From: Actinophytocola xanthii
GTDB taxonomy: Bacteria > Actinomycetota > Actinomycetes > Mycobacteriales > Pseudonocardiaceae
Direction of reading: 5' to 3'
Length of the DNA stretch: 53,895 nucleotides
Assembly: GCF_001921205.1 (NCBI RefSeq)
Contig: NZ_MSIE01000036.1
Span: forward strand, 1-53,895
The notes beneath the pieces are model-generated. The model was not told where the DNA came from. It searched no databases and saw nothing but the letters and a program-made list of their open reading frames with translations. Shown piece by piece: positions 1 to 53,895 of this stretch. The translations under genes were made by a program, and so were the position numbers. Position 1 is the stretch's first letter, and each line of letters starts with the position of its first letter.

Positions 1-1
1 T

Positions 2-847
2 GAGCCCGCGTCCGTGAGTGAGCCGGCTGCGGCTGTTGGTTCGGTTCGGGCCGGTACGTCGGCGGACGAGCCGGCGTCGGTGGCTGAGCCGGTCGCGAAC
101 ATCGGTTCGGCTCGGGATGGCGTCTCGGTGGGTGAGTCCACATCGCTCATCGAGCCGGTCGCGGCTGCCCGCCCGGTACCCGCTGATACGGCGTCGGCCA
201 CCGACCCCGTCGAGTCCGCTCAGCCTGAGGCACCGGCCGCCGTGGCGCCGGCCGAACCGGTTGTCGCGCCCAGCCCGGCTCCTCGGCCTTCGCCCATGCC
301 CCGGCCGGCGCCGGCCGCGGCCGACGTGCCGCGGCTCGACGCCGTGCCGCCCGTTCCGCCGCCGCCGTCCGAGCGGCCCGGGCCGACCGAGCTTCGTCGG
401 TCCTCCTCGAGGATCCGGCCGGTCGAGTCGATCAGGTCGGTCTTCGAGCAGGAGCGCGAGGTCGAGGACGCCGAGGAGCGGCCAGCCCAGCCCCCGTCCG
501 CGCTCAGCGTCGAGAACCCGACGAACACGGCACCCTCGCCGCGCCGCCGCCCGGGTCGTCCCCGGCTGGTGCCCGCGACCCCGCCGCCCCCGGCCGACCA
601 GCCGGAGGACACGGGTCGGGAGAGCCGGGACTCGCACGCCCAGCGGTTCGTCGACGAGATGCTCAACACCCAGGAGCGCAACCTCCTCCGCGAGCTGCAG
701 GACGAGCTGGCCCGCCGGGAGAAGCAGGAGAAGGCCGGGCCCTGGCGCTCGGGCCGGCACGGCAAGCCGGGCACGCCGTTCGACCAGTCGGGTCCGATGG
801 CGGTGAACGGCGTCCCGCCGCGCCGGGACTCCGCCGGGTCCGCCTGA
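2..847 (+). CDS. Pro/Ala-rich hypothetical protein, 5' end outside window
   Basis: The reading frame is open from the first bases of the window, so the true start is probably upstream; the first in-window start is GTG at 14. About the first 200 residues are low-complexity Ala/Pro/Val/Glu with repeated SVxEP-like segments, which suggests a disordered region. The last 70 residues are charged and helical (around QRFVDEMLNTQERNLLREL) and may form a short coiled coil. There is no signal peptide or membrane segment in the visible part. I do not recognise a family. The third codon position is GC-rich and the frame has no stop, which supports a real gene. Confidence 0.6.
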   Translation, partial: EPASVSEPAAAVGSVRAGTSADEPASVAEPVANIGSARDGVSVGESTSLIEPVAAARPVPADTASATDPVESAQPEAPAAVAPAEPVVAPSPAPRPSPMPRPAPAAADVPRLDAVPPVPPPPSERPGPTELRRSSSRIRPVESIRSVFEQEREVEDAEERPAQPPSALSVENPTNTAPSPRRRPGRPRLVPATPPPPADQPEDTGRESRDSHAQRFVDEMLNTQERNLLRELQDELARREKQEKAGPWRSGRHGKPGTPFDQSGPMAVNGVPPRRDSAGSA

Positions 848-861
848 CACCTCTCACGCGG

Positions 862-1764
862 TCACCGCTCGGCGATCCGGGCGGTGACCGCGTGCAGCAG
901 GCGCTGCAGGTGCAGCCCGCGCCGGATGTCGGTCGGGTGTTCGGTCCGGCCCGTGCGCACCATCCCGACGAACTCGTCGAGCAGCGCGGCGTACCGGGGC
1001 CCGGCGTCGCCGCCCGCGTCCAGGTGCAGGTAGCCCTGGGCGCCGAACACGGCGAAGTCCGTGATCTGCGGGTCCGCCGGTGTGTGCATGGTCATTGTCG
1101 CGGTGCTCGTCGCGCCGCTCTCGTGTCCGAGCAGGACGTGCCACACCTGCCCCTGCTCCGCGAAGTGCGCGTGCAGCACGTCGGTGATCGTGCCCAGCGC
1201 GGCGTCGAGCAGGTCGAACGTGTGCGGGCCGATGTCCGCCAGCGCCCCGCCGTCGTGCCGCCACGGCGACGCCTCGTACCCGGTCTCCAGCAGCGTCGCG
1301 GCGAGCCAGCGCGCGGAGCCGCCGTGCCAGCCGCCGGTCCGGTGCACCCGCGCCAGCCAGTCCGTCACGTCCGCGCCGTAGCGGAACGTCAGGACCATCA
1401 GCGTGGCCACCCGCGCCCGCTCGGCGGCCGCGACCAGCTGCTCGGCCTCCGCGACCGAGGAGGCGAGCGGCTTCTCCAGGATCACGTGCTTGCCGGCCTC
1501 GACGGCACGCAGCGCGAGCGGCGCCTGCACCGCGGGCGGCACCGCGAAGGTCACCGCGTCCACGGTCGCCAGCAGGTCGTCGAAGGAGGCTACGGGCGTC
1601 GCGCGGCCGCCGCTGGCGGCCGCGACGGACGCCGCGGCCTCGGGGCGGCGGGCCCAGACGGCGGCCAGTTCGGTGCCCGGATGTGCGGCGGTGCCCGGGC
1701 CGTGCACCCGGTGTGCCCACGGGCCGGCGCCGACCAGTCCCACCCGCAGCGGTGTGTCGTTCAT
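862..1764 (-). CDS. Gfo/Idh/MocA family NAD(P)-dependent oxidoreductase
   Basis: A 300-residue protein. The N-terminal Rossmann motif GLVGAGPWAHRVH lies at about residues 9-21. The family EKP signature (HVILEKPLASS) follows near residue 95, where the Lys is the usual catalytic residue. The C-terminal half has the alpha/beta substrate domain with DIGPHTFDLLDA. Substrate is probably a sugar or inositol-like polyol, but this cannot be told from sequence. The ATG at 1764 is chosen because homology starts there; the frame stays open much further upstream, but that is antisense to the Nudix gene. It is divergent from the Nudix gene, with starts 48 bp apart. Confidence 0.85.
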   Translation of the reverse strand: MNDTPLRVGLVGAGPWAHRVHGPGTAAHPGTELAAVWARRPEAAASVAAASGGRATPVASFDDLLATVDAVTFAVPPAVQAPLALRAVEAGKHVILEKPLASSVAEAEQLVAAAERARVATLMVLTFRYGADVTDWLARVHRTGGWHGGSARWLAATLLETGYEASPWRHDGGALADIGPHTFDLLDAALGTITDVLHAHFAEQGQVWHVLLGHESGATSTATMTMHTPADPQITDFAVFGAQGYLHLDAGGDAGPRYAALLDEFVGMVRTGRTEHPTDIRRGLHLQRLLHAVTARIAER

Positions 1765-1812
1765 GACCTCATCCTGCCCGGCCGACCCCGAGGGCTGCGT
1801 AGGCTCTGCCGT

Positions 1813-2670
1813 GTGCGCGAGTTGCCGAGGGAGCTGGTCCTGCCGGAGGGGTTCGTTCCTCCGGAGGTTCCGGACCCGCCCGTGACGCCCAAGGACGCCG
1901 CGACGGTCATGCTCGTCCGCGACACCGACTCCGGGCTCGAGGTCTTCCTCATGCGCCGGGTGCTCGGCATGGCGTTCGCCGGCGGCATGACCGTGTTCCC
2001 CGGCGGCGGGGTCGACCCGCGCGACGCGGACACCTCGCTCGCCTGGCACGGACCCCCGCCGGAGTGGTGGGCGTCCCGCTTCTCCTGCGATGTCGGGCTC
2101 GCACGGGCACTGGTGTGCGCGGCCGTGCGCGAGACGTTCGAGGAGTCCGGGGTGCTGCTCGCCGGGCCCTCGCAGGACACTGTCGTCTCCGACGCACGGC
2201 CCTACGCGCAGGCGCGTACCCGGCTGGTGGACCGCGAGCTCTCCCTGGCCGGCTTCCTCGCCGAGGCCGGACTCGTGTTGCGGGCCGACCTGCTGCGGCC
2301 GTGGGCGGACTGGGTGACGCCGGTGGAGGAGCGCCGGCGGTTCGACGCGCGGTTCTTCCTCGCCGCGTTGCCGACCGGCCAGCGGGCGGACGGCGCGACG
2401 ACCGAGGCGGCCGAGGCGCGCTGGCAGCGACCGGCCGAGGCCCTGGAGGAGTGGCGGGCCGGGCGGGTCGGCCTGCTCCCACCGACCTGGACGACGCTCA
2501 CCGAGCTGGCCGAGTGCGCCTCGGTGGCCGACGCCATGTCCCGCGAGCGCCGGATCGCGAAGCTGATGCCCCGCGTCGTGCGCGACGGGAACGTGCTGCG
2601 GATCGTCCTCCCCGGCGACCCGTCCTACGACGAGGCAGCGGCCCACCTCGACCCGGAGGAGCGGTCGTGA
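1813..2670 (+). CDS. Nudix hydrolase, NUDT19-like (split Nudix box)
   Basis: A 285-residue Nudix protein from GTG 1813. The Nudix box is split: FPGGGVDPRD (about residues 58-67) and AVRETFEESGVLL are separated by some 35 residues. This is the arrangement known for NUDT19/RP2-type enzymes, which hydrolyse CoA or CoA esters. The key Glu residues of REXXEEXG are present. The stop overlaps the GTG of the following metallo-hydrolase by 4 bp (GTGA), so the two are translationally coupled. Substrate is inferred from family only. An internal ATG at 1909 would delete the N-terminal strand and is less likely. Confidence 0.85.
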   Translation: MRELPRELVLPEGFVPPEVPDPPVTPKDAATVMLVRDTDSGLEVFLMRRVLGMAFAGGMTVFPGGGVDPRDADTSLAWHGPPPEWWASRFSCDVGLARALVCAAVRETFEESGVLLAGPSQDTVVSDARPYAQARTRLVDRELSLAGFLAEAGLVLRADLLRPWADWVTPVEERRRFDARFFLAALPTGQRADGATTEAAEARWQRPAEALEEWRAGRVGLLPPTWTTLTELAECASVADAMSRERRIAKLMPRVVRDGNVLRIVLPGDPSYDEAAAHLDPEERS

Positions 2671-3464
2671 CGGGGCATCCCGCCTACGGCGAGGTCCGGC
2701 AGGTCACCCCGGTGGCGTCGGTGCTCCTCGAGGACAACCCGGGCTCCATGACCCTCGACGGCACGAACACCTGGCTGCTGCGCGGTCCGACCGCGTCGGC
2801 GGCGGTCGTCGTCGACCCCGGGTACGAGGACCTCGACCACCTGCGCCGCATCGCCGACGCGGGCCCTGTCGAGCTGATCCTGATCACCCACCACCACCCC
2901 GACCACGCGCAGGGCGCGCCGTGGTTGGCCGAGCGCGTCGGCGCCCCGGTGCGCGCGTTCGACCCGAGTCTCTGCGTCGAGGCGCCACCGCTGACCGACG
3001 ACGAGCTGGTCGAGGCGGCGGGCCTGGCGCTGCGGGTCCTGCACACCCCCGGCCACACCGACGACTCGGTCTGCCTGGTGCTCGACCCGGACACCCCCGC
3101 CGTGCTCACCGGCGACTCGATCCTGGGCCGCGGCACGACGGTCATCTCCGCGCTCGGCCCGTACCTGGGCACGCTCCGCCGCCTGGCCGCCCTGCCACCG
3201 GGGACACCCGTGCTGCCCGGACACGGCCAGGAGCTGCCGGACGTGGCCGCGGTGGCGGGGGAGTACCTCGCCCACCGGGAGCAACGGCTGGACCAGGTGC
3301 GTGGCGCACTGGACCGGCTGGGCCCGAACGCCACCGCGCGGCAGGTGGTGGAGATCGTCTACGCGGACGTCGATCGTGCGCTGTGGGGGGCGGCGGAGTG
3401 GTCGGTCAACGCCCAGCTCGAGTACCTCCGCTCGGCCGACGGCTCAGGACGCGCCGGCTCGTAG
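2667..3464 (+). CDS. MBL-fold metallo-hydrolase (LACTB2/Rv3677c-like)
   Basis: A 265-residue metallo-beta-lactamase-fold protein. The metal-binding THHHPDHAQG motif lies near residues 74-83. Downstream are HTPGHTDDS, GDSILG and PGHGQE, which supply the remaining His/Asp ligands. The C-terminal winged-helix-like part matches LACTB2-type hydrolases, some of which are nucleases. The position next to crp and nth matches Rv3677c in mycobacteria. It starts on a GTG overlapping the Nudix stop. Its last 21 bp overlap the convergent tetR gene. Hydrolysis of a beta-lactam is not implied. Confidence 0.85.
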   Translation: MTGHPAYGEVRQVTPVASVLLEDNPGSMTLDGTNTWLLRGPTASAAVVVDPGYEDLDHLRRIADAGPVELILITHHHPDHAQGAPWLAERVGAPVRAFDPSLCVEAPPLTDDELVEAAGLALRVLHTPGHTDDSVCLVLDPDTPAVLTGDSILGRGTTVISALGPYLGTLRRLAALPPGTPVLPGHGQELPDVAAVAGEYLAHREQRLDQVRGALDRLGPNATARQVVEIVYADVDRALWGAAEWSVNAQLEYLRSADGSGRAGS

Positions 3465-4016
3465 CCCCGCGACGAGCACCCCGACCACCCTGCGGGCGTC
3501 GTAGCGGGGGTCGTTGTCGGCGCCGATGCAGAGGTTCCCGACACCCCGCATGACCTCGTAGGCCTCCAGGTCCGAGCGGACCTCCCCGGAGTCGGCCGCG
3601 GCCTCGAGCAGCCGCGCGGCCACCGGCAGGAGCCGGTCGAGGAAGTACGAGTGCAGGGCGTCGAACTGCGTGCTGTCCGAACGGAGCGCGGCGGCGAGCC
3701 CGTGCTTTGTCACCAGGAGGTCGACGAACAGGTCGATCCACCGCGTGAGCGCGCCGTAGGGCGTCGGCGCCTCGGCCAGGCACCTCGGCCCTGCCTCGAC
3801 GCACGCCTCGACCTGGTGCCGGTAGACGGCGACGACCAGGTCCGCTCGGGTGGGGAAGTGGCGGTAGACCGTGCCCACGCCGACACCGGCCCTGGCCGCG
3901 ATCTCCCGTACGGGCGCCTCGACGCCCGCCGCGACGAACGCCGCGGCCGCCGCGTCGAGCAGCGCCTTCTCGTTGCGCTGGGCGTCGGCCCGCCTGCGCG
4001 GGGCGTCCTCTGCCAT
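3444..4016 (-). CDS. TetR family transcriptional regulator
   Basis: A 190-residue regulator. The TetR helix-turn-helix is at about residues 15-60, with VREIAARAGVGVGTVYRHFPTRADLV very close to the family consensus. The C-terminal ligand domain is of the SBP/AcrR-like type with no predictable ligand. The ATG at 4016 begins MAEDAPRRRADAQRNEK, a normal N-terminus for the family. It is divergent from a luciferase-like oxidoreductase. Two inverted repeats of the form CGGAAC-N3-GTTCCG lie in the 105-bp gap, so it most likely represses itself and that neighbour. Confidence 0.9.
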   Translation of the reverse strand: MAEDAPRRRADAQRNEKALLDAAAAAFVAAGVEAPVREIAARAGVGVGTVYRHFPTRADLVVAVYRHQVEACVEAGPRCLAEAPTPYGALTRWIDLFVDLLVTKHGLAAALRSDSTQFDALHSYFLDRLLPVAARLLEAAADSGEVRSDLEAYEVMRGVGNLCIGADNDPRYDARRVVGVLVAGLRAGAS

Positions 4017-4043
4017 GCAGTCGCTCCTACTCGAGACCCAAAG

Positions 4044-4083
4044 CGGAACAATGTTCCGGTAGAGTTTGCGGAACGAGGTTCCG
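4044..4083. promoter_or_regulatory. Two tandem TetR-type operators
   Basis: CGGAACAATGTTCCG (4044-4058) has perfect 7-bp arms around one central base. CGGAACGAGGTTCCG (4069-4083) has perfect 6-bp arms around three bases. Their centres are 25 bp apart. They share CGGAACnnnGTTCCG and sit between the divergent tetR start (4016) and the LLM oxidoreductase start (4122). Assigning them to this TetR protein is inference from position and symmetry. Confidence 0.8.
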
Positions 4084-4121
4084 TATACGCATGATGCCAG
4101 GCTCGAAAGGACCGATCGCCG

Positions 4122-4979
4122 ATGCCACGTTTCGGGATCATGACCGCTCCCATGCAGGTCGACTACCAGGACATCCTCCGGGTCTGGCGCGAGGCCGACG
4201 CCATCCCGGAGATCGAGCACGCCTGGTTGTTCGACCACCTCCTGCCGATCGGCGGCGACCCCACCGGACCGGCCTACGAGGGCTGGACGCTGCTCTCGGC
4301 GCTCGCCGCCCAGACCCGACGGCTGCGCCTCGGCGTGCTGGTGACCAGCAACCGCTTCCGGCCGCCGGCCGTGCTCGCCAAGATCGCGGCCACTGTCGAC
4401 GTCGTGTCCGGCGGGCGGCTCGACTTCGGCATCGGCGTCGGCTCGCGCCCGAGCCACCCCCTGGCCCGTCGCGAGTACGACGCGCACGGCCTGCCCTTCC
4501 ACGACCCGGCCCACGCGGTGGGGAGCCTCGCCGAGGCGTGCACGGTGATCCGGCGGCTGTGGACCGAGGACGAACCGTTCGACTTCGACGGCAGCTACGT
4601 CCAGCTCACCGGAGCGTTCGGCAACCCCAAGCCCGTCCAGCGGCCGCACCCGCCGATCATGATCGGTGGGCGTTCGTCCCCGACGCTGTGCGTGGTCGCC
4701 GAGCACGCCGACCTGTGGAACATCCCCGGCGGTGGCGATATCGACGACCTCGTCCGCCGCAGCGCGCTGCTGGACCGCTACTGCGCCGAGATCGGTCGCG
4801 ACCCCGCCACGATCACTCGCTCGATCCACCTGCCGGTCGCCTACGACCAGCCCGGCACCACCCGGAAGGCGATCGGCGAGGCGGTCGACGCGGGCTTCGG
4901 ACACATCGTCCTCGGGCTGCCGGCGCCCTTCCCCGAGGGCGTCGCCCGGTGGGTCGCCGACGAGCTGGTCACCGCCTGA
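4122..4979 (+). CDS. LLM class (luciferase-like) F420-dependent oxidoreductase
   Basis: A 285-residue TIM-barrel protein of the bacterial luciferase-like monooxygenase family. The start is MPRFGIMTAPMQVDYQD. The family blocks LLSALAAQTRRLRLGVLVTS, RPPAVLAKIAATVDVVSGGRLDFGIGVGS and PHPPIMIGG occur in the expected order. In actinobacteria such proteins usually use F420, sometimes FMN; the cofactor here is inferred. An AAAGGA ribosome-binding site lies about 11 bp before the ATG. It is divergently paired with the TetR gene and the operators imply control by an unknown small molecule. Confidence 0.88.
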   Translation: MPRFGIMTAPMQVDYQDILRVWREADAIPEIEHAWLFDHLLPIGGDPTGPAYEGWTLLSALAAQTRRLRLGVLVTSNRFRPPAVLAKIAATVDVVSGGRLDFGIGVGSRPSHPLARREYDAHGLPFHDPAHAVGSLAEACTVIRRLWTEDEPFDFDGSYVQLTGAFGNPKPVQRPHPPIMIGGRSSPTLCVVAEHADLWNIPGGGDIDDLVRRSALLDRYCAEIGRDPATITRSIHLPVAYDQPGTTRKAIGEAVDAGFGHIVLGLPAPFPEGVARWVADELVTA

Positions 4980-5256
4980 GCCCTCGCGGTGGCCGGACCA
5001 GGTAGCGGCGGGTGCGGCGCGCAGGTGCCAGCGCCTCGCAGGCCGGCGACCCGACCGCCTCGTGCGGACGCGCAACTCGAGGCGAACTCGCGCTCACGTT
5101 TCACGCATTCTCACGAAGACAACGTGGTCCCCCAGTCCATACCGTGAACCCGACCGCGACGCACCGGTCGAGGACGGCTTCCGGCGAGGCGTGACAGTCG
5201 ATCAACCCCCAGTCGATCGGCTCGCGTCATCTGAGGGCAGCCGGAGGTCCGTTCTC
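4980..5256. other. Intergenic stretch without a recognisable gene
   Basis: I see no convincing reading frame. Candidate frames here are continuations of shadow frames from the LLM gene. A short direct repeat (CAGTCGATC, twice near 5199-5219) is the only visible feature before the terminator hairpin. Confidence 0.5.
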
Positions 5257-5296
5257 AGTCGAGCCGGCCGGTAGGCCTGTGCCGGCCGGCTCGACT
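5257..5296. terminator. Hairpin terminator at the 3' end of the dnaN-like gene
   Basis: A perfect 15-bp inverted repeat (arms 5257-5271 and 5282-5296, first arm AGTCGAGCCGGCCGG) with a 10-base loop. It lies immediately beyond the minus-strand stop at 5298. There is no U-tract, as is usual for actinobacterial terminators. It could also end rightward transcription from the LLM gene. Confidence 0.75.
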
Positions 5297-5297
5297 G

Positions 5298-6416
5298 TCA
5301 GTGTTTCGGCGGCAGCATAGGCATCACCACGTAACGGAGGTCGGTCTCGCCGGGCTCGGCGGCGCGGAAGGTCGTCGCCCGCATGCCGGGCTGGATCTCG
5401 AGCCGGACCCGGCCGCCCAGGAACGGGCGGAGGGCGTCGGTCAGGAAACGGGACTGGTAGGCCTGGGGAGTACGGCCACCGCTCACGTCCGCCTTGACCG
5501 ACTCCTCCGCCTCCCCGGCCCGCTGGTCGGCCCCGCGCAGGCGGATCTCGCCGTCGCCCACCTCGAGCAGCAGGACCCCGCGAGCGTCGGTGTAGAGGCC
5601 GACCCGCCGCACCGCGCCGGCCATTGCGTCGGCGTCCACCTCGACCCGGGTGTCCACGTCCGACAGGGCCACCTTCGACTCGTGCAGGAAGCTGCCGTCC
5701 AACACGGAGGTGGCCGCGTGGCTGGTGCCCCCGCCGCGCCGCCAGACCAGCGCGAACCGGTCGCGGTCGGCATGCAGCGCCACCGGGCCGGTCGGGTCGA
5801 CCTGTTTCGCGATCTCCGCGAGCAGTGCTGCCGGCACCAGCGCGTCGACCGGCAGCCCGGTCGGTTGCCAGGGCAGCCTGGCCACCGCCATCTGGTACCG
5901 GTCGGTCGCCACCAGCACCAGCCGGTCGCCCTCGGCCCGGATCCGAACCCCGGTGAACATCGGCAGCGCGTCGTCCCGGGAGGCCGCCGACGCGACGGTC
6001 GTGAGCGCCGTGGCGAACGCCGCGCCGTCCACGGTGCCGACCGCCGGGGGCGGCGGCGCGACACCGGGATGCGCGTCGACATCGAGCAGTGGCAGCGCGA
6101 ACCGCGCGCCCGGGGCCCGGATGGCGAGCTTCGACCCCTCCACCACCATCCGCACCTGCTCGAGCTCGAGTGCCCGCAGGGTGTCGGCCAGCGGCTTGGC
6201 CGGCACCAGCACGCGCCCCTCGGTGTGCACGACCGCCGCCCGCTCCACCCGTCCGGCCCGCTCCCGGTCGGTGGCGGCGAGCGTCACCCCGTCCCCGTCG
6301 GCGGTGAGCAGCACTCCGGACAGCACCGGGTCGATCAGCTTGCCCGGCACGAGCCGGACGAGCGCCGACGCGGCGGCGGCGAGGTCGGCCGTCGTGACGG
6401 TCAGGTCGAGGTCCAT
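5298..6416 (-). CDS. DNA polymerase III beta subunit (sliding clamp) paralogue
   Basis: A 372-residue protein with the three-domain beta-clamp layout (about 1-120, 121-245, 246-372). Landmarks include VPAKPLADTLRAL, MFTGVRIRAEGDRLVLVATDRYQMAVARL and the C-terminal LRYVVMPMLPPKH. The typical clamp ends with a VMPMRL-type tail; here the last residues are divergent, which may alter partner binding. The gene is not beside dnaA, recF or gyrB, so it is probably a second clamp rather than the housekeeping one. It lies 46 bp downstream of an MFS transporter gene on the same strand and may be co-transcribed with it. Confidence 0.88.
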   Translation of the reverse strand: MDLDLTVTTADLAAAASALVRLVPGKLIDPVLSGVLLTADGDGVTLAATDRERAGRVERAAVVHTEGRVLVPAKPLADTLRALELEQVRMVVEGSKLAIRAPGARFALPLLDVDAHPGVAPPPPAVGTVDGAAFATALTTVASAASRDDALPMFTGVRIRAEGDRLVLVATDRYQMAVARLPWQPTGLPVDALVPAALLAEIAKQVDPTGPVALHADRDRFALVWRRGGGTSHAATSVLDGSFLHESKVALSDVDTRVEVDADAMAGAVRRVGLYTDARGVLLLEVGDGEIRLRGADQRAGEAEESVKADVSGGRTPQAYQSRFLTDALRPFLGGRVRLEIQPGMRATTFRAAEPGETDLRYVVMPMLPPKH

Positions 6417-6462
6417 GGCGTCACGCTAGACCGGGGCACCGACAAAGACCGCCGAGGCCAGA

Positions 6463-7701
6463 TCAGCGGGCGGGAACCGGTAACCGAGCGGCCTCGTCGA
6501 CCGGCTGTTCGGCCACCGTGCCCCGGCGCAGCCACACCACGAACGCGATCAGCAGGCCCGCGCCGCTCCCGACGAGGAACGAGGCCGGGACCCCCACGTG
6601 GTCCACCAGGTAACCGCTGGTGGAGTGGCCGATGGCGAGTCCGAGCGTGACGGCGGTCACCACCCAGCCGAACGCCTCGGTCGCCGCTCCGCTCGGGGTC
6701 ACCAGCTCGATCGCGGTCGAGTGCATGGTGGACTGCGGCGTGATCCAGATACCGGCCACCAGCAGCGCGAGCGAGAGCCCGAGCAGGCTGGTGGGGATCG
6801 CCAGCGGCGCGACCAGCAACGCGAACATCGCGAGCAACGCGGGCAGCCGCAGGTGCATCGGCCGAGGCCACGGGCGGGTGGCGTAGAACAGGCCGAACGC
6901 GACCGAGGTCAGCGACCACAGCGCCAGCATCAGCCCGCCGAGCGGGGCGTGACCCGCATTGGTGGCGGCCGCGGGCACCGCGACCTCGACGAATCCGACC
7001 GTGACGCCGAAGCCCAGCGCGGCGAGCGCGACGGTGCGCATTCCGGGGTAGGCGAGTGCGCCGAGGAGTGCGTCGGTCGCCGCCCTGGTCGGCCCCACGG
7101 CGCGCACCGCTCGGGTGAGCGCGAAGCCGGTGCTGCCGAGCACCATGCACACCGCGGCGAGCACGACACCCGTGCCGGCCCACGGCGCGGCGACGAGGAC
7201 GCCGGCCAGCGCCGGCCCCAGGATGAAGAAGACCTCCAGGCTGATCGCCTCGTAGGCGTAGGCCGCATGCCGGATGGGGCCGGCCGGTACGAGGTGCACC
7301 CACAACGCCCGGGAGGCGGCGCCCACCATCGGTTCGGTCAGGCCCACCGCCGCGCCGAGCACGACGAGCACCACGGCCGGCTGCCGGTGCTCGACCGCGA
7401 GCACCGCGACCGTCACCGTGACCACGAACAACGCCACGGTGACCAGCAGCGGACGGGTGGGGCCCAGCCGGTCCATCACCCGGCCCTGGATCACCGCGCC
7501 CACCGCGACGCCGACGAGCGTGCCCGCGGACATCGCGCCGGCGACGGCGAACGAGCCGGTCTCCCGCTGGACGTAGAGCAGCAGGGAGAGACCGATCATC
7601 GCGATCGGCATCCTGGCCAGCAGTGACGCGATCACCGGCCAACCGGCGCCGGGCGCGGTCAGCGCGGCACGGTAGTCCGAGAGGCGCGCGGAGTGGGACA
7701 C
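6463..7701 (-). CDS. MFS transporter
   Basis: A 412-residue protein with about 12 hydrophobic segments and MFS features: LLARMPIAMIGLSLLLYVQ early, and a loop GRVMDRLGPTRPLL between helices 2 and 3 of the GxxxDRxGxR type. I chose GTG 7701 (MSHSARLSDYRAAL) because the longer frame upstream to 7917 encodes a non-membrane leader that contains the regulatory palindrome. Substrate unknown; relatives are drug or metabolite exporters. A perfect 16-bp palindrome 21 bp before the start suggests control by a dedicated repressor. Confidence 0.85.
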   Translation of the reverse strand: MSHSARLSDYRAALTAPGAGWPVIASLLARMPIAMIGLSLLLYVQRETGSFAVAGAMSAGTLVGVAVGAVIQGRVMDRLGPTRPLLVTVALFVVTVTVAVLAVEHRQPAVVLVVLGAAVGLTEPMVGAASRALWVHLVPAGPIRHAAYAYEAISLEVFFILGPALAGVLVAAPWAGTGVVLAAVCMVLGSTGFALTRAVRAVGPTRAATDALLGALAYPGMRTVALAALGFGVTVGFVEVAVPAAATNAGHAPLGGLMLALWSLTSVAFGLFYATRPWPRPMHLRLPALLAMFALLVAPLAIPTSLLGLSLALLVAGIWITPQSTMHSTAIELVTPSGAATEAFGWVVTAVTLGLAIGHSTSGYLVDHVGVPASFLVGSGAGLLIAFVVWLRRGTVAEQPVDEAARLPVPAR

Positions 7702-7739
7702 GCGTACCAGTATGCAGGCATTGGTACGCGCGTACCAGT
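7701..7739. promoter_or_regulatory. Palindromic operator at the MFS start
   Basis: TGGTACGCGCGTACCA (7722-7737) is a perfect palindrome. A third half-site, CGCGTACCAGT at 7701-7711, repeats the sequence at 7729-7739 exactly, 28 bp away, and forms an inverted repeat with 7722-7730. The cluster abuts the GTG start of the MFS gene. No regulator gene lies next to it. Confidence 0.65.
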
Positions 7740-7891
7740 TGTTTGAGAAATTGTCTCGTTTCGGTAACGTAACCGGGAAAATCGGGAAAGTCGCACAACG
7801 GATGGGTAATCCACGAGTCTTCCTAGCGACAAGACCAACCGCACTCCCTCCGGATGCATGGGTCGGGGCCTGACAACCGGAGGGTGGGGAA

Positions 7892-7966
7892 GCGTGAGCC
7901 GTCGGGGGATGGCTCACGCGCAGCGAAGAGCCGGTGCGCCGCGTCGGGGGCGGCGTCCGGCTCTTC
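7892..7966 (-). terminator. Two tandem hairpins downstream of crp
   Basis: First hairpin: GCGTGAGCC (7892-7900) and GGCTCACGC (7911-7919), 9 bp perfect. Second: GAAGAGCCGG (7925-7934) and CCGGCTCTTC (7957-7966), 10 bp perfect with a GC-rich interior. They follow the crp stop (7984, minus strand) and precede the MFS operator region, so they probably insulate crp from the MFS gene. Confidence 0.75.
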
Positions 7967-7983
7967 CTGTGTGCGGACGTGTC

Positions 7984-8658
7984 CTAGCGGGCCCGGCGGG
8001 CCAGCCGCTCCGGGTCGAGGATCAGCACGCTCTTGCCCTCGAGCCGCAGCCAGCCGCGGTGGGCGAAGTCGGCCAGCGCCTTGTTCACCGTCTCCCGGGA
8101 GGCGCCGACGTACTGGGCGATCTCCTCCTGGGTCAGGTCGTGCATGACCCGCAGCAGGCCGGCCTCCTGGCTGCCGAAGCGCTGCGCGAACTGCAGCAGC
8201 GCCTTGGCGACGCGGCCGGGCACGTCGGTGAAGATCAGGTCCGCCAGCATCCCGTTGGTCCGGCGCAGCCTACGGGCCACGACCCTCAGCAACTGCTCGG
8301 CGATCTCCGGGCGGGTGGCGATCCACTGGCGCAGCGCCGGGCGGTCCATCGTGCGCGCGACGACCTCGGTGACCGTGGTCGCCGTCGACGTGCGGGGGCC
8401 CGGGTCGAAGATCGACAGCTCGCCGAACATGTCCGCCGGTCCCATGATGCCCAGCAGGTTCTCCCGGCCGTCCGGCGACTTGCGACCGAGTTTCACCTTG
8501 CCCGACTGGATGATGTAGAGGCGGTCGCCGGGCTCGCCCTCGGCGAAGATCACGTGCCCCCGCGGAAACTCGACGGTCTCCAGCGTCTGGGCGAGTGCCT
8601 CGGCGGCCGCCGGCTCGACGCCCTGGAAGATGCCGGCCCTAGCCAGGGTCTCGTCCAC
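7984..8658 (-). CDS. crp: Crp/Fnr family cAMP receptor protein regulator
   Basis: A 224-residue regulator, the same length as M. tuberculosis Crp (Rv3676) and closely similar throughout from memory. The cyclic-nucleotide-binding domain carries [19 protein letters not shown] and the phosphate-binding cassette [19 protein letters not shown]. The C-terminal winged helix carries [27 protein letters not shown] 8658 ([14 protein letters not shown]) is chosen over ATG 8673 because it matches the family start and has GGGAGGG upstream. It regulates stress and carbon genes globally in mycobacteria. A TGTG-N8-TCAC site about 90 bp upstream suggests autoregulation. Confidence 0.95.
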
Positions 8659-8748
8659 CTTCGTCCCTCCCAATCAGACACGGGTCGGCGCGGCCGGCCC
8701 TCGATCCAGGGCTACGGCGCCCCTGATCACTAGGGGAAGTGTAGGGCG

Positions 8749-8764
8749 TGTGCGGTGGATCACC
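8749..8764. promoter_or_regulatory. Candidate Crp binding site upstream of crp
   Basis: TGTGC-GGTGGA-TCACC matches the TGTGA-N6-TCACA Crp consensus in the core TGTG and TCAC of both half-sites. It lies about 90 bp upstream of the crp start and 53 bp beyond the stop of the upstream membrane-protein gene. Autoregulation is inferred. Confidence 0.5.
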
Positions 8765-8817
8765 TCGTAGGGCGTACTAGCGGTATGGCGAGGCGGTGTG
8801 TCGGACCGCCCGCCGGG

Positions 8818-9093
8818 TCAGGAGCCTGGCCGCTGGATGCGGACGGTGGGCTGGCGCATCACCTTGCGAGCGCGGGCCTTGCCCCGCCCCCGGCGCAGCC
8901 GGAACAGTTCGAGCGCCCGCCCGATCCCGTGCCCGTACAGCGCGCGGACCTCGTCCGGCCGCGCGTTCTCCAGCAGCTCCTCGACCTCGTCCTCCTGGAC
9001 GGCGACGTGCCGCAGCCGGCTCTCCACGCGCTCCATGAACAGCGCGAAGAACATCACCACGATGGGCACCGCGAACACGAACCAGACAGCCAT
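8818..9093 (-). CDS. Small membrane protein (Rv3675-like)
   Basis: A 91-residue protein from ATG 9093. One hydrophobic segment at residues 2-19 (AVWFVFAVPIVVMFFALFM) is followed by a charged, helical cytoplasmic part with EDEVEELLENARPDEVRALYGHG and a basic, Arg-rich C-terminus. The position between crp and nth matches the mycobacterial Rv3675 membrane protein. Function unknown. An upstream frame to 9189 adds a polar N-terminus that would precede the membrane segment, but it lacks a good ribosome-binding site. Confidence 0.7.
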   Translation of the reverse strand: MAVWFVFAVPIVVMFFALFMERVESRLRHVAVQEDEVEELLENARPDEVRALYGHGIGRALELFRLRRGRGKARARKVMRQPTVRIQRPGS

Positions 9094-9224
9094 GGTCTCG
9101 GATCCTCGCTCACATCGGGACAGTCGGCGTGGACGATCTGGTCCGGCCGGCGTGTCGTGCGGGGTCTGCTGGGTGGACGTCCAGGGCACGGTTGAGGTTG
9201 TTCGAAGGCCCGTAGGCTAGCGGG

Positions 9225-10034
9225 GTGCCACCAGCCACCCGACAACTACCCCGAGGCGGCTCGGCCGAAACCGCGCCCGCGCCGAGCACCGCGCTGGTCC
9301 GCCGCGCCCGGCGGATGACCCGGACGCTGGCCGAGGCGTTCCCCGGCGCGCACTGCGAACTGGACTTCACCAACCCGCTCGAGCTGACGGTCGCGACCAT
9401 CCTGTCCGCGCAGAGCACCGACGTCCGGGTCAACCTGACCACGCCCGCGCTGTTCCGCCGCTACCGCACCGCCGCCGACTACGCCGGTGCGGACCGGACC
9501 GAGCTGGAGGAGCTGATCCGCCCGACCGGCTTCTACCGCAACAAGACCACCTCGCTGATCGGCCTGGGCACGGCCCTGGTCGAGCGGTTCGGCGGCGAGG
9601 TACCCAACCGGCTCGAGGATCTCGTGACGCTGCCGGGCATCGGGCGCAAGACGGCCAACGTCGTGCTCGGCAACGCCTTCGGCATCCCCGGAATCACGGT
9701 CGACACCCACTTCGGGCGCCTGGTCCGCCGCTTCGAGTGGACGGCCGAGGAAGACCCGGTCAAGGTCGAGCACGCGGTCGGCGCGCTGATCCCGCGCAAG
9801 GACTGGACCATGCTCTCCCACTGGGTGATCTTCCACGGCCGCCGCGTCTGCCACGCCCGCAAGCCGGCCTGCGGGGCCTGCGTGCTCGCCGCGGACTGCC
9901 CGTCCTTCGGCACCGGGCCCACGGAGTTCGAGACGGCCGCGAAGCTGGTCAAGGGCGAGGAGGCCGAGCACCTGCTGGACCTCGCCGAGCGGGTCCGGGG
10001 TGGCTACAAGCCCGGTCGGGGCGGCGCGACGTGA
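9225..10034 (+). CDS. nth: Endonuclease III (DNA glycosylase/AP lyase)
   Basis: A 269-residue base-excision-repair enzyme that removes oxidised pyrimidines. The helix-hairpin-helix [13 protein letters not shown] (136-148) contains catalytic Lys142, and VDTH contains Asp160. The iron-sulfur loop C209-X6-C216-X2-C219-X5-C225 is intact. GTG 9225 gives an N-terminal extension of about 20 residues over E. coli Nth, normal in actinobacteria. The stop overlaps the thioredoxin start by GTGA, so this is the first gene of a coupled nth-thioredoxin-Nudix-marP operon, divergent from the Rv3675-like gene. Confidence 0.96.
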
Positions 10035-10630
10035 CCAGCGCGGCGCGGTGGTCGCTCGCCGGGCTGGTCCTGGTGATCGCCGCCATCGTCGCGATCTGGC
10101 CGCGGGACGAGGACCCGCCGGCCGACCCGGTGCCGGGGGAGGTGAGCGCCGACCTGGACGCCGCCCGGGCCGCTGCGGCACTCGAGCCGTGTCCCGCCGC
10201 TGACCCGCCGCCGGCGCTGGGCTCGATGTCCGAGGTCGAGGTGCAGTGCCTGGCCGATGGCTCCCCGGTGGATCTCGCCGCTGCCCTCGCCGCCCGGCCG
10301 CTGCTGGTGAACGTGTGGGCCACCTGGTGTGCGCCGTGCAGGGAGGAGCTGCCGCTGCTGGCCGAGTACGCCGCCGAGCCCGGCGCCGTCCCCGTGGTGG
10401 GGCTCGCCGTGCAGAGCAAGGCGGTCGACGCGCTGGAGCTTCTCGACGCCCTGGACGTGCGGCTGCCGGCCGTGCTCGACGAGCGCGGTGCCGCCGCCAA
10501 GGCCCTGCGACTGCCCCCGGGCCTACCGGCGAGCTACGTCGTCGACGAGGACGGCGAGGTGCGGCTGGTGGAGAACCCGCGCCTGTTCCGCTCGGTGGCG
10601 GAGATCAGGCAGGCGGTCGAGCAGCGATGA
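10031..10630 (+). CDS. TlpA/ResA-like membrane-anchored thioredoxin (Rv3673c-like)
   Basis: A 199-residue protein. Residues 6-23 form an uncleaved or lipoprotein-free membrane anchor ([17 protein letters not shown]). The thioredoxin fold has the redox motif WCAPC (Cys100, Cys103) preceded by LLVNVWAT, and a cis-Pro region GLPASYVVD. Two further Cys (54 and 73) lie before the domain. It likely acts outside the membrane on protein disulfides, and MarP downstream needs a disulfide. Start GTG overlaps the nth stop. Confidence 0.9.
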
Positions 10631-10661
10631 AACCCAGGTTCGACTTCGGGGAGACCGACTA

Positions 10662-11354
10662 GTGTCCGGGCCGCTGGTCGACCCCCTCGAGCTCCCGGAG
10701 TGGCTGCGCCCGCTGGTCGCGGCGACGGCCGACCTCGACCCCGCCACGTTCCGGCGTCTGTCCGCGCCCGGTGAGAACGGCCGGGACGCGGCCGTGCTGG
10801 TGCTGCTGGGCGAACACGCCACTCGCGGCCCGGACGTGCTGCTCCAGCTCCGGGCCAGCGGCAACGGCGCCCACTCCGGGCAGGTCGCCTTCCCCGGCGG
10901 CTCGGCCGAGCCGGGCGACGTCGGCCCCGTGGACACCGCGTTACGGGAGGCGGTGGAGGAGACTGGGCTCGACCCGGCCGGCGTACGTCCGGTCGCGTTG
11001 CTGCCCCGGCTGCACATCCCGGTCTCCGGTTTCCACGTGACGCCGGTCGTTGCGCACTGGGAGCGGCCGAGCAAGGTGTGGGCGGTCGACCCGGCCGAGT
11101 CGGCGGCCGTGGCGAGGGCTCCGCTCGCCGAGCTCGCCGACCCGGCCAACCGGTTCAACCTGCGACACCCCTCGGGGTTCCTCGGCCCCGCGTTCGCGTT
11201 GCCGGGCATGTTGGTGTGGGGGTTCACCGCAGGCGTGCTCAACCTCGTGCTCGACCTCGGGGGGTTCGCTCGCCCGTGGGACGCTACGGACATACGGGAT
11301 CTTGACACCGCGTGGCGTTCAGTTGGCTCGGTGGGCGGGGAGGTTGACGGGTGA
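10662..11354 (+). CDS. Nudix hydrolase, CoA pyrophosphatase type (Rv3672c-like)
   Basis: A 230-residue protein from GTG 10662, 31 bp after the thioredoxin stop. The UPF0035-type CoA motif precedes an intact Nudix box: GQVAFPGGSAEP, then ALREAVEETGL, with the REXXEEXG core. Relatives cleave CoA to 3',5'-ADP and phosphopantetheine. The C-terminal FALPGMLVWGFTAGVL is typical of this group. The stop overlaps the marP GTG start by 4 bp. It is the second CoA-type Nudix enzyme in the window. Confidence 0.88.
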   Translation: MSGPLVDPLELPEWLRPLVAATADLDPATFRRLSAPGENGRDAAVLVLLGEHATRGPDVLLQLRASGNGAHSGQVAFPGGSAEPGDVGPVDTALREAVEETGLDPAGVRPVALLPRLHIPVSGFHVTPVVAHWERPSKVWAVDPAESAAVARAPLAELADPANRFNLRHPSGFLGPAFALPGMLVWGFTAGVLNLVLDLGGFARPWDATDIRDLDTAWRSVGSVGGEVDG

Positions 11355-12535
11355 ACTGGGTCGACGTGCTCGTGATCGGGCTCGCGGTGGTGGCCGCGGT
11401 GTCCGGGGCGCGGCAGGGCGTGATCACCGCGCTGCCGGCGTTCATCGGGGTGTTGCTCGGGGCCATCGCCGGCATCAAGATCGCGCCGCTGGTCGTGCAG
11501 TACATCGAGTCGACGCCGACCAGGGTCGCGTTCGCCGTCGCGGTGTTCGTGCTGCTGGTCGCGCTCGGCGAGACGCTGGGCGTGTGGCTCGGCCGCAGCA
11601 TCCGCCAGAAGATCAAGTCGCCGAAGCTCGCCGGTGTGGACAACGCGCTGGGCGCGATCGTGCAGGGCGCCGTGGTCTTCGTCGTGGCCTGGCTGATCGC
11701 GTTGCCGCTGGTCACCGTGGGGGGTCTGCCCGGCTTGGCCGCCGCCATCCGCGGCTCGACCGTGCTCGGCGGCGTGAACAACGTGATGCCCTCCGCCGCC
11801 CAGGACCTCCCCAACGAGCTGCGCAAGCTGCTCGACGTCTCCGGCTTCCCGGCCGCGGTCGACCCGTTCGACCGCACGCCGAGCAAGGAGGTCGCCCCGC
11901 CGGACCCCGCGCTGCAGGGCAGCGAGGTCGTGCAGCGGGTGCGGTCGAGCGTCCTCAAGATCCACGCGAAGGCGCCGTCCTGCTCGCGTGCCCTCGAGGG
12001 CACCGGCTTCGTGATCTCGCCGGAGCGGATGATGACCAACGCCCACGTGGTCGCCGGTACGAACCAGGTGAGCGTGGAGACCGACGATGGCCCGCTGGAC
12101 GCCAGGGTCGTGCACTACGACCCGAGTACCGACGTCGCGGTTCTCGCGGTACCGGGCCTGACGGCGGCGCCGCTGCCGTTCGCCGCGGAGGCCGCGCAGT
12201 CCGGGCAGGACGGGATCGTCCTCGGCTACCCGCTCGACGGCCCGTACACGGCCTCCCCGGCCAGGGTGCGCGACCTGATCAACCTGACCGGCCCGGACAT
12301 CTACGACTCCAGCACGGTCAACCGCGAGGTGTTCACGCTGCGTGCGCTGGTCCGCAGCGGCAACTCGGGCGGACCGCTGGTGGACACCCGCGGCCAGGTG
12401 ATCGGTGTGATCTTCGGGGCGGCGGTCGACGAGTCCGAGACCGGCTTCGCCCTCACCGCCCGTGAGGTCGAGGACGAGCTGTCCGCGGCGCCCGGGCTCT
12501 CCCGGGCGGTCGCCACCGGATCCTGCGCGGCCTGA
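11351..12535 (+). CDS. marP: Periplasmic acid-resistance serine protease MarP
   Basis: A 394-residue protein. The N-terminal CvpA-like part (about 1-125) has four membrane helices. The chymotrypsin-fold protease follows, with His232 (TNAHVVAG), Asp261 (PSTDVAVL) and Ser339 (RSGNSGGPLV). Cys211 and Cys392 match the spacing of the known MarP disulfide. In mycobacteria MarP (Rv3671c) is needed for intracellular pH homeostasis in acid and processes RipA. The residue numbers are my counts. The gene ends the nth operon and its stop lies within a terminator stem. Confidence 0.95.
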   Translation: MNWVDVLVIGLAVVAAVSGARQGVITALPAFIGVLLGAIAGIKIAPLVVQYIESTPTRVAFAVAVFVLLVALGETLGVWLGRSIRQKIKSPKLAGVDNALGAIVQGAVVFVVAWLIALPLVTVGGLPGLAAAIRGSTVLGGVNNVMPSAAQDLPNELRKLLDVSGFPAAVDPFDRTPSKEVAPPDPALQGSEVVQRVRSSVLKIHAKAPSCSRALEGTGFVISPERMMTNAHVVAGTNQVSVETDDGPLDARVVHYDPSTDVAVLAVPGLTAAPLPFAAEAAQSGQDGIVLGYPLDGPYTASPARVRDLINLTGPDIYDSSTVNREVFTLRALVRSGNSGGPLVDTRGQVIGVIFGAAVDESETGFALTAREVEDELSAAPGLSRAVATGSCAA

Positions 12536-12568
12536 CGGCGCCCGCCCGGATGGGCAGACGCCGTCAGG
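12531..12568. terminator. Bidirectional terminator between marP and the S33 peptidase
   Basis: A perfect 10-bp stem, CCTGACGGCG (12531-12540) and CGCCGTCAGG (12559-12568), with a further CCC/GGG pairing inside. The marP stop codon is inside the left arm. The convergent peptidase gene ends at 12577, so one hairpin serves both. Confidence 0.8.
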
Positions 12569-12576
12569 GACAACGG

Positions 12577-13986
12577 TCAGGCCGGGCAGCGCGCGCCGCG
12601 GGCCGGCAGGCGAAGGTCGACCAGGTAGGCCGCCCCGACCGCCCTGGTGCACTCGGTTCGGTCGATCACCCCGTGGCCCCAGCCCTCGTAGGTCAGCAGC
12701 CGGGCCCGGTCGATCTGCCGGGTGACGTTGCGCGCCCACTCGTACCCGGTGGCCGGGTCGTGCAGCGAGTTCAGCACCAGCACCGGGACGTCGATGTTCG
12801 GGCGGTGCTGCGGGTTCGGCGTGGCCGCCGGCCAGGCGGAGCACATCGAGACCGGAAGCCAGGCGAAGTGCGTGCGCAGGGTCGGCGCCATCCGCTTCTG
12901 CTTCTGCCACAGGGCGAGCCATTCCCGCTCAGAGCGGATCGACACCCGATGGTCCGCGCAGAACGCCGCCACCGGGAACGGCGCGACCTCCTCGGCCGCT
13001 TTCGGAGCCGATCGCGCCGAGCCCCTGGCGAGCGAGTCGAGGTAGGCAGCGGCCTCCGGCCAGCGGGGGCCGTAGAAGTAGTTGACCGTCTGCTGGACCA
13101 GCTCCATCGGGCCGACCAGCCGCGCCGGGTTCGTGGGGTCGGTCAGCACGCCGGCGACGGCCTTGCCGTAGAGACCGTCGTAGACCGCCGCGACATCCTC
13201 CCCGTGCAGCGCGCACTCCGCGGTCTCCGCGCACCACTCGGCGAACTCCCGGAAGGAGTCCTCGCCGGTCGCCGCCTCGGTCTCCAGGAACCGGGTGGGC
13301 GTCAGGCTGTGGTCGAACACGCTGTCCAGGGCCAGCGCGCGAACCCGGTTCGGGAACAGCTCGGCGTACATCTGGCCGGCGAGGGTGCCGTAGGAGCGCC
13401 CGTAGAGGCTCAGCCTGCGCTCGCCGAGTGCCGTGCGGACGGCGTCGACGTCCCGGGCGACGCTGGCGCTGTCGACATGGTCGACCAGAGCGCCCGTGTG
13501 CTCCCGGCAGCTGGCGCCGAGTGCTCGGGCGTAGTCACGCACGTCGGCCAGCGTGGCTCCGGCCTCGGGGTTCGCGTCCGGCATGGTGCGCACGAGGTCG
13601 GCGTCGCAGACAACCGGGTTGCTCCGGTTGGTCCCGCGCGGGTCGAAGCTCACCACGTCGAACCTGTCGGCGATCTCGGACGGCACCGGGTCGCCACGCA
13701 GCAGCCGGTTGACACCGGAGTCGCCCGGGCCGCCGGGCAGGAAGAACAGCGTGCCGATCGGGTTGGTTCCGGCCCGACGGGCCAGGGCGATCTCGATCGT
13801 GTCCCCGGACGGGTTCGCCCAGTCCAGCGGCACCGTGAGCGAGGCACACCGCACCTCGGTGTCCTCGGGGTCGTCCGGGCAGGGTCCCCAGCTCACGCCC
13901 GGTGCGGCGGCGGCGGTCGTGGCGGCGGCCAGCGTCGCCCCCACCGCCGCCGCGGTGAGCAGGGCTGTCGTGCGCAGTAGTCTCAT
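12577..13986 (-). CDS. Secreted alpha/beta hydrolase, S33/TAP-like peptidase
   Basis: A 469-residue protein with a Sec signal peptide (MRLLRTTALLTAAAVGATLAA). The catalytic Ser198 lies in LYGRSYGTLAG; the oxyanion region is LPGGPGDSG. The TAP-like C-terminal domain supplies Asp (NSLHDPATGY) and His (EGWGHGV). Six or more Cys suggest disulfides. This matches Streptomyces SlpD/SlpE and tripeptidyl-aminopeptidase-like exported enzymes. A strong GGGAGGA site precedes ATG 13986. Substrate is not predictable beyond short peptides or esters. Confidence 0.88.
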   Translation of the reverse strand: MRLLRTTALLTAAAVGATLAAATTAAAAPGVSWGPCPDDPEDTEVRCASLTVPLDWANPSGDTIEIALARRAGTNPIGTLFFLPGGPGDSGVNRLLRGDPVPSEIADRFDVVSFDPRGTNRSNPVVCDADLVRTMPDANPEAGATLADVRDYARALGASCREHTGALVDHVDSASVARDVDAVRTALGERRLSLYGRSYGTLAGQMYAELFPNRVRALALDSVFDHSLTPTRFLETEAATGEDSFREFAEWCAETAECALHGEDVAAVYDGLYGKAVAGVLTDPTNPARLVGPMELVQQTVNYFYGPRWPEAAAYLDSLARGSARSAPKAAEEVAPFPVAAFCADHRVSIRSEREWLALWQKQKRMAPTLRTHFAWLPVSMCSAWPAATPNPQHRPNIDVPVLVLNSLHDPATGYEWARNVTRQIDRARLLTYEGWGHGVIDRTECTRAVGAAYLVDLRLPARGARCPA

Positions 13987-14089
13987 TCCTCGTCCTCCCG
14001 GTCGTCCCCCTCATGGATCTCCCGGAAGTTGAGTATTGGCGCGCAGATCGGCTCCCGGTTCCGGGAAGACCCTGACCCCGCCCCGGAGA

Positions 14090-15031
14090 TCAGAACGACG
14101 AAAGAAAGCTCGCGAGTGCCCGGTTGGCGGCAGCCGGTGCCTCCTGGTGCGGGAAGTGCCCGACTCCGTCCAGCATTCGCGTCAGCACCTCGCCGTGCGC
14201 CCAGGCGGCGGAGGCACGCACCGTGCCGGGCAGGATGCACGGATCCGCGGCACCGGCGAGCTGCAGCACCGGCACGGTGATCTTCCGCTGCATGGCCTCG
14301 GCGAACCGCCTGCCCTCGCCGCGCAGCTGCGCGCGCAACGCCCAGCGGTAGTACTCCAGCGCGCTGTGCGCCACTCCGCGTACCAGCATCGCCGACCGGT
14401 AGCGGGCGACGACGTCGTCGAATCCCGGTTGGACAGTCCATTCAGGAGCCGACCAGCTGCGGAGCAGCGCCTCGACGGTGGCCGCGCCGTCGCGGGTCAG
14501 CCAACGCTCGGGAGCCAGCGGCAGCTGGGCCCGGAACACGTGCCCGAGCGCCCTGGCCTGGTTGTTGGCCTTGCGGCGCAACGCGGTCCGGCGGATTTCC
14601 CGGCGCAGTGCGAGCGGGTGCGCTGCCGACACGGAGCCGACCGAGGAGACCAGCCGGGGGTGGATGGCGGCCACCGTCCAGGCGAGCATCCCGCCCCAGC
14701 CGTGTCCGACGAGGTGGGCCCGTGGCTCCCCCAGTGCCTTCACCAGCCCACCGACGTCGCCGGCCAACGTCCAGGCGTCGTAGCCGCGCGGGGGCTTGTC
14801 CGAGTCGCCGTACCCGCGCAGGTCGACCGCGACGGCCCGGAAACCCGCGCCGGCGAGCGCGGTCAGCTGGTGTCGCCAGGTCCACCAGAACTCGCCGAAC
14901 CCGTGCAGCAGCAGGACCAGCGGCCCCTCACCGGCCTCGGCGACGTGCAGCCGGATGCCGTTCGCGTGCACGTCCCGGTGCTGCCACGGTCCGTCGATGC
15001 GCACCGTGGACGGCTCCGGGGTGGGACGCAC
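14090..15031 (-). CDS. EphE-like alpha/beta hydrolase with an altered nucleophile position
   Basis: A 313-residue alpha/beta hydrolase in the position of mycobacterial ephE (Rv3670). The oxyanion motif LLHGFGEFWWTWRHQ, the RGYGDSDKP motif typical of epoxide hydrolases, and a C-terminal GVGHFPHQEAP His are all present. The nucleophile elbow reads VGHGWGGM, with Gly where epoxide hydrolases have Asp (GHDWG). The two DNA strands read cleanly there, so this is not an obvious error. Either the enzyme is not an epoxide hydrolase or it uses another residue. Start is GTG 15031. Confidence 0.8.
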   Translation of the reverse strand: MRPTPEPSTVRIDGPWQHRDVHANGIRLHVAEAGEGPLVLLLHGFGEFWWTWRHQLTALAGAGFRAVAVDLRGYGDSDKPPRGYDAWTLAGDVGGLVKALGEPRAHLVGHGWGGMLAWTVAAIHPRLVSSVGSVSAAHPLALRREIRRTALRRKANNQARALGHVFRAQLPLAPERWLTRDGAATVEALLRSWSAPEWTVQPGFDDVVARYRSAMLVRGVAHSALEYYRWALRAQLRGEGRRFAEAMQRKITVPVLQLAGAADPCILPGTVRASAAWAHGEVLTRMLDGVGHFPHQEAPAAANRALASFLSSF

Positions 15032-15058
15032 GGTCGTGATGCTCAGCGGGTCGGCCGA

Positions 15059-15574
15059 TCAGGCGCGGCGAACCGGCTCGCCCGCGACCGGGACCGCCAC
15101 GCTGTCGTGGCCGTTCTCGCCCCGGTTGCGCAGCACGGCCGCGGTGTCCTTGACCGTGTCGATCGTGCGCCGCGGTGCGCGGATCGCCCTGACCTTGCGG
15201 TAGCCCATGAACGCGGCGAGTCCGGCGGCCAGCAGCATCACGCCGAACACGACCAGGAAGGCCGCCCAGCGCGGCAGCCAGTTGTCCAGCAGCTCCGCGG
15301 CGAAGAAGAAAAAGAAGAACGAGCTGTAGGCCAGCACGACGAGCGCGAGGATGAACCAGACGCTGCCCTTGAGACCTTTCTTGATCTCACGGCCGACCTC
15401 CGACTTGGCCAGCTCGACCTCGGCTCTGACCAAGGTCGAGAGGTGGGTCGTCGCGTCCTTGACCAAGTTCCCGATCGACTGCTCGCCCGCGCCGGCCGTC
15501 TCGTCCGCAAGCGGGATCGACGGGACCCGCGGCAGGCCATTGGTGTTCTCGTGCGCACTGGTCACGTGCGCCAT
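15059..15574 (-). CDS. Phage-holin-family/Rv3669-like membrane protein
   Basis: A 171-residue protein. A polar N-terminus (1-30) and an amphipathic helix (IGNLVKDATTHLSTLVRAEVELAKSEV) precede two hydrophobic hairpin segments (about 72-96 and 103-125). A basic C-terminal tail follows. This is the putative Actinobacterial holin-X family architecture; such proteins are chromosomal and their role is unknown, so the holin name does not imply phage lysis. Gene order beside ephE matches Rv3669. It ends 27 bp before the EphE-like start. Confidence 0.8.
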   Translation of the reverse strand: MAHVTSAHENTNGLPRVPSIPLADETAGAGEQSIGNLVKDATTHLSTLVRAEVELAKSEVGREIKKGLKGSVWFILALVVLAYSSFFFFFFAAELLDNWLPRWAAFLVVFGVMLLAAGLAAFMGYRKVRAIRAPRRTIDTVKDTAAVLRNRGENGHDSVAVPVAGEPVRRA

Positions 15575-15615
15575 CGTGCCATGTGCGGATCAAAGAGGCT
15601 GGCCGGGCGGGCCGT

Positions 15616-16809
15616 TCACGTGTCATCGGCCGCCTCGTGGGCACGGCTGCGGCGGACCAGCAGGACCGCGGCCAGCAGCGCGGCCAGCGTCGAGGCGACC
15701 AGGACCGCGCTCGTGGCCAGCTCCACGTCCTCGCCGTCCAGCGCGAGGTCGGCGATCAGCAGGCTCACGGTGAACCCGACACCGCCGAGCACGGCCACCG
15801 CCGTCAGGTCCCGTTTGCCCAACCCGGCCGGCATCCGTGCCACGCCCAGCCGCACGGCCAACAGGGAGAACCCCAGGATGCCGACGAGCTTGCCCACCAC
15901 CAGCCCGACGATCACGGCGAGCGCCATCCGGTCGGTGGTGAGGCGGCCGAAGGTGTCCGCGCCGATCGGGACGCCGGAGGCGAAGAACGCGAACACGGGC
16001 ACCGCGACCCCGGCCGACCACGGCTGGAGCCGGTGCTCGAGCCGCAGGCAGGGCGACTCGTCCTCGCCTGGGTCACTGCGAACCCGGGTCAGCAGTGCGA
16101 GCGCGACCCCGGCGATCGTCGCGTGCGCCCCGGTGGCGTGGACGGCGGCCCAGGTGCCGACGGCGATCGGCACGTACAGCCACGCCGTGCGCAGGCGCCG
16201 GCGTTGGAGGAACCAGTAGAGCGCCAGCAGCGCGACCGCTGCGGCGGCGGCGAGCAGGTCGAAACCGGTGGTGAACACGGTCGCGATCAGCAGGATCGCC
16301 CCGAGGTCGTCGACGACGGCCAGGCTCAGCAGGAACACCCGGGCGCTGCTGGGCAGCCCGGACCCGGTGAGCGCGAGCACTCCGAGCGCGAACGCGATGT
16401 CGGTGGCGACGGGGATGGACCAGGCCGAGCCGATGCGGGGGTCGCCCCAGCCGACGGCGAGCGCCAGCGCGGCCGGTACCAGCATGCCCCCGACCGCCGC
16501 GATCACCGGCAGCACCGCGTCGCGGAACCGGGACAGCTCGCCGATCACGAGTTCGCGCTTGAGCTCCAGTCCGGCGACGAAGAAGAACAGCGCGAGCAGC
16601 CCGTCCTTGGCCCACTCGCCGACGGTCAGGTCGAGGTGGAGCGCGGCCGGCCCGAGCCTGGCGTCCCGCAGGCCCTCGTAGATCGAGGACCAGGGCCCGT
16701 TCGCGGCGAGCAGGGCCAGCGCCGCCGCGACGAGCAGGATCACCCCGCCCACGGTCTCGGTGCGCAGGTAGCGGGCGAAGTCCCCGACAGCGGGTAGGCG
16801 CCGAAACAC
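15616..16809 (-). CDS. nhaA: Na+/H+ antiporter NhaA
   Basis: A 397-residue antiporter with 11-12 membrane helices. The signature residues are present: Asp137 in ATDIAFALG and the pair Asp167-Asp168 in VVDDLGAI, the ion-binding aspartates. Conserved FFFVAGLELKRE precedes them. It exchanges Na+ or Li+ for protons. The start is GTG 16809 with AAAGGA upstream. The 55-nt leader has a complementary segment that would mask this site, see the riboswitch entry. The VIT1-like gene upstream is in the same orientation and could share a transcript. Confidence 0.93.
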   Translation of the reverse strand: MFRRLPAVGDFARYLRTETVGGVILLVAAALALLAANGPWSSIYEGLRDARLGPAALHLDLTVGEWAKDGLLALFFFVAGLELKRELVIGELSRFRDAVLPVIAAVGGMLVPAALALAVGWGDPRIGSAWSIPVATDIAFALGVLALTGSGLPSSARVFLLSLAVVDDLGAILLIATVFTTGFDLLAAAAAVALLALYWFLQRRRLRTAWLYVPIAVGTWAAVHATGAHATIAGVALALLTRVRSDPGEDESPCLRLEHRLQPWSAGVAVPVFAFFASGVPIGADTFGRLTTDRMALAVIVGLVVGKLVGILGFSLLAVRLGVARMPAGLGKRDLTAVAVLGGVGFTVSLLIADLALDGEDVELATSAVLVASTLAALLAAVLLVRRSRAHEAADDT

Positions 16810-16864
16810 GGAAGTCCTTTCGTCGTACTGTGCCGACCAGACTTCCCGGCGCTCCGCGCAAATC
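16810..16864 (-). promoter_or_regulatory. Candidate nhaA leader riboswitch (Li+/nhaA-I-like)
   Basis: The 55-nt leader on the minus strand contains GCGCCGGGAAGTCTGG, resembling the nhaA-I (lithium-sensing) RNA consensus as I recall it. GGAAGTC within it (16840-16846 on the plus strand as GACTTCC) pairs perfectly with GACTTCC next to the ribosome-binding site (16810-16816), with a G-U extension. That would hide AAAGGA and fits a translation-control switch. The family match is from memory. Confidence 0.45.
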
Positions 16865-17572
16865 CTATCCCGTGCTCACTCCGAACAGCACGCCGACGAG
16901 GTAGGTGACCAGCATCGTCAGCGCGCCGACGCCGACGTTGCGCACCACGGCCCGGCCCGCCGGCGCACCCCCGAGGCGGGCGCTGACCGCGCCGGTCAGC
17001 ACCAGCCCGGCGATCACCGCGAGCGCGCAGGCCGGCACCCGCCAGGCGGGCGGCGGAAAAGCGATGGCGACCAGCGGCAGCAGCCCGCCGCAGGTGAACG
17101 CGACCAACGAGGCCCAGGCGGCGTGCCACGGGCTGACGAGCTGATCGGGGTCGATCCCCAGCTCGGCCTCGGCGTGCGCCTCGAGCGCGTCGTGTTGGGT
17201 GAGTTCGCGGGCGACCTTGGTGGCGAGGCCGGGGGACAGGCCCTTGTCCTCGTAGATGCCGGCCAGCTCGCGCTCCTCGGCCTCCGGCATGGTCTCGAGC
17301 TCGTAGCGTTCCAGGCGGAGCGCAGCGCGCTCGGTGTCGCGCTGGGTGCTGACCGAGACGTACTCCCCACCCGCCATCGACAGCGCGCCGGCGACGAGGC
17401 TGGCCACGCCGGCGATCAGGATCGCGGCCCGCTCCGGGGTGGCGCCGGCGACACCGACGACGAGCCCGGCCACCGAGATGATCCCGTCGTTGGCGCCGAG
17501 AACCCCGGCGCGCAACCAGTTCATCCGCTGGCCGAGGCCGCCGTGATGGTGCTCGCCGGGGTGCTCGCTCAT
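16865..17572 (-). CDS. VIT1/CCC1-family Fe2+/Mn2+ transporter
   Basis: A 235-residue protein. The family signature NWLRAGVLGANDGIISVAGLVVGVAGA begins near residue 17. Five hydrophobic segments are visible: two early, then three after a charged, Glu-rich central loop (about 85-140) that in plant VIT1 binds metal. The N-terminus HPGEHHHGG is His-rich. Likely an iron or manganese exporter at the plasma membrane. It ends 55 bp upstream of nhaA and begins 10 bp after the acs stop, so acs-VIT-nhaA could be one transcript. Confidence 0.88.
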   Translation of the reverse strand: MSEHPGEHHHGGLGQRMNWLRAGVLGANDGIISVAGLVVGVAGATPERAAILIAGVASLVAGALSMAGGEYVSVSTQRDTERAALRLERYELETMPEAEERELAGIYEDKGLSPGLATKVARELTQHDALEAHAEAELGIDPDQLVSPWHAAWASLVAFTCGGLLPLVAIAFPPPAWRVPACALAVIAGLVLTGAVSARLGGAPAGRAVVRNVGVGALTMLVTYLVGVLFGVSTG

Positions 17573-17582
17573 CCGCCCGCCG

Positions 17583-19571
<1,989 letters not shown>

Positions 19572-19713
19572 GATGCGGATCCTCCTCGACCCATGTGGGG
19601 CTTGTTGCCCCCGACCGTAGTGCGAGATCGCCGCCGGGAACAGCGTCGAAAGAGGTCCAGACCATACGAGGAGCTTCCCCACGAAGGCGTGGTACCCGGT
19701 AGGGTCGCGCCTC

Positions 19714-20457
19714 GTGAGGGACCCACTGGCGCCGCTGCTGGAACTGCCCGGTGTGCTGGACGCGGTGGCCGCCGCCCGAGAGGCGGTGGACCAGGTGCAC
19801 GGCCACCAGGCCAACCGCCGGGGCTGGCCCGCCACGGCCGCGGAGGCCTCGGTGCGGGCGGCCAGGGCCTCAGCCGCCCTCGACGGCGCCGACGCGGACA
19901 TTCCGATGACCGGGGAGGTGACCGAGCCGCGCCTGGCCGGTGCCCTGCGCATCGCCGAGTCGATCGGGCCGATGCTGCCGACCTGGCAGCGCGCGCCCAT
20001 GCAGGCGCTCGCCAAGCTGCACGTGCTGGCCGCCGCCGACCTGGTCGACGACGACGACGCGCTCGGCCGGCCCCGCCCCGCCCGCGCCGTCGCCCGCCGG
20101 TTGGAGCTGCTCGGCGACCTCGTGGCGGGCGGTACTTCGGTCCCGGGGGCGGTGCTCGTGGCCGTGGTGCACGGTGAGCTGCTCGCGCTGTCCCCGTTCG
20201 GCACCGCGGACGGCGTGGTCGCCCGCGCCGCTGCCCGGCTGACCACGATCGGCACCGGCCTCGACCCGAAGGGCCTGATCGTTCCCGAGGTGTTCTTCTT
20301 CCGCCGGGCGCAGCGCTACGCCGCGGCCGCGGCCGCGTTCCGCACCGGCAGCGACGAGGGCCTCTCCGAGTGGATCCTGCTGTGCTGCGAGGCGGTGGAG
20401 GCCGGCGCCGCCGAAGCCATCGGGATCGCCGACTCCGCCCTGTCGGACTCGCGCTGA
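19714..20457 (+). CDS. Rv3662c-like protein with a degenerate Fic-type core
   Basis: A 247-residue, all-helical protein from GTG 19714. The segment ALSPFGTADGVVARAAARL (about 163-181) looks like a decayed Fic motif (HPFxxGNGRxxR): the catalytic His is Ser and the GNGR loop is DGVV, though the final Arg-x-x-x-R spacing survives. The N-terminal SVRAARASAALDGAD resembles the SSxIEG inhibitory helix of Fic proteins. I therefore infer a Fic-fold protein without AMPylation activity. The gene position fits Rv3662c. Divergent from acs, convergent with murQ. Confidence 0.6.
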   Translation: MRDPLAPLLELPGVLDAVAAAREAVDQVHGHQANRRGWPATAAEASVRAARASAALDGADADIPMTGEVTEPRLAGALRIAESIGPMLPTWQRAPMQALAKLHVLAAADLVDDDDALGRPRPARAVARRLELLGDLVAGGTSVPGAVLVAVVHGELLALSPFGTADGVVARAAARLTTIGTGLDPKGLIVPEVFFFRRAQRYAAAAAAFRTGSDEGLSEWILLCCEAVEAGAAEAIGIADSALSDSR

Positions 20458-20554
20458 CCTGCGCCTTCAGCGGGGGTCCAGGCCACCTCGTGCTTGTTGG
20501 CACATGCTGGTGGTGCGAGTCCCCTTCCTCGCTGTGTGGTGGGATCCCACAGGG

Positions 20555-20586
20555 GCGGGCCGAGATTCCCTAGCGTCTCGGCCCGC
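20555..20586. terminator. Bidirectional terminator between the Fic-like gene and murQ
   Basis: A perfect 11-bp stem, GCGGGCCGAGA (20555-20565) and TCTCGGCCCGC (20576-20586), with a 10-base loop. It lies 14 bp past the murQ stop (minus strand) and about 100 bp past the Fic-like stop (plus strand). Confidence 0.78.
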
Positions 20587-20599
20587 GTCCCCCCACCCG

Positions 20600-21526
20600 T
20601 CAGACCGCCGCCGCGCCGAGCGTGTGCAGGGCCTCCCGTACGTGCCCACCCGTCCCGGCCAGGGCCGCCGCCGCCTGCTTGGCGTCCACGCCCGACAGCA
20701 GGTGGACCAGGGCGACCTTGAGGTCCCCCTGGGCCTCGTCCAGCGCCAGCGAGCACTCGTGCAGGTCCAGGCCGGTCGCCTCACGCAGGATGCGCAGCGT
20801 CCGGCCACGCAGCTTCGCGTTGGTCGCCCGCATGCTCACCATGAGGTTCGAGTAGGTCCGGCCGAGCTTGACCATGACCGCCGTCGAGAAGGAGGTCAGC
20901 ACGATCTTCTGCGCCGTCCCGGCCTTCATCCTGGTGGATCCGGCGACGACCTCGGGGCCGGTGTCGACCTCGATCAGCACGTCGATGTCCATCAGCCGGG
21001 TGGCGTGCGGGTTGCTGAACACGAGCCCGGTACGGGCGCCGAGCGCGCCGGCGGCCCGCAGCGCGCCGAGTACGAACGGCGTCCGGCCGGAGGCGGTCAG
21101 GCCGAGCACGAAGTCGCCGGGGGCGGCCGTGGCCCGCAACTCGGCGGCGCCGGCCTCCTCGTCGTCCTCGGCGTCCTCGACCGCGCTCTCGAACGCCCGC
21201 ATGCCGCCGGCGTGGTGCACGACGAACCACTCGGGCGGCGCGTTGTAGGTCGGCGCGAGCTCGGCCGCGTCCAGCGTCGCCATCCGGCCGGAGGTCCCGG
21301 CACCGACGTAGTGGACGCGGTGCCCGGTCCGCAGCGCCTCCGCGGCCCAGTCGACCGCGGTGGCCAGCGCCGGCAGCGTCGCCGCCACCGCGTCCGGCAC
21401 CAGCCGGTCCTCGGCGTTGATCGCCCGCAGTACGTCCAGGGTGGACAGCTGGTCCAGGTCGGTGGTGCGCGGGTTCCGCCGCTCGGTCGGCGAGTCCACG
21501 TGCACAGCCTGCCGTGGAACGGTCAT
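20600..21526 (-). CDS. murQ: N-acetylmuramic acid 6-phosphate etherase
   Basis: A 308-residue SIS-domain etherase that removes the lactyl group from MurNAc-6-phosphate to give GlcNAc-6-phosphate. The family blocks TERRNPRTTDLDQLSTLDVLRAIN, YVGAGTSGRMATLDAAELAPTY and LTASGRTPFVLGAL are present, and the phosphate-binding TASGRTPF and catalytic Glu in DAAE are conserved. The C-terminal helical domain closes with MVSMRATNAKLRGR. It starts 19 bp after murR. This commits the cell to use of recovered cell-wall sugar. Confidence 0.95.
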   Translation of the reverse strand: MTVPRQAVHVDSPTERRNPRTTDLDQLSTLDVLRAINAEDRLVPDAVAATLPALATAVDWAAEALRTGHRVHYVGAGTSGRMATLDAAELAPTYNAPPEWFVVHHAGGMRAFESAVEDAEDDEEAGAAELRATAAPGDFVLGLTASGRTPFVLGALRAAGALGARTGLVFSNPHATRLMDIDVLIEVDTGPEVVAGSTRMKAGTAQKIVLTSFSTAVMVKLGRTYSNLMVSMRATNAKLRGRTLRILREATGLDLHECSLALDEAQGDLKVALVHLLSGVDAKQAAAALAGTGGHVREALHTLGAAAV

Positions 21527-21545
21527 GTTGCTGCCTCCCCCAGGA

Positions 21546-22463
21546 TCATTTACCGGTCTCCCGCGCCTTGCGGCGACCGTCGTGGCGGGTCTCCAGCCGG
21601 TGGCTGCCCACCGCGTCCCGGGTCTCGTCCAGCGCCTTCATCGACTCCGTCAGGTGGCGCTGCGCCACGCCGATGAACAGGCAGTCGATGACCGTGAGCT
21701 GGGCGATACGGCTCGCCATCGCGCCAGAGCGGAAGGTGGTCTCCCGAGCGGCGGTGGTGAGCACGAGGTCGGCGACCTCGCTGATCGGCGCGGTCGGGAA
21801 GTTCGTCAGGGCGACGGTGGTCGCCCCGGCCCGACGTGCCTCGCGTAGTGCCTCGACGGTGTCCACGGTCGCGCCGGTGTGCGAGATCGCGAACGCGACG
21901 TCGCCCTTGCCGAGCACGGCGGCGGAGGTCAGCATGATGTGGGTGTCGCTCCAGGCGAAGCTCACCCTGCCGATCCGGTGCAGCTTCTGCTGGAGGTCGG
22001 CGGCGACGAACGCGCTCGCACCGACCCCGTAGACGTCGACACGCCCGGCTCCCGCGACCGCGTCGACGACCTTCTCCAGCACCGCGATGTCGAGCTGGGA
22101 GGAGGTCTCCTCGACCGCCCGCGCGTCGGCGAAGGTCACCTTGCCGACCACGCTGGCGAGGTCGTCGTCCGGGCCGATCTCCCCGCCGAGGTCGCGCTCG
22201 GCGCGTGCCTCGGAGCGGGCGGTGTCGGCGGCGAGCGCGATGCGCAGCTCGGGGTAGCCGCCCACGCCGATGGCCTTGCAGAACCGGGTGACCGTGGTCT
22301 CGCTGGTGCCGGCCGCCTCGGCGACTTCGGTGATGCTCCGGCGGGCGACGGTCGAGGGGCTGTCCAGGACCACCTTGGCCACGCGCTGCTCCGCGCGGGC
22401 CAAACCGGGCAGCAATGACCGGATTCGGACCAGAGGACTTGACTCAGTGTGTTGTGTGGGCAT
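21546..22463 (-). CDS. murR: MurR/RpiR family regulator of MurNAc use
   Basis: A 305-residue regulator from ATG 22463; a GTG at 22478 is an in-frame alternative. The N-terminal HTH_6 domain (about 10-85) has RSITEVAEAAGTSETTVTRFCKAIGVGGYPELRIAL. The C-terminal SIS domain (about 120-260) has VYGVGASAFVAADLQQKLHRIG and ISHTGATVDTVEAL, which binds a sugar phosphate, probably MurNAc-6-P. It lies directly upstream of murQ on the same strand. A motif shared with the nagZ promoter lies 16 bp before the ATG, so it likely represses itself and the whole cluster. Confidence 0.9.
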   Translation of the reverse strand: MPTQHTESSPLVRIRSLLPGLARAEQRVAKVVLDSPSTVARRSITEVAEAAGTSETTVTRFCKAIGVGGYPELRIALAADTARSEARAERDLGGEIGPDDDLASVVGKVTFADARAVEETSSQLDIAVLEKVVDAVAGAGRVDVYGVGASAFVAADLQQKLHRIGRVSFAWSDTHIMLTSAAVLGKGDVAFAISHTGATVDTVEALREARRAGATTVALTNFPTAPISEVADLVLTTAARETTFRSGAMASRIAQLTVIDCLFIGVAQRHLTESMKALDETRDAVGSHRLETRHDGRRKARETGK

Positions 22464-22478
22464 GACACTCGCGATCAC

Positions 22479-22492
22479 GTGGGAAACTTACC
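22479..22492 (-). promoter_or_regulatory. Candidate MurR operator at murR
   Basis: On the minus strand the site reads GGTAAGTTTCCCAC. It differs at one base from GGTAAGTTACCCAC upstream of nagZ. It is just before the murR start, so binding there would block translation start or the promoter. Its role as a MurR site is inferred from the shared motif. Confidence 0.6.
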
Positions 22493-22523
22493 AACAGACA
22501 TGTAGGACAACGAGGAGGTCGGC

Positions 22524-22640
22524 GTTGTCCGTCGACAACGCTACCCGTCCGGGGTTGAAACTTCAGGGGACGTCGGGCTATCTCAACATCGGAATCGACG
22601 ATGACCCCTGGGTCGTTAGCGTTTCAACCAGTTTTCGTCC
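22524..22640. other. Gap between the AmiE-like gene and murR with inverted repeats
   Basis: GTTGTC-CGTC-GACAAC (22524-22539) is a 6-bp-arm inverted repeat. GGTTGAAAC (22553-22561) pairs with GTTTCAACC (22621-22629), with CAGGGG/CCCCTG pairing nested inside. The long hairpin lies just after the AmiE-like stop and may be a terminator or attenuator ahead of murR. Confidence 0.45.
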
Positions 22641-24416
22641 CTATCGTGACCTGCGCTGCCAGGCGTCTGGTTGCAGCTTGTGGGGTTCTTTCTCACCGTT
22701 GAGGAGCAATCGGCCACGCTCTGTAACTATAATCCCGTCGACATGGACGCCGCGCCCGGTGTACCGGGTGTTGGTGACGAAGTGCCAGCGCAGCGTGATC
22801 TCCGCAGCGTGCGGCACGTGTGCACGCACCTGCCACCACGCTCGGTGGCCCGATCCGGAGAGGGAAACCACCTCGCCGTCGGGGGCGCCACGTCCCGAAA
22901 CTCTCAGCGGGACGGGGGTCCAGGTGGTGCCGTCGACACTCGCCTCGAGCGTAAGCGGGTCCGTTATCTCAGAGTCCACAAAGGCATTGAACTTCACCTC
23001 AACGTGGCCGCGTGGTTGCAGTGAGACAGTGGTGAGAGTGGACTGAGACGCGTCTCCGATTCCCGAGTACCACGAGTCGCGGCCGTGCTGGGGTCGGACG
23101 GCCAGTGCCTTCGCCAGCCCGGTCCCCAGCGTCTCGCGCGCGAGGTTGATCGAGCCCCAGCCCCGGCTGGGGTGCACCCGGTTGGTGAGCAGGATCGCGA
23201 AGGACCGGGAGGAGAGGTCGATGACCAGGTCCGTCCCGGTGAACCCGGTGTGGCCGGCCGTGCGCGGGCCGGCGAGCGCACCCATGAACCAGAGCTGGTT
23301 GAGCTCGAACCCGTAGCCGTGGGGGTTGGCCGGGAACGCCTCGTTGTGGTTCTCGAGCATCAGCGCCAACGTCTCGGGACGCAGAATCCTGGCTCCCCGG
23401 TAGCTGCCGCCGTTGAGGATGGTCTGCGCCAGGATGGCCAGGTCGTCGGCGGTGGAGAAGATGCCGGCGTGCCCCGCGACCCCGCCGAGCGACCAGGCGT
23501 TCTCGTCGTGCACCGAGCCGCGCACCATCCCGCGCGGTGGCGCGGTCTGGAACTCGGTGGCCGCGATCCGGTCCAGCTTCGAGGCCGGCGGGTTGTAGCC
23601 GGTGTCGACCATGCGCAGCGGCCTGGTGATCCGGTCGGCGACCACCTCGTCCAGCCGCTCCCCGGTCAGCCGCTCGACCAGGACGCCGAGCGTGATCAGG
23701 TTGAGGTCGGAGTACTCGTAGTTCGTGCCGGGCGTGGTCCGCGGTGCGATGTCCATCACCGCCTGGATACGCGACGGGATGTCCGGGTAGCGCGACCAGA
23801 GCGGGATCCAGGACACCAGCCCGGAGGTGTGGGTGAGCAGTTGGGCGACGGTGATCGACTCCTTGCCGTTCACCCCGAACTCCGGCAGGTAGGTCGACAC
23901 CGGCGCCTCGAGGTCCACCTGGCCGGCCTCGACCAGCTGCATCACCACGAGCGAGGTGAACAGCTTGGACACCGAGGCCATGTCGAAGATGGTGTTGCGG
24001 CGCATCGGCACCTTCTCCGCGTCCGGCAGCTCGGTGCCGGCAGCGTCGGCGTAGCGCACCGCGTAGCCGCTGGTGGAACGGCTCACCACCGCGCCGTCGT
24101 GGGCGAGCACGGTCACCGCGCCGGAGTACAGCGGGTGGTCCTTGACCAGCGGGTCGGGATGCGTCCTCGTCCACTCGTCGATCTTGGTCAGCGCGGCGTC
24201 GATCGGTGCCGGGTCGAGCCCGACCCGTCCCGGCGGAGCGTCCCGTAACACGGTCCGCGGTGAGGCGAACGCGGGCTGTGGGCGGTCGAACCTGCCCTCG
24301 GCGTCGCGGCCGTGCGACGCCGTTCCCGCCGCCGCGCCCGCAGCCGTGGTGATGGTGGCGAGCACGGCGACCAACGCGCCGAGGACCCGACCGGAAAGGA
24401 CACTTCGCCTGGACAT
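22641..24416 (-). CDS. AmiE-like serine hydrolase (penicillin-binding/beta-lactamase fold), secreted
   Basis: A 591-residue exported enzyme with a signal peptide (MSRRSVLSGRVLGALVAVLATI). The serine-hydrolase motif SVSK (Ser148, Lys151) and Tyr-Ser-Asp (YSDLN) match the beta-lactamase/esterase family. A C-terminal segment (about 430-590) is a beta-sandwich-like extension. The Bacillus homologue AmiE removes the peptide from MurNAc. ATG 24416 is preferred for its CGAGG site over GTG 24422. It lies 16 bp after namZ in the nagZ-namZ-amiE run. Confidence 0.8.
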   Translation of the reverse strand: MSRRSVLSGRVLGALVAVLATITTAAGAAAGTASHGRDAEGRFDRPQPAFASPRTVLRDAPPGRVGLDPAPIDAALTKIDEWTRTHPDPLVKDHPLYSGAVTVLAHDGAVVSRSTSGYAVRYADAAGTELPDAEKVPMRRNTIFDMASVSKLFTSLVVMQLVEAGQVDLEAPVSTYLPEFGVNGKESITVAQLLTHTSGLVSWIPLWSRYPDIPSRIQAVMDIAPRTTPGTNYEYSDLNLITLGVLVERLTGERLDEVVADRITRPLRMVDTGYNPPASKLDRIAATEFQTAPPRGMVRGSVHDENAWSLGGVAGHAGIFSTADDLAILAQTILNGGSYRGARILRPETLALMLENHNEAFPANPHGYGFELNQLWFMGALAGPRTAGHTGFTGTDLVIDLSSRSFAILLTNRVHPSRGWGSINLARETLGTGLAKALAVRPQHGRDSWYSGIGDASQSTLTTVSLQPRGHVEVKFNAFVDSEITDPLTLEASVDGTTWTPVPLRVSGRGAPDGEVVSLSGSGHRAWWQVRAHVPHAAEITLRWHFVTNTRYTGRGVHVDGIIVTERGRLLLNGEKEPHKLQPDAWQRRSR

Positions 24417-24432
24417 GGTCACCTCGGGGTAG

Positions 24433-25701
24433 TCACCGGTAGATGAGGTACCGCTCCCGCTTCGCGTTGAAGGCCGCGAGCTCCGACCGCCAGGCGCCGA
24501 TCACCTCGTCGACACCGGCGCCGGCGTCGATCATCTTGCGCAGCCGGTCCGAGCCGGACAGCTTGTCGATGAAGTTGTCCGGCCGCCAGGCGAACACGTC
24601 GGGATGGGTCCGCTTCGCGGCGACGAGCATCGTGATCGCGGTCCGGATCGCCTGGAAGCGGTACGGGTCGGTGATGTGCACCTGCACGCCACCGCAGGTC
24701 TGGCCGACCCACTTGTGGAAGGTGGGGACGAAGTACTGCTCGCGCAGCCGCACCCCGGGCAGCCCGGCCTCGTTCACGGCCTCGGCCCACCGCCAGTCGA
24801 CGCCCGGGGCCCCGATGATCTCGAACGGCCGCGTCGTGCCCCGTCCCTCGGAGAACACCGTGCCCTCGAACAGGCAGGTGCCCGGGTAGGCCAACGCCGT
24901 CTCCGGCGTCGGCACGTTGGGGCTGGGCAGCACCCAGTGCAGACCCGTGTCGAGGAACAGCTGGTCGCGGCGCCAGTTGCGGACCTTGACGATCTCCAGG
25001 CTGCGCAGCCGTCCGCCGGCGTCGGTCGGCAGGAACTCCGCGTCGTAGAACCGGGCCGCCTCGCCCACGGTCATGCCGTGCTGCTGGGCGATCGGCTTGC
25101 GGCCGACACCCGAGGCGTAGGCCGGGTCCAGCAGCGGGCCGTACGCGCGGCCCCCGATCGGGTTGGGCCGGTCGAGCACGACGAAGTCGATGTTGGTGGC
25201 CACCGCCGCCTGCATCGCGTAGTACAGGCTCCAGATGTAGGTGTAGAAGCGCGCCCCGATGTCGGCGATGTCGAAGACCAGCATGTCGATGCCGGCCTTG
25301 CGGAACTGGTCGGCGATCTTGGGGATCGGGGCGAGGTAGGTGTCGTAGACCGGGATCTGGGTGCGCGGGTCGAGGTAGTCGCCCTCGGAGCCGCCGGCCT
25401 GGGCCGTTCCGCGGAAGCCGTGTTCCGGCCCGAAGACCGCGGTCGGGGGAACGCCGGCGGCCACCATCGAGTCGACGATGTGGATCTGGTTCTGGAGCAC
25501 GCCGGTGGGGTTGGTCATCACTCCCACCTTGCGGCCGCGGAACCGCCGCCAGCCGTCGGCGGCGAGCTGGTCGGACGCCGGGATCACCCGGCGCTCGTGC
25601 CAGCCGGTCCTGGTGGCGTCCGCCCCCGCAGTGGCGGAGGAGGCCACCGTGAGCGCCGGCGCGGCCAGCGCGGAGGTGGTCAGGAAACGGCGACGGTCCA
25701 T
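24433..25701 (-). CDS. namZ: Exo-beta-N-acetylmuramidase NamZ (DUF1343), Tat-exported
   Basis: A 422-residue protein. The twin-arginine signal MDRRRFLTTSALAAPALTVASSA directs Tat export. The DUF1343 landmarks are PEHGFRG (near 87), VFDIADIGARFYTYIWSL, VLDRPNPIGG and GTTRPFEIIGAPG. The Bacillus enzyme (YbbC) releases MurNAc from the non-reducing ends of glycan, complementing NagZ. ATG 25701 follows the nagZ stop after two bases (TGA-GC-ATG), so translation is coupled. Confidence 0.9.
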   Translation of the reverse strand: MDRRRFLTTSALAAPALTVASSATAGADATRTGWHERRVIPASDQLAADGWRRFRGRKVGVMTNPTGVLQNQIHIVDSMVAAGVPPTAVFGPEHGFRGTAQAGGSEGDYLDPRTQIPVYDTYLAPIPKIADQFRKAGIDMLVFDIADIGARFYTYIWSLYYAMQAAVATNIDFVVLDRPNPIGGRAYGPLLDPAYASGVGRKPIAQQHGMTVGEAARFYDAEFLPTDAGGRLRSLEIVKVRNWRRDQLFLDTGLHWVLPSPNVPTPETALAYPGTCLFEGTVFSEGRGTTRPFEIIGAPGVDWRWAEAVNEAGLPGVRLREQYFVPTFHKWVGQTCGGVQVHITDPYRFQAIRTAITMLVAAKRTHPDVFAWRPDNFIDKLSGSDRLRKMIDAGAGVDEVIGAWRSELAAFNAKRERYLIYR

Positions 25702-25703
25702 GC

Positions 25704-27557
25704 TCACCACGTCAATCCGGTGTCGTACGGGTACAGGACGGTGTTCGGGTCGCCGCCGACCGGGATGTCGACGGGGAGCTTGCCGGTGGGGGAGCGCTCG
25801 CCGAGCAGGACCTTGGTCAGGGCCTCCATGGCGTTGGCCCGCCAGCCGTAGGTCGCCACCCAGGTGGGCGCGTCGACGAAACCGGCGTCGTAGGGGATCT
25901 GGGAGGCCACCGCCACGACCGGCTTGCCGGTGGCCAGCAGCGCGTTGACCAGCGCCCGTTGCTGGGGCCGGCCGCTCAGGTTGTTGGTCAGCACGACCAC
26001 CAGGTCCGATCCGCGGGCCGCCGTGACGGCCTGGTCGATCGTGGCCTGGGTGGGGCTGGTGCCGGTGGGCAGCGGGGTCGCCGTGGCGCCGCGCCTGCCG
26101 ATGGCCTGGGCCAGCCACTCGGGGCTGCGGTGGGTGAGGCCGGTCGTGGCGTCGCCGATTCCGGTGACCAGGACGCGGCCGGGGTTGCCGCTGATCGGCA
26201 GCAGGCCGGCGTCGTTGCGCACCACGGTCGTCGTGCGGTCGGTGACAGCCTGGATCGCGGCGACGTTGGCGGGCGTCCCGACCTTCTGGTCGACCTTGCG
26301 CTCGTCGACGAGGGGGTGGGTGAGGATGCCGCGCTTGAGCTTGAGCAGCAGGATCCGCAGCAGGCTCTGGTCGATGCGCCGTTCGGTGAGGCGCCCGCTC
26401 TCCACGGCCTGCCGGACGGCGTTGAGCGCCAGCGGCAGGTCCGGCGGCATGAGCAGCTGGTCCACCCCGGCCTCCAGTGCCATCACCGGGATCTCCTCGG
26501 CCGGGAACACGTTCGCGCCGCTCATCCCGAGGGAGTCGGTGACGATGACGCCCCGGTAGCCGAGCTCCTGACGCAGCAGGCCGGTCATGATCGGCTTGGA
26601 GAGGGTGGCCGGGACACCCGTCGGGTCGAGGCTGGGCACCTGGATGTGCGCGGTCATGATCGAGTCGATGCCGGCGTCGATCGCGGCCTGGAACGGCGGC
26701 AGGTCGATCGCGCGCCACTCGGCCTCGGTGCGTCCGATGTTCGGCAGACCGGTGTGGCTGTCGGTCGCGGCGTCGCCGTGGCCCGGGAAGTGCTTCGCCG
26801 AGGACGAGACGGTCTCCGGGATGCGGCCGCCCTCCTGGTAGCCCTCGACTTCGGCAGCGACCATGTCGCTGGTCAGCTCGGGGCGGGAGGAGAAGGAACG
26901 GGCGCCGATGACCGGGTTGGCCGGGTTGGAGTTGACGTCCGCGACCGGGGCGAAGTTCTGGTTGATGCCCATCGCCCGCAGCTCACGGCCGTTGATCTTG
27001 GCGACGGTCCGGGCGTCGGCCGTGCTGCGTCCGGCGCCCACGGCCATGCTGGCCGGGAACTCGGTGGCGGGTGACTCGAGCCGGGTGACGTTGCCGCCCT
27101 CCTGGTCGATCGCGACGATCAGCGGGAGGTGGGTGTTGTGCCTGATCGCGGCGCGCTGAAGGCCGTTGGAGAAGGCCGCCACCTGACGTGGGTTGTCCAC
27201 GTTGTCGGTACCGCTGTTGTTGAAGTAGATGACGCCGCCGACACCGAACTTCTCGATGACCTGGGCAGGGGTGTCCACCCCGTACTCGGCCTGGTTGGTC
27301 GGGTGCGCCTCGTCGGCCGCCTTGCCCCAGACGGACACGACGAACAGCTGGGCGATCTTCTGCTCGAGCGACATGCCGCGCAGCTGGGTGCGGGCCTGGG
27401 CGAGCGCGAGCGCCTCGGGGTCGGCCTGGGCGGGGTTGGCCCGGGGTGAGCCGGCGAGCGGGTTGGCGGGGGAGAAGCCGCTAACCACGGCCGTACCGGC
27501 GGTCACGGCGATCGCCACGGCGAGGAGGCGACGGGCGGAGGAACGGGACATGAGCAC
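25704..27557 (-). CDS. nagZ: Beta-N-acetylglucosaminidase NagZ (GH3), secreted
   Basis: A 617-residue GH3 enzyme. The signal peptide ends near residue 46. The NagZ active-site loop KHFPGHGDAATDSH has Lys255-His256, with the catalytic dyad Asp266-His268, and the nucleophile is Asp341 in VTDSLGMSGA. A C-terminal domain (about 430-617), as in Bacillus NagZ and unlike the short Gram-negative enzyme, is present. It removes GlcNAc from muropeptides outside the membrane. GTG 27557 sits 5 bp after GGGAGG; ATG 27551 is an alternative. First gene of the nagZ-namZ-amiE run. Confidence 0.92.
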   Translation of the reverse strand: MLMSRSSARRLLAVAIAVTAGTAVVSGFSPANPLAGSPRANPAQADPEALALAQARTQLRGMSLEQKIAQLFVVSVWGKAADEAHPTNQAEYGVDTPAQVIEKFGVGGVIYFNNSGTDNVDNPRQVAAFSNGLQRAAIRHNTHLPLIVAIDQEGGNVTRLESPATEFPASMAVGAGRSTADARTVAKINGRELRAMGINQNFAPVADVNSNPANPVIGARSFSSRPELTSDMVAAEVEGYQEGGRIPETVSSSAKHFPGHGDAATDSHTGLPNIGRTEAEWRAIDLPPFQAAIDAGIDSIMTAHIQVPSLDPTGVPATLSKPIMTGLLRQELGYRGVIVTDSLGMSGANVFPAEEIPVMALEAGVDQLLMPPDLPLALNAVRQAVESGRLTERRIDQSLLRILLLKLKRGILTHPLVDERKVDQKVGTPANVAAIQAVTDRTTTVVRNDAGLLPISGNPGRVLVTGIGDATTGLTHRSPEWLAQAIGRRGATATPLPTGTSPTQATIDQAVTAARGSDLVVVLTNNLSGRPQQRALVNALLATGKPVVAVASQIPYDAGFVDAPTWVATYGWRANAMEALTKVLLGERSPTGKLPVDIPVGGDPNTVLYPYDTGLTW

Positions 27558-27622
27558 TACGGCCTCCCTGGCGGGCCAGCAGGACCACTACGTAACCTCT
27601 TAACCGACTGTTCGTAGCAACC

Positions 27623-27636
27623 GGTAAGTTACCCAC
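27623..27636 (+). promoter_or_regulatory. Candidate MurR operator upstream of nagZ
   Basis: GGTAAGTTACCCAC lies 66 bp upstream of the nagZ start; GGTAAGTTACC is a palindrome around one base. The same sequence with one change lies at the murR start. The copy here is on the plus strand, in the opposite orientation to the murR copy. Confidence 0.55.
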
Positions 27637-27745
27637 ACCAGGTAGTGCGGGGCAATCACGCGTTCGGCCCAAACAACCTAGCCGCTGGGAGCGCGTATCG
27701 GCTCGCCAAGAACGGGAGCACGCGCGGAGACCTGGGCACATGAAC

Positions 27746-27787
27746 TGGGCGATCCCAGTCCACGGAAAACGTGGACGGGATCGCCCA
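27746..27787. terminator. Strong isolated hairpin upstream of the nagZ run
   Basis: TGGGCGATCCC (27746-27756) pairs with GGGATCGCCCA (27777-27787), and GTCCACG (27758-27764) with CGTGGAC (27770-27776), around a 5-base GAAAA loop. The stem is 18 bp with one bulged A. It lies 380 bp beyond the HAD gene's stop, in a gene-free stretch, so it may terminate a long 3' UTR or an unrecognised RNA. Confidence 0.6.
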
Positions 27788-28165
27788 ATCGCCCAGCACG
27801 AGACGCTCGGGTTACCAAGCGTGCAACAGTGTCGTACCTACCTGGCCTCGGCGTCCGGCGTCCCGGTACGCAGTCCCTTGACGACATGCCTCCCGCGGCT
27901 GGCTGCGCGTGGGTGCCCGGTGTCTCGTGCACGGAGCCCCATACGGGGTGACCAGAACTTCTCTTCCGCTCCGGCCCTGGCCGGTGAGGGTCCGCATCTC
28001 CTTTGTACCGAGTGATGGAGGTCACTTCAAGACCTCATAAGGGTGCACCGTTACAGAGACCGGAAGGTGTCGACGAGTACATCTAGTGAGAGTACGCTGG
28101 AGCTTCTTTCCGCAGGTCAGAGCGCAGTTTCGGAATGGTTGGGGTACCGCCACACGAGTGAAGTG
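27788..28165. other. Gene-free stretch between the HAD gene and the nagZ run
   Basis: I see no convincing frame on either strand. A small hairpin, GAGGTC (28018-28023) with GACCTC (28031-28036), is present. No known riboswitch consensus is clear to me. With the terminator-like hairpin at 27746 it could carry a non-coding transcript on the minus strand. Confidence 0.4.
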
Positions 28166-28996
28166 TCACCTCTTCCGCCGGCGGTGGATGCCATACCAGG
28201 TGGCCCCCGCCGTCGCGATCGCTCCGATCCCGATCGCGGTGACCGCGACGGCCGTTCCCGGCCTGCCGTGGAAGCGTGAACGCAGCGAGACGGGCTTGGT
28301 GAACTCGAGGATCGGCCACCCGCGTTCGAGGGCGAGTGCCCGCAACCCCCGATCCGGGTTGACCACGGTCGGGTGCCCCACCGCCTCCAGCATGGGAAGG
28401 TCGGTGATCGAGTCGGAGTAGGCGTGGCTGGCGGCGAGGTCGTACCCCTCCTCCGCGGCGAGCTCCTTGATGGCGGTGGCCTTGTTCTGGCCGTAGCAGT
28501 AGAACTCGATCTCGCCCGTGTACCGCCCGTTCACCGCGACCATGCGGGTGCCCATGGCCCGGGTGGCCCCCACCATCGCCGAGATGGGCGAGACGATCTC
28601 GTCCCCGGACGCGGACACCACGACGACGTCGCGTCCCTCGGCGGTGTGGTCGGCGATCAGCTCCGCGGCCTCGGCGTAGACGAGCGGGTCGACGATGTCG
28701 TGCAGCGTCTCCTCGACGACGGCTCGCACCTGCTGCACGTCCCAGCCGGTGCAGAGGGCGGTCAGGTGCGCCCGCATCCGTTCGACCTGGTCCGCGTCCG
28801 CCCCTGAGGCGGCGAACACGAACTGGGCGTAGGCCCCCTTGAGAGCGGCTCGCCGATTGATCAACCCGTTGCGGAGGAAGGGGCGACTGAACGCCAACGT
28901 GCTCGACTTGGCGATGACCGTCTTGTCCAGGTCGAAGAATGCCGCCGCCCGCTGCGGTTCTGGTGGTTCGGCGCGCTTCGTCACGGTCGCCAGCAT
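28166..28996 (-). CDS. HAD-superfamily phosphatase, SerB-like (Rv3661-like)
   Basis: A 276-residue protein from ATG 28996; GTG 28984 is an alternative start. HAD motif I is FFDLDKT (about 20-26), motif II is VVSASGDE, and motif III is SDSITDLPMLEAVGHP. A C-terminal hydrophobic segment (AVAVTAIGIGAIATAGATWYGI) with a basic tail anchors it in the membrane. Relatives dephosphorylate serine phosphate or lipid-linked phosphates; the C-terminal anchor favours a membrane substrate. It is next to the 6C RNA and tad locus, as in Rv3661. Substrate unproven. Confidence 0.85.
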   Translation of the reverse strand: MLATVTKRAEPPEPQRAAAFFDLDKTVIAKSSTLAFSRPFLRNGLINRRAALKGAYAQFVFAASGADADQVERMRAHLTALCTGWDVQQVRAVVEETLHDIVDPLVYAEAAELIADHTAEGRDVVVVSASGDEIVSPISAMVGATRAMGTRMVAVNGRYTGEIEFYCYGQNKATAIKELAAEEGYDLAASHAYSDSITDLPMLEAVGHPTVVNPDRGLRALALERGWPILEFTKPVSLRSRFHGRPGTAVAVTAIGIGAIATAGATWYGIHRRRKR

Positions 28997-29099
28997 AGGA
29001 GCGTGGACGCTCCGGGCCGGGCAACCGCCGTCGCGCCAGGGGCAAACGCGCCGGTGAGAGCAAGTTGCGAACACAGTCCGGAGCCAAGGGGCTACAGTA

Positions 29100-29192
29100 G
29101 TGAGGCTCAGCCTTGCTGAGCGGTTCAGCCCGACCCCCCGGGGCTGAACCTCGACGACCCCCGTCCCTCCCCCCTGGCGGGGGTCGTCCACT
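29100..29192 (+). ncRNA. 6C small RNA
   Basis: Two adjacent hairpins have loops with six consecutive C. Hairpin 1: GGTTCAGCCC (29122-29131) with GGGCTGAACC (29141-29150), loop GACCCCCCG. Hairpin 2: GACGACCCCCG (29153-29163) with CGGGGGTCGTC (29178-29188), loop with CCCCCC at 29169-29174. A -10-like TACAGT lies at 29093-29098. An upstream stem GCTCAGC/GCTGAGC (29105-29121) precedes them. Mycobacterial 6C (B11) lies in the same place, between Rv3660c and Rv3661, and represses targets through its C loops. Ends are approximate. Confidence 0.92.
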
Positions 29193-29425
29193 ATCTCCCC
29201 CTCTTCGGCTGCTGAGCCATTTCGGGAGCCCTTCGCCATGCGCGCTCGCCTGCCTGTTCCTGCCCGCTGGCGCACCCAGCTTGCTCTGGTCCCCAGGCTC
29301 ACTTATCCACAACTGCTCCAGCCATCCACATGTTGATCTTCCCCCGTTGAGCCGGCCCCCGCACAGGTCGATCGTGGTCAGCAAGGCCAGCAACCGCCTG
29401 GCCCACACGCGATCGGGGGAGTCAG

Positions 29426-30525
29426 GTGGATCAGAACCGCCCATTGGCCTTCGTGGAACACGAAGACCTGCTCGACGACGTACTCAAACTCGCCGCCGCC
29501 GCCGGCTGCGACCTCGAATGCGTCCCGGACATCGCCGCTACCCGTTCCAGCTGGGCCACGGCCACTGCCGTCATCCTCGACGCCTCCACAGCCGCCCAGT
29601 GCGCCCAAGCCGCCTTACCCCGCCGCGACGCCGTGTTCCTGGTCTCCACCGACCCGGCTCCCCGAACCCTCTGGGAACGAGCGGTGGAAATCGGCGCCGA
29701 ACGCGTCCTCGAGCTCCCCGGTGCCGAACCCTGGCTGGTCAACGCCCTCGCCGACGCCACCGACGCCCCGGCCCTCACCACCGGCCGAGCCGTGGCCGTA
29801 CTCGGCGGCCGAGGCGGCGCCGGAGCGTCGGTCTTCGCCGCAGCCCTCGGCCTGACGGCGATACGCACCGGCCAGCACGCCCTCCTCATCGACTGCGACC
29901 CCTTGGGCGGTGGGCTCGACCTCGTCCTCGGCGCGGAGCTCGAACAGGGCCTGCGCTGGCCCGACATGCAGCTGAGAGCCGGCCGGGTAGCCGCGTCCTC
30001 CCTGCACGAGGCGCTTCCCACGCGCACCCGCGGAAACGCACGGCTGACCCTGCTGTCCGGCGCCAGGCAAGGCGCGTCTCCCGCCCCCGACGCCGTCGCA
30101 GCCGTACTGGAAGCCGGCCGTAGAGCAGGCGAAACGGTGATCTGCGACCTCCCGCGCACCCTCGGCCCCAGCGCCCAGGCCGCCCTGACCCGAGCCGACC
30201 TGACGGTCGTGGTCGTCCCGGCGAGGTACGGGCGTGCGCCTCGGCCCGTCTCCTCGCCGATCACCTGGCCGAGCTGGGTGTCACCCCCCAACTCGTCGTC
30301 CGCGGCCCCGCCCCTGGCGGCCTCACCCCGACCGAGGTCTCCCGAGCCACCGGGCTCCCCGTCCTCACCGCCATGCGCCCCGAACCCAACCTCCCCCAAA
30401 CCCTCGACCGCGGCCACTTCTCGCCCCGCCCCAAAAGCCCTCTCTCCAAAGCCGCCCGCACCGCCCTCACCGCACTGGCCGCCCACACCCCCCGCCCCAT
30501 CAGACCCCAACGAGCCACGCCATGA
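29426..30525 (+). CDS. ssd: Septum site-determining Ssd/CpaE-like protein, apparent frameshift
   Basis: A ParA/MinD-fold protein of the Rv3660c (Ssd) family. A receiver-like N-terminus is followed by a deviant Walker A (GGRGGAGAS, near 130) and LLIDCDPLGGGLDL. At about 30223 the frame breaks after VVVVPA. Adding one base restores EVRACASARLLADHLAELGV and a normal C-terminus to a stop at 30523-30525. Without the correction the frame runs to 30544 with an unnatural Pro/Ser-rich tail. This is either a true inactivating deletion or a sequencing error. It is the first gene of the tad run. Confidence 0.82.
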
Positions 30526-30777
30526 CCGCCCTGACCAGGCGTGACATGGCAACTCTGACCGCTGACCGCTTAGCCAGGAGGCCTTCTGCGGTCGCGGCGG
30601 CTCCACTGCTCACGCGCCCTGCCCCACGCGCCCGTGCGAGGTGCGTCATGAGCGCCCCAACCAACCGAACTCCCCATCCCAGAAAGCCCTCTCCGAGCGG
30701 CGCATGCCTCGATCGTCCCCGGCTCCCCGCCGGCTCCCACCTCAGTCCCAGCCCGTCCGATCCCTGAGAGCCCAGCC
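30526..30777. other. Short intergenic stretch before the Cys-rich ORF
   Basis: No convincing gene. The frames that cross it are shadows of the frameshifted ssd region. Confidence 0.4.
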
Positions 30778-31068
30778 ATGACCGACCTCATCGACCTGGC
30801 CGCCCACCGGCCGAAAGCGTCGCCCTGCCCGCTCTCACACGCCCCGTGCCCACACGTCGTCGTCCCCGAGCCCCAAGGTCTCGCCGCCGTCATCGACCTG
30901 GCCGAGCGCCGCCGAACAAGCCGCCTGACCGCCGGCCCCACGCCCACCCGCCCCCGCGCGGACACACCATGCCCGTTCGCGCCCCTGTGCTGGCTCCGCC
31001 CGGCCACCTGGCGCTGCCCCCTCGTCCCAGCCCACCCGTGCCCGTCCTGCACCGGCCCCGCCGCCTGA
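30778..31068 (+). CDS. Small Cys-rich protein in the tad locus
   Basis: A 96-residue frame with codons ending mostly in G/C. Two similar segments, DLIDLAAHRP (3-12) and AVIDLAERRR, recur. Eleven Cys, mostly as CP or PC pairs (CPLSHAPCPH; CPFAPLCW; CPSC), suggest metal binding or disulfides. There is a weak GAGAG site before the ATG. It lies between ssd and tadA, same strand. No family recognised; it may be unexpressed. Confidence 0.45.
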   Translation: MTDLIDLAAHRPKASPCPLSHAPCPHVVVPEPQGLAAVIDLAERRRTSRLTAGPTPTRPRADTPCPFAPLCWLRPATWRCPLVPAHPCPSCTGPAA

Positions 31069-31106
31069 CTGGCCACACCTCGAACCAACCGCCACAGGAG
31101 AACGGC

Positions 31107-32258
31107 ATGAACCACACCACCGACCTCGTCGACCGCGTCCGCGGCCGCCTGGCCAGCACCGCCACCGTCATCACCCCCGCCGTCGTGGCGCGCGCCGTCC
31201 GCGAGGAGGCCGGCGGCGTCGTCGGTGACGCCGACGTGCTCAGCGCACTTCGCCTGATGCGCCAGGAGTTCGTCGGTGCCGGTCTCCTGGATCCATTGCT
31301 GCGCACGGACGAGGTCACCGACATCCTGGTCACCGCCCCCGACCAGGTCTGGCTGGACGGCCCCGGCGGTCTCCGTCGCACCGACGTCACCTTTCCCGAC
31401 GAGGACTCCGTCCGCCGCCTCGCCCAGCGCCTCGCTCTCGCCTGCGGCCGAAGACTCGACGACGCCCAGCCGTTCGTCGATGCCTGGCTACCGGTCACCG
31501 CTCAAGGCCGGGTGCGACTCCACGCCGTCCTCCCACCCGTCGCAGCCGACGGCACCTGCCTGTCCCTACGCGTGCTGCGCCGCGCCGGCCACGACCTCGA
31601 CGCACTCCGCCGCCTCGGCACCTTCGACCAGCCAACCCAACGCGTGCTCGAAGCCCTGGTCGCCGCACGCCTCGCCTTCGTCGTCACGGGCGGCACAGGC
31701 GCGGGCAAGACCTCTCTGCTCAGCGCCCTCCTGGCCGCGGTCGACCCTCGGGAGCGCATCGTCTCCATCGAGGACGCCGGCGAGCTCGCGCCGCGTCACC
31801 CCCAGTTCGTCCGCCTCATCGCCCGCCCCCCGAACATCGAGGGCGCCGGCGAGGTGACCCTCGCCGACCTCGTCCGCCAGGGGCTGCGCATGCGCCCGGA
31901 CCGCCTCGTGGTCGGCGAGGTGCGCGGTGCCGAGGTGTGCGATCTCCTCACCGCCCTCAACACCGGTCACGACGGCGGCGCCGGCACCGTCCACGCCAAC
32001 TCCCCGGCCGAGCTGCCCGCCCGCATGGAGGCACTGGCCGCCCTCGGCGGACTCTCCCGCGCCGCACTGCACAGCCAGCTCGCCGCCGCGTTCCAGGTCG
32101 TCCTGCACATGCACCGCCGCCCCGACGGCACCCGCCGCCTGGCCCAGATCGGCGTCCTCAACCGCACGCGAACAGGAGTCCACGTAACCCCCACCTGGCA
32201 CGACGGCGACGACAACCCGAGCTCCGCCCTCAACACCATGCTCAGTCCGAGGGCGTGA
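31107..32258 (+). CDS. tadA: TadA-type secretion ATPase (CpaF-like)
   Basis: A 383-residue type II/IV secretion ATPase. Walker A GGTGAGKTS is at 195-203 (Lys201), followed by SIEDAGELAP, the Asp box, LRMRPDRLVVGEVRGAE, and the His box NTGHDGGAGTVHANS. This is the motor for a Flp/Tad-like pilus. ATG 31107 has an AGGAG site. The stop overlaps the next start by GTGA (32255), so it is coupled to the membrane subunit. It corresponds to Rv3659c. Confidence 0.93.
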   Translation: MNHTTDLVDRVRGRLASTATVITPAVVARAVREEAGGVVGDADVLSALRLMRQEFVGAGLLDPLLRTDEVTDILVTAPDQVWLDGPGGLRRTDVTFPDEDSVRRLAQRLALACGRRLDDAQPFVDAWLPVTAQGRVRLHAVLPPVAADGTCLSLRVLRRAGHDLDALRRLGTFDQPTQRVLEALVAARLAFVVTGGTGAGKTSLLSALLAAVDPRERIVSIEDAGELAPRHPQFVRLIARPPNIEGAGEVTLADLVRQGLRMRPDRLVVGEVRGAEVCDLLTALNTGHDGGAGTVHANSPAELPARMEALAALGGLSRAALHSQLAAAFQVVLHMHRRPDGTRRLAQIGVLNRTRTGVHVTPTWHDGDDNPSSALNTMLSPRA

Positions 32259-33061
32259 CGGACATGCTGACCGCCGCTCTCCTCGCCCTGGCCGCGCTGA
32301 CCTGGCCACCCGGACAACCCGCCCGCCGACTGCGCGCCCTGCACTTCGCCCGCCACCCCACCCGTTCCTGGCGCCCACCCCGCCTGAGCCTCATCACCTC
32401 GATCTGCCTGGCCGTCCCCACAGGCTGGCTGGCGGCGGACCTCCCCGGAGCCGCCGCGGCGGCACTACTGGCCACCACCCTCCACCGCCGGTGGCGGGCC
32501 AGAACCGACCTCCGCCGCTCCCTCGCAGCCACAGACGGTCTGACGGAAGCACTCCGCTCCCTGGTAGCCGCCCTACGCGCCGGCGCCCACCCCGCCCACG
32601 CCGCCGAAACGGCAGCCGCCGACGCTCACCCCGCAGCCGCCGCCTCCATGCGGGCCATCTCCGCCACGGCCCGCTTGGACGGCGACATTCATCGAGCCCT
32701 GTCCATGACGGAGTCACCTACCCCCACGGTCCTGGCGCGGATAGCCCAAGCCTGGTCACTGGCCCAGCGCCACGGCCTCCCCCTGGCCGACATTCTCGCC
32801 GCCACGGTCCGGGACCTCGAACAACGCCAACGCTTCACCAGACAGGTCACGGCCAGAATGGCCGGCCCCCGAGCCAGCGCCACCGTCCTGGCCCTACTCC
32901 CACTTCTCGGCATCACAATGGGCGAAGCCGTGGGAGCCCACCCCATCCACGTCCTGACCACAACGGCCGTCGGTCAAGCCCTGCTCCTGGCAGGCGTAGC
33001 CCTCCAGTGCGCCGGCACGACCTGGTGCGCCCGCCTCACCTCCCAAGCCATCTCCCCATGA
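32255..33061 (+). CDS. TadB-like membrane subunit (type II secretion F domain)
   Basis: A 268-residue protein from GTG 32255. Hydrophobic segments lie at about 4-20, 47-70 and near the C-terminus. The T2SSF-type central helices are in between: SLVAALRAGAHPAHAAETAA and WSLAQRHGLPLADILAATVRDLEQR. It forms the inner-membrane platform with TadC and TadA. It corresponds to Rv3658c. A 470-bp repeat-bearing spacer separates it from tadC. Confidence 0.8.
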   Translation: MTDMLTAALLALAALTWPPGQPARRLRALHFARHPTRSWRPPRLSLITSICLAVPTGWLAADLPGAAAAALLATTLHRRWRARTDLRRSLAATDGLTEALRSLVAALRAGAHPAHAAETAAADAHPAAAASMRAISATARLDGDIHRALSMTESPTPTVLARIAQAWSLAQRHGLPLADILAATVRDLEQRQRFTRQVTARMAGPRASATVLALLPLLGITMGEAVGAHPIHVLTTTAVGQALLLAGVALQCAGTTWCARLTSQAISP

Positions 33062-33162
33062 CACCCGACCAACCTCGCCGCTTCCAACCGCACGCGAAGA
33101 AAGGCGGACCCTGCCCACGAGCCCATCACGCTCGCCACCCCCGCCGGCCCGCACGCCCCAAA

Positions 33163-33388
33163 GCGCTGATGCCGAGCCAGCCCTCACGCCTCTAGCCCTG
33201 ATGGCCTCACCCCTGATGGCCTCACCCCTGATGGCCTCACCCCTGATGGCCGCACCCCTGATGGGCCTCAGCCCTGATGGGCCCCCGGCCCCTGGCACCC
33301 CCGCGAACCCTGAAGGTCCACCGGGCCCTGGCACCTCCGCCAACGCGCACGCCCCCACGAGCGCGCTGATGCCGAACAGCCCTCACGC
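33163..33388 (+). repeat. Paired imperfect 25-bp repeat copies in the tadB-tadC spacer
   Basis: GCGCTGATGCCGA followed by CAGCCCTCACGC occurs at about 33163-33189 and again at about 33363-33388, 200 bp apart, with one or two differences between the halves. Confidence 0.6.
33196..33287 (+). repeat. 15-bp tandem repeat array
   Basis: CCCTGATGGCCTCAC is repeated exactly at 33196, 33211 and 33226. A copy with one change is at 33241, then two degenerate copies follow (about 33256-33287). If translated from ATG 33201 it would give MASPL repeats, but there is no ribosome-binding site and I do not call a gene. The unit is far shorter than a CRISPR repeat-spacer pattern. Confidence 0.8.
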
Positions 33389-33531
33389 TCCCAGCCTTTC
33401 GCCTCCAGCCTTTCGCCTTCAGCCCTGAGGTCCCCACCCCACACGGCGCCGGCCCTTCACCTCAAGCCCCGACGTCTCCAGCCCGCACTCCCCACCGGCC
33501 CTGCCCAATCACAAGCACCCGGAGCGCCCTC

Positions 33532-34242
33532 ATGAACTCCACCAGCACCGCACTCCTGCTCCTCGCCACCACTCCACTGCTCTGGTCCCGCGCCCGCACC
33601 GCCAGCACCCGCCTCGCCACGCTCACCGGCACCCGCCGCCCCCGTTCCCTCAACCCCACCCTCACCCGAGCCGCCCTCGCAGCCTCGCTCGGACTACTAG
33701 CCGCCGTCACCACCGGCTGGCCACTCGCCCCGCTCGTCGGCCCCGCCGTCGCCGCCGGCGCCTGGTGGCTCACCAACCGGCTCACCCGCACCCGCGACCC
33801 CACCCCGGACCCGTTGACGCTCGCCGCCGCCTGGGACCTCCTCGCCGCCTGCCTCCGCGCCGGGCTCCCCGTTGCGACGGCAGTCGCCGCCGTCGTTGGC
33901 GGTCTCCCACCCGAGGTCGCCCAGGCCCTACGTGCCACGGCCGACCGGCTGGCGATGGGCGCCGACCCGGTCGACGCCTGGGCCCCCGCACTGGCCTGCC
34001 CGCCCACAGCACCGCTCGCCCGCGCCGCCCGGCACACCGCCCGCTCCGGCGCCGCCCTGGCCGACGTCGTCGCCACGCTCGCCACGACCGTCCGGGACGG
34101 GGCAGGAGACACGGCCGAGGCGAGAGCCCAACGCGCCTCGGTCGTCATCGCCGCCCCGCTCGGACTCTGCTTCCTACCCGCGTTCGTCTGCCTCGGCATC
34201 GCCCCCGTGATCGCCGGCCTCGCCGACCACCTGTCCCTGTGA
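33532..34242 (+). CDS. TadC-like membrane subunit (type II secretion F domain)
   Basis: A 236-residue protein with hydrophobic segments near 5-20, 50-80 and 205-230. The central helices carry WDLLAACLRAGLPVATAVAAVV and HTARSGAALADVVATLATTVRD, typical of T2SSF subunits. A GGAG site precedes ATG 33532. It corresponds to Rv3657c. The 3' end lies 25 bp from the DUF4244 pilin-like gene. Confidence 0.8.
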   Translation: MNSTSTALLLLATTPLLWSRARTASTRLATLTGTRRPRSLNPTLTRAALAASLGLLAAVTTGWPLAPLVGPAVAAGAWWLTNRLTRTRDPTPDPLTLAAAWDLLAACLRAGLPVATAVAAVVGGLPPEVAQALRATADRLAMGADPVDAWAPALACPPTAPLARAARHTARSGAALADVVATLATTVRDGAGDTAEARAQRASVVIAAPLGLCFLPAFVCLGIAPVIAGLADHLSL

Positions 34243-34267
34243 AAACCAGACCTACAAGGAGAAACCC

Positions 34268-34447
34268 ATGTTCATCCGACCCCACCGCGAGTTCCTGAGC
34301 ACCGACGACGGCACCGTCTCCATCGAGTACGCCCTCGCCGCCCTTGCCGCCGCGGCCTTCGCCGTGGCCCTGCTCGCGGTCATCCAGAGCGACACCGTGC
34401 TCGAGGGCCTGCAGGGCATCCTCGAGCGCGCCTTCGCGGCGAACTGA
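34268..34447 (+). CDS. DUF4244 Flp-pilin-like small protein
   Basis: A 59-residue protein. A short basic leader ends in GTVSIEYALAALAAAAFAVALLAV, matching the Flp prepilin pattern G-x4-E-Y followed by a hydrophobic helix. The N-terminal leader MFIRPHREFLSTDDG is where a prepilin peptidase could cut. A strong AAGGAG lies 8 bp before the ATG. It corresponds to Rv3656c. It is probably the major pilin. Confidence 0.85.
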   Translation: MFIRPHREFLSTDDGTVSIEYALAALAAAAFAVALLAVIQSDTVLEGLQGILERAFAAN

Positions 34448-34825
34448 GTGCCCGGCATCAGGCGCGGCCGCCGCGCACCCTCGAGCGACCGCGGGACGGT
34501 GACCGTCGAGACCGCTGTCGCGTTGGCGGGCTTCGTCACCGTGCTCGCGCTGGCACTCGGCGCGATCTCGGCCGCCGTCGACCAGCTGCGCTGCACCGAC
34601 GCCGCTCGCGAGGCGGCCCGCCTGACCGCCCGCGGCGACTCGGACGGAGCCGCCGCGGCCGCGCGCCGCATCGCCCCGCGCGGTGCCACTGTCGACATCT
34701 CTACAGAAGGAGAGGAGATCCACGTGATCGTCCACGCCGCGCCCGTCGCCGGCCTGGTGCCCGGGCTGCGGGTGCGGGCCGAGGCCTTCGCCATCGGTGA
34801 ACCCACGCCAGGGTCGCCGCCGTGA
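34448..34825 (+). CDS. TadE-like pseudopilin
   Basis: A 125-residue protein starting on GTG directly after the DUF4244 stop. The signature DRGTVTVETAVALAGFVTVLALALGAI (14-40) is a class III pilin-like signal and helix with the conserved Glu. The C-terminal domain is an exported alpha/beta part. It overlaps the next gene by GTGA. It corresponds to Rv3655c. Likely a minor pilin. Confidence 0.85.
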   Translation: MPGIRRGRRAPSSDRGTVTVETAVALAGFVTVLALALGAISAAVDQLRCTDAAREAARLTARGDSDGAAAAARRIAPRGATVDISTEGEEIHVIVHAAPVAGLVPGLRVRAEAFAIGEPTPGSPP

Positions 34826-35220
34826 CCGACGAGCCGACCGAGGGCGACAGGGGAGCGGCGAGCGTATGGGCGGCCGCCGGCATCCTTGCCGTGCTCATCG
34901 TGGCCACCGCGGTCGTCTGGGTCGTCGCGGCGACCACCACCCGCCACCGGGCCGAGAGCGCGGCCGACCTCGCGGCGTTGGCCGCCGCCGCTCTCGCGCC
35001 CCACGGTGAGCGGTCGGCGTGCGGCAGGGCGCGATGGGTGGTCGAACAGATGCGGGTCGAGCTGCGGTCCTGCCACCTGAAGGGGTGGGACGCCCTCGTC
35101 GAGGTCACCGCGGAGCCGTCGGGCCTGTTCGCGACGTTCGGGCCAGCCGCCGCGAGGGCCAGGGCCGGGCCGGTTGAACGACCGGCGGACACGAGGCGAA
35201 CGGTCGTCCCCACACGGTAA
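34822..35220 (+). CDS. Rv3654c-like TadE/TadG-type protein
   Basis: A 132-residue protein. DRGAASVWAAAGILAVLIVATAVVWVVA (9-36) is a pilin-like transmembrane helix with the RGAAS start. A helical ESAADLAALAAAALAPH follows, then two Cys pairs and an Arg-rich tail. This is the secretion-neighbourhood TadE-like family. It is the last gene of the tad run; no prepilin peptidase or outer pore gene is visible here. Confidence 0.8.
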   Translation: MTDEPTEGDRGAASVWAAAGILAVLIVATAVVWVVAATTTRHRAESAADLAALAAAALAPHGERSACGRARWVVEQMRVELRSCHLKGWDALVEVTAEPSGLFATFGPAAARARAGPVERPADTRRTVVPTR

Positions 35221-35419
35221 ACGGCGTTGCCCGGACGGCGAGTGCCGCGATGACCGGCGGATCGCGCTTCAGCCGGCCGCTCTTGGTTATTCGTTCACCG
35301 TGTCACAACGACCAGTTGTCGACTAAAAGTTTCGGCGGACGGGGGGTCTGCCGTTAAGTGAGACGCAGAGCACCTGGTGATCACCAAGTTGCTCGATCCA
35401 CAAGGAGGCATGTACCCGA
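35221..35419. other. Promoter region of the PrimPol-like gene
   Basis: An inverted-repeat-like segment, GTCACAAC-GACCA-GTTGTCGAC, lies near 35302-35322. AAGGAGG at 35402-35408 serves the next gene. No gene seen. Confidence 0.35.
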
Positions 35420-36049
35420 ATGTTGGACATGGAATGGTCGGATAGCTGGCGCGGGGCCTTCCGCGTCGAGCTGCGGGCCCAGGCCATCGGCCTCGCCTGG
35501 CGCGGCTGGCCGGTGCTTCCGGGCACCTATCCGGCAGGCTCGCAGTGGGCGGGCCGCGAGGGCACCGAGAACACCGGTCCGCACCCCGTCCACGAGGACT
35601 GGCAGGAGCGCATCGGTACCAAGCCGGAGCAGGTCGCCTCCTGGTGGAGCGGCCGCCCCTACAGCGTTCTGCTCGCCACCGGCGTCAGCCTCGACGCCAT
35701 CGAGGTTCCCGGCGACCTCGGCCGCGGCACCGCCCGCGAGCTGCGCTCCGTCGGCCTCCCCGTGCCGATCATCGCGACCCCGGACGACCGCTGGACGTTC
35801 CTGGTCGGCGCCGGGCAGCCGCTGGCGCGCTCGCTCGCCGAGCACCCCGAGGTCATCCGGCACGCCGAGGGCAGCTATGTCCCGCTGCCGCCGACGCCGG
35901 TCCAGCACGGCGTCGTCCACTGGCGGGTCCGCCCCGAGGTGTGCGGCTGGCAGATGCCGGCCTCCGAGACCGTCCAGGAGGCGCTCCTCGACGCGCTCGC
36001 CCGCGGCACCTTCGCCCGGTCGGCCGTCGAGCTGGTCGTAGCGGACTGA
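35420..36049 (+). CDS. PrimPol-like (DNA primase/polymerase N-terminal) protein
   Basis: A 209-residue protein similar to the N-terminal domain of bifunctional primase-polymerases. GLAWRGWPVLPGTYPAGSQW (near 25-44) resembles the family GWPVFP segment. The usual active-site DVD is replaced by AIEVPGDLG, so activity is doubtful. No helicase domain follows. AAGGAGG lies 11 bp before ATG 35420. Such stand-alone domains are frequent in this family of actinobacteria and probably regulatory. Confidence 0.6.
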   Translation: MLDMEWSDSWRGAFRVELRAQAIGLAWRGWPVLPGTYPAGSQWAGREGTENTGPHPVHEDWQERIGTKPEQVASWWSGRPYSVLLATGVSLDAIEVPGDLGRGTARELRSVGLPVPIIATPDDRWTFLVGAGQPLARSLAEHPEVIRHAEGSYVPLPPTPVQHGVVHWRVRPEVCGWQMPASETVQEALLDALARGTFARSAVELVVAD

Positions 36050-36450
36050 CTGACCCAGAGCAACTGACGGGATGAGTGGGATGCGCTCAGCTTTACCCGA
36101 GTCACAGTCCTCGTCGGGAGCACCCTCCCGGCGGGCGGACGGTGGGCGTGCACCAGCAGACATGCCGCTTCACCGCCGCCACCCCGTTCCCCATCTCGGC
36201 GCCGCTCCCGCAATCAGGCGACCGAACCGGGAACGGGCAGCATGCCGGGCGCTTGCCGGAGGAGTTGATCTCCCGCAGCGCGTCCAGCATCCGACCGTCG
36301 GCGAGACCTGGCCCCAGGGATGGCCATCGCGCGCGGAGGTATCAGCCTCCCGCCACCTGCGTGCGCGATGGACACCCCGTCGACGATCGGCCGCTGGTAG
36401 TGCGCCGACCCAAGCGGTAGCAGACCGCTCCCTCGCGCGCCTGGCGTAGC
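36050..36450. other. Gene-free stretch after the PrimPol-like gene
   Basis: Frames on both strands here look non-coding (Arg/Pro-rich, no ribosome site). No cspA-like gene is seen, although mycobacteria have one near this helicase. The stretch ends at a strong hairpin. Confidence 0.4.
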
Positions 36451-36498
36451 GCAACGCGCCGGGGCCGCCGGAACCCGCTCCGGCCCCCGGCGCGTTGC
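36451..36498. terminator. Strong hairpin downstream of the PrimPol-like gene
   Basis: GCAACGCGCCGGGG-CC (36451-36466) pairs with GGCCCCCGGCGCGTTGC (36482-36498), 16 bp with one bulged base. It lies 400 bp from the nearest plus-strand stop and 190 bp from the helicase stop. It may end an unrecognised transcript. Confidence 0.6.
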
Positions 36499-36689
36499 CG
36501 CACCACACCTCGGCCCTGTCGGCCGAGACCTGTGAAACCGTTGCGTACCAACGAGCAGGCACGAGCCCACGGGACGCATACGCCCAGGTTCAACGAACTG
36601 TCCACAGTCGAGCGGTGCTGGGGCACGCGAATCAAGGCAGCCGGTCGCAGAGGTCCGCGATCACCGGACCCAACCTCCACACAGGACCG

Positions 36690-39047
36690 TTAAGCAGCCG
36701 GCTGCTGGGCCGCCACTGCTCCCAGGACCGCGTCGAGCACGGCCACCGCTCCCGCCTTGTTCAACGGCTCGTTCCCGTTGCCGCACTTCGGCGACTGCAC
36801 GCACGACGGGCATCCCGCCGGACACTCGCACGCCGCGATCGCGTCCCTCGTCGCCGTCAGCCACGGCACCAGCGCGGCATGCCCACGATCGGCGAAACCA
36901 GCTCCACCCGGGTGGCCATCGTGGACGAACACGGTCGCCTCCCCGGTGTCGGCGTGTAGAGCTGTCGACACACCGCCGATGTCCCACCGGTCACACGTCG
37001 CGAACAGCGGCAGCAGACCGATCGCCGCGTGCTCGGCGGCGTGCAGCGCGCCGGGCACCTCCGACTTCGCCAGCCCCGCCTCGGCCAGCGACGACGCGCT
37101 CAGCGTGTACCACACCGCCCGCGTGGTCAACGTCTGCTCCGGCAGGTCCAGCGGAACCTGGTCCAGCACCTCCCCGCTCGGCAGCCGACGCAGGTAGCCG
37201 ACCACATGGGACGTCACCGCGACCTCGCCGAGGCACACCGACACTTCCCCGGCGAACTCCCGCCGTGACTCCGTCGACAGCACCGAGATGTCCACGACCT
37301 CCCGCGGCTGCGTCGACCACTCCGGATCCTCCCGGTGCACCAGCGCCAGCCCGGACTCCAGATCCAGCTCGTCGACCACATAGGACGTGCCCTGGTGCAG
37401 GTACACCGCTCCCGGGTGGACCGTCGTGAACGACGACCCGCCGTCGACGGTCCCCAGCATGCGGCCCGAGTCGCCCTCCACCACCGCGACCTGCTCCCCG
37501 CCGGAGCCGCGGATGTCGACACCGGGGTGCGGGCGGTCACGCGACGTCCAGAACCACCCGGTCGGGCGACGGCGCAGCACACCGTCCGACACCAAATCCT
37601 CGACCACCCGGCGCACCGCGGCCGGCGGACCGAACGCCGGCAGGCACGCCTCGGTCAGCGGCAGCTCCGCCGCGGCGCACGCCAGCTGGGGCGCCAGCAC
37701 GTACGGGTTCGACGGGTCGATCACCGTCGCCTCGACCGGCTTGTCCAGCACCGCCGACGGGTTGTGCACGAGGTAGGTGTCCAGCGGGTCGTCGCGGGCC
37801 ACGAACACGACGAGCGCACTGTCTCCCGCGCGGCCAGCCCGCCCGGCCTGCTGCCAGAACGAGGCCAGCGTGCCCGGGTACCCCGCCACCACCACCGCGT
37901 CCAGGCCGGCGATATCGACACCCAGCTCCAGCGCGTTCGTGCTCGCCACCCCGAGCAATGTGCCCTCGACCAGCGCCTTCTCCAGCGCTCGGCGTTCCTC
38001 CGGCAGGAACCCGGCCCGGTACGCGGCCACCCGCGCCGGCAGCGACGGGTCCACCTGGGACAGGGCGTGCCGGGCCGACAACGCGGTCAGCTCCGCCCCC
38101 CGGCGCGACCGCACGAACGCCAGCGTCCGCGCCCCCTCCACGACCAGGTCGGTCAGGATGCGCGCGGTCTCCGCACCCGCCGACCGGCGTACCGGCGCGC
38201 CGTTCTCCCCGGCGAGCTCCGGCAGCAGCGGCGGCTCCCACAACGCCACCGTCCGCGCGCCCTGGGGCGACCGGTCCTCCGTCACCGCCTCGCACGGCAC
38301 CCCCGACAGCCGGGTCGCCGACCCCGCCGGATCCGACACCGTCGCCGAGGCCAGGACGAACACCGGGTCCGAGCCGTACCGGTTGGCCACCCGCCGCAGC
38401 CGGCGCATCAGCAGCGCCACGTGCGAGCCGAACACCCCCCGGTAGCCGTGACACTCGTCGACCACCACATGGGTGAGCCGCCGGAAGAACTGTGCCCACT
38501 TCGCGTGCGCCGGCAGGATCCCGCGATGCAGCATGTCCGGATTGGTGAACACCCACCGCGAGTGCGCCCGCACCCAGTCCCGCTCCGCCAGCGGGGTGTC
38601 ACCGTCGAAGGTCGCCGGGCGCACGTCGGGGTCGCACAGCGCGTTCAGCGCCCGCAGCTGGTCGGCCGCGAGTGCCTTGGTCGGCGACAGGTACAGGGCG
38701 GTGGCCCGCGGGTCTGCTGCCAGCCGCGACAGCACCGGCACCTGGTAGGCGAGCGACTTCCCGGACGAGGTGCCGGTGGCGAGCACCACATGCCGCCCGG
38801 CCCAGGCGTGCTCGGCGGCCTCCACCTGGTGCGCCCACGGCGCGCTCACCCCACATCGGCCGAACGAGGACCGCAGCGCCTCCGGCACCCACTCGGGCCA
38901 GGGCACCGACGTCGCCGGTCGACGGGGTAGCTCGCGCACGTGCCGCAGCGGGTTCTCCCCCGACGGGACACCCGCGAGCACCCGCTCGAGCAAGCGGGCA
39001 CCACGCTCCGCGGTTGGCTGCCTACCCACGCGACGAGCTTCGCACAC
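36690..39047 (-). CDS. DEAD/DEAH-box helicase with DUF1998 (MrfA/YprA-like, Rv3649-like)
   Basis: A 785-residue helicase. Motif I ATGTSSGKSLAYQVP, motif II DECHGYRGVFGSH, motif III SATVSDP and motif VI QQAGRAGRAG are clear. The C-terminal DUF1998 region carries CECPAGCPSCVQSPKCGNGNEPLNK, a four-Cys metal site. Relatives such as Bacillus MrfA repair mitomycin C lesions. The start is uncertain: GTG 39047 is given; GTG 39029 is possible; the frame to 39209 lacks support. Divergent from hppA. Confidence 0.9.
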   Translation of the reverse strand: MCEARRVGRQPTAERGARLLERVLAGVPSGENPLRHVRELPRRPATSVPWPEWVPEALRSSFGRCGVSAPWAHQVEAAEHAWAGRHVVLATGTSSGKSLAYQVPVLSRLAADPRATALYLSPTKALAADQLRALNALCDPDVRPATFDGDTPLAERDWVRAHSRWVFTNPDMLHRGILPAHAKWAQFFRRLTHVVVDECHGYRGVFGSHVALLMRRLRRVANRYGSDPVFVLASATVSDPAGSATRLSGVPCEAVTEDRSPQGARTVALWEPPLLPELAGENGAPVRRSAGAETARILTDLVVEGARTLAFVRSRRGAELTALSARHALSQVDPSLPARVAAYRAGFLPEERRALEKALVEGTLLGVASTNALELGVDIAGLDAVVVAGYPGTLASFWQQAGRAGRAGDSALVVFVARDDPLDTYLVHNPSAVLDKPVEATVIDPSNPYVLAPQLACAAAELPLTEACLPAFGPPAAVRRVVEDLVSDGVLRRRPTGWFWTSRDRPHPGVDIRGSGGEQVAVVEGDSGRMLGTVDGGSSFTTVHPGAVYLHQGTSYVVDELDLESGLALVHREDPEWSTQPREVVDISVLSTESRREFAGEVSVCLGEVAVTSHVVGYLRRLPSGEVLDQVPLDLPEQTLTTRAVWYTLSASSLAEAGLAKSEVPGALHAAEHAAIGLLPLFATCDRWDIGGVSTALHADTGEATVFVHDGHPGGAGFADRGHAALVPWLTATRDAIAACECPAGCPSCVQSPKCGNGNEPLNKAGAVAVLDAVLGAVAAQQPAA

Positions 39048-39293
39048 GGCACCGACAGCCCCGCGCGGGCGATGCTGGATCGATCCCCTTGATCGATCCC
39101 GTAACCGCGCCGGAAAGCGACCGGAATCGCAGATGGCGGGACGGCTCGCGACCGGCGAGAACCCAACCAATAGACTCCGCCGTCGTCCCATCAATACCTG
39201 GTGGCGCACCCGTCCCGATCAGGGGCTTTGCCGCGGCCGGGCCAGGCCGCCCGAACGTATGCGCCCATTCAGGCACAAGTAGCTGGAGGACCG

Positions 39294-41597
39294 ATGTCCT
39301 GGCAGTACCTAGCGGAGGGCCCGCCGCTGACCGGCGGTGACCGCGGCGTGGTGGTCGTGGTCGCCGTGATCGCCCTCGCTGCCTTGGCCGTTGGCTATGT
39401 GCTGCTCAAGGAGGTGCTGGCCGCGGGCCAGGGCACCTCCAGGATGCAGGAGATCGCCAAGGCCGTGCAGGAGGGCGCCGGCGCGTACCTGAAGCGGCAG
39501 CGCAACACATTGCTGATCTTCGGCTCGATTGTGTTCGTGCTCCTCTTCTTCCTGCCCGCGGAGGGCTGGGGTGAGCGGATAGGGCGCTCGCTGTTCTTCG
39601 TGGTCGGCGCGGTGTTCTCGTTCCTCATCGGCTACCTCGGCATGTGGCTCGCCACCCAGGCGAACCTGCGGGTCGCCGCCGCCTCGCGCGAGCAGGGCGG
39701 CCGGGAGATCGCGATGCGGGTCGCGTTCCGCACCGGTGGCGTGGTCGGCATGTCCACCGTCGGCCTCGGGCTGTTCGGTGCCGCGGTCGTCGTGCTGGTC
39801 TACGCGGGCGACGCGCCCAAGGTCCTTGAGGGCTTCGGCTTCGGCGCCGCCCTGATCGCCATGTTCATGCGTGTCGGCGGCGGCATCTTCACCAAGGCCG
39901 CCGACGTGGGCGCGGACCTGGTCGGCAAGGTCGAGCAGGGCATCCCCGAGGACGACCCCCGCAACGCCGCCACCATCGCCGACAACGTCGGCGACAACGT
40001 GGGTGACTGCGCGGGCATGGCCGCGGACCTGTTCGAGTCCTACGCCGTGACGCTCGTCGCCGCGCTGATCCTCGGCTCCACCGCCTTCGGCTCGCAGGGC
40101 CTGCTGTTCCCGCTGATCGTGCCGGCACTCGGCGTGATCACCGCGGTGATCGGCGTCTACATCACCCGGGCCAAGACCGGTGAGAGCGGCCTGACGGCGA
40201 TCAACCGCTCCTTCTACATCTCGGCGCTGATCTCCGCGCTGCTGTGCACGATCGCCGCGTTCGTGTTCCTGCCCACCTCGTTCTCCGAGCTGGACGGGGC
40301 GGCCAACACCGGCGAGGCCGGCAGCCCCGCGCTGATCGCGGCGGTCGCGGTGATCATCGGCATCGTGCTGGCCGGCGTCATCCTCTGGCTCACCGGCTAC
40401 TTCACCGGCACCGACTACAAGCCGGTCAAGGACGTCGGCAAGTCCTCGCTGACCGGTGCGGCGACCGTCATCCTGTCCGGCATCTCGGTCGGCTTCGAGT
40501 CCGCGGTCTACACCGCGCTCGTCATCGGCGCGTCCGTGTACGGGGCGTTCCTGCTGTCCGGGTCGCTGTTCGTGGCGCTGTTCGCGATCGCGCTGGCCGG
40601 CTGCGGCCTGCTGACCACGGTCGGCGTCATCGTCGCCATGGACACCTTCGGCCCGGTCTCGGACAACGCGCAGGGCATCGCCGAGATGTCCGGCGATGTC
40701 GAGGGCGAGGGCGCGGCGATCCTGACCGAGCTGGACGCGGTGGGCAACACCACCAAGGCCATCACGAAGGGCATCGCGATCGCGACGGCGGTGCTCGCCG
40801 CCACGGCGCTGTTCGGCTCGTACCTCACCGCGATCACCGAGGCTCTGGCGGAGGCCGCGGCGGACCTGGACCTGACCGACTTCATCGTGTTCAGCCCCGA
40901 CGTCCTCGTGGGCATCGCGATCGGTGCCTCGGTCGTGTTCATGTTCTCCGGCCTCGCGGTCAACGCCGTCTCCCGTGCCGCGGGCGCGGTGGTGTTCGAG
41001 GTGCGCCGCCAGTTCCACGCCAACCCCGGGATCATGGACGGCACCGTCCGCCCCGAGTACGGCCGCGTGGTGGACATCTGCACCCGTGACTCGCTGCGGG
41101 AGCTCGCCACGCCGGGTCTGATGGCGGTGCTGGCGCCGATCGCGGTCGGCTTCGGCCTCGGCGTCGGCCCGCTGGCCGGCTACCTCGCCGGCGCGATCGC
41201 CACCGGCACGCTGATGGCGGTCTTTTTGGCCAACTCGGGCGGCGCGTGGGACAACGCCAAGAAGCTGGTCGAGGACGGCAACCACGGCGGCAAGGGCTCC
41301 GAGGCGCACGCCGCCACGGTCATCGGCGACACGGTCGGCGACCCCTTCAAGGACACCGCCGGCCCGGCCATCAACCCGCTGATCAAGGTGATGAACCTGG
41401 TCTCGCTGCTGATCGCCCCGGCGATCGTGACCCTCTCGATCGGCGAGGACGCCAACGCTGCCATCCGCATCACGTTCGCCGTGATCGCGGCCCTGCTGAT
41501 CGCCGTCGCGATCTTCGTGTCCAAGCGGCGGGGCACGGCGATCGCCGAGAACCCGGCCGACGCGGACAACGCGCCGGTGCCCAACGGGGTGGCCTGA
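39294..41597 (+). CDS. hppA: Membrane-bound proton-translocating pyrophosphatase
   Basis: A 767-residue pump with about 16 membrane helices. The substrate loops DVGADLVGKVEQGIPEDDPRNAATIADNVGDNVGDCAGMAADLFESY and DTVGDPFKDTAGPAINPL are intact and hold the many Mg-PPi-binding Asp. The diagnostic position in GNTTKAITKG is Lys, which marks the K+-independent type. It couples PPi hydrolysis to proton export. ATG 39294 has GGAGGA 3-8 bp upstream. Confidence 0.95.
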   Translation: MSWQYLAEGPPLTGGDRGVVVVVAVIALAALAVGYVLLKEVLAAGQGTSRMQEIAKAVQEGAGAYLKRQRNTLLIFGSIVFVLLFFLPAEGWGERIGRSLFFVVGAVFSFLIGYLGMWLATQANLRVAAASREQGGREIAMRVAFRTGGVVGMSTVGLGLFGAAVVVLVYAGDAPKVLEGFGFGAALIAMFMRVGGGIFTKAADVGADLVGKVEQGIPEDDPRNAATIADNVGDNVGDCAGMAADLFESYAVTLVAALILGSTAFGSQGLLFPLIVPALGVITAVIGVYITRAKTGESGLTAINRSFYISALISALLCTIAAFVFLPTSFSELDGAANTGEAGSPALIAAVAVIIGIVLAGVILWLTGYFTGTDYKPVKDVGKSSLTGAATVILSGISVGFESAVYTALVIGASVYGAFLLSGSLFVALFAIALAGCGLLTTVGVIVAMDTFGPVSDNAQGIAEMSGDVEGEGAAILTELDAVGNTTKAITKGIAIATAVLAATALFGSYLTAITEALAEAAADLDLTDFIVFSPDVLVGIAIGASVVFMFSGLAVNAVSRAAGAVVFEVRRQFHANPGIMDGTVRPEYGRVVDICTRDSLRELATPGLMAVLAPIAVGFGLGVGPLAGYLAGAIATGTLMAVFLANSGGAWDNAKKLVEDGNHGGKGSEAHAATVIGDTVGDPFKDTAGPAINPLIKVMNLVSLLIAPAIVTLSIGEDANAAIRITFAVIAALLIAVAIFVSKRRGTAIAENPADADNAPVPNGVA

Positions 41598-41614
41598 CCA
41601 CCGAGTAGAGCGTG

Positions 41615-41648
41615 CGGGCCCGCCACGGCACGATCCGTGGCGGGCCCG
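41615..41648. terminator. Terminator after hppA
   Basis: A perfect 14-bp stem, CGGGCCCGCCACGG (41615-41628) with CCGTGGCGGGCCCG (41635-41648), around a 6-base loop. It follows the hppA stop by 17 bp. Confidence 0.85.
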
Positions 41649-41698
41649 TTCGTCTGTGTAGTTCCCAAGGATCGAACGCGTGTTCTATCCTTTCTCGG

Positions 41699-42298
41699 GT
41701 GGCGCAGTTGTCGTTCTTCTCCGCGGAGGCGAACCCGCCGACTCGCGGGGACCTCGCGGGGCTGCTGTGCGGGCCGGGTCGGCTGGCCAGGTTCGGCGGC
41801 GTCGCGGCGCGGCTCTCGATCGTCGTGGGGGAGACCTGGCGGGGTCGAGCTCTGGTCCGCGCGTTCGGCGAGCGGGGCGTCGACGCCACCCTCTACACGT
41901 GCGAGGAGGGTCTGCTGGTCCGCACGGCGTTCCGGGCCGACCTGAGCCCGCTTGCCGCCGCGTGGAGCAAGGGTGAGGACGACAAGACTGCTCCGGACGG
42001 GTTGACCCTGGGGGGTGCCGCGCTGAGGCTCTGGGCGCTCGCCGCGGGCGCCTGGACCGATGGCGGCTACCTGCTCGGCCTCGATCCGCTGGCCCCGTGG
42101 ACGCACGAACCGATCGGTACGGCGGTGGCGCGCTGCGGGCTGCCCTCCGTCCTCTACTGTGGCCAGGACAGCGGCCCCGGCCTGCGGATTTCCGGCCGGC
42201 GGCGGCTCGGTCGGCTCGCCGAACTGGTGGGCCGGCCACCGCTCGCGGCGGCCGAAGCGAGCTGGCCCGCGGTATCCCGCGCGCGCCAGCCGGCCTGA
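41699..42298 (+). CDS. Conserved hypothetical protein (Rv3647c-like)
   Basis: A 199-residue protein. LAGLLCGPGRLARFGGVAARLSIVVGE and RALVRAFGERGVDATLYTCEEGLLVRTAF match the actinobacterial family at this position; function unknown. A -10-like TATCCT (41686-41691) lies 8 bp before GTG 41699 with no ribosome-binding site, so the message is probably leaderless. The next gene is topA. Confidence 0.75.
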   Translation: MAQLSFFSAEANPPTRGDLAGLLCGPGRLARFGGVAARLSIVVGETWRGRALVRAFGERGVDATLYTCEEGLLVRTAFRADLSPLAAAWSKGEDDKTAPDGLTLGGAALRLWALAAGAWTDGGYLLGLDPLAPWTHEPIGTAVARCGLPSVLYCGQDSGPGLRISGRRRLGRLAELVGRPPLAAAEASWPAVSRARQPA

Positions 42299-42433
42299 GC
42301 GTGTGCTAGTCAGGTAATAGGGGGAGTACCGCTCCCGGGAGGGGTGCCGGCAGGCACCTGGGGGTAGGTATCACGAACGGCAACGTGCACACTGTCGAGC
42401 TGAGAGTGAGCTTGACAAGAGAGCGGGACACGA

Positions 42434-45253
42434 GTGGCAGGGTCTACGGGGACGAAGAAGAGCGGCGCGACCAACGGTGCGGAGCCGCGCCGGCTGGTGA
42501 TCGTCGAGTCGCCGGCCAAGGCGCGCAAGATCGCCTCGTATCTGGGCCGGAACTTCGTGGTGGAGTCGTCCCGCGGCCACATCCGCGACCTCCCGCGCAA
42601 GGCCGCGGAGGTACCCGCCAGGTACAAGGGCGAGTCGTGGTCCAACCTCGGCGTCAACGTCGACAACGGCTTCGAGCCCATCTACATCGTCACCCCGGAC
42701 AAGAAGTCCACGGTCACCGAGCTCAAGGAAGCCCTCAAGACCGTCGACGAGCTCTACCTCGCGACGGACGGTGACCGGGAGGGCGAGGCCATCGCCTGGC
42801 ACCTGCTCGAGGCGCTCAAGCCCAAGATCCCGGTTCGCCGGATGGTGTTCCACGAGATCACCGAGTCGGCCATCCGTGCGGCCGCCGACAACACGCGCGC
42901 CCTCGACCAGGACCTGGTCGACGCCCAGGAGACCCGGCGCATCCTCGACCGCCTCTACGGCTACGAGGTCAGCCCGGTCCTCTGGAAGAAGATCACTCGC
43001 GGGCTGTCCGCCGGCCGCGTGCAGTCGGTGGCCACCCGGATCGTGGTCGACCGCGAGCGGGAGCGGATGAAGTTCGTCTCCGCCTCGTACTGGGACATCT
43101 CCGCCAAGCTCGACGCCGGCGCGGAGGCCGAACCGCGCAACTTCGGCGCGCGGCTGCTCTCGGTCGACGGCACCCGCCTCGCCACCGGACGCGACTTCGG
43201 CCAGGACGGCCAGCTCAAGGCCGGTGCCCAGGTGCTGCGGCTGGACGAGACCGAGGCCCGGCGGCTCGCCGACGCCCTCACCGGCGCCGCGCTGACCGTC
43301 TCCAACGTCGAGGAGAAGCCCTACACCCGGCGCCCCTACGCGCCGTTCATGACCTCCACGCTGCAGCAGGAGGCCGGCCGCAAGCTGCGGTTCTCGGCGG
43401 AGCGGGCGATGCGCGTCGCCCAGCGCCTCTACGAGAACGGCTACATCACCTACATGCGTACCGACTCCACGACGCTGTCCGAGACGGCGATCGCGGCGGC
43501 CCGTGCGCAGGCCCGGGAGCTCTACGGGGACGCCTACGTCTCCCCGCAGCCCCGCCAGTACAACCGCAAGGTCAAGAACGCCCAGGAGGCGCACGAGGCC
43601 ATCCGGCCCGCCGGCGAGGTGTTCCGCACCCCCGGCCAGGTCGCCGGCGAGCTGGAGTCCGACGAGTTCCGCCTCTACGAGCTGATCTGGCAGCGCACGG
43701 TGGCCTCGCAGATGGCCGACGCCCGCGGCACCACGATGAGCGTGCGGATCACCGGCACCGCCGCCTCCGGCGAGGAGTGCACGTTCGCCGCCTCCGGCCG
43801 CACGATCACCTTCCCCGGCTTCCTGCGCGCGTACGTCGAGGCCGTCGACTCCGAGGAGGGCGGCGAGGCCGACGATGCCGAGCGGAGGCTGCCGCATCTG
43901 GCCAAGGGGCAGGGCGTCACCGCGACCGAGCTGAACCCCGACGGCCACACCACCAGCCCGCCACCCCGCTACACCGAGGCGAGCCTGGTGAAGACGCTGG
44001 AGGAGCTGGGCATCGGCCGCCCGTCCACCTACGCCTCGATCATCAACACCATCCAGGACCGCGGCTACGTCTGGAAGAAGGGCTCCGCGCTCGTCCCGTC
44101 CTGGATCGCCTTCTCCGTCGTCGGGCTGCTCGAACGGCACTTCGGGCGCCTGGTGGACTACGACTTCACCGCGGCCATGGAGGACGAGCTCGACCGCATC
44201 GCCGCCGGTGAGCAGCAGCGCACGCAGTGGCTGACCGGCTTCTACTTCGGCGGGGACATCGGCGCCGAGGGCTCGGTCGGGCGCTCCGGCGGCCTGAAGA
44301 AGCTCGTCGGCTCCGGCGTGGACACGATCGACGCCCGCGAGATCAACTCCATCCCGCTGTTCGCCGACTCCACCGGGCGCAACGTGGTGGTGCGGGTGGG
44401 TCGCTACGGCCCCTACCTCGAGCGGGACGGGGACGGTCCGACCGGGGCGGAGAACCCGCAGCGGGCGAACCTGCCCGAGGACCTGCCACCGGACGAGCTC
44501 ACCGTCGAGATCGCGGAGAAGCTGTTCGCCACCCCGGTCGAGGGCCGCTCCCTGGGTACCGACCCGGTCACCGGCCACGAGATCGTGGCCAAGGAGGGCC
44601 GCTTCGGCCCCTACGTCACCGAGCTCCTGCCCGAGGCGGAGGAGGGGTCGAGCAAGGCGAAGAAGGCCAAGCCGCGCACGGGGTCGCTGTTCAAGTCGAT
44701 GGACATCGAGACGGTCACCCTGGACGACGCGCTCAAGCTGCTGTCGCTGCCCAGGGTGGTCGGCAACGACCCGACCAGCGGCGAGGAGATCACCGCGCAG
44801 AACGGACGCTACGGCCCCTACCTGAAGAAGGGCACCGACTCCCGGTCGCTGACCAAGGAGGAGGACATCTTCACGGTCACCCTCGACGAGGCGCTCAAGA
44901 TCTACGCCGAGCCCAAGCGTCGGGGTCGGCAGGCCGCGGCCTCCGCGCCGCCGCTCAAGGAGCTTGGCAACGACCCGGTGTCGGGCAAGCCGATGGTGGT
45001 CAAGGACGGCCGGTTCGGGCCCTACGTGACCGACGGCGAGTACAACGCCTCGCTGCGCAAGTCCGACAGCGTGGAGACCCTCACCGACGAGCGGGCGGCC
45101 GAGCTGCTCGCGGAGAAGCGCGCGAAGGGGCCGGCGCCGAAGAAGACCACGCGCAAGCCCGCCGCCGGCAAGGCGGCGGGCGGCACGGCGGCCAAGAAGA
45201 CGGCGGCCGGGAAAACCACCGCGAAGCGCTCCACCGCCAAGACGAAGTCCTGA
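42434..45253 (+). CDS. topA: DNA topoisomerase I
   Basis: A 939-residue type IA topoisomerase. The TOPRIM domain starts at VIVESPAKA and holds DGDREGEA (112-119). Catalytic Tyr340 is in GYITYMRTDS. Four short C-terminal repeats (each GRFGPYV or GRYGPYL) are the non-zinc DNA-binding modules of actinobacterial enzymes, followed by a Lys/Ala-rich basic tail needed for processivity. Start is GTG 42434. It relaxes negative supercoils; essential in mycobacteria. Corresponds to Rv3646c. Confidence 0.97.
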   Translation: MAGSTGTKKSGATNGAEPRRLVIVESPAKARKIASYLGRNFVVESSRGHIRDLPRKAAEVPARYKGESWSNLGVNVDNGFEPIYIVTPDKKSTVTELKEALKTVDELYLATDGDREGEAIAWHLLEALKPKIPVRRMVFHEITESAIRAAADNTRALDQDLVDAQETRRILDRLYGYEVSPVLWKKITRGLSAGRVQSVATRIVVDRERERMKFVSASYWDISAKLDAGAEAEPRNFGARLLSVDGTRLATGRDFGQDGQLKAGAQVLRLDETEARRLADALTGAALTVSNVEEKPYTRRPYAPFMTSTLQQEAGRKLRFSAERAMRVAQRLYENGYITYMRTDSTTLSETAIAAARAQARELYGDAYVSPQPRQYNRKVKNAQEAHEAIRPAGEVFRTPGQVAGELESDEFRLYELIWQRTVASQMADARGTTMSVRITGTAASGEECTFAASGRTITFPGFLRAYVEAVDSEEGGEADDAERRLPHLAKGQGVTATELNPDGHTTSPPPRYTEASLVKTLEELGIGRPSTYASIINTIQDRGYVWKKGSALVPSWIAFSVVGLLERHFGRLVDYDFTAAMEDELDRIAAGEQQRTQWLTGFYFGGDIGAEGSVGRSGGLKKLVGSGVDTIDAREINSIPLFADSTGRNVVVRVGRYGPYLERDGDGPTGAENPQRANLPEDLPPDELTVEIAEKLFATPVEGRSLGTDPVTGHEIVAKEGRFGPYVTELLPEAEEGSSKAKKAKPRTGSLFKSMDIETVTLDDALKLLSLPRVVGNDPTSGEEITAQNGRYGPYLKKGTDSRSLTKEEDIFTVTLDEALKIYAEPKRRGRQAAASAPPLKELGNDPVSGKPMVVKDGRFGPYVTDGEYNASLRKSDSVETLTDERAAELLAEKRAKGPAPKKTTRKPAAGKAAGGTAAKKTAAGKTTAKRSTAKTKS

Positions 45254-45275
45254 CCCGCGGTTTCACCTGCAACGC

Positions 45276-45307
45276 CCGGCTCGTCGCTGTCCCGACGTTC
45301 GAGCCGG
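45276..45307. terminator. Hairpin after topA
   Basis: CCGGCTCG (45276-45283) pairs with CGAGCCGG (45300-45307), with GTCG/CGAC nested inside. It lies 22 bp past the topA stop. Confidence 0.55.
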
Positions 45308-45402
45308 CCTCGTGTTGGGGTGGGTGGGGCTCGCCTCGCGGGCCGATGCCTTCTACTCTGTTAAGCAGAAAGTAGCCGACAGGTCACACAGGGAGTTCTG
45401 CG

Positions 45403-46038
45403 ATGAACGACGACGGCACTCAGGACCCCGGTCCGCCGCCGGTCCTGGCCGACCCGGTCTCCGGTCTGGTTACCGGTACCCGCTACGACGCCGAGCAGGT
45501 AACGGTGCGCGTCGCTGAGCCGCCCAAGCCCGACATCGCGCGGGTGCGCGAGGTCATGGCGGAGATGCTCGACGAGAACTCCGAGCTCAACCTCGATCTC
45601 GTCGTGCCGAGGACCCCCGCGAACGGCGCTCCGGCACCGCAGGTAGCCGCTCCGTCCCCGACGACGCCGCCGATCGGAATCCCCGCCCAGCAGTCGTCCT
45701 CCCCCGAAGCGGCGCCGCCGCGGCCGCCGGCGCCGGACAACCCCGCCCCCGCCGAGCCGCCGGCCACCCGCACGCTCGTCACGCCGCCGCGGGTGGAGAG
45801 GGTTCGCCGGGTGCCGCGTCGGTTCGCTCTCGGGCGCCTCCGCGGGTTGCCGAGGCTTCCCGGGGGTCTGCCGCAGCGCTTCCGCCGCTCGCCGAAGCCC
45901 GCGCCAGGGGCGGGGCGCGCGCGGAAGTCCTCCGCGGCCGACATCGCAATAATCATGATATTGCTGTTCGTGACAGCGGTAGTCGGGATCGTCCTGCTGG
46001 CCAGCCTGATCGACACGCTCTCGTCGCTGTTCGGCTGA
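45403..46038 (+). CDS. Tail-anchored Pro-rich membrane protein
   Basis: A 211-residue protein. The N-terminal third has acidic helical sequence (REVMAEMLDENSELNLDLV). The middle is Pro/Ala-rich and disordered, then a basic Arg-rich segment precedes one transmembrane helix (IAIIMILLFVTAVVGIVLLASLI) near the C-terminus. Topology is N-in with a tail anchor. No family recognised. GGGAG lies before ATG 45403; a bulged hairpin CTAC-TCTG/CAGA-GTAG lies upstream at 45353-45375. Confidence 0.65.
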   Translation: MNDDGTQDPGPPPVLADPVSGLVTGTRYDAEQVTVRVAEPPKPDIARVREVMAEMLDENSELNLDLVVPRTPANGAPAPQVAAPSPTTPPIGIPAQQSSSPEAAPPRPPAPDNPAPAEPPATRTLVTPPRVERVRRVPRRFALGRLRGLPRLPGGLPQRFRRSPKPAPGAGRARKSSAADIAIIMILLFVTAVVGIVLLASLIDTLSSLFG

Positions 46039-46223
46039 CCCCTTCGGGCACGGTCATACTGTCACTCCTCGTGACCGAGCTGGTCGTCACCGTGGCGATC
46101 ACTCGGTCATGGCATGACTGTCCACCCCAGGCGGGGCGTGGGCCTCGTCACCCGCTACCGTCCGGTCATCCGGACGCGCTCGTCTCCCGGCTACGCTGGT
46201 GCGGCGAATTGCGTGGAGATGGG

Positions 46224-48335
46224 GTGGCGGCTATCAACGGGGGAGCGGGAGTCGAGTCGAAAGTTGGCGCCAGGGCGCCGACTGAGTCCAACGCGTCCAT
46301 CACCCACCGTGCGCGCAGCGTGCTCGCGATCCGCGGGTTCCGCCGATTGTGGGGTGTCACCTACCTGTGCAGCATCGGTGACTGGCTGTCGCTGCTCGCG
46401 CTGACCGGCCTGGTCACCAAGCTGACCGAGGGCTACCAGGCGCAGAGCTTCGCGTTCGCCGGCGTGGTGCTCACGCAGCTGCTGCCCGGCCTGCTGTTCG
46501 CCCCGCTCGGTGGTCTGCTCGCCGACCGCTTCGACCGCCGCAAGATCATGGTGATCTGCGACGTGCTGCGATGCGGGCTGTTCCTCTCGATCGCGATCGT
46601 CGGCACCACGTGGTGGTTGTTCATCGGCAACTTCCTCATCGGCTGCTGCGCGATGATGTGGATCCCCTCCAAGGACGCGGCGGTACCGAATTTACTGCGC
46701 CGGCCCGACCAGGTGGAGACGGCCAGCCAGCTGGGCATGGTGATGACGTACGGCATCTCCGTGATCAGCGGCGCGGGGCTGTACGCGGCGATCACCGGCA
46801 TCACGACGAACCTCAACGTCCAGCCCGACCCGGCCGGCCTCGGCATGGCGAAGATCATCCTGGTGATCAACGGGCTGCTGTACCTGACCAGCGCGGTCCT
46901 GGTCGCGACGCGCATCCCGGAGCTGTCCCGCCGCGACACCGCGCCCGTGTTGGTCCGCCACCCGCCCAAGGACGAAGAGAAGCCCGGCTTCTCGGCGATG
47001 CTGCGGGACGCGGCCCAGTTCGTCCGCAGCACCCCGCTGGTCCGCGGGCTGCTGATCGGCATGATCGGCGCCTTCGCCGCGGCCGGCGCGCTGATCGGCT
47101 CCGCGAAGCTGTACGCGAACAGCCTCAACGGCGGCGAGTCCGCGTTCGGCCTGTTGTTCCTGGCGATGTTCATTGGACTGGCCACGGGCATGGCCGGCTC
47201 GCCCAAGCTCGCCACGCGGCTGCCGCACAACCGCCTGTTCGGCATCGCGATCGTCCTCGCCGGTCTGGTCCTGTCCCTGGTCGCGTTGTCCCCGCACCTG
47301 GTGGTCTCGCTGGTCGCCGTGACGATGGTCGGCGCCTGCGCCGGGTCGGCGTTCCTGACCGGGGTGACGATCATCGGCTCCCAGATCGAGGACGCCATCC
47401 GCGGCCGGATCAACGCGATCTACCAGTCGTTGATGAAGATCATCCTAGCCGGTGCGATGGCGGTCACACCGCTGCTGGTCGGCCTGGTCCAGCCGCGCAG
47501 CGTGCTGGTCTGGGGTCGGACCATGACCATCGACGGCACCCGGCCGGTGCTGTTGGCCAGCGGCCTGCTCGCGGCGCTGGTCGGTGTGGTGGCCTACCGG
47601 CAGATGGACGACCGGCGAAGCGAGCCGATCCTCGCCGACCTGCTCGCCGCGATCCGCCGCAAGCCGCGCCGTTCGACGGGGCTGCTGGTCGCGGTCGAGG
47701 GCGACGTCGTCGACGACACCGCGGTCCAGGCGGACCTGCTGGCCGACTGGCTGCGTCGCCCGGGCACCAAGGAGGTCCTGCTGGCCACCGACCCGGCGCT
47801 GGACGATCAGCGCCTGCAGTCGGTGCTGACCAACGCCCAGCTCACCGGCGCCCGCGCGCATGCCCTGGTGGCGGCGGCCGTGCGGGCCGACATCGTCGAG
47901 CGGCGAATTCGGCCGGCGTTGGACCGGGGCGCGCTGGTCGTCATGGAACGGTTCGTCGACAGCCCGCTGGCACACCTGTCCGCCGCGGCCGGCCTGGACC
48001 CGGCCGAGCTCGAAGGGCTGGCCGACTGGGCGACGGCGCGCCTGCGGCCCGACGTCACGATCCTGCTGGACCGCGACCCGAGCACGGTGTCCTCCGAGAC
48101 CCGCAGCCGCTCGACCGAGCACCATTGGCACGTGCAGCGGGTGCTCACCGAGATGGCCGCCGCCGACCCCGACCGGTACGTGGTGGTCGACGCGGACGGC
48201 ACACCCGAAGAGGTGGCTGTGCGGGTGCGGATCGCCGTGCAGACCGCGCTCGCCGGCCGTCGGCTGGCAAGCCTGGTCCCGAGCGACAGCCTGGCCCCGG
48301 TGCCCGCGACCACCGGGTCGAAGGTGGAGACTTGA
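46224..48335 (+). CDS. MFS transporter fused to a degenerate thymidylate-kinase-like domain
   Basis: A 703-residue fusion. Residues about 1-480 are an MFS transporter with 12 helices and GGLLADRFDRRKIMV. Residues about 490-690 resemble dTMP kinase: ERFVDSPLAHLSAAAGLDP and LRPDVTILLDRDP fit the DR-x and LLLD segments. The P-loop region reads VAVEGDVVDDTAVQ, without the GxxGxGKST pattern, so ATP binding is probably lost. Such fusions are annotated as bifunctional MFS/dTMP kinase in actinobacteria. GTG 46224 has GGAG 5 bp upstream. Confidence 0.8.
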   Translation: MAAINGGAGVESKVGARAPTESNASITHRARSVLAIRGFRRLWGVTYLCSIGDWLSLLALTGLVTKLTEGYQAQSFAFAGVVLTQLLPGLLFAPLGGLLADRFDRRKIMVICDVLRCGLFLSIAIVGTTWWLFIGNFLIGCCAMMWIPSKDAAVPNLLRRPDQVETASQLGMVMTYGISVISGAGLYAAITGITTNLNVQPDPAGLGMAKIILVINGLLYLTSAVLVATRIPELSRRDTAPVLVRHPPKDEEKPGFSAMLRDAAQFVRSTPLVRGLLIGMIGAFAAAGALIGSAKLYANSLNGGESAFGLLFLAMFIGLATGMAGSPKLATRLPHNRLFGIAIVLAGLVLSLVALSPHLVVSLVAVTMVGACAGSAFLTGVTIIGSQIEDAIRGRINAIYQSLMKIILAGAMAVTPLLVGLVQPRSVLVWGRTMTIDGTRPVLLASGLLAALVGVVAYRQMDDRRSEPILADLLAAIRRKPRRSTGLLVAVEGDVVDDTAVQADLLADWLRRPGTKEVLLATDPALDDQRLQSVLTNAQLTGARAHALVAAAVRADIVERRIRPALDRGALVVMERFVDSPLAHLSAAAGLDPAELEGLADWATARLRPDVTILLDRDPSTVSSETRSRSTEHHWHVQRVLTEMAAADPDRYVVVDADGTPEEVAVRVRIAVQTALAGRRLASLVPSDSLAPVPATTGSKVET

Positions 48336-48339
48336 CCCT

Positions 48340-49530
48340 GTGAGTGTCTGGTCACAGGTGGTCGGTCAGCCGGACGCGGTAGAGGTGCTGACCGCGTCTG
48401 CCGCGGTGGCGGCGTCGATGGTGGACGGCACGTTCAGCGGTTCGGCCTCGGCCGTGCCGCACGCCTGGTTGTTCACCGGGCCGCCCGGATCGGGGCGTTC
48501 GGTCGCGGCCCGGGCGTTCGCCGCGGCGTTGCAGTGCGAGACCGGTGAGGGGTGCGGCACCTGCCCGGGTTGCCGCACGGCGATGTCCGGCACCCACGCC
48601 GACGTGCACGTGGTCGTCCCCGAGGGCCTGTCGATCTCGGTGGCGGAGATGCGTGCCCTGGTGCAGATCTCGGCCCGTCGTCCGACCGGGGCCCGTTGGC
48701 AGGTCGTGATCATCACCGATGCCGACCGGCTGACCGAAGGCGCGGCGAACGCCCTGCTCAAGGCCGTCGAGGAGCCGCCGGAGCGAACCGTGTTCCTGCT
48801 CTGCGCACCCTCGGACCACCCCGAGGACGTCCCGGTGACCATCCGTTCCCGGTGTCGACACCTCGGCCTGCGTACCCCGTCGGCCTCCGCCATCGCCGAG
48901 GTGCTGCGCACCCGGGACGGCATCCCGACCGACATGTCGGAGTGGGCCGCCTCCGTCTGCGGCGGTCACGTCGGCCGTGCTCGCCGCCTGGCCACCGACG
49001 AGGCGGCCCGCCACCGCCGCGAGTCAGTGCTGCGCATCCCGCTGAGCCTCCAGCGCCTCTCCGACGTGTTCACCTGCGCCGACGACCTGGTGAAGTCCGC
49101 CGAGGCCGACGCGGTCGAGGTGAGCGGCAGCCGCGACGAGGCCGAGAAGGAGGCCCTGAAGACGGCCATGGGCCACGGCGGGACGGGCAAGGGAACGGCA
49201 TCGGCCACCCGGGGCAGCGCGGCGGCGATCAAGGAGCTCGAACGCCGCCAGAAGTCCAGGGCCACCCGCACCCAGCGGGACGCGATCGACCTCGCCCTGG
49301 TGGACCTGGCGGGTTTCTACCGCGACGTGCTGGTCACGGCCGGCGGCTCGCCGGCGGCCCTCAACCACCCCGACCGCGCCGCCGACGCCCGCGAGGCAGC
49401 GGCCAGGTGGACGCCCGAGTCGACCTTGCGTCGCCTGGAGGCCGTCCTCGCCTGTCGCGAGGCGCTGGAGCTGAACGTCAAGCCGCGAATAGCCATCGAG
49501 GCGATGCTGACCACGCTCCACCACGGCTGA
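48340..49530 (+). CDS. holB: DNA polymerase III delta-prime subunit
   Basis: A 396-residue clamp-loader subunit. Walker A is altered to GPPGSGRS (Lys to Arg), as expected for delta-prime, which does not hydrolyse ATP. The zinc module CETGEGCGTCPGC follows at about residue 66. DADRLTEGAANALLKAVEEPPERTVF holds the SRC-like motif region, and RSRCRHLGL is near residue 168. It starts 4 bp after the fusion gene. Corresponds to Rv3644c. Confidence 0.92.
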   Translation: MSVWSQVVGQPDAVEVLTASAAVAASMVDGTFSGSASAVPHAWLFTGPPGSGRSVAARAFAAALQCETGEGCGTCPGCRTAMSGTHADVHVVVPEGLSISVAEMRALVQISARRPTGARWQVVIITDADRLTEGAANALLKAVEEPPERTVFLLCAPSDHPEDVPVTIRSRCRHLGLRTPSASAIAEVLRTRDGIPTDMSEWAASVCGGHVGRARRLATDEAARHRRESVLRIPLSLQRLSDVFTCADDLVKSAEADAVEVSGSRDEAEKEALKTAMGHGGTGKGTASATRGSAAAIKELERRQKSRATRTQRDAIDLALVDLAGFYRDVLVTAGGSPAALNHPDRAADAREAAARWTPESTLRRLEAVLACREALELNVKPRIAIEAMLTTLHHG

Positions 49531-49540
49531 CCGACCGGCG

Positions 49541-50536
49541 TCAGGCGACCCCGAACTCCATGGCCGTCCGCCCCTCGGCCACCGGTCCCGACCACCGGAG
49601 CACCAGCCCGCAGCCGGCGGCCAACGAGGTGAGCTCGTCGACGGTCCGTTCGCTGCCGCCGAAGCACATCAGCATGAACAGGTCCATGGCGCTGTCGACA
49701 CCCTGTCCCAGCATTGCCTCGATCACCACGACCGTGCCGTTCGGCCCCGCGGCCCGCCGGCTGCCGGCCAGGATCGCGCCGGCACGGTCGTCGTCCCAGT
49801 TGTGCAGGATGTCCGACAGGAGGTAGAGGTCAGCTCCCGCCGGCAGCGGCTCGAAGAAGCTGCCCGGCACGACACCCGCCCGACCGCCGAGCCCGGCAGA
49901 CGCGAACCGTGCGCGGGCCGCGGCGACGGTCGGAGCCAGGTCCAACACCCGCCCACGCACGTCGGGATGGATGTCCAGAATCGCTTCGAGCAAGGTTCCG
50001 TCTCCGCCGCCGACGTCGAGGATGTCGGCGAAGCGCCCCCAGTCGAACCGCCGCGCGATCTGCGGCGCCTGCCGCTGGAACCGCCAGGTCATCTGCCTGT
50101 CGAACGAGCGCCGTAGTGCGGGTTGGTCGTCGAGGTCGCTGTAGAAGTCGCGCCCGTACCGGAGCACGTAGGCGGGGGTGCCTGTCATGACCGTCCCCAG
50201 CAGCTCGACGAAGGCGAGCTCGGCCCGGCCGCCGGCGCAGGTCATGTCGAGGAGGGGCTTGATTCCCTCCGGGGCGTCCTCACCCAGCTGCGCACCCAAC
50301 TCGGTGGCGCGGTAACGCCGCGTACCCGGGTCGAGGTCGAAGACCCCGACCGTGACCAGGTGGTCGAGGAGTCGCCGCAATGCCGGTGGCGAGGCCTCTG
50401 TCTCGGCGGCGAGGTGGTCGGCCGTCGCACCCGCGCTGCCGGCTCGCTCCACCAGGCCGAGCGTGGCAGCGACCCGAATGGCCATCGGCGTGGTCAGATC
50501 GGCCAGCTCGCGAACCGAGGGTGTGAGCGAGTTCAC
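49541..50536 (-). CDS. SAM-dependent O-methyltransferase (acetylserotonin-type)
   Basis: A 331-residue enzyme. An N-terminal dimerisation winged-helix (about 1-95) is followed by the Rossmann-fold methyltransferase with DVGGGDGTLLEAIL (motif I) and YLLSDILHNWDDDRA, whose His is the catalytic base in this family. Members methylate small hydroxylated natural products. It starts on GTG 50536 and is convergent with holB, with 10 bp between the stops. No biosynthetic genes flank it, so the substrate is unknown. Confidence 0.85.
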   Translation of the reverse strand: MNSLTPSVRELADLTTPMAIRVAATLGLVERAGSAGATADHLAAETEASPPALRRLLDHLVTVGVFDLDPGTRRYRATELGAQLGEDAPEGIKPLLDMTCAGGRAELAFVELLGTVMTGTPAYVLRYGRDFYSDLDDQPALRRSFDRQMTWRFQRQAPQIARRFDWGRFADILDVGGGDGTLLEAILDIHPDVRGRVLDLAPTVAAARARFASAGLGGRAGVVPGSFFEPLPAGADLYLLSDILHNWDDDRAGAILAGSRRAAGPNGTVVVIEAMLGQGVDSAMDLFMLMCFGGSERTVDELTSLAAGCGLVLRWSGPVAEGRTAMEFGVA

Positions 50537-50587
50537 TCAGCAAGGGTACAAATCGCACTGTTCGCGAGATGACCATTCACAGGGTGG

Positions 50588-52606
50588 CTACCGCTCGCCG
50601 GGGTCGCCGCCGGTCTCGCCCTCCGACTTCTCGTCCGGCTTGCCCTGGTCGTCGTAGCCCTCGGGCTGCGCGTCCGGCTCGTGCGGGCTCTCGGCCTTGG
50701 GCTCGGTGTTCGGCTCGTGCGGGCTCTTGCCCTCCGGCTCCTGCGCGCTCGTGTCCTCGGGCTCGCTGTCCGGCTCGTGCACGCTCGTGTCCTCGCGTGC
50801 CGTGTCCTCGGGTTCTGTGTCCTCGGGTTCTGTGTCCTCGGGTTCCGCCGTGTCCTCTGGTGCCGTGTCCTCGGAGGCTGTTTCCTCGGGGGTGGTCTCC
50901 TCGGGGGTGGTCTCCTCGGGCGCGGGCGCCGTGGCGAGGTTCGCCTCTACCTGGTCGTCGGCGTCGTCCTGGGTGGCGAGACCACTCGCGGCCGACGCGG
51001 CGCCTACCGGCCGCGGCTGGCGCAGCGTCGGGACCGCCGCCACCATGACCACGCCGATCAGCAGCATCGCGGTCCCCGTCCAGAACATGGGCACCGCTTT
51101 GTAGGCAAGGGTCGTGTACGCGAGACCCTGCGGCGCCCGGCCCTGCGGCTCCGGCGACGGCGGCGGCGGGGGAGCGGGCTGGGCCGACGCCCGGCACACC
51201 ACGCCGCCGGCCGGCGCGTACGCCCGCGCGATCTGCTCGCCCAGCGACACCTGCACGAGCGCCGAGGGCAGGTTCGGCAGCCCGAGCGCCGCGGTGGGCA
51301 GCACCTGCAGGTCCAGCATCCGGGCCGTGGCGCCGAGCTGGAAGCCCTTGAACGGGTCGGTCATCGGCGAGCTCTTCTCGTCCAACTGGGCCACACCCAG
51401 CCGCAGCACGCCGAGGTCGAGCTTGCGCAGGCCGCCGGTGAGGGCGTCGCTGACCTTCTGGCCGTTGCCCAGCACGTCGCCGATGATCGGCAGCTTCTCC
51501 GCGCCGGGCACCCCGGTGAGCGGGATGCCGATCGGGATGTCCAGGGTGGGGTGCGCCGCGTCGAGCCCGCCGAGCGGTCGCCCGCCCTGCCACACCTCCA
51601 GCACGGGCGCGGTGTACTCGATCGAGGACGTCGTCGCATCGCCGGTGGAGGTGACCTGCAGGGTCGGCTGGCTGACGACCCGGACCTGGATCTCGAACGG
51701 AGTACCGGCGAGCAGCGTCAGCGCCGTCACCCGCAGGGTCGACGTCGTCCGGACCGCCTTGTTCTCCGACCCCGGGATGTCCACGAGCTGCACCGTCGAC
51801 CGCGCCGAGAGCGTGTGCGGCAGGCTCACCAGCGAACCACTGCCGTCGGGCCGCGGCGCGGCGTCACCGGAGAGCACGCCACCGAGCGTGCTGAGCGGCC
51901 CCGCGAGCTGCTTGAGCCCGTCGATGATCGCCTGGTCGGTCGGCGCGTCGAGCCGTGGTGAGTCGAGCACCCCGGTCAGGTCGGCGACGTCCGGGAGCGT
52001 GGGGATGGCGTTGACCAGCGACAGGCTGGCGACCTCGGTGGAGGCGTCCGAGATCGTGCCGACGCAGGGTCCGAGCTTCTCGTCCCACCGCGCGTGCACC
52101 TGCCCCTGCAGGGCGCTGCCCCGCACCAGGGGGTTGTCCGGCAGCGCCAGCCCGTTGCGCTTCGGCTGGGGGTTGTCCGGCGGGGCGGTCTGCGCCAGCG
52201 CCCCGGGTCCTTGCGGCGAGGCACCCTGCACCGCGAGCCCACCCGGCGCGGCCTGCGCCACGGAGCGCTCGAAGGAGAGGTAGGCCTCCGAGTTGACCTG
52301 CGCGCTGGCGATCCCGAACCCCAACTCGAGCGTCGACTGCCGCGGCAGCTTGTCCTCGGCCCCGGGCGTGATCGTCCTGGTCGGAGCACTGTTGGGCAGC
52401 ACCCGAACAAGCCCCAACCCCGTGGCGGCGTCCGCCACCACCCGCCCCGGCGGCACAGCCCCCACCGGCGCCGACATGGGCGGCGAGCTGGGGTCGGGAG
52501 TAGGTGTGGAGGTGGTGCCCGGTTGCGCCAGTGCCGGAGCCGCCGAGAGCAGCAGCACAACAGCCACCGCCGGCAGCGCTGCCGCCACCCGTGAGCGTCC
52601 TCGCAT
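50588..52606 (-). CDS. Secreted/membrane protein with acidic repeat tail
   Basis: A 672-residue protein from ATG 52606 with a GGAGG site 8 bp away. A cleavable signal peptide (about 1-28) is followed by an extracellular part of about 450 residues with beta-rich segments. A transmembrane helix near 500-525 (MFWTGTAMLLIGVVMVAAV) anchors it. The C-terminal tail is strongly acidic with EDTEP and PEETT repeats, and is probably intracellular and disordered. No family recognised. Confidence 0.75.
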   Translation of the reverse strand: MRGRSRVAAALPAVAVVLLLSAAPALAQPGTTSTPTPDPSSPPMSAPVGAVPPGRVVADAATGLGLVRVLPNSAPTRTITPGAEDKLPRQSTLELGFGIASAQVNSEAYLSFERSVAQAAPGGLAVQGASPQGPGALAQTAPPDNPQPKRNGLALPDNPLVRGSALQGQVHARWDEKLGPCVGTISDASTEVASLSLVNAIPTLPDVADLTGVLDSPRLDAPTDQAIIDGLKQLAGPLSTLGGVLSGDAAPRPDGSGSLVSLPHTLSARSTVQLVDIPGSENKAVRTTSTLRVTALTLLAGTPFEIQVRVVSQPTLQVTSTGDATTSSIEYTAPVLEVWQGGRPLGGLDAAHPTLDIPIGIPLTGVPGAEKLPIIGDVLGNGQKVSDALTGGLRKLDLGVLRLGVAQLDEKSSPMTDPFKGFQLGATARMLDLQVLPTAALGLPNLPSALVQVSLGEQIARAYAPAGGVVCRASAQPAPPPPPSPEPQGRAPQGLAYTTLAYKAVPMFWTGTAMLLIGVVMVAAVPTLRQPRPVGAASAASGLATQDDADDQVEANLATAPAPEETTPEETTPEETASEDTAPEDTAEPEDTEPEDTEPEDTAREDTSVHEPDSEPEDTSAQEPEGKSPHEPNTEPKAESPHEPDAQPEGYDDQGKPDEKSEGETGGDPGER
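50814..50910 (-). repeat. Short repeats encoding the acidic tail
   Basis: A 15-bp unit (TTCTGTGTCCTCGGG and variants) recurs two to three times near 50814-50850, and a CTCGGGGGTGGTCTC unit twice near 50885-50915. They encode EDTEP and EETTP repeats. They are in frame, so change in copy number would alter tail length without a frameshift. Confidence 0.6.
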
Positions 52607-52702
52607 CACCAGGTCCTCCCTCGCCGACCAGCCCCACCAACCTAACGAGCCCAGTGCCCGAAGGTGACGCCCCACAGCTACCGGCTACACTGAACCCGCA
52701 TC

Positions 52703-52779
52703 GCCGCCTTAGCTCAGTCGGCCAGAGCGGCTCACTCGTAATGAGCAGGTCAAGGGTTCGATTCCCTTAGGCGGCTCCA
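52703..52779 (+). tRNA. tRNA-Thr (anticodon CGT)
   Basis: The cloverleaf has acceptor GCCGCCT (52703-52709) and AGGCGGC (52769-52775), an anticodon loop CTCGTAA with CGT, and T-arm AAGGG-TTCGATT-CCCTT. CCA is encoded at 52777-52779. It reads ACG. A terminator hairpin follows. Confidence 0.97.
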
Positions 52780-52793
52780 GGTCAGGAGCCTGT

Positions 52794-52836
52794 TAGCCCC
52801 AGATCTGCCCCTCTCATGGGGCCGGATCTGGGGCTA
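52794..52836 (+). terminator. Terminator of tRNA-Thr
   Basis: TAGCCCCAGATC (52794-52805) pairs perfectly with GATCTGGGGCTA (52825-52836), with CCCC/GGGG inside. It lies 15 bp past the tRNA. Confidence 0.85.
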
Positions 52837-53447
52837 GTCGCGTCTCATGCTGGCCCATGGCCAACCTCCAAGCTTCCCAGCGGCTCACTCAGGGGTGAGA
52901 ATCCTCCGCAAGTACTGCGCGCTTATGCGCAGTCGAACAGAACACCAAGGAAAATTGCGAGTCACTTGGCAAACTGCACATTTCGCTCGCCAGTGGAAGC
53001 GTATGCGTGACCCTTTACGTCACCACCGAAGGTGAGTTTTCAACACCGATACCGCTGTTCTCAGGTCGAGGTCGTGACGACCTACTGGAGGCGGCCGGAT
53101 CGCAGGCTTACTCCTCGAGGACACTGCGCCGTCGACCGCCAGCAGCGTCTCGACGATCCTGCGCGGCACGACCAGAGTCCGAACATCCGGTCCGCAGCAA
53201 CGGTCCGGCGGTCGAGTGGCACTGTCAACGGTCCGCCGCCACGAGTGTGCTGGCCAGCACGCTGAGCGTGTCCCCAATCCAGAACGGCGCGAAGCGGCGA
53301 TGTCCGAGACCCGCAAGCCAACCAGAACCGACGGCCGCCACGGCAAATCCAGCGACATCGGCGGCCAAGCCCGCCAGGATGGCCGCATGGAGGAGGTTGA
53401 GGTCGTCGTCGCCCACAGCCAGCGCGCGACGCTGCGTGTCGGCGAAC
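52837..53447. other. Gene-poor stretch between the tRNA and the APH remnant
   Basis: No intact gene. A minus-strand frame at 53225-53512 (tail LHAAILAGLAADVAGFAVAA) is membrane-like and coding-like, possibly a remnant. Base composition and codon quality drop against the rest of the window. Confidence 0.45.
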
Positions 53448-53708
53448 GAAGTGACCGGCGTCATCGACTGGTCCGAGGCCGCCCCCGGCGATGCCATGTT
53501 TGACCTCGCCATCTTGACGCTCGGGCACGAGGAACGTCTGGACGACCTGCTTGCCGGCTACGGCGCCGGCGCGGACCGGGATGTGATCCGCGCTTGGTGG
53601 TCACTGCGCAGTCTGGTGGCGTCACGCTGGCTGATCCAGCACGGCTTCGATCCGGACATGCCGGGGTGCGAATTCGACGTGCTCAGATCCCGGATGCAGG
53701 AACCCTAG
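53448..53708 (+). pseudogene. C-terminal remnant of an aminoglycoside-phosphotransferase-type gene
   Basis: The frame encodes EVTGVIDWSEAAPGDAMFDLA, the metal-binding IDW motif of APH/choline-kinase-type phosphotransferases, then a plausible C-terminus ending in RSRMQEP. The N-terminal two thirds, with the HGDLHxxN catalytic motif, is absent. The frame that continues upstream to 53007 is non-homologous low-complexity sequence. So this is a 5'-truncated relic, in the segment bounded by tRNA-Thr and its partial copy. Confidence 0.7.
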
Positions 53709-53802
53709 TGCGGTCTCCATATCCATAACCGTGATGACGAATATGGGGTCGAGTAGTGAGGGCGAGAACGCCTGGTGGAAATATCTTTCGTGTAACGATT
53801 AT

Positions 53803-53847
53803 CTCTCGTATCAACAGTTCAAGGGTTCGATTCCTTGGACAGCTCCA
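53803..53847 (+). other. Degenerate 3' half of tRNA-Thr (candidate attachment site)
   Basis: TCAAGGGTTCGATTCC (53819-53834) matches the tRNA-Thr T-arm (52750-52765) exactly over 16 bp, then ends in GCTCCA. Similarity reaches back to the anticodon-loop sequence CTCGTA (about 53805). One T-stem base is missing, so it is not a working tRNA. Integrases target tRNA 3' ends and leave such copies, so this is a likely attR. Confidence 0.65.
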
Positions 53848-53895
53848 CTCCTAGTGTCGTGAGTCGTTAATTCGTTCGCAGTATGCGGCGAGGGT

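Follow-up and report, generated by a model that had tools for sequence, protein, structure and literature searches.

A MurNAc recovery cluster in Actinophytocola xanthii

The window analyzed here is a 53,895-nucleotide stretch of the A. xanthii genome which carries, on its minus strand between positions 20600 and 27557, the genes nagZ, namZ, amiE, murR and murQ (Table 1). The original prediction was thus right about gene content and strand, but the five enzymes plus regulator that it counted are four enzymes and one regulator. The gaps from nagZ through namZ, amiE and murR to murQ are 2, 10, 162 and 19 bp, with the ATG of namZ located two bases past the nagZ stop, and none of the five genes encodes a transporter or a kinase, as had likewise been claimed. 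The order HAD-nagZ-namZ-amiE-murR-murQ is kept in 19/19 family relatives examined, that is, those read among the 27 family relatives with murQ in our sample. In three family relatives, small extra genes separate murR from amiE. A gene downstream of murQ in f15 genomes (c16) encodes a sigma factor and was set aside as unrelated.

The best solved matches of NagZ are the B. subtilis YbbD/NagZ structures (3bmx/4gyj; E 4e-88), with both the N- and C-terminal GH3 domains aligned, including the KHFPGHGD..DSH loop and VTDSL, as expected for a two-domain NagZ; its secretion is a by-eye reading. NamZ, which we take to be the YbbC of Bacillus, contains both NamZ Pfam domains above cut-off and is the sole match to NamZ_C in the genome at E 0.001. 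As to the export signals predicted for three of the proteins, candidate signals were read by eye at the N-termini of NagZ, NamZ (RRRFL, within a twin-arginine-like MDRRRFL) and AmiE (SRRSVL). AmiE, which features an additional C-terminal region of ∼150 residues and is syntenic in all 19 family relatives examined, belongs to the right superfamily, its nearest NCBIfam model being PBP4B/YfeW (169 bits, under the cut-off of 385), while amidase-specific models were not reached. The MurR/RpiR NCBIfam models all match MurR, whose start is either GTG 22478 or ATG 22463, under their equivalog cut-offs (148 versus 408 for the MurR equivalog). The names ‘amiE’ and ‘murR’ are therefore putative and rest on superfamily and synteny, the NCBIfam equivalog cut-off being reached by neither. 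MurQ is identified as an etherase by NF003915 and by its match to the solved structure 4s12 (E 1.4e-72); with TIGR00274 it scores 290 bits, just short of the cut-off of 302.

Table 1. Features of the recovery cluster and of the anmK region on contig C187 (coordinates without prefix refer to the window).
Feature	Position	Strand	Description
murQ	20600..21526	-	MurNAc-6-phosphate etherase; NF003915 367 bits (cut-off 168)
murR	21546..22478	-	RpiR-family regulator; HTH_6 (PF01418) and SIS (PF01380)
Candidate MurR operator	22479..22495	-	Palindrome GTTGGTAAGTTTCCCAC, immediately before murR
amiE	22641..24422	-	Serine hydrolase of amiE type, candidate MurNAc-L-Ala amidase; PF00144 231 bits
namZ	24433..25701	-	Exo-β-N-acetylmuramidase; PF07075 (NamZ_N) 231 bits, PF20732 (NamZ_C) 190.5 bits
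nagZ	25704..27557	-	Two-domain secreted GH3 β-N-acetylglucosaminidase, Bacillus YbbD type; PF00933 293 bits, PF01915 53 bits
Second, weaker candidate MurR operator	27623..27633	-	GGTAACTTACC, before nagZ
ABC binding protein gene	C187:5522-7024	back to back with anmK	Binding protein of an ABC system with two permeases
anmK	C187:7105-8319	same as SSS gene	Anhydro-MurNAc kinase gene; PF03702 364 bits, NF007146 592 bits (cut-off 440)
SSS gene	C187:8323-9951	same as anmK	Sodium:solute symporter gene, 3 bp after anmK

Candidate MurR sites

The palindrome before murR is the single exact match to GTKRGWAANTTWCYMAC in the 8.34 Mb searched, and its core precedes murR in 18 of the 19 family relatives examined. 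The strict form GGWAANTTWCC occurs at three places in the 8.34 Mb, two of them inside the cluster, and at none in the reversed control. The site before nagZ is more than two mismatches away from the 17-mer, and a site of this type is absent before nagZ in all 19 family relatives examined. Recognisable transport genes are not found near the third strict site (C119:18789), and a relaxed search with the 17-mer yielded three two-mismatch places versus three in the reversed control, so that these represent chance occurrences. Hence, the MurR site led nowhere as a pointer to a transporter, and the strict site points to no MurR-controlled PTS elsewhere in the genome, the finding that could have overturned the original prediction. 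By eye, two of the relaxed places adjoin ABC transporters of other types.

Absence of MurP-type PTS matches

A search of the genome (97.7% complete) did not find a MurP-type PTS, which upholds the claim that MurP is lacking: the EIIC profile PF02378 matches one protein, of mannitol type, the glucose-family EIIB profile PF00367 has zero matches, and the PTS permease of a Bacillus-type MurNAc recovery cluster was not detected. Six family genomes lack any match to glucose-family EIIB, and 5/6 of these contain murQ. An assembly of 204 contigs and 97.7% completeness could conceal such a PTS within its missing few percent, but this is highly improbable considering that four relatives (g2), 99-100% complete, have kept murQ and are likewise devoid of matches to glucose-family EIIB.

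The comparison with known systems draws on excerpts of the cited papers. The B. subtilis cluster, murQ-murR-murP-amiE-nagZ-ybbC (PMC5061867), shares the genes that serve extracellular disassembly, regulation and the etherase step, and its YbbD is the closest counterpart of the A. xanthii NagZ; the A. xanthii order nagZ-namZ-amiE-murR-murQ is, however, different, and murP is missing. Streptomyces coelicolor (SCO4305-4308) resembles A. xanthii in having murR-murQ without murP, while its murQ and murR stand beside two genes that the excerpt describes as of unknown function; since its murQ mutants accumulate MurNAc-6-P, import works without MurP (PMC5061867). MurP-less recycling through murQ is thus already known from S. 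coelicolor, and for M. smegmatis the excerpted part of a 2026 preprint on mycobacteria, which speaks of an unknown transporter, reports no MurP homologue (PMC13041923). The absence of MurP is therefore not peculiar to the A. xanthii genome (PMC5061867, PMC13041923). In E. coli, the AnmK and MurQ steps likewise meet at MurNAc-6-P, but MurNAc is imported there by a PTS of a kind not found in A. xanthii (PMC5061867). The original prediction had concluded that import and phosphorylation must take an unidentified route. The lack of a MurP-type PTS match stands. That the organism has no kinase and no transporter for these steps is not supported, since candidates are encoded elsewhere in the genome: an SSS symporter and an ABC sugar importer for entry, and AnmK and two BadF-type kinases for phosphorylation.

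A symporter adjoining anmK

The anmK gene on C187 passes the equivalog cut-off of its family. The symporter encoded next to it scores 176 against the NCBIfam SSS superfamily cut-off of 184, i.e., just below, and is above the Pfam cut-off; the closest solved relative of its family is SiaT (E 1e-62), a carrier of an acidic N-acetyl sugar. Compared with Proteus mirabilis SiaT (5nv9; PMC5931594, in excerpt), (i) the residues at Ser60 and Thr63 are conserved in the symporter family, (ii) the position of Thr58 is Glu, and (iii) the column of the carboxylate-binding Arg135 is Ala, invariant Arg residues being located three positions ahead of it and four positions behind. One of the two patterns used to retrieve named SSS loci contained RLFA, so that conservation of its Arg is partly by construction.

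Co-occurrence was assessed in 200 genomes of the order, with counts based on 89 of the 104 murQ-positive genomes, 15 with weak, mostly short matches only being dropped; E-value limits differ between the search for murQ and those for SSS, anmK, kinases and binding proteins, and at most 7 to 11 candidates were scored per genome. All 30 SSS-bearing genomes (Fisher p 1e-12) and all 56 anmK-bearing genomes (p 9e-17 outside the family) also have murQ, in a statistic that ignores kinship, and the SSS gene is located within 3 kb of anmK in 28/30. The only one of the family genomes without murQ, G188, is also devoid of SSS, anmK and C197-type kinase matches. Since an SSS match is absent in 59/89 murQ genomes of the sample, the symporter is not the general answer.

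Outside the family, two genomes (G040, G175) combine SSS, anmK and murQ in one cluster. Among the best 80 of at least 578 named SSS loci examined, anmK is in the flanks of 65 and murQ in those of 16, the latter from Nocardia, Streptomyces, Brevibacterium, Paraoerskovia, Ornithinicoccus, Micromonospora, Pseudonocardia and a Rhodanobacteraceae MAG, the last with namZ and amiE at the same locus; in several named genera a single locus brings together the symporter, anmK and murQ, often along with a BadF-type kinase. At 10 of these best 80 loci, murQ, anmK and kinases are all absent.

A genomic link between a sodium symporter and murQ, as in the MurT-MurK-MurQ system of Tannerella forsythia, is thus seen in co-occurrence and in the shared loci of relatives, not on A. 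xanthii's own map. Both systems would comprise a PTS-free carrier, a kinase and MurQ, MurT being likened by description, but T. forsythia has them in one operon, whereas the A. xanthii symporter pairs with AnmK on another contig (PMC5790795, PMC10465942). One excerpt of PMC5790795 places MurT in the sodium symporter superfamily, whereas another part of that paper describes it as a major facilitator, which makes the precedent ambiguous.

Of 47 regions upstream of anmK, 28 contain a DasR-type site with at most two mismatches; the regions stem from related genomes and are not independent, and before A. xanthii anmK such a site is found at chance level only. In view of these sites the operon might serve amino-sugar metabolism in general. 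The symporter might then carry another nutrient, and SSS superfamily substrates are indeed many, with the link to murQ and anmK being indirect through a shared amino-sugar or cell-wall regulon. Loci shared with murQ and anmK repeatedly across many genera, together with the 30/30 co-occurrence of SSS and murQ, make this quite improbable.

Kinases and the neighbouring ABC importer

The two BadF-type kinases of A. xanthii are encoded on C197 and C57, and neither falls into the murQ-linked clade (c77): in a tree which leaves out the murQ-near C197-type kinases of G070, G105, G119 and G033, the C197 kinase belongs to a DasR/NagB-II clade and the C57 kinase forms a long branch. The C197 kinase matches the MurNAc/GlcNAc kinase chain 8zo3 with E 1e-18, hexokinase 2e2n scoring higher. 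The C57 kinase was not our first choice as MurK: its gene overlaps an AgaS-type gene amid melibiase-like genes, for which reason a GalNAc pathway is likelier. An attempt to read the MurNAc specificity of kinases off the residues of Tannerella MurK gave no reliable alignment and showed just a motif difference.

The main rival to the symporter is the ABC importer encoded back to back with anmK, in which case the C197 kinase would phosphorylate the imported MurNAc. In four g46 genomes (G169, G070, G105, G119), a member of its binding-protein family is encoded at a distance of 2-3 kb from murQ, and a C197-type kinase gene lies in between in every case. Such a kinase is found close to murQ in G004 and G033 as well, and in G185 (family f15) the kinase sits between two such binding-protein genes. 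Moreover, in G073, G101 and G108 murQ is followed by another type of ABC operon, which in G101 and G108 comes with a BadF kinase, and the C187 permease is the genome's best match to the murQ-linked permease of that operon (151 bits versus 113 for the next). However, the binding protein occurs in only 5/29 family genomes (E 1e-25), compared with 28/29 for murQ, and shares just 23% identity with its murQ-linked counterpart in G101. Of the three family genomes that contain both its gene and anmK, only A. xanthii has the two side by side. We consider this importer unlikely.

It also seems doubtful that anhydro-MurNAc alone is salvaged, being imported by the symporter and converted by AnmK to MurNAc-6-P while free MurNAc released by NamZ stays outside or is used otherwise. 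The family loci read do pair the symporter with AnmK, murQ-linked-type BadF kinases were not detected there, and both A. xanthii BadF matches lie outside that clade. Yet NamZ is conserved in 19/19 family clusters examined, and two Nocardia loci (L227, L241) contain SSS, murQ and a BadF kinase with no anmK found in their flanks, so that this family of symporters is not confined to the anhydro form.

A proposed PTS-free salvage pathway

We propose that MurNAc is probably salvaged by a PTS-free pathway in two halves, the cluster covering the extracellular and the final steps and the unlinked symporter and AnmK encoded on C187 forming the second half. Its groundwork, read from sequence, is the gene families, the lack of MurP-type PTS matches, and the way in which symporter, anmK and murQ co-occur and share loci. 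Outside the cell, AmiE would strip the stem peptides, NagZ would take off GlcNAc and NamZ would free MurNAc, roles that are established in other systems and assigned here by family. The symporter would bring in MurNAc and/or 1,6-anhydro-MurNAc, AnmK would form MurNAc-6-P, and the C197 kinase is a candidate for phosphorylating free MurNAc to MurNAc-6-P, which MurQ would cleave to GlcNAc-6-P and D-lactate; MurR would regulate the cluster. A point against this scheme is that AnmK is known to act on anhydro-MurNAc, whereas the product of NamZ should be free MurNAc. The substrate of the symporter, the specificity of the kinases and the regulation are what we infer. Also against the symporter–AnmK reading stand (i) the A. 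xanthii BadF-type kinases being outside the murQ-linked clade, (ii) symporter loci having no MurR-type site and A. xanthii anmK only a chance-level DasR-type site, (iii) the replacement of SiaT Arg135 by Ala in a protein just below the NCBIfam superfamily cut-off, and (iv) the murQ genomes without an SSS match and the 10 SSS loci devoid of murQ, anmK and the kinases.

The symporter–anmK pair thus represents a named, testable importer candidate for part of the MurP-less actinobacteria and, if the proposal is true, links the salvage of cell-wall material with DasR, a regulator of amino-sugar metabolism, in a group of actinomycetes that produce antibiotics. On a broader view, which we regard as evenly poised, the SSS family, usually adjoining anmK, may be the MurNAc/anhydro-MurNAc importer of many PTS-less actinobacteria. 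In the Pseudonocardiaceae-like family the pathway would then be divided into two units, one under MurR control for the extracellular and etherase steps and one made up of anmK and the symporter, the latter with DasR-type sites in most relatives. In other groups a single locus would hold these parts, with the kinase step even fused to MurQ. In G043, a BadF kinase of the murQ-linked clade and MurQ indeed form one reading frame, and kinase-MurQ frames are also present in G102, G109 and G199, i.e., in four relatives in total.

The recycling cluster and its candidate operator

The genes nagZ, namZ, amiE, murR and murQ are all present in the predicted order on one strand and, as also predicted, include neither a transporter nor a kinase gene, while the tally is four enzymes and one regulator rather than the five enzymes and a regulator originally counted. 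The gene order, together with a HAD-type gene upstream, is kept in all 19 fetched relatives from the host's own family, which named relatives mark as Pseudonocardiaceae-like (27 sampled relatives carry murQ, 8 of which were left unfetched), and is therefore more than chance. The cluster's NamZ is the sole match to NamZ_C in the genome. AmiE is extended at its C-terminus by ~150 residues that match an InhA-like MAM domain weakly, below cut-off, and may serve wall binding. The HAD-IB family phosphatase gene, syntenic in 19/19 fetched relatives, is probably its own unit, since 0.6 kb separates it from nagZ. The Ssd/CpaE-type gene divergent from it is found in 18/19 of these relatives, and the frames behind it resemble, by eye, a Tad-type pilus or secretion cluster.

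Features of the recycling cluster, the anmK-symporter locus and related loci (positions lacking a contig or locus prefix refer to the window)
Feature	Position	Strand	Remarks
murQ	20600-21526	minus	etherase subfamily model 367 bits (cut-off 168); solved etherases E 1.4e-72
murR	21546-22478	minus	superfamily and synteny; below equivalog cut-offs
amiE	22641-24422	minus	superfamily and synteny; below equivalog cut-offs
AmiE C-terminal extension	22641-23130	minus	
namZ	24433-25701	minus	both NamZ domains found
nagZ	25704-27557	minus	closest to B. subtilis YbbD/NagZ, across both domains
HAD-IB phosphatase gene	28166-29302	minus	domain from ~28945
Ssd/CpaE-type gene	29426-30544		TIGR03815
anmK	C187:7105-8319		PF03702 364 bits; NF007146 592 bits (cut-off 440)
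Symporter (SSS) gene	C187:8323-9951		PF00474 92 bits (cut-off 22.8); NCBIfam superfamily model 176, under its 184
BadF kinase-MurQ fusions, single frame, genus g18 of family f8 (four genomes)	L074:8759-10609; L256:3163-4965; L257:2345-4123; L258:2200-3921		
C197-type kinase locus, G185 (family f15)	L157:6641-16490		

The palindrome GTTGGTAAGTTTCCCAC immediately precedes murR, its core lies before murR in 18/19 family relatives, and we regard it as a candidate MurR operator. The strict core GGWAANTTWCC is found three times in the 8.34-Mb genome, twice within the cluster, ahead of murR and ahead of nagZ, and its reversed control nowhere; since ~4.4 occurrences are expected from the window's base composition, the total is not raised, but the concentration in the cluster is. 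The nagZ-side copy differs from the 17-mer before murR by more than 2 mismatches and was seen in 0/19 family relatives. The suggestion that sugar transport might lie near other motif copies was not borne out, the third strict place having no recognisable transport gene nearby, and no MurR-type site was found across 80 symporter loci.

A symporter-AnmK pair as the putative missing route

The absence of a MurP permease noted for the cluster extends to the genome as searched (completeness 97.7%): the search returned one EIIC match, of mannitol type and adjoining a 1-phosphofructokinase gene, and no glucose-family EIIB match. Glucose-family EIIB is found in 23 of the 29 family genomes sampled; murQ is present in five of the six lacking it (A. 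xanthii, four of genus g2, and G188), and MurQ is thus kept without any glucose-family PTS. For S. coelicolor, it has been shown that MurNAc is still recycled although murQ-murR stand without MurP (PMC5061867).

Tracing an ABC permease that is linked to murQ in a relative led to contig C187 of A. xanthii, where a sodium:solute symporter gene (SSS) starts 3 bp after anmK, which encodes the anhydro-MurNAc kinase. The import and phosphorylation route, left unidentified in the original prediction, is narrowed to this specific pair, with an ABC sugar importer (binding protein and permeases) encoded back to back with anmK as the rival; all substrates are inferred.

Of 200 genomes sampled from the order, 89 carry murQ (long matches), 56 anmK and 30 SSS, with murQ in 56/56 anmK genomes and 30/30 SSS genomes. 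The SSS gene lies <3 kb from anmK on the same strand in 28/30, the other two genomes (g2) being without an anmK match. Within the family sample (n = 29), murQ, SSS and the C197-type kinase (see below) each occur in 28 and anmK in 26, and the single genome lacking murQ also lacks the other three. Outside the family, 30/30 anmK genomes have murQ, and 31 murQ genomes are without an anmK match. Fisher tests of co-occurrence are extreme but ignore relatedness, and, as counter-evidence, this SSS has no match in 59 of the genomes with murQ.

The closest solved relative of the symporter is SiaT (E 1e-62), a transporter for an acidic N-acetyl sugar. The columns of SiaT Ser60 and Thr63 are invariant in 81/81 symporter sequences, whereas Thr58 is replaced by Glu and Arg135 by Ala, with invariant Arg three positions before and four after, one of which belonged to a pattern used to collect the symporters. 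This fits an acidic sugar, without proving it.

A DasR-type palindrome resembling the dre consensus of PMC4398421 precedes anmK, at ≤2 mismatches, in 28/47 upstream regions (controls: 0.2/47 in shuffled regions, 0.1 with permuted palindromes); the copy at A. xanthii anmK, with 3 mismatches, is at chance level.

The kinase step

AnmK is the better supported MurNAc-6-P maker here, but for the anhydro sugar only; free MurNAc needs another kinase. Two BadF-type kinases match in the genome, on contigs C197 and C57. On C197, a NagB-II-like gene and a DasR-like regulator gene are divergent, and the kinase gene lies two genes behind the former; a dre-like site with 1 mismatch precedes the NagB-II and kinase genes. 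The C57 gene overlaps an AgaS-type gene.

Fusions tie BadF kinases to the MurQ step. In G043, one 616-residue frame combines a BadF kinase (PF01869, residues 34-272) with a full MurQ (residues 313-597; NF003915 339 bits; TIGR00274 303 bits, over cut-off), and G102, G109 and G199 of the same genus (g18) have frames of 600, 592 and 573 residues with both parts; such a protein could both make and split MurNAc-6-P. In a 39-row kinase tree, the c77 clade, to which the G043 fusion and the majority of murQ-adjacent kinases belong, is separate from the C197-type clade and contains neither A. xanthii kinase, the C57 kinase being a long branch of unsure placement. Two C197-type members in the tree are murQ-adjacent, and coordinates place four more near murQ (G070, G105, G119, G033). 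The C197 kinase matches the MurNAc/GlcNAc kinase chain 8zo3 (E 1e-18), but hexokinase 2e2n scores better (E 2e-21). Its DGWG motif recurs in the murQ-linked clade in 13/13 rows that could be read (6 unreadable) and in 0/11 other family genomes, of which eight have GGYG and one each DGYG, GGNG and AGFG. In G185, a C197-type kinase gene has an ABC binding-protein gene of the C187 family on each side, which suggests an amino-sugar uptake locus.

Import around MurQ in other lineages

SSS, anmK and murQ form a single cluster in G175 and G040, outside the family. Among the best 80 of 578 loci that the SSS alignment retrieved from named genomes, anmK is found in 65, murQ in 16, a c77-type BadF kinase in 13, and none of these partners in 10. 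Compact clusters including kinase and regulator occur in Streptomyces, Nocardia, Brevibacterium and Paraoerskovia, some missing one part (L227 and L241 are without anmK; a contig end interrupts L244). The genes murQ, SSS and anmK adjoin in Ornithinicoccus and Micromonospora, and a Rhodanobacteraceae MAG unites SSS, murQ and a BadF kinase gene with namZ and amiE.

A PTS-free precedent comes from T. forsythia, which has a MurNAc importer together with a kinase and MurQ (PMC5790795, PMC10465942). In the literature searched, no report ties actinobacterial MurNAc uptake to an SSS symporter and AnmK.

Other murQ loci carry an ABC operon, accompanied by a BadF kinase in G101 and G108 but alone in G073, or a PTS EIIBC (G074, G191); the import step therefore appears to be exchanged from lineage to lineage while MurQ stays constant. 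In the last two genomes, also of f8 (loci L070 and L071), the EIIBC gene lies directly behind murQ, so import differs even inside one family.
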